Part shown: in pieces, positions 1 through 64,000 of the stretch
Numbering within the stretch: the first letter of the stretch is position 1
How the letters are laid out: each line of letters begins with the position of its first letter
DNA from: Candidatus Obscuribacterales bacterium
Lineage (GTDB): Bacteria; Cyanobacteriota; Vampirovibrionia; Obscuribacterales; Obscuribacteraceae
DNA length: 64,000 bases
Assembly (NCBI GenBank): GCA_949127735.1
Contig: CASBPX010000027.1
Span: forward strand, 32,578-96,577
Reading direction: 5' to 3'
The notes under the pieces: generated by a model
Told to the model about the DNA's origin: nothing
Database searches by the model: none
Seen by the model: only the letters and a program-made list of their open reading frames with translations
Program-made: the position numbers and the translations under genes

Positions 1-1101
1 CCCGTTTTGAAGAATACCCTTGCTAATTGCCTCAGTATTACCCATGGTGCTGGCTACTTGAAAGGCAAAAGCGAGCGTAAAATCTTGTTTGGTTAAAGCC
101 GGCACCGTGCCGTCAGAAAGGGCGGGCCGCTCTGCCAAGATCTTGCATCCCACTGCATAAATAAGACGAACAAAGCCTTTTTCTGACTCGCTCAGATGAT
201 CGCTTTCCAGTACCGATGAAAGTTCAAAGAAATCAACGTAGCCATTGAAATCGAGGTCAACCAGTGTATAAATGCGATCGATGGTGGCAGTCAACTCAGG
301 TGTGAGAGCTAACTTGGCAAAACGTTTATCAGCCGATAAGTGAAGAGGGGCGGTAGTTACTTCACGGGGTCTTTTCGCCCCACGTGGCTTGGGCCAGCCT
401 TCAGCATCAGAATAATTGGCATCATAGACTGGCTCCCCGGGCGGCACCACTCCCCAGTCACGTAAATCTGGTGCACTTTTTAAAGGTGCAGCTTCAGGCA
501 TTTGGAAGGCATCTTGAGAGACGCTGGCATCTTCAAGAGAAAAAGCATTTTGAACAACGCTTGCTTGCACGCTAGATTGCTGTGTAGCAAAAGCGTCTTG
601 AGCCACCGAAGCTTGTTGCGAATAACTGGCATTTTGAGACACACTTGTATGTGGCGCATTGAACGCATCTTGAGTAACATGTGCCATTGCTGAATAGGTG
701 GCATTTTCAGCCACACTAGTGTGCTGCCAGTCAAAAGTATTTTCAAAAACTTTTGCTTCCTGCGTCGGTGCCGCGTTCTGCGATATGGTAACGCCCTGAG
801 AAAGCATAACATCTTGAGCAATATTAGCCTGGCCGCCGTTTTGTCCTGATGAAGGCGACACTGGAGCATTTGGCGCAGTGCCAGCAGCTTGAGCAGGTCC
901 GGAAGTTTGAGCCGGAGCAGAAACACTAATGCCGGAAGTCATAGTATGGAACCAATCTGGCGGAGATGTATCCATACCAAATGTATAAGCAGCATTGCCT
1001 GGTTCGTTTACAAAGAATGAATAACCTGAAGGCGAGCCAGGTAGGTCGCCACCAGCAGCGGTATTATCTTTCTTTTTTTCATTAGTATCTGCTTCAGACA
1101 A
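1..1101 (-). CDS. EF-hand-containing repeat protein, 3' truncated by window edge (TTG start at 1101)
   Basis: Hand translation of the minus strand is open from the TTG at 1101 to base 1; GAGGT Shine-Dalgarno just upstream; canonical EF-hand loop DLDFNGYVDFFE; internal repeats such as SVSQNASYS/SVAQDAF. Missing from the ORF track, probably because it is partial. Confidence 0.75.
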   Translation of the reverse strand, partial: MSEADTNEKKKDNTAAGGDLPGSPSGYSFFVNEPGNAAYTFGMDTSPPDWFHTMTSGISVSAPAQTSGPAQAAGTAPNAPVSPSSGQNGGQANIAQDVMLSQGVTISQNAAPTQEAKVFENTFDWQHTSVAENATYSAMAHVTQDAFNAPHTSVSQNASYSQQASVAQDAFATQQSSVQASVVQNAFSLEDASVSQDAFQMPEAAPLKSAPDLRDWGVVPPGEPVYDANYSDAEGWPKPRGAKRPREVTTAPLHLSADKRFAKLALTPELTATIDRIYTLVDLDFNGYVDFFELSSVLESDHLSESEKGFVRLIYAVGCKILAERPALSDGTVPALTKQDFTLAFAFQVASTMGNTEAISKGILQNG

Positions 1102-1104
1102 TAT

Positions 1105-1794
1105 TTAATAACCTCGACCGCCACCGAGCCATCGGCGTCCGCCCCCCATGCTGTAGCCATAGCCTCCATTGAAGCCGTAACCACCCACCGAGTTGTACGT
1201 GCCATCTCTAGGCGTGTCACCCCAAGAGCAGGCGCCCATTTCACTCTTTAGTTCGTTAAACTGGTTCATCTGCATCTGATTTTCAAATTTTTGCTGATCT
1301 TTGCCATCTTGCACACCCTGGCGCATAGAATTAATATCAGTGTTCAAATTAGCTAGTGTGCTGGTTTGACTGGTGCGCAAATTGCTGATGCACTGCTCTA
1401 ACTGGTCGATATAAGCCTGTTGTTTAGCGCGATAAGCATTGTCTTGCATCAACCATTGCTGCAAGACCCTCATTTCACCAGCCTTGGAACCAGCCAGCGA
1501 TGGTGATTTGCTTTTATTTTGCTCGAGTTGAGCAATACGCTCTTCGGCATACAGCCTGTAGGCATTGGTTTTCGCCTGCTCCGCGGCCAGTTTGTTCTCA
1601 GCCGATGTTTCAGAAGTCTGATATTGATTAATCATGGCCTGGTCAGTATTTAGCATTTCTTGCTCGTCGCGATAAATGCTCTGATTTGCCCCGGCAACCT
1701 GGGCGGTTGCAGCGGGCGCATATGCCAGACTGGCCAAAGACATAGTGGTCAAAATCAGCTGATAAATTCTGAAACTGAATCTGTTGACAAACAT
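1105..1794 (-). CDS. Secreted coiled-coil protein with Gly/Tyr/Arg-rich C-terminus
   Basis: ORF 1105..1893; ATG at 1794 is preceded by GAGGAAGAAG and gives a signal-peptide-like N-terminus (MFVNRFSFRIYQLILTTMSLASLAYAPAATAQ); Gln/Glu-rich helical core; GGYGFNGGYGYSMGGGRRWLGGGRGY tail. Confidence 0.7.
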   Translation of the reverse strand: MFVNRFSFRIYQLILTTMSLASLAYAPAATAQVAGANQSIYRDEQEMLNTDQAMINQYQTSETSAENKLAAEQAKTNAYRLYAEERIAQLEQNKSKSPSLAGSKAGEMRVLQQWLMQDNAYRAKQQAYIDQLEQCISNLRTSQTSTLANLNTDINSMRQGVQDGKDQQKFENQMQMNQFNELKSEMGACSWGDTPRDGTYNSVGGYGFNGGYGYSMGGGRRWLGGGRGY

Positions 1795-1889
1795 AACTTC
1801 TTCCTCTGCACCTTCACCAAGCTTTCTATACCCGCTCAGGGGCCATAGCCACGCTTTGAAAAATGAGACAAAAATGAAGATTTTGCAGG

Positions 1890-3686
1890 TCAACAGCTAA
1901 CGCTAAGCTTACTCATTTGGAAGATATGGGGCTCAACCAACACTTTCACGCTGGGTTGAAATGGGCTGCCGATCTTTACCTGATTTTTAGGCAATGCCTG
2001 ATTATTAGAAGATACCTGATTTTTAGACGACACGCGGGCCAATTCAGTCATTAATACTCGCATGCGATCATAAGTGTTTATATCGAGCCCGCTCCATGAA
2101 CAATCACTGTCGACAGAACTAGGTTGGTGGTCAGCATCTACTAAACATCCGTCACTAAAGGTCAAAATGCGATGTTCGCCGTCAAAAAATTCAATGCGAC
2201 TATTCAACAAAATTGTTAGTTTTTTCGCTTGCAAATACATCTTAGCGCTGCGCATTAAAATGCCGTAGATCATCTCCAGAACATCATTTTCGTCTAGTTC
2301 GCGCTCTTCGTCAATTTCGTTGTCAGCCTCTTCATCGGCCTGTTCATCTGTCTGGTCATCTGGCTGGTCCACAACTATCAACTGACTTTCTGTGCCATCC
2401 ACCAACTGAGATTGAAGTGCTAACAATTTCAGCAGTTGCTCTTCTTCACGTTTAAGAGCGCGTAAGGCATTGACCTCGGCACGGAGAAGCACCATGCCCA
2501 GTGCCAGAAACTTTCTCGCAGTTATTTGTTGTAGAGAATAATCGGCAAGCATTCTATTTTGTAAGAATAGTGCGAAGGCAGCGCCAATCACCTCTTCTCC
2601 CACCAGACCCCAGAATATCTCGGACGGCCGAGAGCCGCTCTGCAAAGCCTGCAATAAATCGAGCAGCGGTTTAAATTGATCGCTGACAAAAGGGCCAAAT
2701 TTAAAGTTGCTATCCTGGTTAAGTGAGCTTGCAGTAAAATCATGATTATAAAAACTGAGGAAGCGGCCGCGCTCACGCAAAGCCCTGTTGTAGGGCGGAT
2801 CGTGATGTTTGATCAGATCTGTTTCGAGTAGAGCGGCCTCAAGCGGAGTGGCCACAACTGTCACCGCCACATCAAAAATTTGGCTAATTAGCTCTTTGGT
2901 TTTAGAATCTTTACCTTTGCGTCCGCGAAAATAACTGTTGACACGGCTTTTTAACGAAGTGGCCTTGCCCACATAGAGAATTTTGCCTTCGGCATTAAGC
3001 ATCCGATAGATGCCTGGCCGATCTGGCAGATCAAGCCGCTTCAGTCTTTCCATCGGAATGGCATAAGCATTTTTCTTAGCTTGAGTTTTAACTAGCGGCT
3101 TACTCAACAACTTAAGCAACTGGTCGCTATCTTCAATGCCCAGCGCTGACAAATCTGATAGCAATCTCTGCCAGATAAAGAATGTGGCTTCCACATGACA
3201 CGATGATCGTTTCATTTCAGAAAGGCTCAAGCCGAAGTAGCCACCCAACGCCCGGATAGCACGTGATGGTAAATCAGGATAAAGCCTTTTGGCAATCTGA
3301 CAGGTGCAAATAAACTTAAATGGTGCGTCCACCGCATGATCGGCAAAAAGTTGCCCAACAAAACTTTCTTCAAACTGTGCGTAATGTGCCACCACAAATC
3401 TAACCGGTCCAAATGAACCGTCACCGATTTGCCCCATCAACTCTGCCACTACATCTGCCGGTCTGTGGGCTGTGGCCATATCAGCAGCTGTAATGCCGGT
3501 AATGCGCTGAATACGCATCGGTAATTCTTGATCGTCGGGCAGCCGTAACAGCCGATTTACTATTGTAGGCTTTGTGTCGCTAACGCCACTCAAAGACCAG
3601 CCCAGTTCAAGCACATGCGCCGTTTTTGGAGTAGCACCAGTTGTCTGGCAATCTAAAAATAGAACTTTTTCTTCAGCTAGTTTCAC
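1890..3686 (-). CDS. DnaQ-like exonuclease-fold domain fused to UvrC/Cho-type GIY-YIG endonuclease domain
   Basis: N-terminus LFLDCQTTGATPKTAHVLELGW resembles DEDDh exonucleases; RPGIYRMLNAEGKILYVGKATSLKSRVNSYF...LEAALLETDLIKHHDPPYN is a GIY-YIG domain. Confidence 0.8.
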   Translation of the reverse strand: MKLAEEKVLFLDCQTTGATPKTAHVLELGWSLSGVSDTKPTIVNRLLRLPDDQELPMRIQRITGITAADMATAHRPADVVAELMGQIGDGSFGPVRFVVAHYAQFEESFVGQLFADHAVDAPFKFICTCQIAKRLYPDLPSRAIRALGGYFGLSLSEMKRSSCHVEATFFIWQRLLSDLSALGIEDSDQLLKLLSKPLVKTQAKKNAYAIPMERLKRLDLPDRPGIYRMLNAEGKILYVGKATSLKSRVNSYFRGRKGKDSKTKELISQIFDVAVTVVATPLEAALLETDLIKHHDPPYNRALRERGRFLSFYNHDFTASSLNQDSNFKFGPFVSDQFKPLLDLLQALQSGSRPSEIFWGLVGEEVIGAAFALFLQNRMLADYSLQQITARKFLALGMVLLRAEVNALRALKREEEQLLKLLALQSQLVDGTESQLIVVDQPDDQTDEQADEEADNEIDEERELDENDVLEMIYGILMRSAKMYLQAKKLTILLNSRIEFFDGEHRILTFSDGCLVDADHQPSSVDSDCSWSGLDINTYDRMRVLMTELARVSSKNQVSSNNQALPKNQVKIGSPFQPSVKVLVEPHIFQMSKLSVSC

Positions 3687-6144
3687 TTAAAACTCTATCC
3701 TTAACAGCTAAATCTTGACTTTGCCAAAACGATTGAATATCTGCAATGATGCTGGCTGATACTAGCTCACTGACCTGCTTATCGAACCAATCGGCGGGCA
3801 TTGAATCGGCATATTGTTTTTGAATAAAACGCTGATCCATCAGCACAATTAATCCGCGGTCATCGCCTGAGCGAATAACTCTGCCTGCCGCTTGAATTAC
3901 TTTAGCCATGGCCGGATAAACATAGGCATAATCGAAACCATTGCCATAGCGTTTATCGTAATATTGTCTAATTTGCTCTCTTTCAAAATTGAAATTAGGC
4001 AGACCCGGCCCCACAATAATCGCACCAATAATCATTTCGCCCGGATAATCTACCCCTTCAGCAAAAACCCCACCCTGTACAGCAAAAACTAGAGTGGGCG
4101 AGTCTGATTTAGCCAGTGATTCCATAATACTTTTGGCTTTAGCCTGAGTAATTTCACTATCTTGTTTGAGCAGTAAAACGGAGTTGGGCAATTTTTCTTT
4201 TATGAGATCGTGCACACTGCCAAGAAATGCAAAGCTGGGGAAGAAAACAAAATAATTGCCAGGCTTAACTTGCACAATGCGGGCGATACCATCGGCAATT
4301 TTGCCAAAATTTCTCTGCCGATCAGAATATTTTGTTGATACTTGAGGAATAACAAGAAGCTTGCGGTGCTCTTTAGGAAACGGGCTTGTATACTCACGCT
4401 TAGAAAGCTCAGGGTCATCCAGCCCGGAGAGTTGAGCAAAATAATCAAATGGCTTAATGGTGGCAGAAAATGCCACCACGTGAGCAAACTCTTTATGAGC
4501 CACTTTGAGTTTGGCCGACGCGTCGCAGCAAACTACTTTCAGCGCTTCATCGATGGTGCCGTCACGCAATTTATTGCGGGTATAAAGGTGAAAAAATTCA
4601 TCACCTTCATAATCAACGGCATCAATAAAATCGTTAAAATAGTGCATGATTGCCATCAGCGGATCTGACCCCGGGCTGCTGTCAGCGGCCTTGCTGGCGA
4701 TTCTCCGAACCACCAGGTCTTGCAAAGCCGGCAGGGCCTCGCCAAATAAGTCACGCGAAATGGTGATGCGCGATTCTTTATATCCGACCATGCGGCCAAC
4801 GTTGGCAATCACAAATTGAATTTTAGAGACAACAGCTCTGGCTTCCACCACCTGATCAAAGGGCAGTGATGCCAGCTCAAGGGCGAGATTGGCAATTACT
4901 GATGAATTCAAACTTTTACTGTAATAATCAACTGCCCGCTGTGGCAAATTATGAGCTTCGTCAATGACCAGATTAGGCTTCTGCGCCGTTTTACTGAGGC
5001 TGTAAGTAAATCTTCCCAGGGTGTTGCGCGGCGAGAAAACATAATTATAATCGCCGATCACAACGTCTGCCGCTGCCACCGCATCTAGTGAGGCCTCAAA
5101 GGGGCAAACTTGATACTGCTGTCCAATTTCTTTGAAAGCATCTGCAGTGAGGCTGGTCATTTCAGCCATTTTCTCAACAACTCTATGCTCGCTCATTTTT
5201 TCATAATAGTCGCGGGCGTACTCGCAATATCCCGGATTGCAAATAACTTCTTCTTTTAAACACATTTTTGCCTTGGCATTGAGAGTCAAAGCTTTAATGG
5301 CAGCGCCACCATCTTGCAACCTGGTTATCGCTTCTTGCGCTACAGAATGCTGACTATTTTTGGGAGTGACGTAGACCAGTTTTTGACCACGGCGCAAACT
5401 GTCTTGCAATAGCGGAAATATTACGCCGATGGTTTTGCCAAGACCTGTAGGAGCCTGCACCAGCACTTGATGCTTGCTTTCAATATCGGTGGACAGTTCA
5501 TCGACTAATTCTTTTTGGCCCACACGCAATTTCGTAAAGGGAAATATTAATCGCCCTGCCATTTCCATGCGACGAGCGCGCGCATCTTCTTCAGCTTTAA
5601 CTTCTTCTTCAAGTTCGGCCATACGCAGAGCAAGCCACTTTTCGTAAAGTGGAACCTGAAAATCGTATTCGAGAACATCAACTTTATCAAATGTATTCGA
5701 AGTCACTAAAAATCTAGTGCGCGGCACCACTTCTCGCTCTAAATATAAAATGTACGCGTAGGTGGCCAACTGCAAACTGTATGGATGCTCGTGATCGCTG
5801 GCCAGTTTTTGTAACAACTCCACTGGCGAAGTCGAGCTTTTGATCTCTTCAATTTCTGGTATCAAACCATCGACAAAACCATCGATGCGACCCGATACAC
5901 TGAAAATATAATTTGCCCCTTCAAATTTGTGGGCAGCCTTCACTTCGGCTTTGTAAATAGGAAAAAGGCGCTGACGTTCCTTTTGAATTTTTCCATGCAA
6001 CTGCCGGCCTTCGGCAGCCAGTGCCAATGGCCCGCCAAATAATTGACCATAGCCGCTGTTGACCTCGATGCTGCCTGTACGTGGACAGGGCATAGCGAAG
6101 TCTCTTACACCTATCACTACTGTTTTTTTTGCAGACTTCGACAC
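3673..6144 (-). CDS. XPD/DinG-family Fe-S helicase with N-terminal PD-(D/E)XK (Cas4-like) nuclease domain
   Basis: GRIDGFVDGLIPEIEEIKSS (PD-(D/E)XK pattern), Walker A APTGLGKT, four-Cys cluster (MCLKEEVICNPGYCEY...CPFEA), DEAH box DEAHNL, motif VI QAAGRVIRS; 14-bp overlap with the downstream gene. Confidence 0.85.
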   Translation of the reverse strand: MSKSAKKTVVIGVRDFAMPCPRTGSIEVNSGYGQLFGGPLALAAEGRQLHGKIQKERQRLFPIYKAEVKAAHKFEGANYIFSVSGRIDGFVDGLIPEIEEIKSSTSPVELLQKLASDHEHPYSLQLATYAYILYLEREVVPRTRFLVTSNTFDKVDVLEYDFQVPLYEKWLALRMAELEEEVKAEEDARARRMEMAGRLIFPFTKLRVGQKELVDELSTDIESKHQVLVQAPTGLGKTIGVIFPLLQDSLRRGQKLVYVTPKNSQHSVAQEAITRLQDGGAAIKALTLNAKAKMCLKEEVICNPGYCEYARDYYEKMSEHRVVEKMAEMTSLTADAFKEIGQQYQVCPFEASLDAVAAADVVIGDYNYVFSPRNTLGRFTYSLSKTAQKPNLVIDEAHNLPQRAVDYYSKSLNSSVIANLALELASLPFDQVVEARAVVSKIQFVIANVGRMVGYKESRITISRDLFGEALPALQDLVVRRIASKAADSSPGSDPLMAIMHYFNDFIDAVDYEGDEFFHLYTRNKLRDGTIDEALKVVCCDASAKLKVAHKEFAHVVAFSATIKPFDYFAQLSGLDDPELSKREYTSPFPKEHRKLLVIPQVSTKYSDRQRNFGKIADGIARIVQVKPGNYFVFFPSFAFLGSVHDLIKEKLPNSVLLLKQDSEITQAKAKSIMESLAKSDSPTLVFAVQGGVFAEGVDYPGEMIIGAIIVGPGLPNFNFEREQIRQYYDKRYGNGFDYAYVYPAMAKVIQAAGRVIRSGDDRGLIVLMDQRFIQKQYADSMPADWFDKQVSELVSASIIADIQSFWQSQDLAVKDRVLSETS

Positions 6145-6225
6145 TAGCGAAGGATTACCGATTATTCAAAAAAACGATTACATAGATACGTATGGTATAG
6201 GTGATCGGGCGCACAGTCAATCGAT

Positions 6226-6546
6226 TTATCTGCGTCCACCAAACTGATCAGCTGTGGTGATTTGCTCTCCGCAATGTGTACAGCGGGGAAAATCGCCGTC
6301 CCATGCCCCTTTAGGGAAGACATGACCATTTAGCGAGCAAGAAGAATGATTTTTCTTGCTCGGCAGAAGATCGGCAAGAGCACTGAAGATTCCTGCCCAA
6401 AAGCCTTGAATGCCTTTGATGAGTTTGACAACCGGGCTATCTTCTTTTGTTTGCACTGTTTTGAGCGTTTTAAGCTCGCTATGAGTCATGCGCCCAGCGC
6501 GCCTACCTGGCCTTGCCTCTGGCGGTTGCTCACCTTGTTCATCCAT
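6226..6546 (-). CDS. Small hypothetical protein with C-terminal zinc-binding-like motif
   Basis: ATG at 6546 preceded by GGAGA; C-terminus CSLNGHVFPKGAWDGDFPRCTHCGEQ has Cys/His ligand spacing. Confidence 0.55.
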   Translation of the reverse strand: MDEQGEQPPEARPGRRAGRMTHSELKTLKTVQTKEDSPVVKLIKGIQGFWAGIFSALADLLPSKKNHSSCSLNGHVFPKGAWDGDFPRCTHCGEQITTADQFGGRR

Positions 6547-6737
6547 TCTCCAATTCCTCTCAACCACCGATACAGAACAGCCAACTCTTGACTGCCATTC
6601 TATTCCCTTTTCCACCTATTTGCACTAAAAGAAAGTTACAGTCTGGCACTAAGTCTTACAGCGAGCGATGCTTGGTGGTAGCCTTTGCTAGTCTATATCT
6701 ATATTAAAACCGTTTCTTAGGAACCGCGAAAAAAACC

Positions 6738-8792
6738 ATGGCAAAAACAGTCGGAATCGATCTTGGAACAACAAACTCTGTCGTAGCAGTGATGGAGGGT
6801 GGCCGCGCCACCGTCATCGCAAACTCTGAAGGCGGTCGCACCACACCTTCAGTTGTAGCCTTCAACAAAACTGGTGAACGGCTTGTGGGGCTTCTGGCCC
6901 GCAGGCAAGCTGTAGTCAATCCGGTCAATACAATTTACTCAATCAAGCGCTTCATCGGCAGACGCTTTAACGAAGTATCAGAAGAGTGCAAAATTGTCTC
7001 GTATAAAGTAAAAGAATCATCAGATGGCGGCGTGCGCGTGATGATTTCAGACAAGGAATATACGCCGGAAGAAATTTCAGCCATGATTCTGCGCAAATTG
7101 AAAGAAGACGCTGAAAAATATCTGGGCGAGAAAGTAGACAGTGCCGTAATTACAGTACCGGCCTATTTCAATGACTCCCAAAGACAATCAACTAAAAACT
7201 CGGGAACTATTGCCGGTCTCGAAGTGCTACGCATCATCAACGAACCCACTGCAGCAGCGCTCGCATATGGTGTCGAGAAAAAAGGCAAAGACGAAACCAT
7301 TCTAGTTTTCGATCTTGGCGGCGGTACATTTGACGTTTCCATATTAGAAGTGAGCGATGGTTTAATTGAAGTTAAATCAACCTCAGGCGACACTCACCTG
7401 GGTGGCGACGATTTCGATCACGCGCTTGTACAGTGGATTGCCACCGAATTTCAAAATAGCGAATCGATTGATTTACGCAAAGATCCACAAGCTCTGCAGC
7501 GCTTAACTGAAGCTGCGGAAAAAGCAAAAATAGAACTTTCATCTGTGACTGAAACTGTCATCTCGTTGCCTTTCATCACTGCCAATGATCAAGGGCCCAA
7601 GCACCTTGACATGAAGCTGACACGTTCGCGTTTCAATGAGCTCACACACGCTCTTGTTGAACGTTGCAAACAGCCAATCGAACAGGCCATGGCCGACGCT
7701 AAACTGACCTATAACGAAATCGATGAAGTGGTGCTGGTGGGTGGCTCAACTCGTATTCCTGCAGTCAAAGATCTTGTCAAAAGCCTGACTGGCGGTAAAG
7801 AGCCAAATCAGAGCGTTAATCCTGATGAAGTGGTGGCAGTAGGTGCCGCACTGCAAGCAGGCGTGCTCTCTGGTGAAGTAACAGATCTGGTGCTTCTCGA
7901 TGTCACTCCGCTGTCTCTTGGTATTGAAACCTTAGGTGGTGTTTTCTCCAAATTGGTGGAACGTAACACCACTATTCCTTGCCATAAAACCCAACTCTGT
8001 TCAACTGCTGCCGACAATCAAACTGCAGTAGACATTGTGATTTTCCAGGGCGAGCGCCAAATGGCGAGAGACAACAAAAAATTAGGCAATTTTAGCTTAG
8101 ATGGCATCGCCCCTGGTGCCCGAGGCGCATCGCGCATCGAAGTATCATTCGATATTGATGCCAGCGGCATAGTAAAAGTTTCGGCCAAAGACTTGGGCAC
8201 CGGCAAAGAACAAAATGTCACCATCACCGCCAGTACCAATCTAACCAAAGAAGATATTGAGCGTATGGTTTCAGAAGCTGCTGAAAATGCCGAAGGTGAC
8301 AAAAAGACCAGAGCCCTGGCCGACCTGCGCAATGAGGCTGACGGCCTGATTTACACTATTGAAAATCAAATGCGCGATCTTGGCAAAGGCTTAACCGATG
8401 CCTCGAAAGCAAAAGCCGAAGACATCATTGGTAAATTGCGCGGTCAAGTAGCTGCCGAGGCTGAAGAAGCCGAAATCAGAGAGACCATGAACGAGCTGCG
8501 CGGCCATGTTGTCATCATGGACCAGGAAGGCAACGAATACAAGCAGAAACAAGCGGCTGAAGCCGCCTCTGGTGAAGGCACAGAAGAAAAAGCTGAAGGT
8601 GAAAAAGCTGAGGCTGAAGCCAAAGCCGAGGGTGACGCTGCAACCGCAGACGAGGCCAAGGCAGAAGGCGAAGGCCAAAGCGAAGATGATGCCGAAGAAG
8701 TTAAGCCTGAAGGCAGCAACGGTAATTCTAATCACGAAGCCAAGGCTGAAGACGGAGCTGGCGCCGAAGAAGAAGCCGGAGCGGCAAAATAA
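6738..8792 (+). CDS. dnaK: Chaperone protein DnaK (Hsp70)
   Basis: [60 protein letters not shown]; Ala/Glu/Lys-rich C-terminal tail. Confidence 0.97.
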
Positions 8793-8841
8793 AGGTTCGC
8801 CTAAGCTCCAGCCGGTTTTAATGGCAACCATATATAATGAT

Positions 8842-8874
8842 GCCCTGGCCCACGCCGGGGCTCATTTACTTTTT
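8842..8874 (+). terminator. Putative intrinsic terminator downstream of dnaK
   Basis: GCCCTGGC-CCAC-GCCGGGGC (8 bp stem with one U-G) followed by TCATTTACTTTTT. Confidence 0.6.
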
Positions 8875-8876
8875 GC

Positions 8877-8903
8877 CGGTTACGCCTAATTCGGCAGTAA
8901 CCG
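8877..8903 (+). promoter_or_regulatory. Stem-loop upstream of the hydrolase gene
   Basis: CGGTTAC-GCC-taattc-GGC-a-GTAACCG. Confidence 0.4.
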
Positions 8904-8934
8904 CAGTAGGTGACTTGTTAGGATAACTGTCTAA

Positions 8935-10683
8935 GTGAAAGTGATGAAAAAAACAAATACATTTTTGGCTCTCGCCACCATAATTTTCAGCCAGGCTAGC
9001 TGCATGCAAGCAAAGGCCCAGAACGCCGGCGACAACTATGATATGTTCCGCGCCGAAAATGCAATCAGTCACTATTCTCCGCCAGCAGGGCCCCCAGCGC
9101 AGTTTCCAGCCTCTGCCATGGCTGGCGCTACTGTAGCTAACAGCGGCAGAACACAAAAGCTCGACAAAGTGCCTTGCATTCGCTGGATAGACGAATTGGC
9201 CACCCCAAGAGCAGTGCTCTTGTGCATCCACGGCCTGGGCCTGCACAAAGGCGTTTACGAAGAATTTGGCCGCGAGATGGCAAAAAAAGGCATCATTACC
9301 TATGCAATCGACATGCGCGGTTTTGGCTCGTGGATTCCTAAAGAAAAAAATTCGCTGATAGATTTTGATGGTTCTCTGGTCGACATCAAAAGAGCCTTGC
9401 TCGAAATTCGCAAAGTGCACCCCGGCCTTCCTGTAATTATGTTGGGTGAGTCTATGGGTGGAGGAATCGGCATTCACGCCACCGCCATGTATCCTGACTT
9501 AATCGACGGCCTGATTTCGTCAGTACCGTCAGGTGATCGCTTCAATGACGTTACTCTGCACGTAGGTGCTCATGCCATTTTTGGTGGATTTGATAAACCC
9601 ATGGACATCGGTCCGATGGTAGTTGGTAAAGCCACAACAAAAAGCGATTTGAGATCGCGCTGGCTCAATGACCCGCTTTGCCGTACCAAACTGAGTCCTA
9701 ACGAACTCAGAGCTTTCCAGAAATTTATGGACGGCAATATTGAACAAGCGGCCATGATCAAACAAACACCCGTACTCTTCATTATGGGTTCGAACGATAA
9801 ACTAGTGCGGCCGGTTGCCACTTTCAAACTTTTCGACAGCCTTGCCACTCCAAACAAAGACAAAGTAATGTCAAACTCAGCTGAGCACCTGATTTTTGAA
9901 ATCGGTCAATTCAGCAAAGACGACCTTAGTTTCGTCAATAAATGGATAGACAAAAAAGTTCTCGCTAAAGGCGTTGAAGAGCCGACTGAAGAAATTGCAG
10001 TGAAGACCGGCAAAAAAGAAGAGGAAGTTGTGGTACTGGCACCAGCGGTGACAGTAAAACCAGTTAAGCCCCTAACCCCTGTGGTGGAGACACCCCCCGT
10101 GAAAGTCTCCGCTGAGAGCACCGGCATGTCTTACTGGATTGAACTCAATCGCAAAGGCAAAATTTTCCGCTGCAACAATAAAATGGCTTTCCAATCAGGT
10201 GATTCCATTCGCTTTCATGTGATACCAGACAAAGACGGCTTTGCTTACATTTTGATGAAACAGAGCAGCAGCGGTAAAAAAGCCATCCTCTTCCCATCTA
10301 AAGATACGGGCAAAGACAATCAGCTCAAAGCCAAAGTCGACTATCCGTTGCCAAAAGATTGGCTGACTTTCGATCACAATCCTGGAATTGAAAAAATCAG
10401 CCTGCTTTATTCAACCAAGAAAATAGCTGACGAAGCCGCTCTTAACCCCCCTGAATACCTCACCGCCTATGTCTCTGACGACATGTCTGGTGCTAAAGAT
10501 CTGGTGCCCACACGCATGCAATTATCATGGGACGATCCAACCCCGGTGATTTTGCCTGATCAAGTGCCCGGTCAAGAAAGAATGGCTCGCAGCACCACAA
10601 TAATGTCTGGTAGTTTGGTTAAAGTAAGCTTTAACGACCCCAATGGACTGATGGCGGTAGATGTGGCTCTTGCCCACCAATAA
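8935..10683 (+). CDS. Alpha/beta hydrolase (S33/monoacylglycerol-lipase-like) with C-terminal DUF4384-like domain
   Basis: LLCIHGLGLHKGVY, IDMRGFG, LGESMGGG nucleophile elbow; C-terminal GDSIRFHVIPDKDGFAYILMKQ...ILFPSKDTGKDNQLKA resembles DUF4384; signal peptide. Confidence 0.8.
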   Translation: MKVMKKTNTFLALATIIFSQASCMQAKAQNAGDNYDMFRAENAISHYSPPAGPPAQFPASAMAGATVANSGRTQKLDKVPCIRWIDELATPRAVLLCIHGLGLHKGVYEEFGREMAKKGIITYAIDMRGFGSWIPKEKNSLIDFDGSLVDIKRALLEIRKVHPGLPVIMLGESMGGGIGIHATAMYPDLIDGLISSVPSGDRFNDVTLHVGAHAIFGGFDKPMDIGPMVVGKATTKSDLRSRWLNDPLCRTKLSPNELRAFQKFMDGNIEQAAMIKQTPVLFIMGSNDKLVRPVATFKLFDSLATPNKDKVMSNSAEHLIFEIGQFSKDDLSFVNKWIDKKVLAKGVEEPTEEIAVKTGKKEEEVVVLAPAVTVKPVKPLTPVVETPPVKVSAESTGMSYWIELNRKGKIFRCNNKMAFQSGDSIRFHVIPDKDGFAYILMKQSSSGKKAILFPSKDTGKDNQLKAKVDYPLPKDWLTFDHNPGIEKISLLYSTKKIADEAALNPPEYLTAYVSDDMSGAKDLVPTRMQLSWDDPTPVILPDQVPGQERMARSTTIMSGSLVKVSFNDPNGLMAVDVALAHQ

Positions 10684-10707
10684 GTAGCTAGTAGCAGGAG
10701 ATAGCAA

Positions 10708-12471
10708 TTGAAGTTTTGTCTGTTGAATCGGTTGTTCAGCCTGGCCGGAAGTTTGATTCTTGCAGGGTTGACACCAACTCTGGCCGCCGGAACCAGTACC
10801 GCCACTGGTGCTACCGCCGAGCCCGATTTAAACAAAGCACCAGCATCAGGGGTGCAATGGACAAAAATTCAAGATCTTGATCCACATGCTACTGCCGGCA
10901 ATCGCCCCATTAAACAGAAATGGGCGGTCGTCATTGGCACCGCTAAGTTTAGAGAACACCGCTTAGACGCAGCGGACGCAAAAATGGATGTAGCAGCTCG
11001 TAACTTTGCCAGTTATCTGAAAGATGAAACTGCTGGTCGTTTTCCAGAAACCCACGTCAAGACGCTTATAAATCAAGAAGCCACCAGACAAAACATCCTC
11101 AACAATATTGGTAAAGGCTGGCTCGGAAGCCTGGCCGGCCCTGATGATCTGGTGGTTGTCTTTATCTCTACCCACGGTTTTCCCACCACCGATGGTACTA
11201 CTTATTTAAGCGCTTATGATTGTGCTTTAGATAACGTCTACTCAACTTGCATATCAATGCAGTCTTTGATGAAGACGTTGAAAGAAAACGTTAACACTGA
11301 TCGCATCGTCATGGTGCTTGAAGCGCCCTACAGTGGAGCTGCAGAACTTACAGAAGGTGCGAAAACCGCATACCCAAAAGCCAGCGTAGATTCAAGTAAA
11401 GTCAATCTAGGCAAAGGCTATATTATTTTGACATCGAGCAAACCAGATCAAATGACCTGGGGCAGTTCATTCTCATCTAACTTGATCAAAGCGCTCAAAG
11501 AAAATGACGGAATGGCACCACTTACTACCGCTTTTCAAAAAGCGCGTGAGTTGACTGAACAAGAGACCGGCAGCAGCGCCAATTCTAAGAAACAGACGCC
11601 GGTAATGAAATCTGACTGGGTCGGCAATGATATTGTGCTTGGTGCGCCAACCAAAGAACGAATCAAAGATATTCCCGAAAACGTCATGCAGTTTGTGGCG
11701 GCAGAGGCACACTATCTCAAAGCCAACAATTTTGTGGGTGAAGGCAATTTTGACGGAGCCATTGCTGAATACAAGGCCGCCATCGAAACCGACCCCGATT
11801 ATGCCGACGCCATCGCCGATTATGGTGCGGTGCTCACAATCAAGGGCGACTGGACCGCCGCTGCCGAGCAGTATAAACGAGCAATTACTCTGAAGCCGAA
11901 TGATGCACTGTTTCATGCCAACTATGCCAGGGTGCTGAACAAACTCGGTCAAGAAGAACAAAGCATTAAAGAGCTTGAACTGGCTTATCAGTTGAACCCC
12001 AAAGACAAAATAATCTTGGGTGCGCTGGCTAATAAATGTGTGGCCGCCGGCAACTTTGATAACGCGATTAGCTTGTTGGAGCAAGCCATTTATCTGTTTC
12101 CTAATTCTGCCCAGATGCACGATCGCTTGAGTTACGCTTTCGCTCGATCTGGCAACGTCACTCAATCATTTGCTCACGCTAAAGAAGCTGTAAAACTAGA
12201 TCCTAAGCTAGTTTCTGCTCGCTTGAACTTGGGCTCTGCACTCTTGCTAAAAGGCGACGCCGACTCCGCTAAAAAGGTCTATCAAGAAACAACCGCTATT
12301 GATCCTAAAAACCTCGATGCCCACTTCTTACTGGCCAGTACAATGGAGAAGCTCGGTGACGCTCAAGGAGCGAAATCAGAATTGACTACATTTATCGAGT
12401 TGGCACCGGTGCAAGATCCACGAGTGGAAAAAGCAAAAGCTAAAATTGCGATACTTGGCAAAGTGGAATAG
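10708..12471 (+). CDS. Caspase-fold (peptidase C14-like) domain + TPR repeats, secreted; catalytic Cys apparently replaced
   Basis: TTG start with CAGGAG upstream; KWAVVIGTAKF, VVVFISTHGFPTTDGTTYL, IVMVLEAPYSGAA pattern of caspase-like proteins; C-terminal TPRs. Confidence 0.8.
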   Translation: MKFCLLNRLFSLAGSLILAGLTPTLAAGTSTATGATAEPDLNKAPASGVQWTKIQDLDPHATAGNRPIKQKWAVVIGTAKFREHRLDAADAKMDVAARNFASYLKDETAGRFPETHVKTLINQEATRQNILNNIGKGWLGSLAGPDDLVVVFISTHGFPTTDGTTYLSAYDCALDNVYSTCISMQSLMKTLKENVNTDRIVMVLEAPYSGAAELTEGAKTAYPKASVDSSKVNLGKGYIILTSSKPDQMTWGSSFSSNLIKALKENDGMAPLTTAFQKARELTEQETGSSANSKKQTPVMKSDWVGNDIVLGAPTKERIKDIPENVMQFVAAEAHYLKANNFVGEGNFDGAIAEYKAAIETDPDYADAIADYGAVLTIKGDWTAAAEQYKRAITLKPNDALFHANYARVLNKLGQEEQSIKELELAYQLNPKDKIILGALANKCVAAGNFDNAISLLEQAIYLFPNSAQMHDRLSYAFARSGNVTQSFAHAKEAVKLDPKLVSARLNLGSALLLKGDADSAKKVYQETTAIDPKNLDAHFLLASTMEKLGDAQGAKSELTTFIELAPVQDPRVEKAKAKIAILGKVE

Positions 12472-12519
12472 ACGCATGAACTTGCGCCGGACGCACCGCA
12501 CCTTAATGCGCCGTAAATG

Positions 12520-12572
12520 GCCATTTAACATCGTAATGACGCCGTAATTACAATGTTAAATGGCGGTTTTTT
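12520..12572 (+). terminator. Long-stem intrinsic terminator
   Basis: GCCATTTAACATCGTAATGACG / CGTAATTACAATGTTAAATGGC, 22-nt arms with 2 mismatches, then GGTTTTTTC. Confidence 0.75.
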
Positions 12573-12610
12573 CAAAAATCGCATACAGCAGCCAGTTCAG
12601 CTCGACCCAA

Positions 12611-12631
12611 CTAATCACTAATCACTAATCG
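12611..12631. repeat. 7-bp tandem repeat (ctaatca x3) spanning a stop codon
   Basis: ctaatca|ctaatca|ctaatcg; the minus-strand stop TAG lies at 12618-12620. Confidence 0.9.
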
Positions 12632-13331
12632 GAAAATTGACACTGTTGCCGCCGGCTTTAATGCCGACCTGCAAAGTCTCAACAGCTGCGGCAATTAGCT
12701 GGTCTGGCTTATCTATCACTTCGTCCATGCTGGCACCACCGACAGTGACAGTGAGTAATATTTCGGCCCCTTTAAAATCAACTGCCAAATTTTCCATGCG
12801 TGTGCGAATGCGTTCGGCTGCAATCTCGGCCCCGTTTCTTGGTGTCTCAGGCAGTATCACACCAAAACAATCGTCACGACAACGCCCAGCAATATCGACG
12901 TCACGGACGCAGCCCAAGAGGCCGCGACCCGACCCGAGTATGACTGCATTTTCGCCTTGTAGGCCGTGACGCTCGACAATTTGTGCCAGCTTATCGACCG
13001 TAACAAACACCAGCGATAGTGGTCGTTTATATCTGGCGGCGCGCCGAGCCTCGTAGTTTAGGCGTTTGTAAAACGACCAGAAATTAAAAGAGTTCAAATC
13101 TAGCAGTGCGCGCCTCTCTACTTCTTCGTCAGTCAAAGACGGGTCTTCAATATAACGGTCGGCAAAAAGCTTAGATTGTTCTGCCGGAATTTCGAAATTT
13201 GGCTGCTCTTTCAGATTCCACGGAAACTGATTATTGCGCGCTTGCAGCTCAGCCAGGCGCTTCTGAAAACGCAGCTCCTGCTCAGCGCGCTCGGCATTTC
13301 TTCTAGCAATTTCTAAGTGATCTTCGGCCAT
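12618..13331 (-). CDS. Degenerate GGDEF-domain protein
   Basis: FWSFYKRLNYEARRAARYKRPLSLVFVTVDKL...CVRDVDIAGRCRDDCFGVILPET is aligned to diguanylate cyclase, but GGDEF reads RDDCF. Confidence 0.7.
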   Translation of the reverse strand: MAEDHLEIARRNAERAEQELRFQKRLAELQARNNQFPWNLKEQPNFEIPAEQSKLFADRYIEDPSLTDEEVERRALLDLNSFNFWSFYKRLNYEARRAARYKRPLSLVFVTVDKLAQIVERHGLQGENAVILGSGRGLLGCVRDVDIAGRCRDDCFGVILPETPRNGAEIAAERIRTRMENLAVDFKGAEILLTVTVGGASMDEVIDKPDQLIAAAVETLQVGIKAGGNSVNFPISD

Positions 13332-13997
13332 CTATTTCTCAGGCTTCTTTGTTTTGTCTGACATCTGAGCAGAAAAAGTACTTTCGGTTTTTTCGTCTTC
13401 CATATATTTTGACACCATGTTCTGCTCGGTGTCATGCACCAGGGCCAAAACAGAATCGATTCTTTTACCAAAGCGTTTTTCAGCGGCCCGCCACCAGAGT
13501 TCCGAACCATCAAGCAGAGATTCGTGTATCCAGGCCACTTGATACTTTTCTATGGCGCTTTTAAATAAAGCGGAAGCAGATGAATGCTCCCAGTATTCCC
13601 TGGCGAAAGCCGCGCGTTTTTTGTGAGGCACATATGTAGACAAGTCGTTAGCGAGGTCTTGATGAAGAGGCTCTAGCCAATCGTGATAAGCAACTGCAAA
13701 CTCAGCTTTATCTCGGGCCGACAAATTTCTATAAGGCGACTTAAATACGCGAGCGTCACGACCGGCTATCCAACCGTCTTCAAAACCAAGATCCACAACC
13801 TTGGCAATTGCTTCAACATCGGCCACAGTCACGCGGTCTAATGGGGATGGTGCAGAATTAACAGTACTCGATGAAGCCCGGCTTGCTTGAGATGAACCAG
13901 AAATGCTGGTTGCAGAGCCGCTTTCAGCGGCAGCACAGCTTGTCAAGGCCAGGGATAGGATTAAGACTACAACACAAAGGCTGGCAACACTGTTCAT
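13332..13997 (-). CDS. Putative lipoprotein
   Basis: MNSVASLCVVVLILSLALTSCAAAES: lipobox LTSC; ends directly at the start of the downstream gene. Confidence 0.65.
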   Translation of the reverse strand: MNSVASLCVVVLILSLALTSCAAAESGSATSISGSSQASRASSSTVNSAPSPLDRVTVADVEAIAKVVDLGFEDGWIAGRDARVFKSPYRNLSARDKAEFAVAYHDWLEPLHQDLANDLSTYVPHKKRAAFAREYWEHSSASALFKSAIEKYQVAWIHESLLDGSELWWRAAEKRFGKRIDSVLALVHDTEQNMVSKYMEDEKTESTFSAQMSDKTKKPEK

Positions 13998-14072
13998 TTG
14001 GTAATGATAAACTACATTCTTGTAAGAAGTGAGAAATTGTCACTTCCACCCAGACGTGCGGGTCGCATTTCC

Positions 14073-15086
14073 ATGACTGATAACAGCACAATAATCTATC
14101 GCCCAGGCCAAAGTGTCATGTGCAAAATTGAGAGCGCTGAGCCAGGCGGTTACAACGCCGTTGTCGTCGGTTCAGGTTTGCCGCCGTCAGCAGAACATGA
14201 TGACCCTCAGCATCCGCACATAAAAGCATTCTTGCCCAGCATTGAGCCGCTAAAAATTGGCCAGACTGTTCCTGCAACTTTTGTTTGCATGCACAACAAC
14301 CGCGCGCTCATGACTTTTGCTTTTATGCTCGGCACCACCGAACGGGTTCAGCACAGCACAGCCTCTGACGAAGACAATGCCTTTGCCATTTGGGTCGATT
14401 CGTATCCCAGTACACAAAAATTACGACGGGCTATCGACCTGATTATGCCTGCGGTATCAGGCAAATTATTCCGTGAGCTAAACAGTTCTGTGGCAGACAC
14501 ATCGATGTTGCTGGCAGAGCTTGAATTGGCCAATTTTACCGGTTGTGTGAAAGTGCGCTCTGAAGTGCAAAAGTCGCGCTCAGCAATGCTCTTATTTGAT
14601 GGAAGAGTAGCGGGAGCCATTTATGGTCGCAAGGATGCTCAAGAGACTTTTGCTGTAGAAAAAGCCATGAAACTGATGAAAGCAGACATACCTGAGCAAG
14701 ATACGTTCTTGCAGGTTTACGAGTTGCCACCAGATGTAGTGCTTTCGATGTCGGCCTTGTTTCTTGGTTGCCCGGTTGCTAAAGACAAAGAAAAAACTTT
14801 ACTCGATTATTTTGATACCACTTTAATGTCTATTTCGGTTTCTGGCGAGACCGGCTGCCTAACTTTTTCTGAGAGCGAAGATGGCTTGCAGCCAGACATA
14901 CTAATATTCATCAAGCAGGGGAAGCCTTTTGGTGGTTACAAAATTGCCGACCAGCTTTATGTTGAAGAAGTCGAAAGCTTATTAGCGGAAATTCGAGAGA
15001 TCGCCAAAGGGGCAGTGGAAGCTCACATACTGCCGGAACAATTACTCTCAGAAGCCATGACCTTCGGCTATAAACTGCAGACTTAA
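14073..15086 (+). CDS. Hypothetical protein, possibly with a DUF4388/PATAN-like segment
   Basis: ORF 13998..15086 with a likely ATG at 14073; LANFTGCVKVRSEVQKSRSAMLLFDGRVAGAIYG resembles DUF4388-type modules. Confidence 0.5.
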   Translation: MTDNSTIIYRPGQSVMCKIESAEPGGYNAVVVGSGLPPSAEHDDPQHPHIKAFLPSIEPLKIGQTVPATFVCMHNNRALMTFAFMLGTTERVQHSTASDEDNAFAIWVDSYPSTQKLRRAIDLIMPAVSGKLFRELNSSVADTSMLLAELELANFTGCVKVRSEVQKSRSAMLLFDGRVAGAIYGRKDAQETFAVEKAMKLMKADIPEQDTFLQVYELPPDVVLSMSALFLGCPVAKDKEKTLLDYFDTTLMSISVSGETGCLTFSESEDGLQPDILIFIKQGKPFGGYKIADQLYVEEVESLLAEIREIAKGAVEAHILPEQLLSEAMTFGYKLQT

Positions 15087-15107
15087 TAAAGCACCAAGGG
15101 GAAAAAA

Positions 15108-17309
15108 TTGAATAAGCCGACAACCGAACAGGCAATTGATGCCTCGCAGAAGGAAGGATCGGCAGAAACTCCAACCTTACTGACTTTAAAACATCAGCGC
15201 GACCTCAAGATTGAAAAATTGCCTTCCGGTGTGGCTTTTCTCTGGTTCGATTGCGCCGGCAAAGTCAATGTTTTGGGCAACAGCGCCATGGTGGAATTGC
15301 GCGAGCTGATTCAAGCCATCAAAGGCGATGACGAAATTAAAGCCGTGATTATCGCTTCCAAAAAACCTGATACTTTTGTCTCTGGCGCTGACTTGCATGA
15401 GATCATGAGTTTCGAATCAAAGGAGCAAGCGCACCAGCTTTCGCAAGACGGACAATTTGTTTTTAATCAGCTGGAAAATTTAGGCAAACCCACTGTAGCA
15501 GCCATTAATGGGCCTTGCCTCGGAGGCGGACTTGAAGTAGCTTTGTGTACAAACTATCGCATCGCTACAAACTCCCCGCTAACAGTTTTAGGTTTACCTG
15601 AAGTACGTCTGGGTTTGATTCCAGGTCTGGGCGGCACCCAAAGGTTGCCACGCCTGATACCAGTCAAAGTGGCTCTGGAATATATTCTCAATTCAGATAT
15701 TGTTTCGGCTGAACGCGCACTTGAGCTTGGAATAGTAGACAAAATTGTAGATGCAAATATTTTGTATGAAGAAGCAGAGTTTGTTGCCTTAGCTATTCTT
15801 GGTGGTAAAGCTCCAGTACGTGCAGCCAATGTTGAAGATCCCGAAAAGCTCAAAAAGCTTTTCGCCACCATGACCAGGTCAATTAAAATTCGCTTGAAAG
15901 GCAATTATCCGGCGCCAGTTAAAGCTATTGAAGCAGTACACCTGGCTACCAGCGCTACGCTGGCAGAGGGCCTCGCTTTTGAAGCGAAATCTTTTGCTGA
16001 CCTCGCTTCAGACAAAAGTTCCTCTAATTTGATTCAGCTTTTCTTTTCGCAAGATTTCACAATTCGATCTGCTGCACGAACAGCCGAAAAAACTGCGGGT
16101 AAAGAGCTGAAAACAATAGGCATTATTGGCAGTGGCATTATGGGCATGGATATTGCCAAAATCGCATCGACTCACGGCATCAATGTAATGGTGAAAACTA
16201 GCTCAGAAGCTCGTGCCCGGCAAATGACAGAAACACACCTGGCATTTGAAGAACATCATCGCCTGGCACCTTCCAATCACTTGCCTGAACATGCAGACAT
16301 AACGTTTTCACACGAACTTTCAATTTTGAGCGCATGTGACATGGTGATTGAAGCAGTACCAGAAGACAGCAAGCTCAAGCAAAAGCTTCTTGCAGAAGTA
16401 GAAAGTTTGGTTTCAGATGACTGCGTACTGGTGACAAACACCTCTGCAATAGAGCTAATTGAGCTCGGCCAAGAATTGAAAAAACCTGAGCGCTTTGTCG
16501 GTTTACATTTCTTCTATCCGGTAGACAAAATGCCTCTGGTTGAAGTGATAAGTCACCCCAGCACAAATGCTGTGACTAATGCCCGAGCAATTGCCCTACT
16601 GACAAAATTGGGCAAGGTGCCAATCAGCGTAAAAGACTCAGTCGGATTTCTTGTTAACCGTCTACTTACCACGCATTTGATGGAAGCTTCACGAATGCTT
16701 GATGAAGGCTATCCGTTTAATTGGATTGAAGATGCAGCTCTGCAGTTCGGTTTGCCCATGGGACCGTTTACCCTTGTAGATGAACTCGGTTTGCCTCTAT
16801 GTATTTCGGTGGCGAACAAACTGCATGCCGCTTTTGGAGAAAGATTTACGCCACCTGAAGTTATGCAGATAACAGCTGCAGCCGGCTTCAAAGGCAAGGC
16901 CGATGGTGCGGGCTGCTACCACTGGGATGAGAGCGGGAAAAAACTCGAAATCAATCCTGAATTTTCAGCTATTTCAAAAATGAAAATTAGCGAAGCAAAA
17001 GCAAGCCCTGAGCAGATTATCGAGATTCAAAACAGACTGGTTCTGGTGATTGTCGATGAAGCCGCCCGCTGTCTAGAAGAAAAAGTTGTGCGCAAACCGC
17101 GTGAGCTTGATCTGGCTCTGGTGGTAGGAACCGGTTTCCCTCCATTCAGAGGCGGCGTACTTCGCTATGCCGACAGCTTTGGCATCTCAAATCTGGTTGA
17201 GACACTGCGCCAAATTTACGGCACCACAAAACCAAAACGAGAAATTTCTAATCTGCTCACGTCTATGAGCCAGACGGGAAGAAGATTCTATTCATCGGGC
17301 GCGGAATAA
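15108..17309 (+). CDS. 3-hydroxyacyl-CoA dehydrogenase / enoyl-CoA hydratase (FadJ/FadB-like)
   Basis: TTG start; crotonase GLPEVRLGLIPGLGGTQRLPRL; dehydrogenase TIGIIGSGIMGMDIAKIAS...ERFVGLHFFYPVDKMPLVEVI. Confidence 0.93.
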   Translation: MNKPTTEQAIDASQKEGSAETPTLLTLKHQRDLKIEKLPSGVAFLWFDCAGKVNVLGNSAMVELRELIQAIKGDDEIKAVIIASKKPDTFVSGADLHEIMSFESKEQAHQLSQDGQFVFNQLENLGKPTVAAINGPCLGGGLEVALCTNYRIATNSPLTVLGLPEVRLGLIPGLGGTQRLPRLIPVKVALEYILNSDIVSAERALELGIVDKIVDANILYEEAEFVALAILGGKAPVRAANVEDPEKLKKLFATMTRSIKIRLKGNYPAPVKAIEAVHLATSATLAEGLAFEAKSFADLASDKSSSNLIQLFFSQDFTIRSAARTAEKTAGKELKTIGIIGSGIMGMDIAKIASTHGINVMVKTSSEARARQMTETHLAFEEHHRLAPSNHLPEHADITFSHELSILSACDMVIEAVPEDSKLKQKLLAEVESLVSDDCVLVTNTSAIELIELGQELKKPERFVGLHFFYPVDKMPLVEVISHPSTNAVTNARAIALLTKLGKVPISVKDSVGFLVNRLLTTHLMEASRMLDEGYPFNWIEDAALQFGLPMGPFTLVDELGLPLCISVANKLHAAFGERFTPPEVMQITAAAGFKGKADGAGCYHWDESGKKLEINPEFSAISKMKISEAKASPEQIIEIQNRLVLVIVDEAARCLEEKVVRKPRELDLALVVGTGFPPFRGGVLRYADSFGISNLVETLRQIYGTTKPKREISNLLTSMSQTGRRFYSSGAE

Positions 17310-17349
17310 GTAAGAACTGCCCTGCTTTCAAGATTTTCTGTCAGCGCAA

Positions 17350-17367
17350 GAATACGCCTTCGTATTC
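17350..17367. other. Perfect hairpin
   Basis: GAATACG-CCTT-CGTATTC. Confidence 0.6.
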
Positions 17368-17393
17368 CCCCCTGTATATAACAGAAATAACAT

Positions 17394-17422
17394 TTGACAT
17401 CATCAGGTGGCGGATCTAATAT
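17394..17422 (+). promoter_or_regulatory. Sigma-70-like promoter
   Basis: TTGACA (17394-17399), 17-bp spacer, TAATAT (17417-17422). Confidence 0.6.
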
Positions 17423-17483
17423 TTAGAAAGAAATATAAGGAAATCATAAAGGGCGCCGCCATCCATTCCCCCGTAGGTCCGCC

Positions 17484-17603
17484 ATGGAAGAAATTATGTG
17501 TTTGTTCTCAATTCCCGTGCTCTATGCCATGTCATTCAAACTGGGTAGTTTGATCGATAACATGTTAGAAAAGCGCTGGCCCACCGAAGTCACCGAACTT
17601 TAA
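17484..17603 (+). CDS. Candidate 39-aa microprotein
   Basis: MEEIMCLFSIPVLYAMSFKLGSLIDNMLEKRWPTEVTEL*; lies about 60 bp downstream of a near-consensus promoter; below the ORF-track cutoff. Confidence 0.35.
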   Translation: MEEIMCLFSIPVLYAMSFKLGSLIDNMLEKRWPTEVTEL

Positions 17604-18582
17604 CGACTATTTTGCCGCGCTGTTCGTTTGATTCCATATACTCGTGAGCTGAAACTATCTGTTTAAAAGAAAAGACTTTGTCGATCACTGGTGCGAGCGA
17701 TCCATCCTTTAAACCGCTATAGATATATTGTTTTCCTCTCGAAAAACGTTCAATGTCATCCGTCACCTGAAACATCGTATAGCCCTGAACAGTAAGGCCT
17801 TTTTTCAATGCCATCTGCAAAGGAAACGGGGTTGTCTCAAGGCTTAGTGCGCCATATATAAAAATGCGAGCCTCATACGCAGCCGCTTTCGCCAATTGTT
17901 GCAGCAGTGGTCCTGCCACAGCATCGAAAATTATATCCGCTCCCTTGCCGCCGGTGGCCAACATCACTTCGTCTACGAGACTGTCTTGATCAGTGACCAC
18001 CACAAAATCGGCACCAGCATCAAGCAGACTCTGCTTTTTAGCAATACCACGCGTAGTGGCTATGATTTTCGCACCTTGCCGGCGCGCTATTTGAATGGCC
18101 GCAAAACCTACTGAACTCGAAGCCGCAGAAATAAGAACATACTGATTTTCTCTTAGCTGGCCAAGCTCAATCAAGGCACCATATGCGGTGAGATACTGCA
18201 TCCAGATTGAAGTGGCCTGCTCATCGCTAAGATTGTCGGGATATTTTGCCAGGCAACGAGCTGGAACCAGCGCCCACTCTCCATACACGCCATATTTCGT
18301 CTGCGAAAAACAGGGTATTGTACTGACTCTATCGCCTACGCTAAAGCCCGGCACTCCCTCTCCCAGAGCGATAATTATTCCGCTCGCCTCATAGCCTATG
18401 CGAGAGGGCAAAATTGGTTTTTCCAGATACCGCCCCTGCCGCAACAATACTTCAGCGCGGTTCAGCCCCAGAGCGTGTACTTGAATTAGCACTTCACCGG
18501 CCATCGGTTCCGGCTCCGCCATATCTTCAAACTTAAGAACGTCGGCAGCACCGGTCTCATAGAAACGAATAATCTGCGACAT
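17590..18582 (-). CDS. Zinc-type/quinone oxidoreductase-like MDR alcohol dehydrogenase
   Basis: GEVLIQVHALGLNRAEVLLRQGRY, GYEASGIIIALGEGVPGFSVGDRV, VLISAASSSVGFAAIQIARRQGAKIIATTR. Confidence 0.9.
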   Translation of the reverse strand: MSQIIRFYETGAADVLKFEDMAEPEPMAGEVLIQVHALGLNRAEVLLRQGRYLEKPILPSRIGYEASGIIIALGEGVPGFSVGDRVSTIPCFSQTKYGVYGEWALVPARCLAKYPDNLSDEQATSIWMQYLTAYGALIELGQLRENQYVLISAASSSVGFAAIQIARRQGAKIIATTRGIAKKQSLLDAGADFVVVTDQDSLVDEVMLATGGKGADIIFDAVAGPLLQQLAKAAAYEARIFIYGALSLETTPFPLQMALKKGLTVQGYTMFQVTDDIERFSRGKQYIYSGLKDGSLAPVIDKVFSFKQIVSAHEYMESNEQRGKIVVKVR

Positions 18583-18697
18583 GTCTTTGATTCCTCAGTG
18601 GCACTGACAGTCTAGCAGCACCTTCTGCTAATATAAATTGCTCAAATGGCAATTTTTCAGTGCTGGCGATAACGCTAACCACACCAATGGAGAAGAT

Positions 18698-19639
18698 ATG
18701 AATTCAGAGGTAACTGTCGTCGGCAGCCTGAGCATGGATATTGTCATTCGAGTTCCACGCCTGCCTGCGCGCGGCGAAACTCTCAAAGGCACGACCTTCG
18801 ACACATTTCCGGGCGGCAAAGGCAATAACCAGGCCCTGGCAGCAGCCCGCGCCGGTGCCAAAGTGATAATGATCGGAAAAGTGGGAGGCGATTCTTACGG
18901 TCAAATATTGTTGAACACATTAGCTGAAAACAAAGTCAGCCTCGAAGGCATGTTCGCCGACAAAAATCAGACCACCGGAATTGCCAATATCTGGGTGGGT
19001 CAGTCGGGCGAAAATAGTATTGTCATTGTGCCAAACGCAAATAATGCTTTGAGACCCCAAGATCTTGAATTGAAAAGCCACCTGATGGATAAATCTAAAG
19101 TATTGCTGTTACAGCTTGAAATTCAAATTGACACAGTTTTAGCAGCCGCAAAAATGGCGCACGCTAAAGGCATCACTGTGATACTAAATCCGGCCCCCGC
19201 AGCCGCACCGGCCGATTTGCCTGCTGAACTCTTTCAATATATAGATATTCTGGTGCCCAATGAAAGCGAAGCTGAATTACTGACAGGAATTAATCCTTCT
19301 ACAAATGATTTGGCCCATCAGTGTGCTCGTAAACTGCTTACTATGGGCGTAAAAAATGTAATTCTCACTTTAGGTGAAAGAGGTGCGCTGATATTAGAAA
19401 GCAGCCAAACCGACAATCCGCACTTTGTTGATGCTTTTAAAGTTACGGTGATTGATTCGACGGCTGCTGGTGATGCCTTCTGCGGTGCACTGGCTATGCG
19501 TCTGGCGGCAGGTGACAATCTTGTGGACGCCGCCAAATTTGGTTGTGCAGCCGGCTCACTCGCTTGCACGAAGGCAGGAGCGGTGCCGTCTTTGCCGACT
19601 CTAAAGGAATTGGAAGCATTGATGGTCAGCTCGCTGTAA
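18698..19639 (+). CDS. rbsK: Ribokinase / PfkB-family carbohydrate kinase
   Basis: ATG 18698 with GGAGAAG upstream; VVGSLSMDIVIRVPRLPARGET, FPGGKGNNQALAAARAG, DSTAAGDAFCGALA. Confidence 0.9.
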   Translation: MNSEVTVVGSLSMDIVIRVPRLPARGETLKGTTFDTFPGGKGNNQALAAARAGAKVIMIGKVGGDSYGQILLNTLAENKVSLEGMFADKNQTTGIANIWVGQSGENSIVIVPNANNALRPQDLELKSHLMDKSKVLLLQLEIQIDTVLAAAKMAHAKGITVILNPAPAAAPADLPAELFQYIDILVPNESEAELLTGINPSTNDLAHQCARKLLTMGVKNVILTLGERGALILESSQTDNPHFVDAFKVTVIDSTAAGDAFCGALAMRLAAGDNLVDAAKFGCAAGSLACTKAGAVPSLPTLKELEALMVSSL

Positions 19640-19646
19640 TTGGAGA

Positions 19647-20513
19647 ATGCTCATCGGCCTCTCGCGACAATTAACTAACTATTTCATAATCAGACTGGTC
19701 GCAATTATTTTGACGACTTCAGTCGCACTTGTGACAGGCTCTGGCGTTAACGCAAAAACGACCACTGATAGACTGCATTTTAAAAGTTATCAGAGCAACC
19801 CCAAAAGAAATATGAAAGCTTGCAACAAATACATCTCGGGTTTAATTGCAAGTGAAAGCGGCGATTTCGGCAGCGCCATTGACTTACTGAAAGAAGCAGT
19901 AGCACTAGATCCTAAATGCACGGGCGCCATGTACACCTTGGGCTCATGTTATATGTACGATGAAGATTATGTGAACTCGTTGGCCATAAATAATCAAGCT
20001 ATAAATGTAGATGCTAATGACAAAGATCTGCTTTATCGTCGGGCATACACATACGTAAGTCTATTCAAATACAAGGAAGCCATCGCCGATTTGAATAAAA
20101 TATTGACTATGGATCCTAGATATGACGGCGGTCGCGTACTGCGGGCTAAGTGCCACGCTTCGCAGGGAAATTTGAAAGGAGCACTGGATGACTATTCAAG
20201 CATGCTCAAAGACAATCCCAGCGATGAGGAAAATCTTTTGCATCGAGCCAAACTTTACACGCAGCTCGGTGATTCACAAAAGGCAATCGTCGACTACAGC
20301 ACACTGATAAAATTTTATCCTGACGAATTCGAAGCTTATGCAGGCAGAGCTGACCGTTATTTTGCTCTTGGTCGCTATAAAGACGCAGGCTCTGACTACA
20401 ACACAGCAATATTAAAAGGGACCGACTGCTACAAGCATTGTTTACAACAACGCGAATTATGTTTTAAAAAAATGGGTAAAAATAATCAGGAGTCCGGCGT
20501 ACGTCACAAGTGA
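19647..20513 (+). CDS. TPR-repeat protein, secreted or membrane-anchored
   Basis: N-terminal hydrophobic segment; multiple TPR units (EAVALDPKCTGAMYTLGSCYMY etc.). Confidence 0.75.
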   Translation: MLIGLSRQLTNYFIIRLVAIILTTSVALVTGSGVNAKTTTDRLHFKSYQSNPKRNMKACNKYISGLIASESGDFGSAIDLLKEAVALDPKCTGAMYTLGSCYMYDEDYVNSLAINNQAINVDANDKDLLYRRAYTYVSLFKYKEAIADLNKILTMDPRYDGGRVLRAKCHASQGNLKGALDDYSSMLKDNPSDEENLLHRAKLYTQLGDSQKAIVDYSTLIKFYPDEFEAYAGRADRYFALGRYKDAGSDYNTAILKGTDCYKHCLQQRELCFKKMGKNNQESGVRHK

Positions 20514-20525
20514 GCTGAGGCTGCC

Positions 20526-21518
20526 ATGAGAATTTATCTTGCGTCGACTCTCGCTAAAGCTCTTTCAATAATGCTCGTTCTAATTAATTCTGCAATCGCT
20601 TCAAGTGCAAGTGACGGAGATGAACAGTTACGTTTATTTCTCGCGGCGAATTCAGCAGCAACGCAGCAACGGCCTAAAAAAGCCATTGCGCTCTACGAAC
20701 AACTTATTGCTGAAAAAATGGCGCAAGATCCACACAGCCCATTAATACTTCGCTGCCGCATCCGCATTGCGCGAATTCTCTTAGACAGCGGTCAAATGAA
20801 GGGGGCCGAATGCACCTTTAAAGAAGTTGTGAAACTTGATACTGACCGCTTTAAAGAAGATAGAGAGCTTCTAGTAGAGATGGACGAATTTGCTGATACT
20901 TATAGAAATTTAGCGCTGAAAAAATACACCAAAGAATGCCTCACACATGCGCTGCAACTGCGAAAATGCATCGATCCTCATCATCCGAAAGTATACATTT
21001 CATATCGCGATTTATCTATCTATGCTCACAACCATGGCGATGAACTTGGCGCCATCAACTACATAAAATCTGCTATTGAAATAGAGAAAAAATTTCCACG
21101 ATATAAAACTGATCAGTTGATTAATGATCAACTAGTTCTAACTTCGCTGTATTTGACCACCAATGAATTAGATAAATCGGAACAGCAAGCCAACGAGATA
21201 CTGCAATTTTCAAAAAACGCTCCTGACCTTCGCTGGTCGTGGCCACGCTGCCACTATGAGTTAGGCCGCTGTTTTGCCAAGAAATATGATTTTGACAAAT
21301 CGGATCTTGAATTTAATACAGCGTTAGAATTGATCAAAAAATATCCGACCAGACGCGGTGACGTCAGTCTTTTTTGCATACAAGGGCTACAAGAAAACGC
21401 CGCATTGAAAATTAAAAATAAAGCGAAACTCAAAAAAGTCTCCGCTCACAGCTGTCGAAACGCTGCTATTTCTGCGGGTGTTGGCAAATCAATAACCGCT
21501 CCCTCTAGAAAAGGATGA
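20526..21518 (+). CDS. TPR-like secreted protein
   Basis: Signal-peptide-like N-terminus; helical repeats. The 3' end overlaps the convergent LysM gene by 73 bp. Confidence 0.6.
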   Translation: MRIYLASTLAKALSIMLVLINSAIASSASDGDEQLRLFLAANSAATQQRPKKAIALYEQLIAEKMAQDPHSPLILRCRIRIARILLDSGQMKGAECTFKEVVKLDTDRFKEDRELLVEMDEFADTYRNLALKKYTKECLTHALQLRKCIDPHHPKVYISYRDLSIYAHNHGDELGAINYIKSAIEIEKKFPRYKTDQLINDQLVLTSLYLTTNELDKSEQQANEILQFSKNAPDLRWSWPRCHYELGRCFAKKYDFDKSDLEFNTALELIKKYPTRRGDVSLFCIQGLQENAALKIKNKAKLKKVSAHSCRNAAISAGVGKSITAPSRKG

Positions 21519-23848
21519 ACTCCATACGCAACTTCAGGCAAAACGTATTTGCGATTTTTGCCGTACAAGAGCGGTGCCAAACTCAAATCATTTAACTCAG
21601 CCACAGCTACCGATTCAACCGTGTCACCAGGCCGCACTACGTATGCATAACGATGCATAGGCCGCACAGGATCTTTAGCTTCGTCGTCGCTGGACCAGGT
21701 GTTTTCTTGAGAGTCAATTTCTTTATTGACGTAAGCTGTGCGTCGGTCAGACAAATTGACAGCGGGAAGGTCGGTAGCAACCAAAGGCTTCGCCTCGTCG
21801 GACAATTCTTCAGACACAGTTGGCAGCGTATGCTCTTGCGCTTCTACCAATCTGCGTTTTTCAGTCAAAGCGGGATTAACTGCAGGTCGAGTGGAACTTT
21901 GATCATCGTGAGCTTTTTGAATTGCGTCAGGCACGTCCAACCATGGCGTTACTACTGGCTGTCTGGATGCAACAGGCGGTCTTTCCGCACGGTATTCACT
22001 ATCTGCTCCGTGCAACTGAATGAAAGGACGACTTTTATCAGGTGGATTATTAATATCAAAAGGTTTTGGCTCGGGAGATTTTATCTCTGGCGATTTCGCC
22101 TCCGTAGATTTCGATAAAGGCTTCTGGTCGGCGGCTCGAACAGCCGGCCCGCGAGAAGATTTATTCTTCTGTGGCCGAGGAGAAACATCAGAAGGTTTTA
22201 TGCCGGGCGCACGAACAATGCTCCATTTGACCAGGTGTGACGGTATAAGCACAGCAATGATTTCAGCAGAAGAATATATTTCATTTTTTAGTGGTGGCAT
22301 TAGATCTTTTTGAGGGAATGCCACAAACTCGCCAGCTTTAAGATTTACCGCAGCGCGGTCACCTTGACCTTTAAATGTGCTCTTTACATTCTCTTTGACT
22401 GTGTCGACTAGGCCTAGAAGTCCGTCTACGCTCGATTTAATTCCATCGAGTTTAACTCCCGCAATCTTTACGCCTTCGATACCAGAAGCCGGAGTTCGGC
22501 CGGCACCAGATTTGGTGGCATCAACTATCGTAGCAGGTTCTAACTTGCTCTCTGGCTTTTGTGCTCTTTCTGATTTGTCGGATTTGTCGGATTTGCTTGC
22601 CTTTTCGGAATTGTCTGATTTGTCCGCCGCCGGTTTGCCCCCTCGGATACCCGCCTGACTTTCGATAAACTGAATAAAGGCAGAAGGCCCTGACGAGCCA
22701 CCTGAGCCTTTACTGCCCGTAATTCTGTCTCCCTTCGTATCTGCTTTATCGGTTTTTATTTCTGATTTGCCAGCTTTGTTAGATTCAGTTTTGTCGTTGA
22801 CTCGATCAGCTTGCTTCCCGTCAGCAATTTTGCCTTCCGGAATCTTCCCTTCGAAAGGCGATCGGACATTCGCAGTCAAATCAGTTTTGGACTTGGTACT
22901 TTCGGCAATTTTTCCTTCAGTCGGAGGAACTTGCGGGAGTCGCGTTCTTTCTACTTTTGCGTTGGCATTTCCATCAAGTTGTGAAGGTTCTACTTTCGAG
23001 TCACGCGCTGTGGCCGGCTTGGTAGACTCTGCACCTGAAACTAGCGGTCTGGTGCTGGTGACACTTTCTGCTGTTGGGCGGGTTTCTACATTTGCAGGCG
23101 TACGAATCTCTTCAAGGACTGGCTTCGTCGGCAGCATGGGGTCTGGGCGGTGTTCCGGAATGGGCAAACTGACAAGACTGCCAGAACGAAAATCTGCTAC
23201 CGAAAGGGATTTGAGTGCTGATTGGCCATTTTGGGTTTGATTTTCTGACTTGGAAATCTCTGGCGGTCGCGGAATCTCTGACTTAGAGTTTTCTAGTTGC
23301 TTTGAGGTGTCGAGCGCTCGCGCTGAAGGCTCTATGGGTTTTGCTGGGCGCGTGACATCACTTGCTGGTTGCTCAACCGTTAACGGTTGAGTTTTTTGCA
23401 TACCCTGTCTGTCAGTGGGTGGATTAGGGTGGTCGCCTGCGTTGAGAAGAGTGCGTTGTGGTTGCGGTAGCGGATGGACTAGCGGCTGATCATTAACTTC
23501 GGATTTTGCCGAAGGTGAGGATTCTTGCTCAGTTCTAATCGGAGGCTGTTGGGCCGAAGTCTCTTTAGGGGCAGACTTGGATTCGTTGTGCTGTGGGATT
23601 GGGGTTTCTTTAAGTTCTGGTTTGGTTAAAGTAGTGCGAGTGACAATATGTGACGCTGGTTGGGGCGAACTTTCCTCAGTCGGCAGCAAAGGACTATCGG
23701 TTGGCGATGAACTTTTGGCTGGAGATTTTTTGTTCTCGGAGATAGCTAATGCGGCAGAAGAGTCGTCGTCCCGCGTAGAACCAAACAGGTCTGCACCAAA
23801 TCGGGGGACCTGTTCGGGTTGTTTCTTTGGCTTCTCCGAATGATCCAA
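21446..23848 (-). CDS. Large disordered protein with C-terminal LysM-like domain
   Basis: YAYVVRPGDTVESVAVAELNDLSLAPLLYGKNR (LysM-like) at the C-terminus; long Pro/Ser/Lys-rich low-complexity N-terminus. Confidence 0.7.
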   Translation of the reverse strand: MDHSEKPKKQPEQVPRFGADLFGSTRDDDSSAALAISENKKSPAKSSSPTDSPLLPTEESSPQPASHIVTRTTLTKPELKETPIPQHNESKSAPKETSAQQPPIRTEQESSPSAKSEVNDQPLVHPLPQPQRTLLNAGDHPNPPTDRQGMQKTQPLTVEQPASDVTRPAKPIEPSARALDTSKQLENSKSEIPRPPEISKSENQTQNGQSALKSLSVADFRSGSLVSLPIPEHRPDPMLPTKPVLEEIRTPANVETRPTAESVTSTRPLVSGAESTKPATARDSKVEPSQLDGNANAKVERTRLPQVPPTEGKIAESTKSKTDLTANVRSPFEGKIPEGKIADGKQADRVNDKTESNKAGKSEIKTDKADTKGDRITGSKGSGGSSGPSAFIQFIESQAGIRGGKPAADKSDNSEKASKSDKSDKSERAQKPESKLEPATIVDATKSGAGRTPASGIEGVKIAGVKLDGIKSSVDGLLGLVDTVKENVKSTFKGQGDRAAVNLKAGEFVAFPQKDLMPPLKNEIYSSAEIIAVLIPSHLVKWSIVRAPGIKPSDVSPRPQKNKSSRGPAVRAADQKPLSKSTEAKSPEIKSPEPKPFDINNPPDKSRPFIQLHGADSEYRAERPPVASRQPVVTPWLDVPDAIQKAHDDQSSTRPAVNPALTEKRRLVEAQEHTLPTVSEELSDEAKPLVATDLPAVNLSDRRTAYVNKEIDSQENTWSSDDEAKDPVRPMHRYAYVVRPGDTVESVAVAELNDLSLAPLLYGKNRKYVLPEVAYGVHPFLEGAVIDLPTPAEIAAFRQL

Positions 23849-23968
23849 AACGCACCGATCTTAATTTGGGAACAAGGCTCTACTACTTTATTATTTGCCA
23901 CTCTTGCCTTCAATGATAACTTCCTAAACGATCGCCTGAGTCGAAAGAAATACTTTCGAAAGTATATC

Positions 23969-24580
23969 TTAGGGATGAGGTTGCCGCGCAGTAGAAAATT
24001 GTTTTCGTACTTCACCCAACAATTGCCGTACGTCCTGGCGTGCGGGATCCAATGCCACACATTTTTCCAAATCGCTAATACACTTTTCACACGCTCCATA
24101 AAGCTGAAAATAGCAATCGGCTCGGCACCTATAGGCTTTTGAATCATCTGGAGTCAATGAAATTACCTTTGTGGACAGTGCTAGCGCTTCAGCGTACTGT
24201 TTGTTTGAAATAAGTAAATTTGCTTTGACTACGAGCTCAGAGGGGGTAGGAGCACCGTGCAGAAACGCACTGTTCAAAGCACTCAGCGCTTCTGGATATC
24301 GTTTCAACCGCAAGAGTCCATGCTCCTGCATTAAATACGCTTTTCTAAGCGCAACCTTATTAGCAATCAGCTTATTTGCCTGCGCAATTTCATCCTCATA
24401 ACGTCTCAGCTCACCCAAGACAATCCCGCGATTCACCTGCAAATCCACATCACCCGGGTTCTTAGCTAACTGCGCTTCAATTCGAGCCAACTCAGCTTGA
24501 GCATTCGAAGATTCAGCGGCCCATACTGACGAGCCCAGCAAAAAAGCGCAAACAGTTAACGACAGAAAGTGCAATTTCAT
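23969..24580 (-). CDS. Secreted TPR protein
   Basis: MKLHFLSLTVCAFLLGSSVWAAES signal peptide; TPR-like repeats. Confidence 0.75.
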   Translation of the reverse strand: MKLHFLSLTVCAFLLGSSVWAAESSNAQAELARIEAQLAKNPGDVDLQVNRGIVLGELRRYEDEIAQANKLIANKVALRKAYLMQEHGLLRLKRYPEALSALNSAFLHGAPTPSELVVKANLLISNKQYAEALALSTKVISLTPDDSKAYRCRADCYFQLYGACEKCISDLEKCVALDPARQDVRQLLGEVRKQFSTARQPHP

Positions 24581-24630
24581 TCGAAACTCTCACAAGCTTA
24601 ACAGCACCATTATAACGCCTTCAAAAAAGC

Positions 24631-26610
24631 TCACGAGATTACAGAAACTAGAACTGCCTGAATTTCTTCAACCGATTTCTGTCTCGAATCCGGATTCTTT
24701 TCTAATGCGATCGAAACCATTGTGCGAACATCTGGAGGAATTGGCAAATTCGGCGGAAAGCCTGGTGCGGGGCTACTGACGTGCATAGTCATGGTTTCAA
24801 AAACACTTGTTGATAAAAATGGTGGCGTGCCGACCAGACATTCAAAAATAATACAACCTAGCGCGTAAATATCACTGCGATAATCCACTGGCTTTGAAGT
24901 GCATTGTTCTGGGCTCATATAAGGTGGGCTGCCCTGACAGTCACCAGTCTGCGTGAGCTTAATCATTTCAGGATCATCGCGTCCTGACATTTTTGCCAGA
25001 CCAAAATCCACGACCTTGACGTCATAGCCGCCACGACCGTCAGGGCTGCACATAATGTTAGAAGGTTTGAGGTCGCGGTGAATTATTCCCTCACCATGCG
25101 CATGAAGCAGAGCTTCGCAAACCTGCACTATGATCAGAGCAGTTTCGTACATAGTCAAACTTTTTTGTTTGCTGATTAAGTCACTGAGCGCAGTTCCTTT
25201 TACGTACTCCATCGCCAGAAAGGCTTCACCATCAGTGGTAAAACCAAAATCTTTCACACCGACAATATTGGGATGGTTAAGTGTACCCAGAGCTTTTGCT
25301 TCTTGCTGAAACCGTTTGACACCATGAATATTTCCAGAAAGTGATGCATGTAAAACCTTAATGGCCACATCTTGTTTTGTATACAAATGCTTTGCCAGAT
25401 AAACGCTGGCCATGCCACCATCACCCAGAGACCAAACAACTTCGTACTTATCAGCAAAGAGTTGGCCCACCAGCGATTTATCAATCATGCGCGTCAGCGC
25501 TGATTCGCACTCAGGGCAGACGTCTTCATCTTTTGAAAATTCCACTTCACAGGCAAGGCATACTTTTCGTACTCGGTCACTTACAAACGATCCGGTGCTA
25601 AAGCTTTGAGGCTCTCCTGATGCGTCTGCCACCGGCGAGTAAATAGAACTTGCGACCACACTCGACGATACTGGCGCCAGCAGTGCCGGTGACACACGCA
25701 CTGCTGTGGTCATTAGTTGTTCGGCAGATCTGACACCACTTACTACCAGAGCAATCGCCAGCGCTAGGCCACCGACGCCGAAGGCTACCCAGCCGAGGGA
25801 ATTGTCCACGATTTTGTAGTGCACTAACACAAATCGCAAGCCGAAAAGCGCCGGCATAAAAATTACGAGAAGAGCCGCACGTCGGGCCACTAGACCGGCC
25901 GCTGAGTACGACCAGAGAAAAGCCGATAATCCTTGATCTGGCCTGAGCAAAAAGCATGAACCTGAAAGTAAAATAAAAAGTATCGAGATTGCCTCTGACA
26001 TTCGCAAGCAACCGAAGAAAGTACAGAGCGATTCAGCACCACTCATGGCACCAACCAGTGGCAACGAAGTTACGACTAAAGCAACAACAGACAACCACTG
26101 AGCAATCTCAATTTTGCTCACACTTAGCCAGGTTTGTATAAACAAGGCGACACTTAGTGCGATGAACGCCAGAGAAACATCTGGTGTCATTGGTCCTGGG
26201 TACGATAAACCAGATGAGTCTTCCGAAGGGCGGTACCATGTGTGGTTCAGACCAAGATCCAATCCGCCCAGAGTTTCAATTACCGTGCTGAGAGCACTGG
26301 CGAAGACTATAAAGCACAACACACTGCCCAACACTTTGCAGACAAAAACAATTTTGTCAGAAAGCGGTAATTGAAAACTAGCAATCAGCAGGCTGAGCAC
26401 CGCGGCAAGCAATACAGCGTCAATTCCGACGCTCGACCAGACCACCGGCCCGCTCATAAACATGTGCTTGCATATTTCAGCGTCGGCTAACCAACCATAA
26501 ACAATACATGCACCTAATATGGTGGCAATACCAACAAGAGCTATTGCCAATCGCTTGGCAAAATTCACAAGACGCTGGTTTATGTATTGGTCGGTTTGAA
26601 CGATAGACAT
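24631..26610 (-). CDS. Membrane Ser/Thr protein kinase: N-terminal multi-TM region, zinc ribbon, C-terminal kinase
   Basis: Multiple hydrophobic helices; CLACEVEFSKDEDVCPECESAL; GDGGMASVYLAKHLYTKQDVAIKVL, HRDLKPSNIM, DFGLAK, GSPPYMSPEQ. Confidence 0.93.
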   Translation of the reverse strand: MSIVQTDQYINQRLVNFAKRLAIALVGIATILGACIVYGWLADAEICKHMFMSGPVVWSSVGIDAVLLAAVLSLLIASFQLPLSDKIVFVCKVLGSVLCFIVFASALSTVIETLGGLDLGLNHTWYRPSEDSSGLSYPGPMTPDVSLAFIALSVALFIQTWLSVSKIEIAQWLSVVALVVTSLPLVGAMSGAESLCTFFGCLRMSEAISILFILLSGSCFLLRPDQGLSAFLWSYSAAGLVARRAALLVIFMPALFGLRFVLVHYKIVDNSLGWVAFGVGGLALAIALVVSGVRSAEQLMTTAVRVSPALLAPVSSSVVASSIYSPVADASGEPQSFSTGSFVSDRVRKVCLACEVEFSKDEDVCPECESALTRMIDKSLVGQLFADKYEVVWSLGDGGMASVYLAKHLYTKQDVAIKVLHASLSGNIHGVKRFQQEAKALGTLNHPNIVGVKDFGFTTDGEAFLAMEYVKGTALSDLISKQKSLTMYETALIIVQVCEALLHAHGEGIIHRDLKPSNIMCSPDGRGGYDVKVVDFGLAKMSGRDDPEMIKLTQTGDCQGSPPYMSPEQCTSKPVDYRSDIYALGCIIFECLVGTPPFLSTSVFETMTMHVSSPAPGFPPNLPIPPDVRTMVSIALEKNPDSRQKSVEEIQAVLVSVIS

Positions 26611-27054
26611 TTATTTGGCAGATAGCGCCTGGCTGATGGCCGCTAAGTAAATTTCTTTCTTCTTTGGTCCAACAAGTTCTTTGACCAACTTTCCTTTAGC
26701 CGAGAAAACGCCGATTACCGGCGCATAGTCAACATTTTCGGCAAGAAATTTAGAAATACCCATTGTTTTGGCAGTGCTTTTACTGCTTGGCAAGCCTTCT
26801 TTCGAGGTGTCCAGCGAGACGAACTCAACTTTTTTATATTCACTTTGCAAACTGGACAAAATTGGCTTCACCTCGCCACACCAGACACTGCACTCTCGGT
26901 CGAAGACCATTACCACACGCGCGTCGTAAGCAGGATCAACTTTTTTATTTGCAGACTGGGCGCAGACCGGCTTCAGCGACAAGCTGACTATAGCCAGGGC
27001 GGCTAAGGCTAAAGCTTTCTGCGACAGCTCTTTCAAAGGGTCTAAATGTGCCAT
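26611..27054 (-). CDS. Thioredoxin-like protein with atypical active site
   Basis: ARVVMVFDRECSVWCGEVKPILSSLQSEYKKVEFVSLD...YAPVIGVFSAKGKLVKELVG; stop directly abuts the kinase start. Confidence 0.65.
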   Translation of the reverse strand: MAHLDPLKELSQKALALAALAIVSLSLKPVCAQSANKKVDPAYDARVVMVFDRECSVWCGEVKPILSSLQSEYKKVEFVSLDTSKEGLPSSKSTAKTMGISKFLAENVDYAPVIGVFSAKGKLVKELVGPKKKEIYLAAISQALSAK

Positions 27055-27138
27055 ATACGCCTCTTTCCGGGCACAACCATCATGCCCGCGATCTTTATAC
27101 CAATATGCTCAAACGCTCAAACCGCACTTACACCACAC

Positions 27139-27843
27139 TCAAATCACCATCTGATCGGCTGAAACAGCGTCTCCGTCTGGCACCAGCATATATCCACGGT
27201 TACGTACGGTTTTGATGATGCTGCCTTCCTTAATGCCAAGACTTCTGCGCAGAAGCTTAAAATGCGCGCGCACCGTATCAGTCGAAACCATAGCGTCGTC
27301 TAGCCAGACCCGCTCCAGAATGGCATCAGCCGAAAACACCTGATTCTGGTGGCGCATTAGAAATTCGAGCAGGCTGTAGACTTTGGGCCGCAGCTTTATT
27401 TCCTCGCCATCTTTGGTCACTTGACAGGTGGCCGGGTCGAGGGTTATGCCGTTGACGGTCAAAACGGTGTTAGCCAGAGAAGTGGGGCGCCGCAAAAGTG
27501 CTCGCACACGGGCCTGCAATTCCCGATGCTCAAAAGGCTTGGTCAAATAATCATCGGCGCCGGCGTCGAGACCCGTTTCCTTATCTTCCAGCCGCGTTTT
27601 GGCGGTCAACATCAAAACCGGGGTCTTGCCGCCGTGGCCGCGATAACCCTGCAGCACCTCGATACCGGTTAGGTCCGGCATCATCCAGTCTAGAACCACC
27701 AGGTCATACTTGTTGACCCGCAAATTCAACAATGCGTCGTCGCCGTTTGAGGCTATCTGCACCATGTGACCCTGGCTTTCAAGACCAAATTTGGTCACTT
27801 CTGCCAGTGCGGCATCGTCTTCTACTAATAAGATTTTGGCCAT
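27139..27843 (-). CDS. OmpR/PhoB-family response regulator
   Basis: KILLVEDDAALAEV, DLVVLDWMMPDLTG, VLMLTAKT, winged-helix TVRNRGYMLV. Confidence 0.95.
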   Translation of the reverse strand: MAKILLVEDDAALAEVTKFGLESQGHMVQIASNGDDALLNLRVNKYDLVVLDWMMPDLTGIEVLQGYRGHGGKTPVLMLTAKTRLEDKETGLDAGADDYLTKPFEHRELQARVRALLRRPTSLANTVLTVNGITLDPATCQVTKDGEEIKLRPKVYSLLEFLMRHQNQVFSADAILERVWLDDAMVSTDTVRAHFKLLRRSLGIKEGSIIKTVRNRGYMLVPDGDAVSADQMVI

Positions 27844-27957
27844 ATGGGCAAGATGATACCAGGATGGTCAACAACCCGTCTGACTCAACAGTGAGTTCAC
27901 TGCATATTCACAGTCAGGGTCTAGTTTAATACATGTGATGCACAGCGGAGAAAAAGT

Positions 27958-28866
27958 ATGAAAGTTGCCATAGCCGGCGCCAGTGGAATGGTAGGTAGAG
28001 CCCTCTCCAGTTACCTCAGCAAAAACGGTCACACTGTCACCGCCCTCAGGCGCAAACCGAATGGTGGTGCCACTGATGCCTTTGTTGACGTCACGCCCGA
28101 CAGTATGCAAGATTTCGATGCCGTCATCAATCTGGCGGGAGAGAATATTGCAGGCAAACGCTGGGATGAAGATCAAAAAAAACTGATTGTCGATAGTCGG
28201 GTCACCACCACATCTTTTCTGGCCAATACCTTGGCCAAGACCGTCGGCCCAAGAGTTTTCATTAATGCATCGGCGGTTGGGATTTACGGTAATCGCGGCG
28301 ACGAGAAACTTACAGAAGAGAGCACAGCGGGTAGCGGTTTCCTTGCCAGTACCTGCCAACAGTGGGAAGACGCTACCAAAAGCGCCAAACGTCCTGGGTT
28401 GCGAGTGGTGCTGGCTCGACTTGGTGTGGTTCTGAACAAGGACGGCGGCGCATTAAACAAGATGCTGTTGCCCTTCCAGCTAGGAGCTGGTGGTGTACTC
28501 GGTACGGGACGCCAGTACATGAGCTGGATCGCATTGGACGACGTGGTCAGCGCTATGGCCTTTCTTCTGCAAAGTGATATTGAAGGGCCAGTCAACCTAA
28601 CCGCTCCAGAACCAGCAACCAATGCCGAATTCACTAAAACAATGGCAAAAGTCTTACATCGGCCCGCTATTTTGCCGGCGCCAGCTTTTGGCCTGAAACT
28701 TATATTGGGCGACATGGCACAAGAAATGCTTCTAGAAGGAAACAGAGTGATGCCGGCCAAACTGCAAAACGCCGGCTTTAGATTTGATCATGCAAACTTA
28801 GAAATGGCAATTGCACATGAACTTAAACCAAAAGCAGAAACTCTTGAAGCATCAGCAGTTAAATAA
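27958..28866 (+). CDS. TIGR01777-type NAD-dependent epimerase/dehydratase
   Basis: MKVAIAGASGMVGRALSSYL, NLAGENIAGKRW, INASAVGIYGNRGDE, MSWIALDDVVSAM. Confidence 0.92.
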   Translation: MKVAIAGASGMVGRALSSYLSKNGHTVTALRRKPNGGATDAFVDVTPDSMQDFDAVINLAGENIAGKRWDEDQKKLIVDSRVTTTSFLANTLAKTVGPRVFINASAVGIYGNRGDEKLTEESTAGSGFLASTCQQWEDATKSAKRPGLRVVLARLGVVLNKDGGALNKMLLPFQLGAGGVLGTGRQYMSWIALDDVVSAMAFLLQSDIEGPVNLTAPEPATNAEFTKTMAKVLHRPAILPAPAFGLKLILGDMAQEMLLEGNRVMPAKLQNAGFRFDHANLEMAIAHELKPKAETLEASAVK

Positions 28867-29998
28867 TAAAGAAGAAGTAGAAACGATCGTGGATACCCCT
28901 AACACCTACGGCCCTGAAGATGAGCAACTTTTGTTCTTCAAAAGGGCAGTCGAAGCTGCTCGCAACGGAATTTGTATTACAAATCCGAGGATGACGGACA
29001 ATCCGATTGTTTATGTCAATGATGGTTTTCTTGATTTTACAGGATACAAAAGAGATCAAGTACTTGGTCGCAATTGCCGCTTTTTACAAAGAGATGATCG
29101 CGACCAGGCGCCTATAGAAAGTATTCGCGAAGCCTTGCGCTTAGAGATTCCCATCACTACCATACTGCGCAATTATCGCCGTGACGGCTCACTTTTTTGG
29201 AATGAACTGACACTATCGCCGGTGCATGATCAATCAGGTCGCTTGATTAATTTTGTCGGGGTTCAGAACGATATTTCGGCTCGCAAGGACGCTGAAAAAC
29301 GTGTTTCGGAATTTTATTCTGTGATTTCGCATGAGTTGCGCACACCGCTCACATCAATAAACAGCGCTCTCAGTGTCATTGCTGATGGTTCTGCCGGCAA
29401 AGCAAACGCTCAGATAATGCGTATGGTTGAAATTGCCCTTGAAAATTCTGAACGTCTGGTTCGTTTAATTTCAGATATTCTCGATTGGAAAAAAATTGAG
29501 TCTGGAAAGTTTAAATTGAACAAAACTTATACCTGCCCTGAGGCGCTGGTAGACAGACTAATCACTGGGGTGAAGCCGCTCTCAAATTCTGCCAAAGTAC
29601 AACTTTTAAAAGAAGTGCAAACTACAGCCGAGGTCTATTTAGATATTGATCGCACTCTACAGATACTAACTAATCTTGTAGACAATGCTATCAAGTTCTC
29701 GGCCGCAGACAATGTTGTCACCATTCGGGTGGAACTTCGCAATGCCGATACCGTCCGTTTCTCGGTAGTTGATCAAGGGCCAGGAATTCCTAAAGACCAA
29801 CTGAATAAATTGTTCAAAGTTTTCCAGCAACTAGACTCATCCGACAGAAGAAAAACAGGCGGCACCGGCTTAGGATTATCAATCAGTCGATCGTTAGTCG
29901 AACTGCACGGCGGTCAAATTGGCGTGGAGAGCGAAGTAGGTAAAGGCAGTATGTTCTGGTTCGAAATTTACTCAAAAGTCGAGAGCGAGGTCAATTAA
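28811..29998 (+). CDS. LOV-domain sensor histidine kinase
   Basis: Canonical LOV signature GRNCRFLQ with YVNDGFLDFTGY and NYRRDGSLFWNELTLSPVHDQSGRLINFVGVQNDIS; HisKA VISHELRTPLTSI; HATPase GGTGLGLSISRSLVELHGG. Overlaps the preceding gene (TTG 28811 or ATG 28817). Confidence 0.93.
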   Translation: MHMNLNQKQKLLKHQQLNNKEEVETIVDTPNTYGPEDEQLLFFKRAVEAARNGICITNPRMTDNPIVYVNDGFLDFTGYKRDQVLGRNCRFLQRDDRDQAPIESIREALRLEIPITTILRNYRRDGSLFWNELTLSPVHDQSGRLINFVGVQNDISARKDAEKRVSEFYSVISHELRTPLTSINSALSVIADGSAGKANAQIMRMVEIALENSERLVRLISDILDWKKIESGKFKLNKTYTCPEALVDRLITGVKPLSNSAKVQLLKEVQTTAEVYLDIDRTLQILTNLVDNAIKFSAADNVVTIRVELRNADTVRFSVVDQGPGIPKDQLNKLFKVFQQLDSSDRRKTGGTGLGLSISRSLVELHGGQIGVESEVGKGSMFWFEIYSKVESEVN

Positions 29999-30060
29999 AA
30001 AAGCGCACTGAAAAAAGTTTTCTAGATGTTGGCGCACTGGAAACTTTAGAGGTGAACAAA

Positions 30061-30987
30061 ATGTACGAAATAGATTATCAAATAGATCAAATTGATCAAC
30101 TAGGTCAAATAGATCAAGTTGACGAGTTAACAATCGTCAAAACCGATGACCCTGCGGCCAATAGCGAAGCGGCATTGACTGCCTATTTGCAAAATATCGG
30201 TAAGACCAGCCTGATTAAAGCGAATGAAGAAATCGAGCTTGGCCGAGCCATACGCCAGGGCGATAATGCCGCTCTTTCCAAACTAGTGGTCAGTAATCTC
30301 AGGCTTGTAGTCAGCATAGCCAAACGGTTTCGTAACCAGGGTATGGATATGGAAGACATGATTCAGGAAGGCAATCTGGGCCTAATTCATGCCGCCAAAA
30401 AATTCGACCCCACTATGGGAAACCGATTTTCCACCTATGCAACATGGTGGATTCGTGAGTCTGTTAATCGTGCCATTGCCAACAAGGGCCGCACGATACG
30501 CATACCGGTGCACATCAGAACGCAAATGGGACGCCTCAAAAGAGTGGCGAAAGAGTATTTGCAATCGCATAACCGCTTCCCAACTGAGGCCGAATTGGCC
30601 GTAGCCCTTGAGTGCCAACCTGAAGAAATTGTCAGATTGGTCAGCAGCTCCAGCAGCATTGTGTCGCTCGACGAGCCGGTGAGCGGCGCTGAAAAAGACA
30701 CGCTTGAGTGTTTTATCGAAGACCAGTTCTCAGCCATGCCAGAACAAGCGGCCGAACAAGCCATGCTCAGGCGCGGTATTGACCGAATGACAGCGCAGCT
30801 GAGCAACTTAGAGAAGACCGCTATCAGCTACCTGTATGGTCTGGAAGGGGACGGTCTTTATGACGCAAAAATGGTTGCCGCCAAGCTCAATATTGATGTG
30901 GCAGAGCTAAGGCGCATCCAAAAACGCTCGTTAAAGAAGCTCAGACGGCATCTCCACAACAAATCTTTGAACGATTTCATCTCCTAG
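30061..30987 (+). CDS. RNA polymerase sigma-70 family (group 2-like) sigma factor
   Basis: GAGGTG SD before ATG 30061; LVVSNLRLVVSIAKRFRNQGMDMEDMIQEGNLGLIHAAKKFDPTMGNRFSTYATWWIRESVNRAI; N-terminal IDQ repeats. Confidence 0.93.
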   Translation: MYEIDYQIDQIDQLGQIDQVDELTIVKTDDPAANSEAALTAYLQNIGKTSLIKANEEIELGRAIRQGDNAALSKLVVSNLRLVVSIAKRFRNQGMDMEDMIQEGNLGLIHAAKKFDPTMGNRFSTYATWWIRESVNRAIANKGRTIRIPVHIRTQMGRLKRVAKEYLQSHNRFPTEAELAVALECQPEEIVRLVSSSSSIVSLDEPVSGAEKDTLECFIEDQFSAMPEQAAEQAMLRRGIDRMTAQLSNLEKTAISYLYGLEGDGLYDAKMVAAKLNIDVAELRRIQKRSLKKLRRHLHNKSLNDFIS

Positions 30988-31006
30988 CCGTTCACTAGCC
31001 GTTCAC
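30985..31006. repeat. 11-bp tandem duplication of stop-codon region
   Basis: tagccgttcac|tagccgttcac; the first TAG is the sigma-factor stop. Confidence 0.9.
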
Positions 31007-31096
31007 GATGCCAGGTTAAATTGAATATGCCGACATCTAGAAACAGTCAAAAACAGCTCAAGAAGCCGGTTAATCACGTAACAAATTCTTTACGAG

Positions 31097-31261
31097 ATGT
31101 CCCGTCGCAACGCTGGCAGGAAGATAATAAGCCATCCCTCCGGAGTGTTCATTTTTATGACTCTTGCCAGTTTGGCCATTGTTGTCCTGGGAACGATAAT
31201 TTGCACATTGATCAATGATTTCACCACGATGGGTGGTGATTACATTGAAGAAAATCCGTAG
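31097..31261 (+). CDS. Candidate 54-aa single-TM microprotein
   Basis: MSRRNAGRKIISHPSGVFIFMTLASLAIVVLGTIICTLINDFTTMGGDYIEENP*; basic N-terminus, one TM helix, acidic tail; below the ORF-track cutoff. Confidence 0.5.
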   Translation: MSRRNAGRKIISHPSGVFIFMTLASLAIVVLGTIICTLINDFTTMGGDYIEENP

Positions 31262-31362
31262 TGAAATCACAAAGCGCTACGAGCATATAGACTGGCAAAT
31301 AATGCCACCACCTGTGATGCCACATTATTTGCTGGCAAATAGCAATACTTGAAAAATAGCGC

Positions 31363-31391
31363 TTGACATAAATTGCGGGCGCTACTATCCT
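31363..31391 (+). promoter_or_regulatory. Sigma-70-like promoter of the rtcB leader region
   Basis: TTGACA (31363-31368), 17-bp spacer, TATCCT (31386-31391). Confidence 0.5.
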
Positions 31392-31402
31392 GGAAATATG
31401 TA

Positions 31403-31444
31403 TTGACCTTGAGCTGCTCCCCACGAGGAGCTTTTTTCGGTCAA
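31403..31444 (+). terminator. Attenuator-like hairpin with nested outer stem
   Basis: GCTCC-ccacga-GGAGC followed by TTTTTT (31416-31437), enclosed by TTGACC (31403-31408) / GGTCAA (31439-31444). Confidence 0.5.
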
Positions 31445-31467
31445 ACTGTTAAGACGAGGACAGCGCC

Positions 31468-31620
31468 ATGTTTCGGCCAACCATCAGCATCGTTAGACGA
31501 GATTGCCGCGGAATTCTATGCGGCTCGCATTCTAACGAGCAGGTCTTTTCAGTGAGCAAAAATTTCAAAGGCAGTTACGTCAATATGCCGACGGTGACCA
31601 CACCGATACTGCGAGCGTAA
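31468..31620 (+). CDS. Candidate 50-aa ORF in rtcB leader region
   Basis: GAGGA SD, 7-nt spacing, ATG; MFRPTISIVRRDCRGILCGSHSNEQVFSVSKNFKGSYVNMPTVTTPILRA*. Confidence 0.35.
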   Translation: MFRPTISIVRRDCRGILCGSHSNEQVFSVSKNFKGSYVNMPTVTTPILRA

Positions 31621-31998
31621 ACCTTTTAAAACATAGATAGTTAGCGGTTTTTGCTGCTTCATCGCTTGATGAAACAGGGTCAATTCATGGCAAAGAATTA
31701 CCAAATTACCGAATAACTAATTGCATTGAAGCAAATTTTCCATCCGCCTGAAAGCCGGCTGACGCTTCAATGCGGCACCGCCGGTGATATCGCTGGCGAT
31801 ACCCTAACACTCGGAGGAACTGATATGAGGTTCATGATCGAAGCCATTAATCCTGCTCGCCTGATGAGGCGATTTATCGTTGAGCATGTATTTGTACATG
31901 CCGGTTACCGCGAATACGGTAATTGCAACAGCGATGCCGATAATGCCACCACCGTTGCAGAGCATGCCGACGGCGCGGTCATCGAGATTAAGTCGATG
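31487..31998 (+). ncRNA. Candidate structured RNA / highly structured leader upstream of rtcB
   Basis: Succession of perfect or near-perfect stems, including TCGTTAGA/TCTAACGA, GCATTGAAGC/GCTTCAATGC, TCGCCT-GATG-AGGCGA, GCATGTA-TTTG-TACATGC, TTACCG-CGAATA-CGGTAA, CATCGA-gattaag-TCGATG. Confidence 0.4.
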
Positions 31999-32034
31999 TT
32001 GCAGCTAACTCTACAGCTCAGTGACACTGTATAA
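31825..32034 (+). CDS. Candidate 69-aa protein directly upstream of rtcB
   Basis: GGAGG SD with 7-nt spacing before ATG 31825; MRFMIEAINPARLMRRFIVEHVFVHAGYREYGNCNSDADNATTVAEHADGAVIEIKSMLQLTLQLSDTV. Alternative to the longer TTG ORF 31726..32034. Confidence 0.45.
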   Translation: MRFMIEAINPARLMRRFIVEHVFVHAGYREYGNCNSDADNATTVAEHADGAVIEIKSMLQLTLQLSDTV

Positions 32035-32062
32035 GTTAAAATCAAAAAAAAGAGATAGATAA

Positions 32063-33319
32063 ATGAACAGCGAAAAAATTCACCTCGATAGCTCTCACGA
32101 AGACTACGAGATGATCAAAATCAAAGAAAGAAAGCCAATCAAGGCCTGGGTTAAGGGTGTTGCACTAGAACAACCTGCGCTCCAGCAACTGATCAATCTC
32201 GCTTCCATGCCTTTCATTCACAAGCATATCGCGGTTATGCCCGATGCTCATATGGGTAAGGGCACTACTGTCGGTACAGTTATTCCAACTTTTAAGGCAA
32301 TCATTCCTGCTGCTGTTGGAGTCGACTTAGGGTGCGGCATGATTGCTATTGCCACCAGTTTGAAGGCCACCGATTTGCCTGATAATCTCAAGGTTCTAAG
32401 AAATGCCATTGAGAACGCAGTGCCAGTTGGTGCTGGTTTCTGGCGCAACGATTTGGCTGGCAACCATCCGGCTCAAAAGCCGGTTAATCAAGCCTGGGCT
32501 TCCCTGGCTGATAGATGGGATGTAATTGCTGAGAAGCATCCACAAGTTGATATCGGCCAAAATCGCAACCGTCTACAGCTAGGTACACTTGGATCTGGCA
32601 ATCACTTCATCGAGATTTTGCTCGATGGCAGTGAAAATGTCTGGTTCATGCTGCACTCAGGTAGCCGTGGCGTGGGCAACCGCATCGGTACTTATTTCAT
32701 CGACCTGGCTCGCAAAGAAATGGCAAAGAACCAAATTCATTTGCCCGATCAAGATCTGGCCTACCTTTCAGAAGGAGCCGTATATTTTGACGACTATCTT
32801 TTTGCCGTTCAATGGGCGCAAGATTATGCCTATTTGAACAGGCAGGTAATGATGGGACAAGTCATTGCTGCGCTTAAAGCCACTGGTCTGCTACCCGAAT
32901 TCGAAGCAGAAGCACAAGTGATCAACTGCCACCACAACTATGTGACCAGAGAAATTCACTTCGGTGAAGATGTCTGGGTAACCAGAAAGGGTGCAGTCAG
33001 AGCGCAGCTTGGCGATTGGGGCATCATCCCAGGATCTATGGGTGTAGGTTCTTATATCGTCAAGGGCAAGGGTAACGCTCAGAGCTTCAACAGCTGTTCA
33101 CACGGCGCAGGTCGCACCATGTCGCGTACACAAGCAAGAAAGAAAATTTCTCTTGAACGCCATGCTGAGGACACCGCCCATGTAGAGTGCCGCAAGGACG
33201 AAGGAATTCTTGATGAATCGCCTTCAGCCTACAAGCCACTAGATGCGGTGATGGCTGCTCAAGCGAGTTTGGTTGAAATTGTGCACAAACTCAGACCCCT
33301 GGTTTGTGTCAAGGGATGA
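32063..33319 (+). CDS. rtcB: RNA-splicing ligase RtcB
   Basis: VMPDAHMGKGTTVG, VDLGCGMIAI, LGSGNHFIEI, INCHHNYV, CSHGAGRTMSR. Confidence 0.96.
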   Translation: MNSEKIHLDSSHEDYEMIKIKERKPIKAWVKGVALEQPALQQLINLASMPFIHKHIAVMPDAHMGKGTTVGTVIPTFKAIIPAAVGVDLGCGMIAIATSLKATDLPDNLKVLRNAIENAVPVGAGFWRNDLAGNHPAQKPVNQAWASLADRWDVIAEKHPQVDIGQNRNRLQLGTLGSGNHFIEILLDGSENVWFMLHSGSRGVGNRIGTYFIDLARKEMAKNQIHLPDQDLAYLSEGAVYFDDYLFAVQWAQDYAYLNRQVMMGQVIAALKATGLLPEFEAEAQVINCHHNYVTREIHFGEDVWVTRKGAVRAQLGDWGIIPGSMGVGSYIVKGKGNAQSFNSCSHGAGRTMSRTQARKKISLERHAEDTAHVECRKDEGILDESPSAYKPLDAVMAAQASLVEIVHKLRPLVCVKG

Positions 33320-33342
33320 AGGTTGAAATCTCTCAATCCTAG

Positions 33343-33379
33343 TCGATATGTCGCGGTGGACAGCCACCGCGACAATCGA
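33343..33379 (+). terminator. Long perfect hairpin 3' of rtcB
   Basis: GTCGCGGTGG-ACAG-CCACCGCGAC with outer TCGAT/ATCGA; only a short downstream T-run. Confidence 0.6.
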
Positions 33380-33450
33380 TTTCACTCACGACATTTTCAC
33401 GCCTGATTTATTACTGTAAGTTTCATACTTAGTCATGATCACATCAACAC

Positions 33451-35355
33451 ATGTTCTGCAGCACCGACAGCCTCATTGATGAACGCTACCAGATTGTCAC
33501 CACAATCGGGCAGGGTGGCTCTGGCAGAGTTTATCTAATTGTTGATCTTGTGCGCAGTCGCCAGTTGGCGCTGAAAACTCTAGAACTCAATCTTGACCAA
33601 CAGATATCCTGGGCCAGATTTGAAAGGGAGGCACGCATTGCCAGCCGCTTAAATCATCCACATATCGCCCGCGTTTATGATTTTGGTCTGCTCGATAAAA
33701 AATTGCCTTACCTGGTAATGGAACTGGTGCACGGTCAAACACTTTTTGATCGGGTGAAAAATAATGGTCCACTGACAGGACATGAGACATTAATAGTGTT
33801 CAAGGCCATGGCAAGCGCCTTGCTTTACGCTCACGGGCTCAATATTATTCATCGCGATATCAAGCCGGCCAATATTATACTGACCACTGATATGCACGGA
33901 GAAATCACGGGAGCAAAACTGATCGATTTTGGCCTTTCAAAATGTGGTGGTGGCACAGAGTTTGCCCAATCACTTACAGCCACCGGTGAAGTTTTTGGCA
34001 GTCCTTACTATATGAGCCCCGAACAATGGAATGGCGAGACGCTGTCTGCCAGCGCCGATATGTACTCATTGGGCGTCTCCCTGTTCGAGACCTTAAGCGG
34101 CAATGTGCCCTACCAAGGAGAAAACGCCTTCGCCACAGCCCTGCTTCATACAACCAAGCCTGTGCCATATCTCGGTGATTTGAGTAATCCGCCGGACAAT
34201 CATGCTAACTGGGACTTGATCCTGCAAAAAATGCTGGCAAAAACTCCAGAACGGCGTTATGAGAATATGGCTGATCTAAATGATGACCTCAATCGTCTCT
34301 CTCAATGCCAAAGAATCGACAGTGAAGTCATAAGGGCAAGTTCCGCTCCTTCTTCGAGCTTCCTGGCACCACTTTCAGATCACAAGAGCAAGCTTCTGTG
34401 GGCCTTAATTTTCATAACCTTTTTGATATTGTCAGCTTTTGCTACTCTGATTTTTAATGCTTTTCCAAGTACAGTCGGCTACAACAAGAGCGAAGCTGAT
34501 TCAGAGCAACTGCCGATTCCAGGCATCACCAGAACCCTGCACACATACACTGTGGTCAGGGATCTGACCGAGGAAGGTCAAACTCGTTTTTATTTCCCAG
34601 AAAACAGCATGGGTAAATTCAAAGCTGGTGAATACACAATTAATGCTAGTGGAGTAGTGATACTGCCTATGCACCTGCCGCTCAAATTTAGCCCCAATGA
34701 GCTTTTCTTACAGCAACCTCACCTATTTCAAAATTTCCACCCAAATGACCTGGCAGAGCTTTCTATCAAAGGCTGCCCCGTTGAATTCAACGATCGGGCC
34801 ATGGAATATATCGGCTCCCTGACCGGCCTGAAGTCTCTGGAAGTAAAAAATTGTGCCATCACGTCAAAGTCAATTAATACATTGAATCAGCTCCCCAGTC
34901 TGACCGAAATGGTTTTAGAAGATACAGATATACAAGGTTCTGATTTACTAAAATTCAATCGACTAAAAGAACTGAAGACCTTAGAAGTGTGCGATATAGC
35001 TGATGTTCGCAATGTATTGCCGACCTTGAAAAATAACCAACACATAAAACATCTGGCACTCAACAACGATAACTTGCAAAATCAAGACCTAAAAATAATC
35101 AGTTCGTTAAGCAATCTTGAATTTCTGGAACTGAACGCCAACAAACAAATTGATGAAGACGGGCTTCGTTTGCTGGCCGATTTACCTAAGTTAACACGAC
35201 TTTCCATCTCTCATATTGCTTTCGATCCGAGCTGCTCGAAAACTCTGGCAAAATTCAAACAACTAAAAATACTTGCAATTGGCACCCACCATTGGTCCGC
35301 CAGTGAAGTTGCCGCACTAAAAAGAGCTCTTCCCCTCTGTATCATCAACCCTTAA
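33451..35355 (+). CDS. Ser/Thr protein kinase - TM - leucine-rich-repeat protein
   Basis: ERYQIVTTIGQGGSGRVYLI, IIHRDIKPANIIL, DFGLSK, GSPYYMSPEQ; TM LLWALIFITFLILSAFATLIF; C-terminal LRRs (LTGLKSLEVKNCAIT..., LSNLEFLELNANKQID...). Confidence 0.92.
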   Translation: MFCSTDSLIDERYQIVTTIGQGGSGRVYLIVDLVRSRQLALKTLELNLDQQISWARFEREARIASRLNHPHIARVYDFGLLDKKLPYLVMELVHGQTLFDRVKNNGPLTGHETLIVFKAMASALLYAHGLNIIHRDIKPANIILTTDMHGEITGAKLIDFGLSKCGGGTEFAQSLTATGEVFGSPYYMSPEQWNGETLSASADMYSLGVSLFETLSGNVPYQGENAFATALLHTTKPVPYLGDLSNPPDNHANWDLILQKMLAKTPERRYENMADLNDDLNRLSQCQRIDSEVIRASSAPSSSFLAPLSDHKSKLLWALIFITFLILSAFATLIFNAFPSTVGYNKSEADSEQLPIPGITRTLHTYTVVRDLTEEGQTRFYFPENSMGKFKAGEYTINASGVVILPMHLPLKFSPNELFLQQPHLFQNFHPNDLAELSIKGCPVEFNDRAMEYIGSLTGLKSLEVKNCAITSKSINTLNQLPSLTEMVLEDTDIQGSDLLKFNRLKELKTLEVCDIADVRNVLPTLKNNQHIKHLALNNDNLQNQDLKIISSLSNLEFLELNANKQIDEDGLRLLADLPKLTRLSISHIAFDPSCSKTLAKFKQLKILAIGTHHWSASEVAALKRALPLCIINP

Positions 35356-35379
35356 TTGCTGTACGTCTTAATTGCTGTA
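35351..35379. repeat. 16-bp-period tandem repeat carrying both convergent stop codons
   Basis: cttaattgctgta at 35351-35363 and 35367-35379. Confidence 0.9.
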
Positions 35380-36891
35380 AGCCTTAACCGGCATCTTTTC
35401 TCTGGCAACGGCTTGCTGCTTGAGCCACTGTTGGGCGTCCAGTCCGGCAGTGCGTCTTCTATCTGGTGTACCATGCAAAACAGACTGTATTGCCGGCATT
35501 CCCCGATTGCCATGGTCATCCCAGGCATGCTGTCCATTTTTAATTACTTCCACCACCACTGGGGCACCTTTGCAGTTGTACTCGCTAGTAACCACATCGG
35601 CTTTAACTACAGTTTTGGCATCGGCCTCACAGTCGTTTGCGGCGGCCCATACTTTTTCTTGTTTCAGGGGTTGTGAAAGCTCGAGATTGGTTTTAATCAT
35701 CCAGTCCATTTTCTTACTGATATCGCCCATGCCACCTTTAAGTGGAAGAGTCTGATCATCTGAGCCAAGCACGATTTTAATTGGCATTGATTGGCGTGGG
35801 GCTTGTTCTCCGCTCATCCAGGTGCCGTGGCTGCTATAAACTCCTGAAACCTGATTGGGGCGCTCAGTAGCGTAGACTTGAGCAAATCTGGCACCATCGC
35901 TGAAGCCTGCCAGGCCCACTTGATCAGCTATCGAAACCTGAGTTTTCACAGTTTTGATTACCTGGTCGAGATAGTCGACATCGCTGTATGACTTGTTTTC
36001 TTGAGCAGGCAAATTAATGCGCCCGGGAACATTCCAAACAGCACCAGTGTTTGCACCGACTGCGTTAGCTAGACGGCCTGCATCAAAAGTATTCAATTTG
36101 GGATAAGCGAATACAACGATGCTGCCGGTGCGCTCGGCGGCGGCAATCATGCCCATTTCTTCACGAGGCAGCCCAGCACCTTCACCAGCTGCAGCACCAT
36201 GCATAGCTATAACCATGGGGGCCCGAGAATCTGCGTTTTTAGGCACGTATATTTCATAGTGACGATCGCCGACTTCGACGTCATTGACTTCACCAACTTT
36301 TAAATTGCTACCGGCCTTAAGCAACTGATCGCCAGTAACGCGGAATTCTTGTGGTACGTCATTACTTTTCTTTTCATCCATCAGCATTTGGAAACGAGCA
36401 TTTTCAGCCGGGCTGGCAATGCGACGCATTTGTTCGGTGAGATTCAACATTTCTACTTTATTGCTACCGAACCTGATGCCGTATTTGTTGGTGTACAAAT
36501 CGTCAATACGCTTAATTTCTTCTGGTGTTTTATTTTCTAGAATTTTATAGATTTTGTTGAAGTCGTGTCCAGAGCCCAACAGTCGTGCTGGCGAATATTT
36601 ACTGGTAGCATTGAAGGCCGAGTCCAGCTCTTTGGCGGCAGCTTCCATTTTAGCCTGGTCTACAGGCCACTTAGTAGCATAAGAAGTTTTCTCAGAACGA
36701 TCATCACCGTTGAATAAATCATCAAACTTAGGCAAATAACGGTCAGCAGAAGAAGGCTCCAGGTCTTTGCCGGACCGGACAGGAGATGAAGAATAGATAT
36801 CTTGCACCATTTTTCCCATCGACTCGGAAAAACGCGACGAAGTCGACTCGGCTGCTTCAGGCCTCTCTGCGGTTGCGCGGTCATTTGCCAT
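35368..36891 (-). CDS. PHB-depolymerase/esterase-like alpha/beta hydrolase (paralog 1)
   Basis: YEIYVPKNADSRAPMVIAMHGAAAGEGAGL, LAGFSDGARFA nucleophile elbow, GQHAWDDHGN. Confidence 0.85.
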   Translation of the reverse strand: MANDRATAERPEAAESTSSRFSESMGKMVQDIYSSSPVRSGKDLEPSSADRYLPKFDDLFNGDDRSEKTSYATKWPVDQAKMEAAAKELDSAFNATSKYSPARLLGSGHDFNKIYKILENKTPEEIKRIDDLYTNKYGIRFGSNKVEMLNLTEQMRRIASPAENARFQMLMDEKKSNDVPQEFRVTGDQLLKAGSNLKVGEVNDVEVGDRHYEIYVPKNADSRAPMVIAMHGAAAGEGAGLPREEMGMIAAAERTGSIVVFAYPKLNTFDAGRLANAVGANTGAVWNVPGRINLPAQENKSYSDVDYLDQVIKTVKTQVSIADQVGLAGFSDGARFAQVYATERPNQVSGVYSSHGTWMSGEQAPRQSMPIKIVLGSDDQTLPLKGGMGDISKKMDWMIKTNLELSQPLKQEKVWAAANDCEADAKTVVKADVVTSEYNCKGAPVVVEVIKNGQHAWDDHGNRGMPAIQSVLHGTPDRRRTAGLDAQQWLKQQAVAREKMPVKAYSN

Positions 36892-36949
36892 ATCGATTGC
36901 CGTCCCTGGTAAGTAGTCTCAGACTATTACATCGTCAGGGCAATACGGG

Positions 36950-36971
36950 GGCAGATTATTGGCAGGTTATT
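36950..36971. repeat. 11-bp tandem repeat downstream of an esterase stop
   Basis: ggcagattatt|ggcaggttatt|ggcag. Confidence 0.8.
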
Positions 36972-36986
36972 GGCAGCTCAAAACGC

Positions 36987-38522
36987 TTACCGGCTGAGGC
37001 GTTTCTCAATTTTCACCGGCAGGCCGCCGCGAGATTCTCCTTGCTGCTTAAGCCACCTTTGGGCATCAAGTGAAAGGGTGCGAGTGCGATCGGCACTGCC
37101 GTGCAAAACTGATTGTATGAGTGGATTGCCACGATTTCCGTGGTCATCCCAGGCGTGTTGCCCGGTGTTGTATACATTCACCACCACCGGAGCACCTTTA
37201 CAGGAGTAATCGGTCACGGTTACGGCAGGCTTAATCACCACTCTTGGCTTGTCATCGCATTCGTTGGTGTTGGCCCACACTTTCTCAATGTCGCGTGGAC
37301 GGGAAAGAGCTAAATTAGTAGCCACCACTTTATTCATAAAATTGCTGACACTACCCATGCCACCATCGATAGGCAGAGTTCGATCGTCTTTGCTAAGAAC
37401 CACTTTAATCGGAACAGGCACCAGAGGTAGTGCCTCTCCTTCCATCCAGGTACTGTGTGAGCTGTATACGCCAGTAACTTTATCAGGACGTTCGGAGGCA
37501 TAAATCTGAGCCAATCTCCCCCCATCACTGAACCCGGCAAGCCCCACGCGGTCGGCCGTTTGCACCTGAGTTTGCACATTTTTTACGATGTTGTCGAGAT
37601 AGTCAATGTCGCTATACGAACGGTCTTCCTCAGCCGGCAAATTAATCCGCCCAGGAACATTCCAGGCGGCACCGGTGTTAGCGCCAATTGTGTTGAAAAC
37701 GGTGCCGGCATCAAAGGAGCGTACTTTGGGATAACCGAAGAGCACAATACTGCCTGTACGTTCAGCAGCTGCCACCATCCCCATCTCTTCACGAGGCAAG
37801 CCAGGGCCATCACCACCAGCGGCGCCGTGCATGGCAATAATCACCGGTGCGCGGGAGTCGGCATTTTTAGGCACGTATACTTCAAAATGGCGATCACCCA
37901 TTTTAATATCGGTGACTTCACCAACCTTGATTTTGCTGCCGGGTTTGAGTAGTTGATCACCACTAATGCGAAACTGTTCAGGAACGTCGTTATTTCTTTT
38001 GTCGTTCATAAGCATGTCGTAACGCGCGACTTCAGATTCAGTGGCGCTGCGCTGCATTTGTTCTTTGATACCAAAGCGCTCTCCGTTCGACGCCAGGTCA
38101 GGGCCATAAGTTCTGGCATAAATTCCGTCGATTGCCTTTATTTCTTCAGGCGTCTTGTTTTCAAGAATTTTGTAGGCTTGATTGAAATCGTATCCCCAAC
38201 CGGTTTTCTTGCTGTCAAACAAACGCGATGGGGCGTAATACCAGCTGGAATTAAAAGCATCATTAAGTTGCTTAGCGGCCTCTTCCATCTTCGCCTGGTC
38301 AACGGGCCATTTAGTGCCCGCTGTGCTCTCTGGCGTTTTAAATATAGTGAGACTCTCGTATTTAGGCAGTAAGTCAACTGCATTGCCCGGCGGCACCTGC
38401 TCGATTTTGGTTCCAGCGCGATAAGCGCCGGTATCGTTGGCGTTAAGGGGCGCAATGTCGGCAGTCTGTTGAGCCTTGTCTGGCTTTTCCTGAGAATCCA
38501 AAGAACCATTCAGAGTAGCCAT
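36987..38522 (-). CDS. PHB-depolymerase/esterase-like alpha/beta hydrolase (paralog 2)
   Basis: Extensive collinear similarity to 35368..36891 (FEVYVPKNADSRAPVIIAMHGAAGGDGPGLPREEMGM, LAGFSDGGRLAQIYASERP). Confidence 0.85.
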   Translation of the reverse strand: MATLNGSLDSQEKPDKAQQTADIAPLNANDTGAYRAGTKIEQVPPGNAVDLLPKYESLTIFKTPESTAGTKWPVDQAKMEEAAKQLNDAFNSSWYYAPSRLFDSKKTGWGYDFNQAYKILENKTPEEIKAIDGIYARTYGPDLASNGERFGIKEQMQRSATESEVARYDMLMNDKRNNDVPEQFRISGDQLLKPGSKIKVGEVTDIKMGDRHFEVYVPKNADSRAPVIIAMHGAAGGDGPGLPREEMGMVAAAERTGSIVLFGYPKVRSFDAGTVFNTIGANTGAAWNVPGRINLPAEEDRSYSDIDYLDNIVKNVQTQVQTADRVGLAGFSDGGRLAQIYASERPDKVTGVYSSHSTWMEGEALPLVPVPIKVVLSKDDRTLPIDGGMGSVSNFMNKVVATNLALSRPRDIEKVWANTNECDDKPRVVIKPAVTVTDYSCKGAPVVVNVYNTGQHAWDDHGNRGNPLIQSVLHGSADRTRTLSLDAQRWLKQQGESRGGLPVKIEKRLSR

Positions 38523-38692
38523 TTATGGACCTCTTAAGATGCAGAATGCAGTGCAGAAGGAATTCCTTGGTTGTATATACCCAACCCTGATAGTTCTTGG
38601 ACGAAAGTCCCGAATACAGCTCTACCATGCCAGTCACGGGATTTTCACGTAAATGCCCACATTATAGGTATACCGAATCTCTGGAGATCCTC

Positions 38693-39640
38693 ATGGCACT
38701 CGAAACTACCGATTTCACACCGCCCAACGAGAAACCCGCGCTACGCAGCGCAGACAACTTTAATCGCGGCGCTCAAAAAGAGATTGATGCTACGCCTCCG
38801 CAAGAGCAAAGAATAGGCCGCAATGCTGCTCTTGATAATGCCACCATGGTGAAATTCGGCTTTCCCACACCCTTAATTTCCGACACTAATATGGGTCACA
38901 TGAACGGCACGCTTCGCGGCGACGAACAAGATCGCAAGCTAATCACGGGCCCTAAAGCTAAGCTCGAAAACCATTTAAGCAATTCACTCAACGACCGGGT
39001 GATTAGCACTGTAGCCGGCAACGAAGGAGGCCTGACAACACTTACTAAAAACGATGCTGGACACGGCATTTCTGTGGGCATCAGACAATGGAATCAAAAA
39101 CGAGGCGAATTACCAGATTTGCTCAAAAGTTTTCATGACAAAAATCCAGAAAAATTTGATGCTACTTTTGGCCGTTACGCCGATCGTTTACTAAACGAAA
39201 AATATGTCAGAAAAGCCAATCTGGCAGGCAACAAAGAAATAATGAGAGGTATGAAAATAGCTCTGGCCGATCCTGAATTTCAGGAAGTGCAAGTAGATAA
39301 ATTCCGCAAATTTGCCGACAAATCAGCGGAGACGGCTAAAAAATATGGCCTTAAATCAGAATTAGGTGCTGCTTTAGTAGCCGATATCACCAATCAAATG
39401 GGTGAAGGCGGCCTGAGAAGAGTGATGCGCAGAGCCGGTATTCAGCCCGGCGGCGAAATCAAAGACGAAGCCGCCGCTCTCAAAGCCATGGAAAAAGCCA
39501 CCCGCAGACCAAATTCATCTTCACGCTTTGAGCTTTTGGCTTCAAACTTTAGCCCAGACCGTGTCAAACCGAGGACGCCTGTTAATGATCCTCGAACCTT
39601 CATGGCCTCACTAGATATGGTGACTAGCAATGTTGGCTAA
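38693..39640 (+). CDS. Putative lysozyme-like / peptidoglycan hydrolase family protein
   Basis: ATG 38693 with CTGGAG SD; VAGNEGGLTTLTKNDAGHGISVGIRQWNQ resembles the NEG...D.G..S.G..QW motif of phage-type muralytic domains. Confidence 0.45.
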   Translation: MALETTDFTPPNEKPALRSADNFNRGAQKEIDATPPQEQRIGRNAALDNATMVKFGFPTPLISDTNMGHMNGTLRGDEQDRKLITGPKAKLENHLSNSLNDRVISTVAGNEGGLTTLTKNDAGHGISVGIRQWNQKRGELPDLLKSFHDKNPEKFDATFGRYADRLLNEKYVRKANLAGNKEIMRGMKIALADPEFQEVQVDKFRKFADKSAETAKKYGLKSELGAALVADITNQMGEGGLRRVMRRAGIQPGGEIKDEAAALKAMEKATRRPNSSSRFELLASNFSPDRVKPRTPVNDPRTFMASLDMVTSNVG

Positions 39641-39669
39641 TTATGTTGGCTAATTACATTGGCTAATTA
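39631..39669. repeat. 13-bp tandem repeat x3 spanning a stop codon
   Basis: tgttggctaatta|tgttggctaatta|cattggctaatta. Confidence 0.95.
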
Positions 39670-39670
39670 A

Positions 39671-41995
39671 TTAACGCTTGTTCGTTTGATTGTTGGTTAA
39701 GAACCACTGCTGGCAGCTCAAGCCTTGCTCTCCGGTGCGCGGACGCAATCGCAGATAACGGCCGTCGCTTTGCATAACTCGAGCCTTGCTGGTATCAAAC
39801 AAATAGGTCTTCAGCACAGCATCACGCACAAAGCGTGCCAGGCGTTCGTCTTCAATAGGGAAAAGCACTTCCACACGGCGATTTAAATTGCGCGGCATCA
39901 AATCGGCACTGCCGCAGAAAATTTCGTCTTTGCCACCATTGCGGAAATAATAAATGCGACTATGTTCAAGGAAACGTCCTACAACGCTTATCACTTGAAT
40001 ATTTTCACTCACTCCAGGAATGCCTGGAATTAAGCAGCAGACACCGCGGACAATCAAATCTACTTTAACGCCCGCTTGCGAAGCACGATACAAAAGTTCT
40101 ATTAGGCGTTCATCAGATAGAGCATTCATTTTTAAAATGATGCGACCTTTGGCACCACTTTTGCTGTGCTCAATCTCTCTTAAAATCAACTCTTCAAATC
40201 GTTCACGCAAATTAATAGGAGCCACTAAAAGCTTGCGATAGTCTCGCTTGGCCGAATAACCGGTGAGGTAATTAAAGAGGTCTGAAATATCAGTACCAAT
40301 TTTTTCATCGCAGGTAAGTATGCCAATATCGGTATACAAATGGGCGGTCATGGGATTGTAATTGCCGGTGCCCAAATGCACATAGCGCTTGATGCTGTCA
40401 CCTTCTTTACGAACGACCAGAGCCAGTTTAGAGTGAATCTTCAGGCCAAGTAATCCATAAACTACGTGCACACCCTCAGCTTCCAAGGCCTTGGCCCATT
40501 CAATATTACTTTCTTCATCAAATCTAGCTTTTAGTTCTACTAAAACAGCCACCTGTTTGCCGCGCTCTTGCGCTTTCAAAAGTGCCTCTACCACCGGTGA
40601 GTTTTTACCCACACGATAGAGAGTCATTTTTATAGCAAGCACATTAGGATCGCTGGCAGCGGCATTGAGGAAATTGATAACTGGTTGGAATGAGTCGTAT
40701 GGATGGTGGAAAAGAATGTTGCGTTTGGATATGGCGTTAAACATATCCTCGCCTTTGTCCATCATGTCTGGATCTAAGACGGCTGGAATCGAAGGCACAA
40801 ACGGTGTGTATTTGAGATCATGGCGATCTAAGTTTGCTACATACTTCAGCGAGCTTAAAGGCATGCGGCCTTCGATCAGATAAACATCGTAAGGTTCGAT
40901 TTGCAAATTGCTCATCAAAATTTCTAAAATATAAGCAGGCATGGCATGGTGCACTTGCAGTCGCACAACATCACCGAAACGGCGCTGTCTTACGCCTTCT
41001 TCGGTAGTCTCAAGCAGGTCGCCCGCTTCCCACTCTTGAATTTCCATCTCGGCATCACGCGTAACATGGAAAGGATAAACTTCAACAATCGACATGCCAG
41101 GGAAAAGCTGCTCAATATTAGCTTTGCAAAGATCATCGAGCCAGATGTAAGTATTAGGCTTGCATTGAATTACGCTTGAGCGAGCGCCAGGAGGCTCGGT
41201 TTTACCGATTGGCACCAGTTGCGGCAAACTATCAGGGATTTTAACGCGGGCAAAGCGCTCATCTGAAACCGGATCACGAATTAGTACGGCCAGGTTCAAA
41301 CTCAAGTTGGAAATGTGCGGGAAAGGATGGCCAGGATCAAAAGCCAGTGGTGTTAGTACAGGAAATATTTTTTTGCGGAAATATTCGCGCGCATCGACTT
41401 TTTGCTCTTCAGAAAGTTCGTCAAAATCAAGAATTTGAATGCCGGCCATTTTTAGCTCTGGCAAAAGACGTTCTTTCAGACAATCGTGGGCACTGGCAAG
41501 CAGTCTCGTTACTTCCGAACTGACCGCATCCAGCTGTTCTGATGGTGCGAGTCCATCTGGGCCAGCAGTATGTGCACCTGATTCAATTTGGCGCTTGAGC
41601 CCGGCCACCCGCACCATAAAAAATTCTTCGAGGTTGGAGCCTAAAATTGAAAGAAAGCGGAAACGCTCAAGCAATGGGTTGGTGCCATCTGTTGCTTCTT
41701 CTAATACTCGCCACTGGAAGGAGAGCAAACTCAACTCACGATTAAGATAATAACGTGGGTCGGTTAAGAGGGGCTGAATATCTTCAACAGTGTCTACAGG
41801 AGGCTGCTCTTGCGTAATAGTGACCAGGTGATTGTCATCTGGCAAGACCACTGGAACTGCAGGAACCACAGCTGTAGCTGGGGGCACTGGAGTTGCGGCA
41901 ATGTCTTTTGCTCCAGCAGCGACAATTGCTTCGAGAGCCTCGGAACGCTTGATTTCGCTTGTTTTACGAGTATTGGCCGTGTCGGGTGATTGCAT
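39671..41995 (-). CDS. ppk1: Polyphosphate kinase 1
   Basis: RYYLNRELSLLSFQWRVLEEA, LVELKARFDEESNIEWAKALE, KIHSKLALVVR, YVHLGTGNYNPMTAHLYTDIG. Confidence 0.97.
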   Translation of the reverse strand: MQSPDTANTRKTSEIKRSEALEAIVAAGAKDIAATPVPPATAVVPAVPVVLPDDNHLVTITQEQPPVDTVEDIQPLLTDPRYYLNRELSLLSFQWRVLEEATDGTNPLLERFRFLSILGSNLEEFFMVRVAGLKRQIESGAHTAGPDGLAPSEQLDAVSSEVTRLLASAHDCLKERLLPELKMAGIQILDFDELSEEQKVDAREYFRKKIFPVLTPLAFDPGHPFPHISNLSLNLAVLIRDPVSDERFARVKIPDSLPQLVPIGKTEPPGARSSVIQCKPNTYIWLDDLCKANIEQLFPGMSIVEVYPFHVTRDAEMEIQEWEAGDLLETTEEGVRQRRFGDVVRLQVHHAMPAYILEILMSNLQIEPYDVYLIEGRMPLSSLKYVANLDRHDLKYTPFVPSIPAVLDPDMMDKGEDMFNAISKRNILFHHPYDSFQPVINFLNAAASDPNVLAIKMTLYRVGKNSPVVEALLKAQERGKQVAVLVELKARFDEESNIEWAKALEAEGVHVVYGLLGLKIHSKLALVVRKEGDSIKRYVHLGTGNYNPMTAHLYTDIGILTCDEKIGTDISDLFNYLTGYSAKRDYRKLLVAPINLRERFEELILREIEHSKSGAKGRIILKMNALSDERLIELLYRASQAGVKVDLIVRGVCCLIPGIPGVSENIQVISVVGRFLEHSRIYYFRNGGKDEIFCGSADLMPRNLNRRVEVLFPIEDERLARFVRDAVLKTYLFDTSKARVMQSDGRYLRLRPRTGEQGLSCQQWFLTNNQTNKR

Positions 41996-42107
41996 ACATT
42001 AAATTGTAAGGCATCGCTCCACTTGACCACAAGCTTGTCAGGCACCAAGATCGCAAACCTAACAATTGTTACAGCGATTTTAGCCAGTTTTTGAACTTTT
42101 TTACCGT

Positions 42108-43271
42108 CTACTTAACTTGTTGAGACGTGGCTACAGTCAAATTACTAGTGGAGTTCAATTTGTAAAGGCTAATAGCATTGCTTCGCAGAATCGCCCGCTC
42201 TACCTCAACCATTTGTCCTTTGAGCATATAGTCTCGTTCTACCAGCTCTTTAAGCGCTTCAGTCAGGCTGCGCCTTAGACACATGGCGCCATACCAGTGA
42301 GATTCAGGCTGGCTGTGGCCATCAGTGCCTGCCAGAATCTTAGAAACGGGTGCGGCCGAAAGCGCTTCGTAATAAATACGAGTTAAATCAGGCGCAATCA
42401 GACTATTAGCCAGTGAAAGGTCAAAAAAGACGCCTGGATAGATGGAAGCCAGATATGCCACTTCTCGGACATATGGATAGCAATGCAGGAAGACGCACTT
42501 CAGCTCACGGTAGCGCTCAGCTTTCAAAAGTGCTTGAAAATGGATTGGATTGGCTTGCGACAAAAGCGCATCATCGTCTCCAAGGCCGCAATGAATCTGC
42601 ACCGGCAGCTGGCGAGCAACAGCGAAATCTAAAACTTCGCTGAGCAGATAGTGATATGTAGCAGAGCGATTGATGCGGCCGCTTTCCAATACTTCTTTGC
42701 GAGCAGGATGGTAACTTGATCGCGCATTCGATAAAGCGACGGCGTCTATTTGCAAACCGCCGCGATAAGCAACTATGGTCTTCAGTGCCACCACCGGAAA
42801 ACTTTGATCAGCACTGAGTTCGTGATTCAATATTTCAGGCAAAGTTTTGAGCACCTGGTCAAGACTGGTACATTCACGAACCAAATTTTCTAAAACTGTT
42901 TCGATGCGCAAAACTCTCGCAGTCTTTACCTGAGCTAAGCGCGACAGGTTTTGGGCTGACAGCGCCTCGCCCGAACCGTAGTAGCCGTCGTCCACGAGTA
43001 CTGTTTCAATACCGGCGTCACTAAATAATCCGCTCAAATGCTCGGTTTGATCTTGATCTCGCCTCAACTCGAGATAATCATCAAGAGTGGGGCAACGATA
43101 GCGGCTCAGTAATTTTCTAATTAGGTGTTGGTAAAACAAAGAAAGCGGAATATGCCTGGTCAGCATTTCGTCAAAACGGCTTTCGCAGTATGGTTTAGCA
43201 AAATCAATCAAACTACACTGACGATAGTCAGCGAGCAAATTGTGAGCGTGATTGTCGACCATTTCAATCAA
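42108..43271 (-). CDS. Amidohydrolase-2 family protein (FluG N-terminal-like)
   Basis: VDNHAHNLL metal-binding start; QIHCGLGDDD; VFFDLSLANSLIAPDLTRIYYEALSAAPVSKILAGTDGHSQPE. TTG start. Confidence 0.85.
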   Translation of the reverse strand: MIEMVDNHAHNLLADYRQCSLIDFAKPYCESRFDEMLTRHIPLSLFYQHLIRKLLSRYRCPTLDDYLELRRDQDQTEHLSGLFSDAGIETVLVDDGYYGSGEALSAQNLSRLAQVKTARVLRIETVLENLVRECTSLDQVLKTLPEILNHELSADQSFPVVALKTIVAYRGGLQIDAVALSNARSSYHPARKEVLESGRINRSATYHYLLSEVLDFAVARQLPVQIHCGLGDDDALLSQANPIHFQALLKAERYRELKCVFLHCYPYVREVAYLASIYPGVFFDLSLANSLIAPDLTRIYYEALSAAPVSKILAGTDGHSQPESHWYGAMCLRRSLTEALKELVERDYMLKGQMVEVERAILRSNAISLYKLNSTSNLTVATSQQVK

Positions 43272-43283
43272 AGTGCCACCATT

Positions 43284-44642
43284 TCAATATCTCAGCAAGT
43301 GTGTACTAAATTCAAATTCAGCATCATTTAAATAGGCTGATACCTCTGAAGTTTTAACGACGATAAAGGTGTTAGCCAGCTCGGGCCCCAGCTGCTGAAA
43401 CAAGAATAGATCAGCTTCCAGTTCGGTTAACGCCTCATTGAGACTTTGAGGTAGACGTTCAATCTGACCGGCAATCATTTCTTCATCACTGAGTTCACTG
43501 GGCTCACATTGCACTGCTGGTGGCGCCACCAGTTTGCGCTTGACGCCATCTAAGCCGCAAGCGATTACCGCACCCAGTGCCAGGTACGGATTTGCAGTAG
43601 CATCACATGCCTTAAGCTCAATATTGCAAGTTTGACTTTCCTGGCCGGAAAAAAGCGATGGCACACGCAAAGCAGCTTCGCGATTATCAATGCCCCAGCA
43701 AGTGTAAGCAGAGCTCCAACTGCGCGGCTTGAGACGTCTGTAAGAATTAACTGAAGGGCAAGTGATAGCGGTGAGGGCTTTCAAATGAGTTAAAATGCCG
43801 GCGATAAATTGAAGACCAATTTCGCTCAGGTTACCACTTTCTGATTGCGCATCGTAAAACAAATTTGTTTTTTCATCACTGCTCCAAAGTGACAAATGCA
43901 AATGGCAGCCATTGCCCGCATCTTCCGATGAGCGTTTAGGCATAAATGTCGCAGTCAGGCCGAGCTCCTGCGCCACACCATATGCTGTTTCTCTGTATGT
44001 GATCAAATTGTCTGCGGCCGTAAGCGCGGTTGCCGGTTCGATGCTCAGTTCATGCTGGCCGGCACCAAGCTCAGCGTAATATTGTTCGACCTTTAGATCT
44101 TGCCGCTCCAGGCAATCAAACAGGCGCGAGATAAACCGGTCAGCAGCATTCATGCTCTGTGTTGAAAAACACAAACCCTTATCTACAGGCCTGAATTCAC
44201 CGGCTTCCATCACCCCGAGCATAAACTCGGGCTCGAAAGCGGCAAGCACCTTAAAGCCCATATCAGCTGCAGCTTCGATTTGTTTCTTGAGAAAATTGCG
44301 CGGACAAGAGGCCCACGGCCCACCATTAAGCTCTTGCATGTCGCATAGAACTGAAGCCGAAGCCGAAGTGTACGGTAGAAGGCGAAAAGTGTCCAGATCT
44401 GGAATTAAACGCACTTCCCCAGTGGCACTGTAACCACTGTCAGTCTGCATTTGATCGAGCAAATTCTGCGCCATAGTGGCTTTGACAATGCCGATACCAC
44501 TCTTGAATCTACCGGCGGCAGTAGCGATGCTCGAACATTTACCTCGCACGCAACCATTGGTGTCGCTGAACAAAAAGCGCACCAGTTTCACACCTGCTGC
44601 CTGTGCCTTTCCGATCACTTCTTCTGCGGTTCTGGCGGCCAT
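43284..44642 (-). CDS. Glutamine synthetase-family protein (type I-like / FluG C-terminal-like)
   Basis: VRFLFSDTNGCVRGK, QHELSIEPATALTAADNLITYR, ATFMPKRSSEDAGNGCHLHLSLW, NSYRRLKPRSWSSAYTCWGIDNREAALRVP. Confidence 0.93.
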   Translation of the reverse strand: MAARTAEEVIGKAQAAGVKLVRFLFSDTNGCVRGKCSSIATAAGRFKSGIGIVKATMAQNLLDQMQTDSGYSATGEVRLIPDLDTFRLLPYTSASASVLCDMQELNGGPWASCPRNFLKKQIEAAADMGFKVLAAFEPEFMLGVMEAGEFRPVDKGLCFSTQSMNAADRFISRLFDCLERQDLKVEQYYAELGAGQHELSIEPATALTAADNLITYRETAYGVAQELGLTATFMPKRSSEDAGNGCHLHLSLWSSDEKTNLFYDAQSESGNLSEIGLQFIAGILTHLKALTAITCPSVNSYRRLKPRSWSSAYTCWGIDNREAALRVPSLFSGQESQTCNIELKACDATANPYLALGAVIACGLDGVKRKLVAPPAVQCEPSELSDEEMIAGQIERLPQSLNEALTELEADLFLFQQLGPELANTFIVVKTSEVSAYLNDAEFEFSTHLLRY

Positions 44643-47462
44643 CTACTTGCCTTTGGACTTAGCCAGCTTGTGTACTTCTGACGCTTTCTCTTTGAGATCG
44701 GGCATCAAATCTTTATTGCCAAAATGAACAGCGTCGTAGACAGTAAAGAAATCAGACAAGGCGTCCGGAAGACCACGATCGGCATTCATGCCTTGCTTAA
44801 TTCGATCTTTAATAATGTCTGCTACACGATGAACAAATTGAGTACTGGTTTCGTGCTCCATTCGCTCGATCTTTATCTTCTTCAGATCTTTGATAATGGC
44901 CAGGTAGAGCTTCCACTCTGGTCCACGCCAGCGTTTCATAGCCGCTTCTTGCCGCAGATGCCTGACGAGTACAATAATGCCGTAAATTATGCCGGCAAGA
45001 AGTATCAGCGACGAAATTATGATGGCAATCCAACCCATAATGCGGCGCGGACTGAAACCGTCATCGCTCAAATCAAGGCCCGTCTGAGCTTCTACCATTT
45101 TTTCTAAAGCACTGAAACTGTAGCCTTCTTCACGAGCCTGGGCCGGCAATATACCGTCAGGTACGGAGTCGAAAGGCACCCAACCGTACTCAGGTATAAA
45201 CACTTCGGACCAGAGGTGCGCGTCTGCGCTCGAGACTTCTCGCATGCCTGAAATTTTATTGGTTTTGCCGATGCCATAACCGCTCACTAGCCGGGCCGGT
45301 AAACCAACACTGCGGCAGAGCACCACAAATGATGCGGCAAAATCTTTGCTGTTGCCCAGCTTGCGCTCAAACAAAAATTGATTGATGCGATCATCGGCGC
45401 CTTCAAAATCGGACGGCTTATTGGCTTCAAACTTAGCGTGTGTGCGCACAATCTTGCAAATTTTATCTGCGGTGCTGAACCAGTTACCGGTCTGTCCCGC
45501 AGACTGATTAGCAAAATTGACCACTTCAGGCGAAAGGTTTTCGGGAAGTTGCAAATAGTTAGCCAGCTGTTTGCGAATCTGTTCTTCTTGCTGCATAGTC
45601 AATGCCGGTTCATTTCGCATACGAGCCGTATCGTACAGAGGCAATTGTGATACCACTTTAAAAGTGGTGCCTTTTCTCAATATTTCAGAACTCTGCACCA
45701 TGCCGTAATCATCTACGGTCAAAGTCTTGCCACCGATACCCACCATCTGCGGAATCCAGCAAACTGGGACCACATTATCAAGATCGGACAGTACTTCGTA
45801 GCCTTGAGTTAGTTCTACTGTGGGCAAAACTTTGGGCACAATAAAAGCATTGGCTTTCTTTAAATCAAAATTGGGTTTCTCTGGCTTAAAGAACACATAA
45901 TGCACCGCTGTGGCTGCGCCAAAACCGCTTAACTCTGCGTCCAGAGAACGCAAGCGCTCTTCTTCTAGTTCTTTTTCAGCTTGTGCTTCTTCGCTCAGCG
46001 CCGGTTGGCCAGAAGTTAATGCCGCGTCAGGCTCAACTGCAGACTCTGACTTTCCAGTAATTGGCTTTATATCGATATTCTTAGCGGTGAGAAAATCTTT
46101 GGAACGCATCCAGAAGCGACCGTCAAAATTGTCGAAAACAGCTCGCCTTTCATAAAACAGGCGCGTGGAGCTGACTTTAAAAAGTATTTCTTTTGATTTG
46201 GTTTCTTGAGCGCCGTCCATGTCTACCAGCTTGGTCGCCAGCGAACCGCCCTGGCCACCACCACCAGTGCCATTAGTTCCATTAGTTCCATTAGTTCCGT
46301 TAGTACCGTTGGCACCTTTGCCAGCGCCACCACTAGCTTTGGCAATAGCATCAGCGAGCTTCTGATCTTTTTGTGCTTTGCTTTCCTTTTCAGCATTCTG
46401 GCCGCCCTTCTTTCCAGCATTCTTTCCAGCATTCTTTCCAGCATTCTTTCCGGAAGCTTTGTCAGGGTTTTCAGACCCTTCTTGGCCTTTCTCGTCTTTG
46501 GCCTTCTTCACGGCTTCAGCTTTCGCCTGCTTTTCACCAGGCTTAGTAGATCCAGCAGCAGGAGCTTTGCCCTTACCAGAAGGAGGAGCCGCAGCCGACT
46601 TGTCCGCTTGATGCTCTTGCGCGGCCAACTGAGCAGCTTTCTTTTCAGCATCGTTGAGACGCTTTACACCGAGATTATGCAGCGGAGCGTTATAAGTATT
46701 ACGCGCTGGCTGGTTGGCACCATCATGCTTGCTAAAGTCTGGGAGGAGACGCATCAAACTGGCCAAGTTCATGTTTTTCAAGCTGGAAGTAATAATGTCT
46801 ATAGTGTCATCAGAGCGCGGCACCATTAAAAAAGAAAACAATGTAATTATGGGCAGAAGAGCCAGGGTCAACTGCGCACTACCGCTTGGACTTCGTCTTT
46901 TTTCGCTGACAAAAGAAGGCACTATCGGTGCCGGTTTCATCGGTTTATCTAGCCAATTGGTTAAAGTGCGCGACATGCAATCGTAATAAAGCATCGCTGT
47001 ACCAAGACTGATGTAAGTCAGCACAGCACCACCAAAAGCCAGACTGCGAGCCACAGGCGAAAGACAGCAAAGAATTAAGGCGCCGAGCATTGCTGAAAGA
47101 TTGATATCGGAACGCGATTTCAAATCGAATGTATGCAGGGCGAAGGTACCGGCGATGAAGTGCACCACCGGCCCCCAGAAATCGGCTGGCCCGTTCATGG
47201 GGTTCATAAATTCGGCCAGTGCGTTGGCTCCCACAGCGAGCACACCCACCACTACAATAATTTGCATCCACTTCTGGTTTTCGTGGCGATATTGATAGGC
47301 CACAAGCGAGCCAATGGTGCACAAAGTAAAACCAAGCACAATCACCGGCCACGCTGTCTTAACAAAGATACAGCTGGCTAAGATGCAAGTCAGAGTCATC
47401 AAATAGACAATAATTCGCAGAGGAATTGAATCTTCAGGAGGTAAGCTTTCACGTTTGCTCAT
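44643..47462 (-). CDS. Transglutaminase-like membrane protein (TgpA/DUF3488 type)
   Basis: N-terminal TM cluster; FVVLCRSVGLPARLVSGYGIG...SADAHLWSEVFIPEYGWVPFDSVPDG; C-terminal TM and cytosolic tail. Confidence 0.9.
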   Translation of the reverse strand: MSKRESLPPEDSIPLRIIVYLMTLTCILASCIFVKTAWPVIVLGFTLCTIGSLVAYQYRHENQKWMQIIVVVGVLAVGANALAEFMNPMNGPADFWGPVVHFIAGTFALHTFDLKSRSDINLSAMLGALILCCLSPVARSLAFGGAVLTYISLGTAMLYYDCMSRTLTNWLDKPMKPAPIVPSFVSEKRRSPSGSAQLTLALLPIITLFSFLMVPRSDDTIDIITSSLKNMNLASLMRLLPDFSKHDGANQPARNTYNAPLHNLGVKRLNDAEKKAAQLAAQEHQADKSAAAPPSGKGKAPAAGSTKPGEKQAKAEAVKKAKDEKGQEGSENPDKASGKNAGKNAGKNAGKKGGQNAEKESKAQKDQKLADAIAKASGGAGKGANGTNGTNGTNGTNGTGGGGQGGSLATKLVDMDGAQETKSKEILFKVSSTRLFYERRAVFDNFDGRFWMRSKDFLTAKNIDIKPITGKSESAVEPDAALTSGQPALSEEAQAEKELEEERLRSLDAELSGFGAATAVHYVFFKPEKPNFDLKKANAFIVPKVLPTVELTQGYEVLSDLDNVVPVCWIPQMVGIGGKTLTVDDYGMVQSSEILRKGTTFKVVSQLPLYDTARMRNEPALTMQQEEQIRKQLANYLQLPENLSPEVVNFANQSAGQTGNWFSTADKICKIVRTHAKFEANKPSDFEGADDRINQFLFERKLGNSKDFAASFVVLCRSVGLPARLVSGYGIGKTNKISGMREVSSADAHLWSEVFIPEYGWVPFDSVPDGILPAQAREEGYSFSALEKMVEAQTGLDLSDDGFSPRRIMGWIAIIISSLILLAGIIYGIIVLVRHLRQEAAMKRWRGPEWKLYLAIIKDLKKIKIERMEHETSTQFVHRVADIIKDRIKQGMNADRGLPDALSDFFTVYDAVHFGNKDLMPDLKEKASEVHKLAKSKGK
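46270..46315. repeat. 9-bp tandem repeat (ccattagtt) encoding (NGT)n
   Basis: ccattagttccattagttccattagttccgttagtaccgtt. Confidence 0.85.
46407..46455. repeat. 12-bp tandem repeat (ccagcattcttt) encoding (GKNA)n
   Basis: ttctttccagcattctttccagcattctttccagcattctttcc. Confidence 0.85.
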
Positions 47463-49060
47463 AAGCCGTCAAAATCTCCTTCCGACTCTACGCGAGCGAC
47501 TACCATGCCACCAGTAGGGCCAATTTCATTGCGCTCTGACTTTTTAGTTGAAGCTCCACGCGCACTTTTAAAGTTTACGCCCTTCTCGCTATTCTGGTTC
47601 TCCATTCCCGGCAATGGTTCGCTCTCATCTTGCCAGTTGGGCGAAACTTCTACTACTTCTACAGGCTGACAAACCACGTCGCCTTTGCCTGGACTGTATT
47701 TCATAATTTTTTCGGAAGTAGGCAGAACTGTAAGTAACGGTCTGTCGTTAACATGCGACCAGGTTTCAAAATCTGTCGGGTCTTCCTCTTCTATGGTTTT
47801 GCGGTTGGCCGCCACTTTGGTAATAGGTTCGACCCGGGCCAGTATTTCAGCAGTCAGAGCCAGACCGGGAGGCACATGCGGCAGGTCAGCCATGAGCGCT
47901 TGCAAGTCGGCAGATTCGGTAGAAGGATTGAGAATCAACCTGGGCATGTGGCCAAGACTGTGACCAAGGTGCACTAGTGAATTAATCAAAGTGACTGTCA
48001 ATTCAAATTGTTCAGGTGAGCGGTAATTAGCGCGAAGATTGAGCAAAATATCAAAAACCGGCAGAGTCTCTGAATCAAATTCGCGCACCAGCATTTTGCC
48101 CTGCCTGGCTGTCGAGGCCCAGTGAATGTGCCGTAGGCTGTCGCCACTGCGAAACTCGCGCACGCTTCTAAAACTGCTTGATTGGTGAGTGATCACCGAA
48201 GTGGAAGTTGCATGACCCATGGGCGAAACGATGCCGGTTAGTCGATAAAGAAAATTTCCTGATATTGATAGAACATTTGGATAAACAGTAATGCTGGCAT
48301 CAGCGTCTCCGGCATCTTTATTCAATTTTACAGAGCGCGACCACCAGACAATGCCGAAAGGAAAACAAGTTGTCAGTTCAATGCTGTCAAGATAATAAAT
48401 GCCGCGTTTGAGTGATGGGGTAGGAAAGCTGTACCATTCCGAGCTTTCTAATTTGTCGATATAGACCGGATCTGGAGCGATGGTAACATCGCTCGGCAGG
48501 CCATCAGTAGAACGCTTGAGCATATTGACCGTCATACGCAGGGCACGCGTTGGCACCACCCACGATATCGGCCCCAGTTTTAACTGGCGCTTAATATTTA
48601 CTTTTATGGTGGCAGTTTCCAGCGGAGCTACTTCTTGCGGCAAAGAGTAACTGGCAGTGAGGCCCGCCAATTCAAAGAATGGCAGAACAAAACCTAGAAT
48701 CAAAGCTACGAGAAAGGCGGCAGAAAGTAAATAAATCCACTCGCTGGCTACCACCGCAGCAAAAATATAAAGCCCTACCGAGACTACCAGCATGCCAAAT
48801 TGTCGGCCTTCCAGATAGACGCTGTAACCAAAACCAACAGGAACTTTCAACCGCCGTCCGCCGGAGCTACCAAAGGGCGTGCTTGTATCCAATGGGCGGC
48901 CAGGCGCCAGGCCTGAGCTCATGCCTGGGCCCATACTAGAGCCCGTGCCTGAACCGGCCTGCGCCGGAGGCATTGGTTTAGCTGCACCAGATTTGGTGCT
49001 CCCCGCAGCGCTAGGCTGGGACGGGGACGGTCTCAAGGATTTTTTCGATGAGTTCTGCAT
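47459..49060 (-). CDS. DUF58 domain protein
   Basis: SSFRSVREFRSGDSLRHIHWASTARQGKMLVREFDSE. Confidence 0.92.
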   Translation of the reverse strand: MQNSSKKSLRPSPSQPSAAGSTKSGAAKPMPPAQAGSGTGSSMGPGMSSGLAPGRPLDTSTPFGSSGGRRLKVPVGFGYSVYLEGRQFGMLVVSVGLYIFAAVVASEWIYLLSAAFLVALILGFVLPFFELAGLTASYSLPQEVAPLETATIKVNIKRQLKLGPISWVVPTRALRMTVNMLKRSTDGLPSDVTIAPDPVYIDKLESSEWYSFPTPSLKRGIYYLDSIELTTCFPFGIVWWSRSVKLNKDAGDADASITVYPNVLSISGNFLYRLTGIVSPMGHATSTSVITHQSSSFRSVREFRSGDSLRHIHWASTARQGKMLVREFDSETLPVFDILLNLRANYRSPEQFELTVTLINSLVHLGHSLGHMPRLILNPSTESADLQALMADLPHVPPGLALTAEILARVEPITKVAANRKTIEEEDPTDFETWSHVNDRPLLTVLPTSEKIMKYSPGKGDVVCQPVEVVEVSPNWQDESEPLPGMENQNSEKGVNFKSARGASTKKSERNEIGPTGGMVVARVESEGDFDGL

Positions 49061-50057
49061 GACTGACCCGGTTGGTCTTTACTTTTGGTAGCACACGATG
49101 GCCGAATACAGCAGGGGCAAGCAGCTTAATATCATCAGGAGTGACAAAATCGCGACCATCGATAAAGGCGTTGGCCTGTGCCGCCTTTACTAATAATTGC
49201 GAGCCCCGTGGGCTGACCCCGAGCAATACCGATGGATGCTTTCTTGTGGTCTGGACAATTTGCACAACATAATTAACGAGAGCGTCATGGACGAATATTT
49301 TTCTCACACCCAGTCTTGCGGCTAAAACATCTTCGGTACTTAAAATAGAATCGACATTAAAAGCACCGTCTCGCATTGTCTTTTTGATTATTTCCGCTTC
49401 TTGATCTGCCTGCGGATAACCAAGAGACATAGACATCATGAACCGGTCGAGCTGGGCTTCCGGTAATGGGAATGTGCCGTGGTGTTCAATTGGGTTTTGA
49501 GTAGCGATAACAAAAAAGAGTTGTGGAAGTGGCCGGGTAGTACCATCGCTGGTGACCTGCCCCTCTTCCATAGCTTCTAACAAAGACGATTGTGTACGAG
49601 GTGTGGCGCGGTTGATTTCATCGACCAGCAGTATATTGGTGAAAATCGGCCCAGGTAAGAAGTGGAAAGAGCTATCTTTCTGGTCAAAAATGTTGACACC
49701 GGAGACGTCTGAGGGCAAAAGATCGGGTGTGCACTGAATGCGCTTAAAATTAGCCTTGACCGAGTTAGCGAGACTTTTTGCCAGGAGCGTTTTGCCCACA
49801 CCAGGTACATCTTCCAGTAGCACATGACCACCAGCCAGGAGTGCTACCACCGCCAGCTTTGCCGGTCTCGCCTGGCCAACCAAAGCTTTGCCCATGTTTT
49901 GCACCAGAGCCTTGGCAGCACCCGTGTATGGTGAAGTTTGACCTGGACTAGTGTTGGCGAAAGCCTGTGAATTATTCACTTTGTGCAGCCCTTTCAAATT
50001 GGGAAAATCCAAGTGCGATGCCGAGCTAACCCAGCCGCCCTGAACGATAGCTATCAT
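49011..50057 (-). CDS. MoxR-family AAA+ ATPase
   Basis: GHVLLEDVPGVGKTLLAKSLA, LLVDEINRATPRTQSSLLEAMEEGQVT, IATQNPIEHHGTFPLPEAQLDRF. Overlaps the downstream DUF58 gene. Confidence 0.95.
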   Translation of the reverse strand: MIAIVQGGWVSSASHLDFPNLKGLHKVNNSQAFANTSPGQTSPYTGAAKALVQNMGKALVGQARPAKLAVVALLAGGHVLLEDVPGVGKTLLAKSLANSVKANFKRIQCTPDLLPSDVSGVNIFDQKDSSFHFLPGPIFTNILLVDEINRATPRTQSSLLEAMEEGQVTSDGTTRPLPQLFFVIATQNPIEHHGTFPLPEAQLDRFMMSMSLGYPQADQEAEIIKKTMRDGAFNVDSILSTEDVLAARLGVRKIFVHDALVNYVVQIVQTTRKHPSVLLGVSPRGSQLLVKAAQANAFIDGRDFVTPDDIKLLAPAVFGHRVLPKVKTNRVSHAELIEKILETVPVPA

Positions 50058-50262
50058 ACCCTTGTATGATTAGCATCTAAACCACTTGGAAAGAGCTCAT
50101 GCGGATTGACTTACAAAGCGAAATATCAAACCTGGAGCAAACAGAAGCACTATTTGCTGATTTATCAGCCTCAGGCCTATGCAGCCAGTTCGTTATGCTC
50201 ATATAATTGCTGGGAACGTTTAAGAAATCAGTTTAGGTTCAACTCTACGGCAGGAACGGCGG

Positions 50263-50469
50263 ATGTCAAACAATACCAAGTTAATTCTGTTAGGTCTGGC
50301 GATTTGCGTTATTCTTGGCATCGTGCTCCAAAACACAATCTTTAACAGCCTCTCAAGAGATCTGGGCGGTACAGGCGAGCTTCTTACGCCCGACGAAATG
50401 GCCAAGAAGCAAAAAACTGAAGCCATTAAAAATCAGAAGAAATTCGAGCAGACTCAAAAAGCCAAGTAA
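50263..50469 (+). CDS. Small single-TM protein (68 aa)
   Basis: MSNNTKLILLGLAICVILGIVLQNTIFNSL... TM helix plus charged tail; purine-rich AGGAACGGCGG upstream. Confidence 0.6.
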   Translation: MSNNTKLILLGLAICVILGIVLQNTIFNSLSRDLGGTGELLTPDEMAKKQKTEAIKNQKKFEQTQKAK

Positions 50470-50472
50470 TCA

Positions 50473-50508
50473 GGTTTGGTTACCGGTACCGGTTTGGTTA
50501 CCGGCTAG
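50473..50508. repeat. 18-bp tandem repeat between convergent genes
   Basis: ggtttggttaccggtacc|ggtttggttaccggctag. Confidence 0.85.
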
Positions 50509-51704
50509 AGCACCGTACCTGGTGCCTCCTCTGTACTGGCAATGTTCAGCTCTGCTCTGTCTTCTGCTTTGACTTCTGCCACGACATCCGCTTTGACTTC
50601 AGCCTCGGCTATTGTCTCCCCTTTGTTATCTTCAAGCAAATGACGATAGGCAACATTTAAAGCGCTTGCTACGGGTATGGCGAAAATAATTCCCAACATG
50701 CCATCGATTCTGGCACCGATCATAATAGCGATAAAAATCACCACCGGATGCAGGCCGATTTTATTGCCGATATAACGCGGCGCTACCAGATTGTCTTTGA
50801 GCCACTGAAAAATATTAAAGACCAGAATCAGCACTACCACCTGGCCAAAGCGATTCATTGGCACATTATCGAGGCCATTTAAAGCCACTACAATTAGAGC
50901 GGGAAGAAAACCAATCGGTGGTCCTATTACAGGCACAACTTCCCAGATAGCAAGCAGCGCGCTCAGCACCAGAGCAAACGGCACACCGATGACCACATAA
51001 ACTACCAGCATTAACAGGCCAAAAAAGAGGCCAAGGACCAGCTGACCGCGGAAAAAGGCTTGCAGACTGATATCAATTTCGGCGGTCATGGCGGTGAGTT
51101 TGTTGTGATAGCGCCTGGGGAAAGTAGAAATTACCCAACCGGTCATGCGATAGCCGTCGAGCATAAAATAGAAAGAAACAACCAGAATACTTAGTGCGTA
51201 AAGTAACCAGGTCATAGTTGACATAGCCACTTCGCCCACTCGTGAAAAAATCATTGAAGTATCAGGTTTGGGCACATTCTGGGCTATCGAGGTGAGCAAA
51301 TCGATGGCTCGAAGCTGAATTTGAGCCGCGTGCAGCCTCTGGTCAAACGGAGCCAGCGAGCGACCAAAACTCTCAATAGTGCGCGGCAACTCATGAAACA
51401 CAGATTCTACGAGCTGATTCAGCTGCACCACCAGCGATGGCACCACAGTCAGCATTAAAATTGCCAGAACTACAGCCACTATACTGTAAACAATAAAAAT
51501 GGCCACCGATCGATTCTTCAAATATTTCTCAAACCAGTCAACTAAACTGATGAAGAGATAAGAAAGTAAAATCGATATACCTAGAATGCGAATAATATCG
51601 AGAAAATAAAAGGAAAATATACAGACCACGCCAAAAAGTATGACCGAAAGTACAGCAATGACCAGTTTGCGCTGCAGGTCTATAAGTTTGTCGTTTTCCG
51701 GCAC
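50505..51704 (-). CDS. AI-2E family transporter (PerM/UPF0118)
   Basis: Multi-TM; VLSALLAIWEVVPVIGPPIGFLPALIVVAL, KDNLVAPRYIGNKIGLHPVVIFIAIMIGARIDGMLGIIFAIPVAS. Confidence 0.92.
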   Translation of the reverse strand: MPENDKLIDLQRKLVIAVLSVILFGVVCIFSFYFLDIIRILGISILLSYLFISLVDWFEKYLKNRSVAIFIVYSIVAVVLAILMLTVVPSLVVQLNQLVESVFHELPRTIESFGRSLAPFDQRLHAAQIQLRAIDLLTSIAQNVPKPDTSMIFSRVGEVAMSTMTWLLYALSILVVSFYFMLDGYRMTGWVISTFPRRYHNKLTAMTAEIDISLQAFFRGQLVLGLFFGLLMLVVYVVIGVPFALVLSALLAIWEVVPVIGPPIGFLPALIVVALNGLDNVPMNRFGQVVVLILVFNIFQWLKDNLVAPRYIGNKIGLHPVVIFIAIMIGARIDGMLGIIFAIPVASALNVAYRHLLEDNKGETIAEAEVKADVVAEVKAEDRAELNIASTEEAPGTVL

Positions 51705-51729
51705 AGTTTACGTCGTCCTTGTAGAGCAA

Positions 51730-52470
51730 TTAATTAGCAGGCTTCAAAGCAGCCTTAATAAAATCAATTTTGGCTTTCAGCTCACCAGGGATGGTGGCAG
51801 CAGTAAAACCCTTAATTTCCACCACCGATTTGTATTGAATAAAAGCATCATCAAACTTTTTTTCTTTCATGTAAATGTCACCAAGTAACTCGCAATATTC
51901 TGCTCGGTCGGGCTTAAGCATAATTGCCAACTTAATTTCCTGCTCAGCAGGCTCAAGCGATTGTGTCTCACCAGCGGCGGTGAGCAATACTTGCACCAGA
52001 CGAAAATGGCAATCAGTGTCAGCCGCATCGATTTCGAGAGCCTGCCTGAATGAGGCCTCAGCCTCAGTCAAGCGCTTTTGCCTTTGTAGGATAATGCCCA
52101 AATTATAAAAATAATCAGCCCGCTTCGGCCTCAATTTCAAAGCAATTCGTGCCTCGCTTTCTGCTGTGGTCAATTCACCCAGATCTTTCAATGCCAGAGC
52201 CAGATTATTGTGATAGCCCGCTGCGAAGGCATTAATTTGAATGGCGCGACGATAACACTCCACCGCCTCTTTCAATTTCCCAGTAGATTGCAGCTCAATG
52301 CCCTTCATGTTCAACTCTCGAGCTGTGTCAACCGACTTCGTACGCACTGGAACTTGAGCGTCTAGCGGTGCGATCAAAATAGTTGACGAGAGCAAACTCA
52401 AAATGAGTAAGCAAGATATTCGGCAGAAACTGTTAGGCAAAGCGAAGGCGCGCATGGCAATACTATTCAC
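51730..52470 (-). CDS. Secreted TPR protein
   Basis: N-terminal signal; multiple TPR units (AAGYHNNLALALKDLGELTTAESEARIALKLRP...). Confidence 0.85.
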   Translation of the reverse strand: MNSIAMRAFALPNSFCRISCLLILSLLSSTILIAPLDAQVPVRTKSVDTARELNMKGIELQSTGKLKEAVECYRRAIQINAFAAGYHNNLALALKDLGELTTAESEARIALKLRPKRADYFYNLGIILQRQKRLTEAEASFRQALEIDAADTDCHFRLVQVLLTAAGETQSLEPAEQEIKLAIMLKPDRAEYCELLGDIYMKEKKFDDAFIQYKSVVEIKGFTAATIPGELKAKIDFIKAALKPAN

Positions 52471-52567
52471 TGTTTCAACAAAAGCATCTTACTCTGCTAA
52501 GCTTCACAGGTAAAGGTCTGCCATTAGACGGTCGACAAAACGCCGACAAAACAAGGTAGCCGGGGCT

Positions 52568-53527
52568 ATGAATAATCGAGCACTTCTGATCTTCTTGCTG
52601 GTCGTAGCGCTAGTTTTCGACTGTGCCGGAGTGGTGTTTTGGGTGCTTTTTCTCAAGCAGTCAAGCAAAGTGCAGAAATTGCAGAAAGAACGCACGGTGA
52701 TGGTTACCAATATGGCGGCATTGCGGTCCATTAATAGCGGCGCGAAAGCCTTTGGCTTGGAGAATCAAAATTTTGTCTCTCGCCTCGATGGTGTACTGGG
52801 TTCATATACTGTGGCGGCCCCCCTTCTGTTAGACGGCAGCAAAGAACTTACTCTGCTTGTATATTTGCACGGCATGCGCGCTACCTCGCTAGAGCCATTT
52901 ATCGAGCCGAAAAGGGCGCCGATTGTACAAACTGTGCAAGGTCACTATCCTGGTTTAATCGTACTTTCACCCAGTTATCGCGCCAACTGTTCCTGGGCAA
53001 ACCCCAGTGCCATTGCCGATATCGACCAGAACATCCATGAACTGATGATGCGCTATCCAGTGGCGAAAATAGTTTTGATGGGCACATCAATGGGAGGTTG
53101 TTCCTCACTGGCCTACAGCTATTTAGCTGCTGACGATATTAAAGAAAAAATCGTGGGAGTAGTTTCAAGCGAAGGGGCCGGGGACTGGGCTGAGCTTTTT
53201 CACAAAACCCCATCAAGTCTCGTGCAAGCCGGTATGGTGGAAGGGTTGGGTGGCACTGCTGATGCAGCTCCGGCTCTCTATCAGGAACGCAGCATCAATA
53301 CTAATTTAAACCGGGTCAAGCCGGGCACGCGATTTGCTCTCATATCAGCTAGCGAAGACACGATCATTCCGCCCATCTTTCAAAAAGAACTGGAGCAAAA
53401 ATTACAGGGCCATAACTTGCCTACCACTTTTATAGTCGTGCCGGAAAAGCACGGCGTGCCCCAGGCCGGTTACTATTTGCAGGGTCTCAAGTTCGTTTTA
53501 GAAGGCTATGAAGGCACGCAAAAATGA
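52568..53527 (+). CDS. Alpha/beta hydrolase, membrane-anchored
   Basis: TM N-terminus; LLVYLHGMRATS, VLMGTSMGGCSSLAY, ISASEDTIIPP, VPEKHGVP. Confidence 0.8.
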   Translation: MNNRALLIFLLVVALVFDCAGVVFWVLFLKQSSKVQKLQKERTVMVTNMAALRSINSGAKAFGLENQNFVSRLDGVLGSYTVAAPLLLDGSKELTLLVYLHGMRATSLEPFIEPKRAPIVQTVQGHYPGLIVLSPSYRANCSWANPSAIADIDQNIHELMMRYPVAKIVLMGTSMGGCSSLAYSYLAADDIKEKIVGVVSSEGAGDWAELFHKTPSSLVQAGMVEGLGGTADAAPALYQERSINTNLNRVKPGTRFALISASEDTIIPPIFQKELEQKLQGHNLPTTFIVVPEKHGVPQAGYYLQGLKFVLEGYEGTQK

Positions 53528-54072
53528 GTCAAAGTAAAATAGCTACTGCCAGAGTAACTGTAGACGCCGTGGTCTTTAGATACCAACATCACTGCCTGCA
53601 AGTGTTGCTGGTTGAGCGCCTCAATCCACCATGTCAGGGTTCATGGGCGCTTCCGGGCGGATTTCTCGACGAAGATGACGAAAGCCTTGAACAAGCCACA
53701 GGTAGAGAACTGGCTGAAGAAACCAGTGTCAGTCTGCCTCAATCAAGATTTTTTTCCTGCGGCAGCTTCGGGGACATTGGCCGCGATCCACGAGGTCGCA
53801 CAGTTACAGCCGCTTACGTGGCCCTCATATCAGAAGCTGAAGCTGCCACTGCCAGTGCTGCATCTGATGCTCGCACCCTGGCTTTTTTCAACGTTGCCGA
53901 GCTGCCTGAACTGGCCTTCGATCATGGTGCCATCATCCAAGCCGCACTGCTAACTCTGGTGCTGCGCCTAGGAAAGAATTCGCGTTTTCAAATAGATAGT
54001 CTGGTACCCGAGACGGTTTATGCAGATCTCGACAGTGCTGTTGACCTGGCTACCAATCTAATTTTGATTTGA
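53524..54072 (+). CDS. NUDIX hydrolase
   Basis: GGFLDEDDESLEQATGRELAEETSV Nudix box; ATGA overlap with the preceding gene. Confidence 0.92.
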   Translation: MSQSKIATARVTVDAVVFRYQHHCLQVLLVERLNPPCQGSWALPGGFLDEDDESLEQATGRELAEETSVSLPQSRFFSCGSFGDIGRDPRGRTVTAAYVALISEAEAATASAASDARTLAFFNVAELPELAFDHGAIIQAALLTLVLRLGKNSRFQIDSLVPETVYADLDSAVDLATNLILI

Positions 54073-54086
54073 CTTGAACAAAATTG

Positions 54087-54638
54087 CTAAGAAGAAATCT
54101 TCTTCCACTGGCCCTGGCTATGCAATTCTTTCCACTGATCGCCTTCTTTGACGAATACTTTAGAATCGTGCGATTCAAAAACCACAGGATGCTTGCCGCC
54201 CATTACTTTACGCAAAACGCAAGTAACAGAGGCAGTTTTGCCATCATTATGTACTTTGGCATACGGTTGAAAAATTGTGTAAGAAACAGCATGATTTTCA
54301 GAATCGCGCACTGAGTTTTCATAGCGCTCTTTGATTCTGGCCACTACCGCTTTTTTGCCAACCAGCAACTTATTTGTGATGTCATCAAAAGTGGTGACAT
54401 TTTCATCGAAATATTCAGAGAAATGTTCAAAATCACCGCGATTGATTGCCTTCGCCATTTGGTGCAGAGTATCAATCACTTTCTGTGCTTCACTGCAAGC
54501 CGCATGCGGTTCAATGCAGTGCACTTGTGTTTCGGCATGTTCAGCCAGAGCAGCCGAAGTAAAAGCAAGCGAACAGAAAATAGCAGCCAGAGCGGCAACG
54601 CTGAAGCAAGATATTTGCCTGATGATAATAGAGATCAT
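54087..54638 (-). CDS. SnoaL/DUF4440-like (NTF2-fold) secreted protein
   Basis: Signal peptide; INRGDFEHFSEYFDENVTTFDDITNKLLVGKKAVVARIKERYE. Confidence 0.65.
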   Translation of the reverse strand: MISIIIRQISCFSVAALAAIFCSLAFTSAALAEHAETQVHCIEPHAACSEAQKVIDTLHQMAKAINRGDFEHFSEYFDENVTTFDDITNKLLVGKKAVVARIKERYENSVRDSENHAVSYTIFQPYAKVHNDGKTASVTCVLRKVMGGKHPVVFESHDSKVFVKEGDQWKELHSQGQWKKISS

Positions 54639-54653
54639 TTGATTCTCCTGGTG

Positions 54654-54953
54654 TTATTGTCGTTTCATAGCGGTTTCAACGTCGCGCAAAGCGCGATCGT
54701 TGTCTCGCAGATAACCGTTGACCGTGTCAAGCGAAACATGCAAAGCATTGATTCTGACTGTAAGCCTGTCTGCTTCTGCTTGAAGATAGTGTCTTTGATC
54801 TAACAAGGCATCGCGACTGCGCTGCAGACTGCTGTATATTTGTGAATTTGTAGCAACGGACGCCACGCAAGCCATAATCAAAAACTCGAGGACGACTAGA
54901 GCCACCACAGTCGATAGCTTTAATTCGAAGGCTACAGTTTTTACCCTCTTCAT
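54654..54953 (-). CDS. Small membrane-anchored coiled-coil protein
   Basis: TM VVALVVLEFLIMACVASVA followed by a coiled-coil-like region. Confidence 0.55.
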   Translation of the reverse strand: MKRVKTVAFELKLSTVVALVVLEFLIMACVASVATNSQIYSSLQRSRDALLDQRHYLQAEADRLTVRINALHVSLDTVNGYLRDNDRALRDVETAMKRQ

Positions 54954-55060
54954 ATAAACTCCATGGATAGGCTGCTGCCAGCCGACCCCTTCATCAACCC
55001 ACTTACGGGAACCATAATATTAACGCACTCTCAACTGAATTCAAAGGCCATCATAAGAAT

Positions 55061-55996
55061 ATGTCAAGTTCTAGTTTAATTTCTCAAAAAATCACCAGCG
55101 AATTTCAGGAAGAGCTTCTGGAAAAGCTACTGAATTTGGCCTTTTTGGAAGATTTTGGCGCTACTCAAGAAACCGACGAGCAACCCTTTGATTTAACTAC
55201 AGCGGCCACAGTTGACCCATTACTAAGTACTCGCGCCGAAATATTGATGAAAGAACCAGGTGTCATTGCCGGCCTTCCGTTTCTGGAGAAGGTGATGGCA
55301 AAACTGAGCGCGGAGGTCAAGATCGAATTATTGACGGAAGATGGTGTCTACTTTACCCAAGCTCAAGTGCCCACGGCTGTGGCGCGGTTAGAAGGCCCTG
55401 CTCAAGCCATTCTCAAAGGTGAGCGGCTGGCGTTGAATATTATGCAAAGGCTTTCGGGCATTGCCACCCAGACGAGACTTTATACACAACTAGCCCAACC
55501 AGCCGGTATAGCCATTCTTGATACTAGAAAAACTACACCTGGTCTGCGGGTACTAGAGCGTTACGGTGTGCGGGCTGGCGGCGGCACCAACCACCGCTTC
55601 GGTCTTTTTGATGCCATTTTGATCAAAGACAACCACATAAAAATTGCCGGAGGCGTCAAAGAAGCGGCCGCTGCTGCTCAAAAATATTTGCAAAAGCATC
55701 CACATATAAAGATGAGTCAGGTTATGGAAGTGGAAGTCAGCAATCTGACTGAATTGAAAAGCGCTCAAGATCTAGGTGTCGGGCGGGTTCTGCTTGATAA
55801 CATGGCACCTGATATGGTGCGTCAAGCACTCCAACAGATATCCAATGGAGATAGCAAATGTTTCGTCGAAGTATCCGGCGGCGTAAATTTGACCAACCTC
55901 GAATCGTATTTAATAAAAGGCGTTGATGCCATCTCAACTGGGGCACTGACTCATTCTGCAAAAAATATCGACCTCTCTCTAGAGTTTCTTGACTAG
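55061..55996 (+). CDS. nadC: Nicotinate-nucleotide pyrophosphorylase (carboxylating)
   Basis: LNIMQRLSGIATQT, LDTRKTTPGLRVLERYGVRAGGGTNHRFGLFDAILIKDNHI, EVEVSNL, VSGGVNLTNLESYLIKGVDAISTGALTHS. Confidence 0.96.
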   Translation: MSSSSLISQKITSEFQEELLEKLLNLAFLEDFGATQETDEQPFDLTTAATVDPLLSTRAEILMKEPGVIAGLPFLEKVMAKLSAEVKIELLTEDGVYFTQAQVPTAVARLEGPAQAILKGERLALNIMQRLSGIATQTRLYTQLAQPAGIAILDTRKTTPGLRVLERYGVRAGGGTNHRFGLFDAILIKDNHIKIAGGVKEAAAAAQKYLQKHPHIKMSQVMEVEVSNLTELKSAQDLGVGRVLLDNMAPDMVRQALQQISNGDSKCFVEVSGGVNLTNLESYLIKGVDAISTGALTHSAKNIDLSLEFLD

Positions 55997-56060
55997 CTTG
56001 ATTGAGTGCCAAAGCATATCTAAGGGTGATTAAGTTTCTTCCATCTTATCTCTTGGCAGC

Positions 56061-56079
56061 CAGGTCAATGCTTGACCTG
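56061..56079. other. Perfect hairpin downstream of nadC
   Basis: CAGGTCAA-TGC-TTGACCTG. Confidence 0.6.
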
Positions 56080-56303
56080 CTCGGCCTTTTCAAGCACAAG
56101 CCGGGAGATCATTTGACAGCTCTCACTGCATTCCAAAAAGCTAGCTAAGGGTATACACTTGCATACATCTTCAGTTTGTCTTTATGTTTGAAAACGAGTT
56201 CATTAAGTCGATGGGCTGGTAGTTTCAAGATTCAGGCTCTAATTTGGTCACTATCCCCACAGTGCCTCCGACCACCCTTATCGCGCAGGTCAGGTAAAAA
56301 CTA

Positions 56304-56735
56304 ATGAACCCGCCCACCAAAGTATTCATCGTCGACAGTGACCGTCTGGCACTGGTTACGCTCAGCCTCTGGCTCGAGCAGCACAAAGATTTTGAAGTGG
56401 TAGGCACGGCCTTACCGACCAGCAAGTTAGAACAAAAGCTTCGCGAGAGCCAAACCGACATGGTCGTATTGAGCCTTTCTGTGGCTGGTATCGAAGCGCT
56501 TTCAACACTACGCCGAGTTAAACAAACACAGAACGACTTACCTGTAATTATTTTGCACCAGGGCGATGCTAAAAGTATTGACGGCCCACTGAGTTATGAA
56601 TCTGACGCACAATTGTCACTCGAAGCCAGCTTAAAAGACCTGGTCGAAGTAATGCGCAAAATTGGTTTGCGCCAGAAAATTGTTAGCTCCAATCCAGCAA
56701 TGCTCAGCTCGAATTTGCTAACCAAGGCCGGCTAA
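56304..56735 (+). CDS. Receiver-like (REC) domain protein lacking phospho-acceptor Asp
   Basis: TKVFIVDSDRLALVTLSLWLEQ...TDMVVLSLSVAGIEALSTLRRVKQTQNDLPVIIL. Confidence 0.65.
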   Translation: MNPPTKVFIVDSDRLALVTLSLWLEQHKDFEVVGTALPTSKLEQKLRESQTDMVVLSLSVAGIEALSTLRRVKQTQNDLPVIILHQGDAKSIDGPLSYESDAQLSLEASLKDLVEVMRKIGLRQKIVSSNPAMLSSNLLTKAG

Positions 56736-56742
56736 AAGTTTA

Positions 56743-58032
56743 GTGTATTTTGTCGAATTGCTGCTTATCTGCATAACGCTTCTGGTTATGCAAAAATCGC
56801 TGTCGGACAGCCAGCAAAAACATGGTTCGGACAATGCCGTCGATTTAGAGCTGGCACCGGTCGAAATTGCCTACTTAAGCCAGAATGGCGATACCAGCTT
56901 TGCACTGATAGTGCTGGTTTTCGACATGCTGCATCGTGAAATCAAAACACATTTGAATACGCTAACTTCGCGCACTGTCAGCGGCGAGCTTGCTCTTGAG
57001 CTAGATCTTGATTTGCCGCCACAACCAGCACCAAAGTTGCCAACGCTCTCGAAACGAGTCTCGCAAGACTCGACAGCTAGTCATTATGAGCAGCGATTGA
57101 AATCAATCATTACTTCTTCTCTGCGCAATTGGGGCGAAAAAAAAGTACAGACAGTGACCGGCACCAACAATATGGACATAAAGAAAGACCCGATCGGCTT
57201 TGTGCGCAGATTGCCTTTTCTCTATAAAATTCTGTCGATAGCCCTCAAAGGCACCGCTCAAGAAATTTTGAAAGATCCGCGCCATATTCGCAAATATTTT
57301 TCCAAGACAGGTTTGATGCGCATTATTGCCGAGGTTGGGGCAAGCGGTTATAAAGATTCTTTCGAACAGGAATTAAAGGCTGAGCTTTTACGCAAAGGCC
57401 TGTTGCTGGAAGAAAAAGATCGACATAAATTGGCCCGTACTTATTTCATTTGCTTTGCCTTGGCGCAAATTGCCTTCATTGCTTTGATACTACAGTCGGT
57501 GCCAAACTTTTTCAACGGCGCCATAATATTGATGGTGGCCAGCGCTTCAGCCTTTGCTGCAAGAACGGCTTTCGGTGCCCGTGCCTTTATTCCCTTATAC
57601 GCTGATCTATCAGAAGTCTTGAACAATGCGCCCCGTCGTAACTTTCGCATTGCTGCACTGACTATTTTTTTGCGTGTGGTCAATTTTGCCTTAAATAGTT
57701 TAAGCGTGATTGTCTTTATGATTTTGCTGCTCGTAGGCTCTACTATTCTTTATTTTACTCAGACCGTCCATGACACCACCACTTACATGATGCTGTTGAC
57801 AATGATGGTGGCCCAATATTTTGCAGCCAGTTTTTTCTTTGAAGGCTATCGGTTGAGCTTGCATCAAAGTGCTACTCCTTATGGTCTGCGTCACATAAAG
57901 CAATTGAAGGCTCGCTATCGCGACTCATCTTCTATAGATGCACTAAAATCAATTTTAACCAATAGCCAGTACGAAAGTGAAATGTCTTATCTGCTGGCCA
58001 TTTATGGCCTTGAAACCCTGTTCTTCATCTGA
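56743..58032 (+). CDS. Hypothetical membrane protein
   Basis: N-terminal TM plus four or more C-terminal TM helices; no family confidently recognised. Confidence 0.55.
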   Translation: MYFVELLLICITLLVMQKSLSDSQQKHGSDNAVDLELAPVEIAYLSQNGDTSFALIVLVFDMLHREIKTHLNTLTSRTVSGELALELDLDLPPQPAPKLPTLSKRVSQDSTASHYEQRLKSIITSSLRNWGEKKVQTVTGTNNMDIKKDPIGFVRRLPFLYKILSIALKGTAQEILKDPRHIRKYFSKTGLMRIIAEVGASGYKDSFEQELKAELLRKGLLLEEKDRHKLARTYFICFALAQIAFIALILQSVPNFFNGAIILMVASASAFAARTAFGARAFIPLYADLSEVLNNAPRRNFRIAALTIFLRVVNFALNSLSVIVFMILLLVGSTILYFTQTVHDTTTYMMLLTMMVAQYFAASFFFEGYRLSLHQSATPYGLRHIKQLKARYRDSSSIDALKSILTNSQYESEMSYLLAIYGLETLFFI

Positions 58033-58046
58033 ACGAGCAAATAAAA

Positions 58047-58892
58047 ATGTCGAAACTTAAAAAGGGCATCCCTATGCGCGGCATCATTACTGGCGCTTCT
58101 ACTGGTATAGGGCGCGGTCTGGCACTTTCACTGGCAAAAAAATATAGGGCCAAATTGATTTTAACTGCCCGCAGTGAGCCTGAACTTTTGAGCGCAAAAG
58201 AGCAGGTCATTGCCTCTGGTGGCGAAGCCGAAATTATTGTCGGCGACATTGCCTCTCCTGAGATGGCAAACCGCCTGGTTGAGCAATGTTGCACCTTATA
58301 CGGTGGCATTGATGTGCTTGTGAATAATGCCGGCATGGCCGTACCAGGTAAATTTGAAAGTCTGAGCATGGACGATTGGCGCAGGCTTTTTGAAGTCAAT
58401 TTTTTCATGCCACTGTCGCTGGTGTACGCATCGTTGCCGCATCTGAAAAATTCAAAAAACAGCAAAATTATCAATATCTCGTCAGTGGCCGGAAAAATTT
58501 CTTTTCCCGGCAGTGTTAGCTATTGTTCAAGCAAATTCGCCCTGACGGCCCTTTCAGAAGGTCTGGCGGCAGAGCTCACCAACCAAGTAGACGTCTTAAC
58601 TGTTTGCCCTGGATGGGTAAGAACGGAGTTTTTCGAAAAGAATGCAGTGCCTGGGCAGAAAAATCCAACTTTGATTGCTGAGAAAAATAATTTGACTGGT
58701 GCATTAATGAAATATGTGCTCAGCATCAGCACCACACAATGTGTAGACGAAATTGTCAAAAGCATGGAAAAAGGCGGATCACACGAGCTAATTTTGACCT
58801 TGCCCGGGCGCTTTGCCGAACGCTTTCACGGTGTGGCACCAGGCGTTATGCGCACCCTGGTCAGCGCCATTCCACCTGAATACAACAAATAA
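58047..58892 (+). CDS. Short-chain dehydrogenase/reductase
   Basis: GIITGASTGIGRGLAL, VLVNNAGMAVPG, INISSVAGK, SYCSSKFAL. Confidence 0.93.
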   Translation: MSKLKKGIPMRGIITGASTGIGRGLALSLAKKYRAKLILTARSEPELLSAKEQVIASGGEAEIIVGDIASPEMANRLVEQCCTLYGGIDVLVNNAGMAVPGKFESLSMDDWRRLFEVNFFMPLSLVYASLPHLKNSKNSKIINISSVAGKISFPGSVSYCSSKFALTALSEGLAAELTNQVDVLTVCPGWVRTEFFEKNAVPGQKNPTLIAEKNNLTGALMKYVLSISTTQCVDEIVKSMEKGGSHELILTLPGRFAERFHGVAPGVMRTLVSAIPPEYNK

Positions 58893-58902
58893 ATCGGGCG
58901 CT

Positions 58903-59853
58903 CTATTCCATATATTTAGAGCGAATCAGCTGCACGCGCCTGTCTAGCGAAACTGCTTCAGTACCGCGATTGGTTTTGCGCAACAGCTCGGCATAGTTTT
59001 CCAGACAAGCTGCTACATAAGCGTGATCAGGACCCAGGGCCCGCTCCCAAATTTCAATGGCTCGGCGATAAAGACTTTCAGCTCGACCGTGATTGCCGTG
59101 TTGATGATAGAGCCAACCTAAATTATTCAAGCTTTCAGCCACCTTAGGATGATCAGGACTCAACACTCTTTCTCGTATTGCTAAGGCCCGACGGTGCATG
59201 GGCTCTGCCTGATCAAATTGATCTTTACCGAGAAAAAGAGAAGCCAAATTATTGAGAGCATTGGCTACATTGGGATGGTCACTGCCATGCAGCCGTTCTT
59301 CAATCTTGAGCACGCGACGAAATAGAGGTTCGGCATCAGTGCTGCGATTCTGCTCTGAATAAATGTTTGCCAGCGAATTCAAAATTTCGATCAAGCTGCC
59401 GTCTTCAAATCCTAAATTGCGCTCGCGAATTTTCAAACCACGTTTGAGCACATCTTCGGCTTCGGCAAAGCGATTCAAAGTCATATAAAGATCGCCCAGA
59501 TTGTTCAAAGCTGCGGCGATTGAAACGTGCTCGACGCCGAACATTTTTTCTTGCAGACTGAGGGCTCGCTTAAAAAGCGGCTCGGCATCTGCATATTTGC
59601 CCTCGGCCAGATAAACGAGACCAAGGTGATTAAGTGCAGCGGCCACATCAGGATGGTCAACAGCCAGCAACCGCTCGCGCATAGCCAGAGCCCTGACAAA
59701 CAAATCTTCAGCTTCTTCGAAACGACTGTCGTGATAAAGCAAAAGGCCAAGCGAAATGAAATAATCGGCAAGATCTGGGTGATCCGGGCCGAGGGATTGC
59801 TCCATATCAGGTAGAAGCCTTAATAGGGCGTCAACATTTTCGTCAATGGACAT
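58903..59853 (-). CDS. Tetratricopeptide (kinesin-light-chain-type) repeat protein
   Basis: 42-aa TPR units: ALxxREKxLGxDHPxVAxxLNNLGxLYxxQGxYxEAEPLxxRA. Confidence 0.92.
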   Translation of the reverse strand: MSIDENVDALLRLLPDMEQSLGPDHPDLADYFISLGLLLYHDSRFEEAEDLFVRALAMRERLLAVDHPDVAAALNHLGLVYLAEGKYADAEPLFKRALSLQEKMFGVEHVSIAAALNNLGDLYMTLNRFAEAEDVLKRGLKIRERNLGFEDGSLIEILNSLANIYSEQNRSTDAEPLFRRVLKIEERLHGSDHPNVANALNNLASLFLGKDQFDQAEPMHRRALAIRERVLSPDHPKVAESLNNLGWLYHQHGNHGRAESLYRRAIEIWERALGPDHAYVAACLENYAELLRKTNRGTEAVSLDRRVQLIRSKYME

Positions 59854-59951
59854 GCAGCTGGGTCCGTCTCTACTTCTATCTCTATTTCTAGTGCGCCTCT
59901 GCTACTTTTTTACCAGCGTCAGGCCCTATTCTAAACCTACCCTTAGTTTGA

Positions 59952-62729
59952 TTATTTGTCTCTTTCTGTACCGGTTAATGTAGCTTGAGCTGCTGCCAGG
60001 CGCGCCACCGGCACTCTGTAGGGTGAACAACTAACATAAGAAAGACCTAGTTTGTGGGCAAAGGCAATAGATTGAGGCTCTCCTCCATGCTCTCCGCAAA
60101 TGCCGAGCTTTAGATCTGGTTTGGTTTTACGACCTAGATCTACTGCAATCTGCATCAATTTGCCGACGCCGGCAAAATCTAAGACCTCAAAAGGATTGTT
60201 GATCAAAACTTTATGCTTGCTGCCATTAAACTCCACTCCATCGAGATAGCGCTGCAAAAATTTGCCTTCGGCATCATCTCTGGAATAGCCGAATGTCATC
60301 TGAGTCAGGTCATTGGTACCGAAACTGAAAAACTCGGCATACTCGGCAATCTCATCGGCAGTAACGCAAGCGCGTGGAATTTCGATCATGGTGCCGAATT
60401 TGTACACAACTTCGGTTTTCTCTCTATCCATGACTTCGCGAGCAACGGCCTCAAGCTGCTGCCGGGCAAATTTTAATTCGTTGGCATGACCCACCAGCGG
60501 GATCATGATTTCGGGCAAGACTTCGATGCCTTGCTTTTTCACGGCAATGGCTGCTTCAAAAATGGCCTGCACCTGCATTTTATTGATGCCGGGATACATC
60601 AGTCCAAGTCTGCAACCACGCAAGCCCATCATCGGATTTGACTCTTTAAGCTCACCCACTTTTCTTAAAAGTATCTCTTTCTCGCGCAACTCTGCGCCTT
60701 TGACACCTTTGGCACGCATGGTGGCAAATTCTTCGATCAATTGTTCTTCTCTCGGCAAAAATTCATGCAAAGGAGGATCGAGCAGACGAATAGTCACAGG
60801 TAATCCGGCCATCGCTTGGAAAATTCCAGTAAAGTCTGCCCGCTGCATCGGCAATAATTTTGCCAGGGCGGCTTCACGCTCAAGGTCAGTAGAAGAAAGA
60901 ATCATTTGCTGCATCACCGGCAGCCGATCTTGTGCCATAAACATATGTTCGGTGCGACAGAGTCCGATGCCTTGTGCACCAAACTCACGGGCCAATTTTG
61001 CGTCTTCAGGAGTATCGGCATTTGTTCTGATAGCCAGAGTACGCACTTGATCGGCCCAACCAAGCAAGGTTTGGAAGTCTTGTGAAAACTGTGGTTCGTG
61101 AGTAGTTATTTGACCTTCAAAAATCTCGCCGGTGGATCCATCGATGGAAATTAAATCGCCTTTCTTATAAAGCTTGCCCTGAACATGCATTTCTTCACGC
61201 TCAAGATCAATCTTGAGAGCTTCACAACCGGCCACACACGGCTTGCCCATGCCGCGAGCGACTACTGCAGCGTGACTGGTCATGCCACCACGACTGGTGA
61301 TCACACCCTGGGCGGGCACGATGCCGTGAATATCATCAGGACAGGTCTCGATTCTGATCAAGATTACTTTAAGGCCCTGATTGGCCATTTTCTCTGCTTC
61401 ATCAGGGTTGAAAATAATTTTGCCGATAGCTGCACCAGGAGAAGCGTTGAGGCCTACAGCAATTAATCTATTTTCCTTTTTAGCTTTGTCTTTGTCTTCA
61501 GCGATAAAAGAGGGCAATAGCAACTGATTTAATTGCATAGGCTCGACTCTATTTAAACCTTCGTCGCGACTGATGATTCCCTCATCGACCATATCGACAG
61601 CAACCTTCACCGCTGCTGCAGCCGTTCTTTTGCCGCTGCGTGTTTGCAATAAATAAAGTTTGCCCTGTTCGATTGTAAATTCGATGTCTTGCATATCGCG
61701 ATAATAGTGTTCGAGGCGGCCAACATTGGCCAGTAGTTCTTTGTAAACATCAGGCATGCCTATAGCCAGATCAGAAATTTTTAGCGGTGTGCGAGTTCCT
61801 GCCACCACATCTTCACCCTGAGCGTTAACGAGATATTCTCCATATAAAAGCTTTTCGCCAGTGCTGGGATTACGGGTAAAGCAAACGCCAGTGGCGGAAC
61901 TATCATCAAAATTACCGAAGACCATAGATTGCACGTTGACGGCAGTGCCCAAATTGTGATCTATTTTATTGAGATTGCGATAGTAAATCGCACGACTATT
62001 GTTCCACGATCTGAATACTGCTTCTATCGCGCCATTGAGCTGCTCTCTTGTATCCTGCGGAAATGGTTTGCCAGACCGCTTTTCCACCAGTGTCTTAAAC
62101 TGTGTCACCAGGTTTTTTAAATCTTCCACACTGAGATCGGCGTCACTTTCAATTTTTAATTCGTCTTTGAGATCTTCCAGCAAATCTTCAAAACTATCTT
62201 TGCTGATTTCGAGCACCACACTGCTGTACATTGCAATGAAGCGACGATAACTATCCCAGGCAAAGCGGGCATTGCTGGTCAGAGTAGAAATAGATTCTAC
62301 AGTTTGATCGTTAAGCCCTAAATTTAAAATGGTATCCATCATGCCCGGCATAGAAAACTTGGCGCCGGATCGCACTGAAAGCAAAAGAGGTTTAGCCAGG
62401 TCACCGAGCACGCGATCAAGTTTTTTCTCTACATGAGCCAGTTCAACCAGAACATCATCAAAAAGCTTTTCCGGCATTTTTTGATTATTCTCGGTGTACT
62501 GTTTGCAGCATGATGTCAAAATTGTAAGACCAGGAGGCACGTTCACTCCTGAATGGGTCATCTCGGCAAGACCGGCTCCTTTTCCGCCCAAGAGCTCTTT
62601 CATGGCATCGCGGTCACCATCAAAAGCATCAAAACCTTCTTCAAAAAGATAAACTCGTTTGGAAAGTTTGAGCTTGTCAGCTTTGCCTTTCGAATCTTGA
62701 GCTTGACTGGAACTTGTCATACTCACCAT
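59952..62729 (-). CDS. ppdK: Pyruvate, phosphate dikinase
   Basis: KELLGGKGAGLAEMTHSGVNVPPG, TSRGGMTSHAAVVARGMGKPCVAG, GIGLCRTEHMFM, FSFGTNDLTQMTFGYSRDDAEG, LGICGEHGG. Confidence 0.97.
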   Translation of the reverse strand: MVSMTSSSQAQDSKGKADKLKLSKRVYLFEEGFDAFDGDRDAMKELLGGKGAGLAEMTHSGVNVPPGLTILTSCCKQYTENNQKMPEKLFDDVLVELAHVEKKLDRVLGDLAKPLLLSVRSGAKFSMPGMMDTILNLGLNDQTVESISTLTSNARFAWDSYRRFIAMYSSVVLEISKDSFEDLLEDLKDELKIESDADLSVEDLKNLVTQFKTLVEKRSGKPFPQDTREQLNGAIEAVFRSWNNSRAIYYRNLNKIDHNLGTAVNVQSMVFGNFDDSSATGVCFTRNPSTGEKLLYGEYLVNAQGEDVVAGTRTPLKISDLAIGMPDVYKELLANVGRLEHYYRDMQDIEFTIEQGKLYLLQTRSGKRTAAAAVKVAVDMVDEGIISRDEGLNRVEPMQLNQLLLPSFIAEDKDKAKKENRLIAVGLNASPGAAIGKIIFNPDEAEKMANQGLKVILIRIETCPDDIHGIVPAQGVITSRGGMTSHAAVVARGMGKPCVAGCEALKIDLEREEMHVQGKLYKKGDLISIDGSTGEIFEGQITTHEPQFSQDFQTLLGWADQVRTLAIRTNADTPEDAKLAREFGAQGIGLCRTEHMFMAQDRLPVMQQMILSSTDLEREAALAKLLPMQRADFTGIFQAMAGLPVTIRLLDPPLHEFLPREEQLIEEFATMRAKGVKGAELREKEILLRKVGELKESNPMMGLRGCRLGLMYPGINKMQVQAIFEAAIAVKKQGIEVLPEIMIPLVGHANELKFARQQLEAVAREVMDREKTEVVYKFGTMIEIPRACVTADEIAEYAEFFSFGTNDLTQMTFGYSRDDAEGKFLQRYLDGVEFNGSKHKVLINNPFEVLDFAGVGKLMQIAVDLGRKTKPDLKLGICGEHGGEPQSIAFAHKLGLSYVSCSPYRVPVARLAAAQATLTGTERDK

Positions 62730-62774
62730 TTTCTCGATTCTCCATTGTTGATTGAGCTGGGTACTGGTCTTTTT

Positions 62775-63695
62775 TTAGTCATCACGCATATTCATGAAAA
62801 TTTCAGACGACGTCTCTTCAATTGCTTTTGCTGAAACGTCGAGGATATGGCATTTTAATTCTCTAAATATTTTTTTTGCATATCGACTCTCTTGCATGAT
62901 GCGTTCAGGATCAGCGTAGTCGGTATTATTCGGCATACCAAGAACGGCTGCCCGTGTGCTTCTAATCTCCTGCAACTGATAGGGATCAATTTTCAAACCA
63001 AAGATGCGTTTGGCCGGAACCTGAAATAATGCCCGCGGCGGATCAACACCAAAAACAATGGGAACGTTGGCGGCCTTTAGACCATAATGGTGCGCCAGAT
63101 ACATGCAATTGGGAGTTTTACTGGTGCGAGATACTCCAACCAGCACCACATCAGCTTGCAAAATGCCATCTGGATTTTTGCCGTCATCAAAACGTATGGC
63201 AAAATCGACGGCTTCGATACGTTTGAAGTAACTCTCATCGAGCAAATGCAAACGACCCGGTTGCGAAAGTGGTTGGGCGCCTGTCAAATTGCCTATGCGA
63301 GCCATTAGCGCGCCTATTAAGTCAATGCTCGGCACTTTAAATTTACTGGCCTCAGCTTCTAAAGTTTCGCGATACTCAGGCAATACCAGCGTATAAGCAA
63401 TAATTGAGCGACCCTGAGCAATTTCGCGTACCATACCGGGAATTTGCTGAGAGCTTCTCACTTGCGGCAATCTATAAATAGATGCATGTCCGGGAGGGAA
63501 TTGCACCAGAGCGGCGCGGGCTACAGCCTCGGCAGTCTCACCGCTGGAGTCGGACATCGTATAAATAATAAGCTCGCTGGAATTTGACGGCAGTTTCAGC
63601 TCGTTGGCCAATGCAGGCTTGGGTGAGTCGTGGCTTGCGTCTTTCAAGGTTTTCTCAAAGCAATTCCTGAGCGTTGGAATCAATAAGTAACACAT
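62775..63695 (-). CDS. PPDK regulatory protein (DUF299, bifunctional kinase/pyrophosphorylase)
   Basis: IYTMSDSSGETAEAVARAALVQF, VLVGVSRTSKTPNCMYLAHHYGLKAANVPIV. Confidence 0.93.
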   Translation of the reverse strand: MCYLLIPTLRNCFEKTLKDASHDSPKPALANELKLPSNSSELIIYTMSDSSGETAEAVARAALVQFPPGHASIYRLPQVRSSQQIPGMVREIAQGRSIIAYTLVLPEYRETLEAEASKFKVPSIDLIGALMARIGNLTGAQPLSQPGRLHLLDESYFKRIEAVDFAIRFDDGKNPDGILQADVVLVGVSRTSKTPNCMYLAHHYGLKAANVPIVFGVDPPRALFQVPAKRIFGLKIDPYQLQEIRSTRAAVLGMPNNTDYADPERIMQESRYAKKIFRELKCHILDVSAKAIEETSSEIFMNMRDD

Positions 63696-63794
63696 TTTGC
63701 GCCAAAAGTGGGCTGAGGATATATATGTTTTATTTCTTGGCTACCGTTCAGGCTAAAATAGACCTCAACTCCCGGGAGAAAAGAGGAAGGCTGG

Positions 63795-64000
63795 TTGGAT
63801 CCACAGGAATCTACCGTTAAACAAAAAGCCTCCCAAGACGATGAGCACAGCCTGATCGGCTCACGGGTGGGTGCGGCCTTTGTGATCACAGGGCTGCTCG
63901 GCTCTGGAGCGATGGGCAATGTCTATCGTGCCAGCCAGGAGACCATTGGGCGCGACGTTGCAATTAAGTTTTTGCCAGTGGAAATCGCCTCAGATGCAAC
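63795..64000 (+). CDS. Ser/Thr protein kinase, truncated by window edge
   Basis: TTG start with AGAGGAAGG upstream; ...GAAFVITGLLGSGAMGNVYRASQETIGRDVAIKFLPVEIASDA. Not in the ORF track (partial). Confidence 0.8.
   Translation, partial: MDPQESTVKQKASQDDEHSLIGSRVGAAFVITGLLGSGAMGNVYRASQETIGRDVAIKFLPVEIASDA

Follow-up and report, generated by a model that had tools for sequence, protein, structure and literature searches.

Positions 31400–32040 of the 64,000-nt stretch of Candidatus Obscuribacterales DNA analyzed here (the window; the host belongs to the non-photosynthetic Cyanobacteriota) are, we believe with a probability of roughly 0.7, the 5' part of the rtcB operon, in which a conserved small reading frame, ORF B, is coupled to rtcB and the many hairpins are mostly incidental. 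A first-pass annotation, made from the sequence alone, had described a dense array of stem-loops at this place and proposed a new RNA class, an RtcB substrate or a structured leader. We favor an operon start over a new RNA class because most of the stems are located within tiny genes or next to them, and the closest relative has lost them. The idea of a leader carries over, in that the stretch forms the 5' portion of an operon whose promoter is conserved, and the supposed RNA class gives way to a concrete, testable gene arrangement.

The rtcB gene (32063–33319, + strand) encodes a 418-aa RNA 3'-phosphate ligase (Pfam PF01139, E = 1.2 × 10–125). Upstream on the same strand lies a gene for a sigma-70 family sigma factor (RpoD/SigA-like, 30052–30987; Pfam Sigma70_r2, r3 and r1_2), whose top NCBIfam match was TIGR02997, although below the TIGR02997 cut-off. 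Synteny with this neighbor is kept in related genera. Between the window's own genome (G000) and its nearest relative (G003, RtcB 93% identical), changes in the sigma gene are distributed 16:2:1 over codon positions 3:1:2. The order sigma gene, ORF A, promoter, ORF C, ORF B, rtcB was found in all five same-genus genomes that have this rtcB, and the order from sigma to rtcB recurs in L039/G062, L126/G049 and L127/G050, with ORF C of L039 called by position only. An alignment of the sigma-to-rtcB interval from five same-genus genomes showed conserved islands at ORF A, the promoter, the first part of ORF B and the rtcB start. Genera with a more distant RtcB (~57% identity) have a TTGACA motif upstream of rtcB and gave no ORF B call.

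A consensus scan placed a sigma-70-type promoter, TTGACA-17-TATCCT, at 31363–31391 (+ strand). At the corresponding place, TTGACA is followed after 17–18 nt by TATNCT in nine loci from three genera, and in L156 as well. This promoter would be used by RNA polymerase carrying a sigma factor of the housekeeping type, and from the predicted start the transcript would pass through the short ORF C and the conserved small ORF B into rtcB. A stem-loop lies at the predicted transcript start (31402–31446, + strand), its outer stem TTGACC/GGTCAA surrounding GCTCC-CCACGA-GGAGC-TTTTTT. A terminator scan reported the terminator-like core GCTCC-N6-GGAGC-TTTTTT at 31416–31437, with the T-run also enclosed by the outer stem. 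The element takes a similar fold in G000 (–17.6 kcal/mol) and G003 (–17.0 kcal/mol), between which a C-G pair of the outer stem becomes U-G and the inner loop is altered; it is common to these two genomes only and is missing from the remaining genus members. On comparison of sequences it appears to be the one RNA element that holds up, in one relative, and it may protect or attenuate the transcript.

ORF B (31825–32034, + strand) is an rtcB-linked frame for a 69-aa small protein (MRFMIEAINPARLMRRFIVEHVFVHAGYREYGNC...), recognized by profile matches and codon constraint. It is preceded by a strong Shine-Dalgarno sequence as its ribosome-binding site (CGGAGGAACTGAT, 31812–31824, + strand), and a purine-rich Shine-Dalgarno sequence stands ahead of ORF B in 11 of the 11 loci listed. 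Seven of the nine changes between G000 and G003 in 31825–31930 fall at codon position 3 (7:1:1 for positions 3:1:2). A profile of the N-terminus (A3) matched 11 genomes from five genera with E ≤ 5 × 10–12, among 195 of the class, and 10 of these 11, G014 and G019 among them, have ORF B and rtcB on one contig, ORF B being upstream; the G015 contig that holds ORFs A, C and B runs out shortly past ORF B, and rtcB is on another contig. Weaker profile matches, from 5.7 × 10–5 on, are not established homologs, and the one in G048 (5.7 × 10–5) was rejected as weak and as lying on a different contig from the G048 rtcB. The conserved part of ORF B is its N-terminal ~37 residues. Because the C-terminal half is unconserved, and a 16-nt indel puts it in different frames in G000 and G003, constraint may be limited to the first ~37 codons.

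No Pfam or NCBIfam family matched ORF B, and its AlphaFold model (mean pLDDT 60, pTM 0.28) was uninterpretable. Three other readings of the same DNA were discarded. The longer frame 31726–32034, taken as a single protein, is not codon-conserved in its first part, and its frame in G003 is offset by one base from ORF B. The – strand ORFs at 31552–31704 and 31807–31965 matched no credible Pfam family. Finally, GGCACCGCCGGTGATGCC was considered as a dispersed repeat; it outnumbers its reversed control in most of the genomes examined, but 19 of 20 fetched copies lie within ORFs of at least 80 aa, the exception being L138, at the rtcB locus.

The ORF B stop and the rtcB start overlap as ATGA in G003, L039, L126, L127 and L156; the remaining five genomes with a visible junction have spacings of 0, 23, 28, 32 and 51 nt, the rtcB start of G019 being simply the nearest in-frame ATG (G015 gave no junction call). 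G000 itself has no overlap, ORF B ending 28 nt ahead of rtcB. An ATGA stop/start overlap ordinarily marks translational coupling, and its presence in five genomes of four genera therefore suggests such coupling. ORF B combines codon constraint, a ribosome-binding site of its own and an overlap or close spacing with rtcB. Translation of rtcB would most likely occur by re-initiation after ORF B, because the ORF B ribosome-binding site is strong, that of rtcB is weak, and ATGA is seen in several relatives. We infer that ORF B serves either as a coupling leader or as a small partner protein of RtcB.

ORF C (31468–31620, + strand), which follows AAGACGAGGACAGCGCC, is a fast-evolving 50-aa leader ORF whose frame is kept. 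In the compared genomes it is ~50–76 aa long and close behind the promoter, and a 48-aa frame occupies the same place in L039. The peptide shows no conservation between genera, substitutions in close pairs are spread over all codon positions, and no purifying selection on the peptide was seen. Most spacer indels have lengths not divisible by 3, and those in ORF C measure 3, 15, 3 and 24 nt, four events being thin evidence. As a leader ORF, ORF C may matter through being translated more than through its product. The spacer that separates ORF C from ORF B (31621–31811, + strand) carries the stems at 31654–31677, 31723–31773 and 31788–31801.

Turning to the hairpins themselves, the stems named in the first-pass annotation are, on reading, present at the coordinates stated there, and their arms were located by script. 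Region 31400–32040 contains five perfect Watson-Crick stems (at least 6 bp, loops of 3–12 nt) compared with 1.39 ± 1.08 expected from 500 dinucleotide shuffles (P = 0.006). The described density is borne out to this extent, but the excess is moderate and the array mixes positions in ORF B, ORF C and the spacer. Four stems lie inside ORF B (31857–31872, 31884–31901, 31905–31922 and 31980–31998), and three of the nine stem groups fall within its codon-conserved part.

The hairpins, considered alone, might be chance palindromes picked by eye, a reading which is compatible with the operon and to which we assign a real if minority share of belief. About 2% of 641-nt windows in the same 64 kb reach five such stems, stems of at least 7 bp show no excess in 31400–32040 (1 vs 0.35, P = 0.30), and stems are lost in relatives. 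Chance alone, however, sits poorly with the folding energies. On either strand, none of 20 shuffles folded as well as the whole 641 nt (z = –2.95 on the + strand, –6.21 on the – strand). In a 160-nt scan several + strand windows were within the lowest 0.5–2.5% of the 64 kb, the extreme being z = –4.06 at 31640–31799; the strongest – strand value, z = –4.74, was at 31920–32079, opposite ORF B and the rtcB start. Mean z in the leader was –1.1 and –1.3 (n = 4 per strand) vs +0.4 and +0.3 (n = 19) in other non-coding stretches; by this measure the leader shows rather more structure than the window's few remaining non-coding stretches. Folding in excess of shuffled controls, a check suggested with the array, was thus found, but on both strands, and it is therefore not specific to the strand of a leader or ncRNA upstream of rtcB. 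The stem-loop excess is genuine but moderate, and not strand-specific.

We then followed the stems into relatives by transferring their arms through an alignment, on which the pair counts depend. Stems 31490–31538, 31723–31773, 31788–31801 and 31980–31998 are largely broken in G003. Stem 31658–31673 (TTCATC/GATGAA) is retained there with identical letters, the GCAGT/ACTGC stem (31571–31612) retains 5 of 5 pairs with one two-sided and one one-sided change, and three ORF B stems retain 5/6, 6/7 and 5/6 pairs, where codons are conserved. Almost every named stem is broken in G001, G002 and G005. The listed hairpins thus appear to be mostly lineage-specific and incidental. What incidental hairpins leave unexplained is the leader structure in excess of shuffles, which is pronounced at the sister-genus loci L126 and L127 (single-genome z = –6.7 and –5.1).

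Because these sister-genus leaders are much more structured, we retain a cis-regulatory RNA leader as a less probable alternative. The structure of the leader, namely the 5' terminator-like stem-loop and the hairpins ahead of the ORF B ribosome-binding site, would switch with a signal and set rtcB expression, for example by attenuation coupled to ORF C translation, or by cleavage and ligation by RtcB itself. The terminator-like stem-loop right behind the promoter, alike in G000 and G003, fits this alternative, as do the folding excesses in G000 (z = –4.0), G005 (–3.3), L124 (–3.2), L126 and L127, and the L126/L127 consensus fold, with z = –8.2 vs column shuffles and eight two-sided changes. 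On the other hand, there is no clear folding excess in G003 (z = –1.6) or L039 (+0.5), the – strand folds about equally well in most genomes, and no structure common to different genera was found. Two-sequence consensus folds of G000 and G003 in 220-column blocks reached z = –3.2 on the + strand, a value that coding control blocks also reach (mean –1.2, sd 1.5, minimum –5.3); all 443 columns of the G000/G003 leader alignment gave z = –4.35. The proposal had looked to covariation in homologs, and this was not seen beyond column shuffles in any of three groups: two-sided changes numbered 6 (G000/G003), 5 and 8 (L126/L127) vs shuffle means of 4.6, 7.4 and 4.9 (maximum 10 for the last), all inside the column-shuffle range. 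In the last part of the region, what we found was largely codon-level conservation and no covariation, two of the outcomes that the first-pass annotation had itself named as speaking against an RNA. Less likely again is the broader notion that Obscuribacteraceae rtcB leaders are structured cis-regulatory RNAs, recognized by RtcB or by the tRNA-damage state and acting with the rtcB-linked microprotein ORF B; such a leader, if true, would be a control route for RNA repair different from RtcR.

A free-standing structured ncRNA encoded in the sigma-to-rtcB interval, whether akin to Y RNAs or serving as an RtcB substrate, would suit the many hairpins beside rtcB and the Y RNAs encoded in some rtcBA operons (PMC7790460), but we consider it highly improbable, given no Rfam or tRNA-like match, stems that are mostly unconserved and broken in G003, and codon-level conservation of the part that is ORF B. 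Rfam at gathering score reported nothing in the 64 kb and nothing credible in seven related loci; relaxed to E = 5, it gave two weak, unrelated matches only in 31000–32100, and ARAGORN detected no tRNA or tmRNA. The first-pass annotation, too, had recognized no YrlA, tmRNA, RNase P or known riboswitch here. Nine ORFs scanned between 30052 and 35352 included no Pfam match of the Ro60 type (rsr).

The operon arrangement resembles known systems in part. In Salmonella, RtcR controls an operon in which rtcBA stands together with rsr and Y RNAs, and rtcB in rsr-yrlBA-rtcBA is likewise preceded by other operon elements, which in Salmonella include small structured RNAs (PMC7790460). The locus described here instead has a sigma-70-like promoter and small ORFs, with no RtcR, RtcA, Rsr or Y RNA among the scanned neighbors. 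Attenuated leader-peptide operons share with it a promoter, a short ORF close behind, a terminator-like hairpin and then structural genes; here, however, the hairpin precedes ORF C, is confined to the two closest genomes, and no regulatory codon run was recognized. The ORF B/rtcB overlap in five genomes of four genera is like that of ATGA-coupled gene pairs, except that the upstream gene is a tiny ORF without a known family and G000 has a 28-nt gap.

In sum, we read the locus as an otherwise ordinary operon leader carrying a small ORF family, ORF B, that is as yet unnamed and is linked to rtcB. In five genera of one non-photosynthetic family of Cyanobacteriota, this uncharacterized small-protein family stands ahead of rtcB and is apparently coupled with it. 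A literature search of partial coverage for rtcB with Melainabacteria or Obscuribacter small proteins returned no match. To our knowledge, little is known about control of bacterial rtcB outside RtcR-type operons; a leader ORF or small partner would give a way to study that control.

Upstream of the rtcB promoter, ORF A (31157–31261, + strand) forms a separate unit, a 34-aa hydrophobic microprotein (MTLASLAIVVLGTIICTLINDF..GGDYI..) with a conserved tail, ND..(x)GG[DE]. It is present in 11 of 50 family genomes, matched no Pfam or NCBIfam family, and differs from G003 by changes distributed 6:2:2 over codon positions 3:1:2, position 3 dominating. ORF A adjoins the sigma gene in G009, where the stretch read contains no rtcB, and may therefore belong with sigma rather than with rtcB. 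Between ORF A and the promoter lies the near-palindrome GCCACCACCTGTGATGCC (31304–31321), a weak candidate operator. Its dyad beats mononucleotide shuffles (P ≤ 0.05) in eight of nine genomes, the motif having been derived from G000; the independent genomes gave P = 0 (L039), 0.04 (L124), 0.11 (L126) and 0 (L127) with 300 shuffles. The near-palindrome sits in the loop of a hairpin, TGGCAAATAATG...CATTATTTGCTGGCA, at 31292–31343 downstream of ORF A, and other genera carry similar dyads ahead of their rtcB promoters.

Several further observations were made at the sister-genus loci and among the neighboring genes. The rtcB leaders at L126:1990–2700 and L127:1720–2400 (reverse strand) are very strongly structured. 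Their 3' parts are 93% identical, and ~88 nt are identical at the ORF C start, though the remaining ORF C differs widely. The L126 leader segment was considered as a repeat and rejected, being single-copy in G049 and G050 with no match in G015, G000 or G062. Directly past the sigma gene, L126 and L127 (reverse strand) have five ATTGGCAATGCTTGCC-like palindromic units, ~40–60 nt apart. The neighbors in the window include a PAS histidine kinase-like gene, named from its own sequence only, and, downstream of rtcB (33451–35355), a Ser/Thr protein kinase whose C-terminal part has leucine-rich repeats (Pfam). Beyond it, on the – strand (35368–38522), two similar neighboring genes of 507 and 511 aa have the look of secreted hydrolases and by eye resemble the poly(3-hydroxybutyrate) depolymerase/feruloyl esterase kind.
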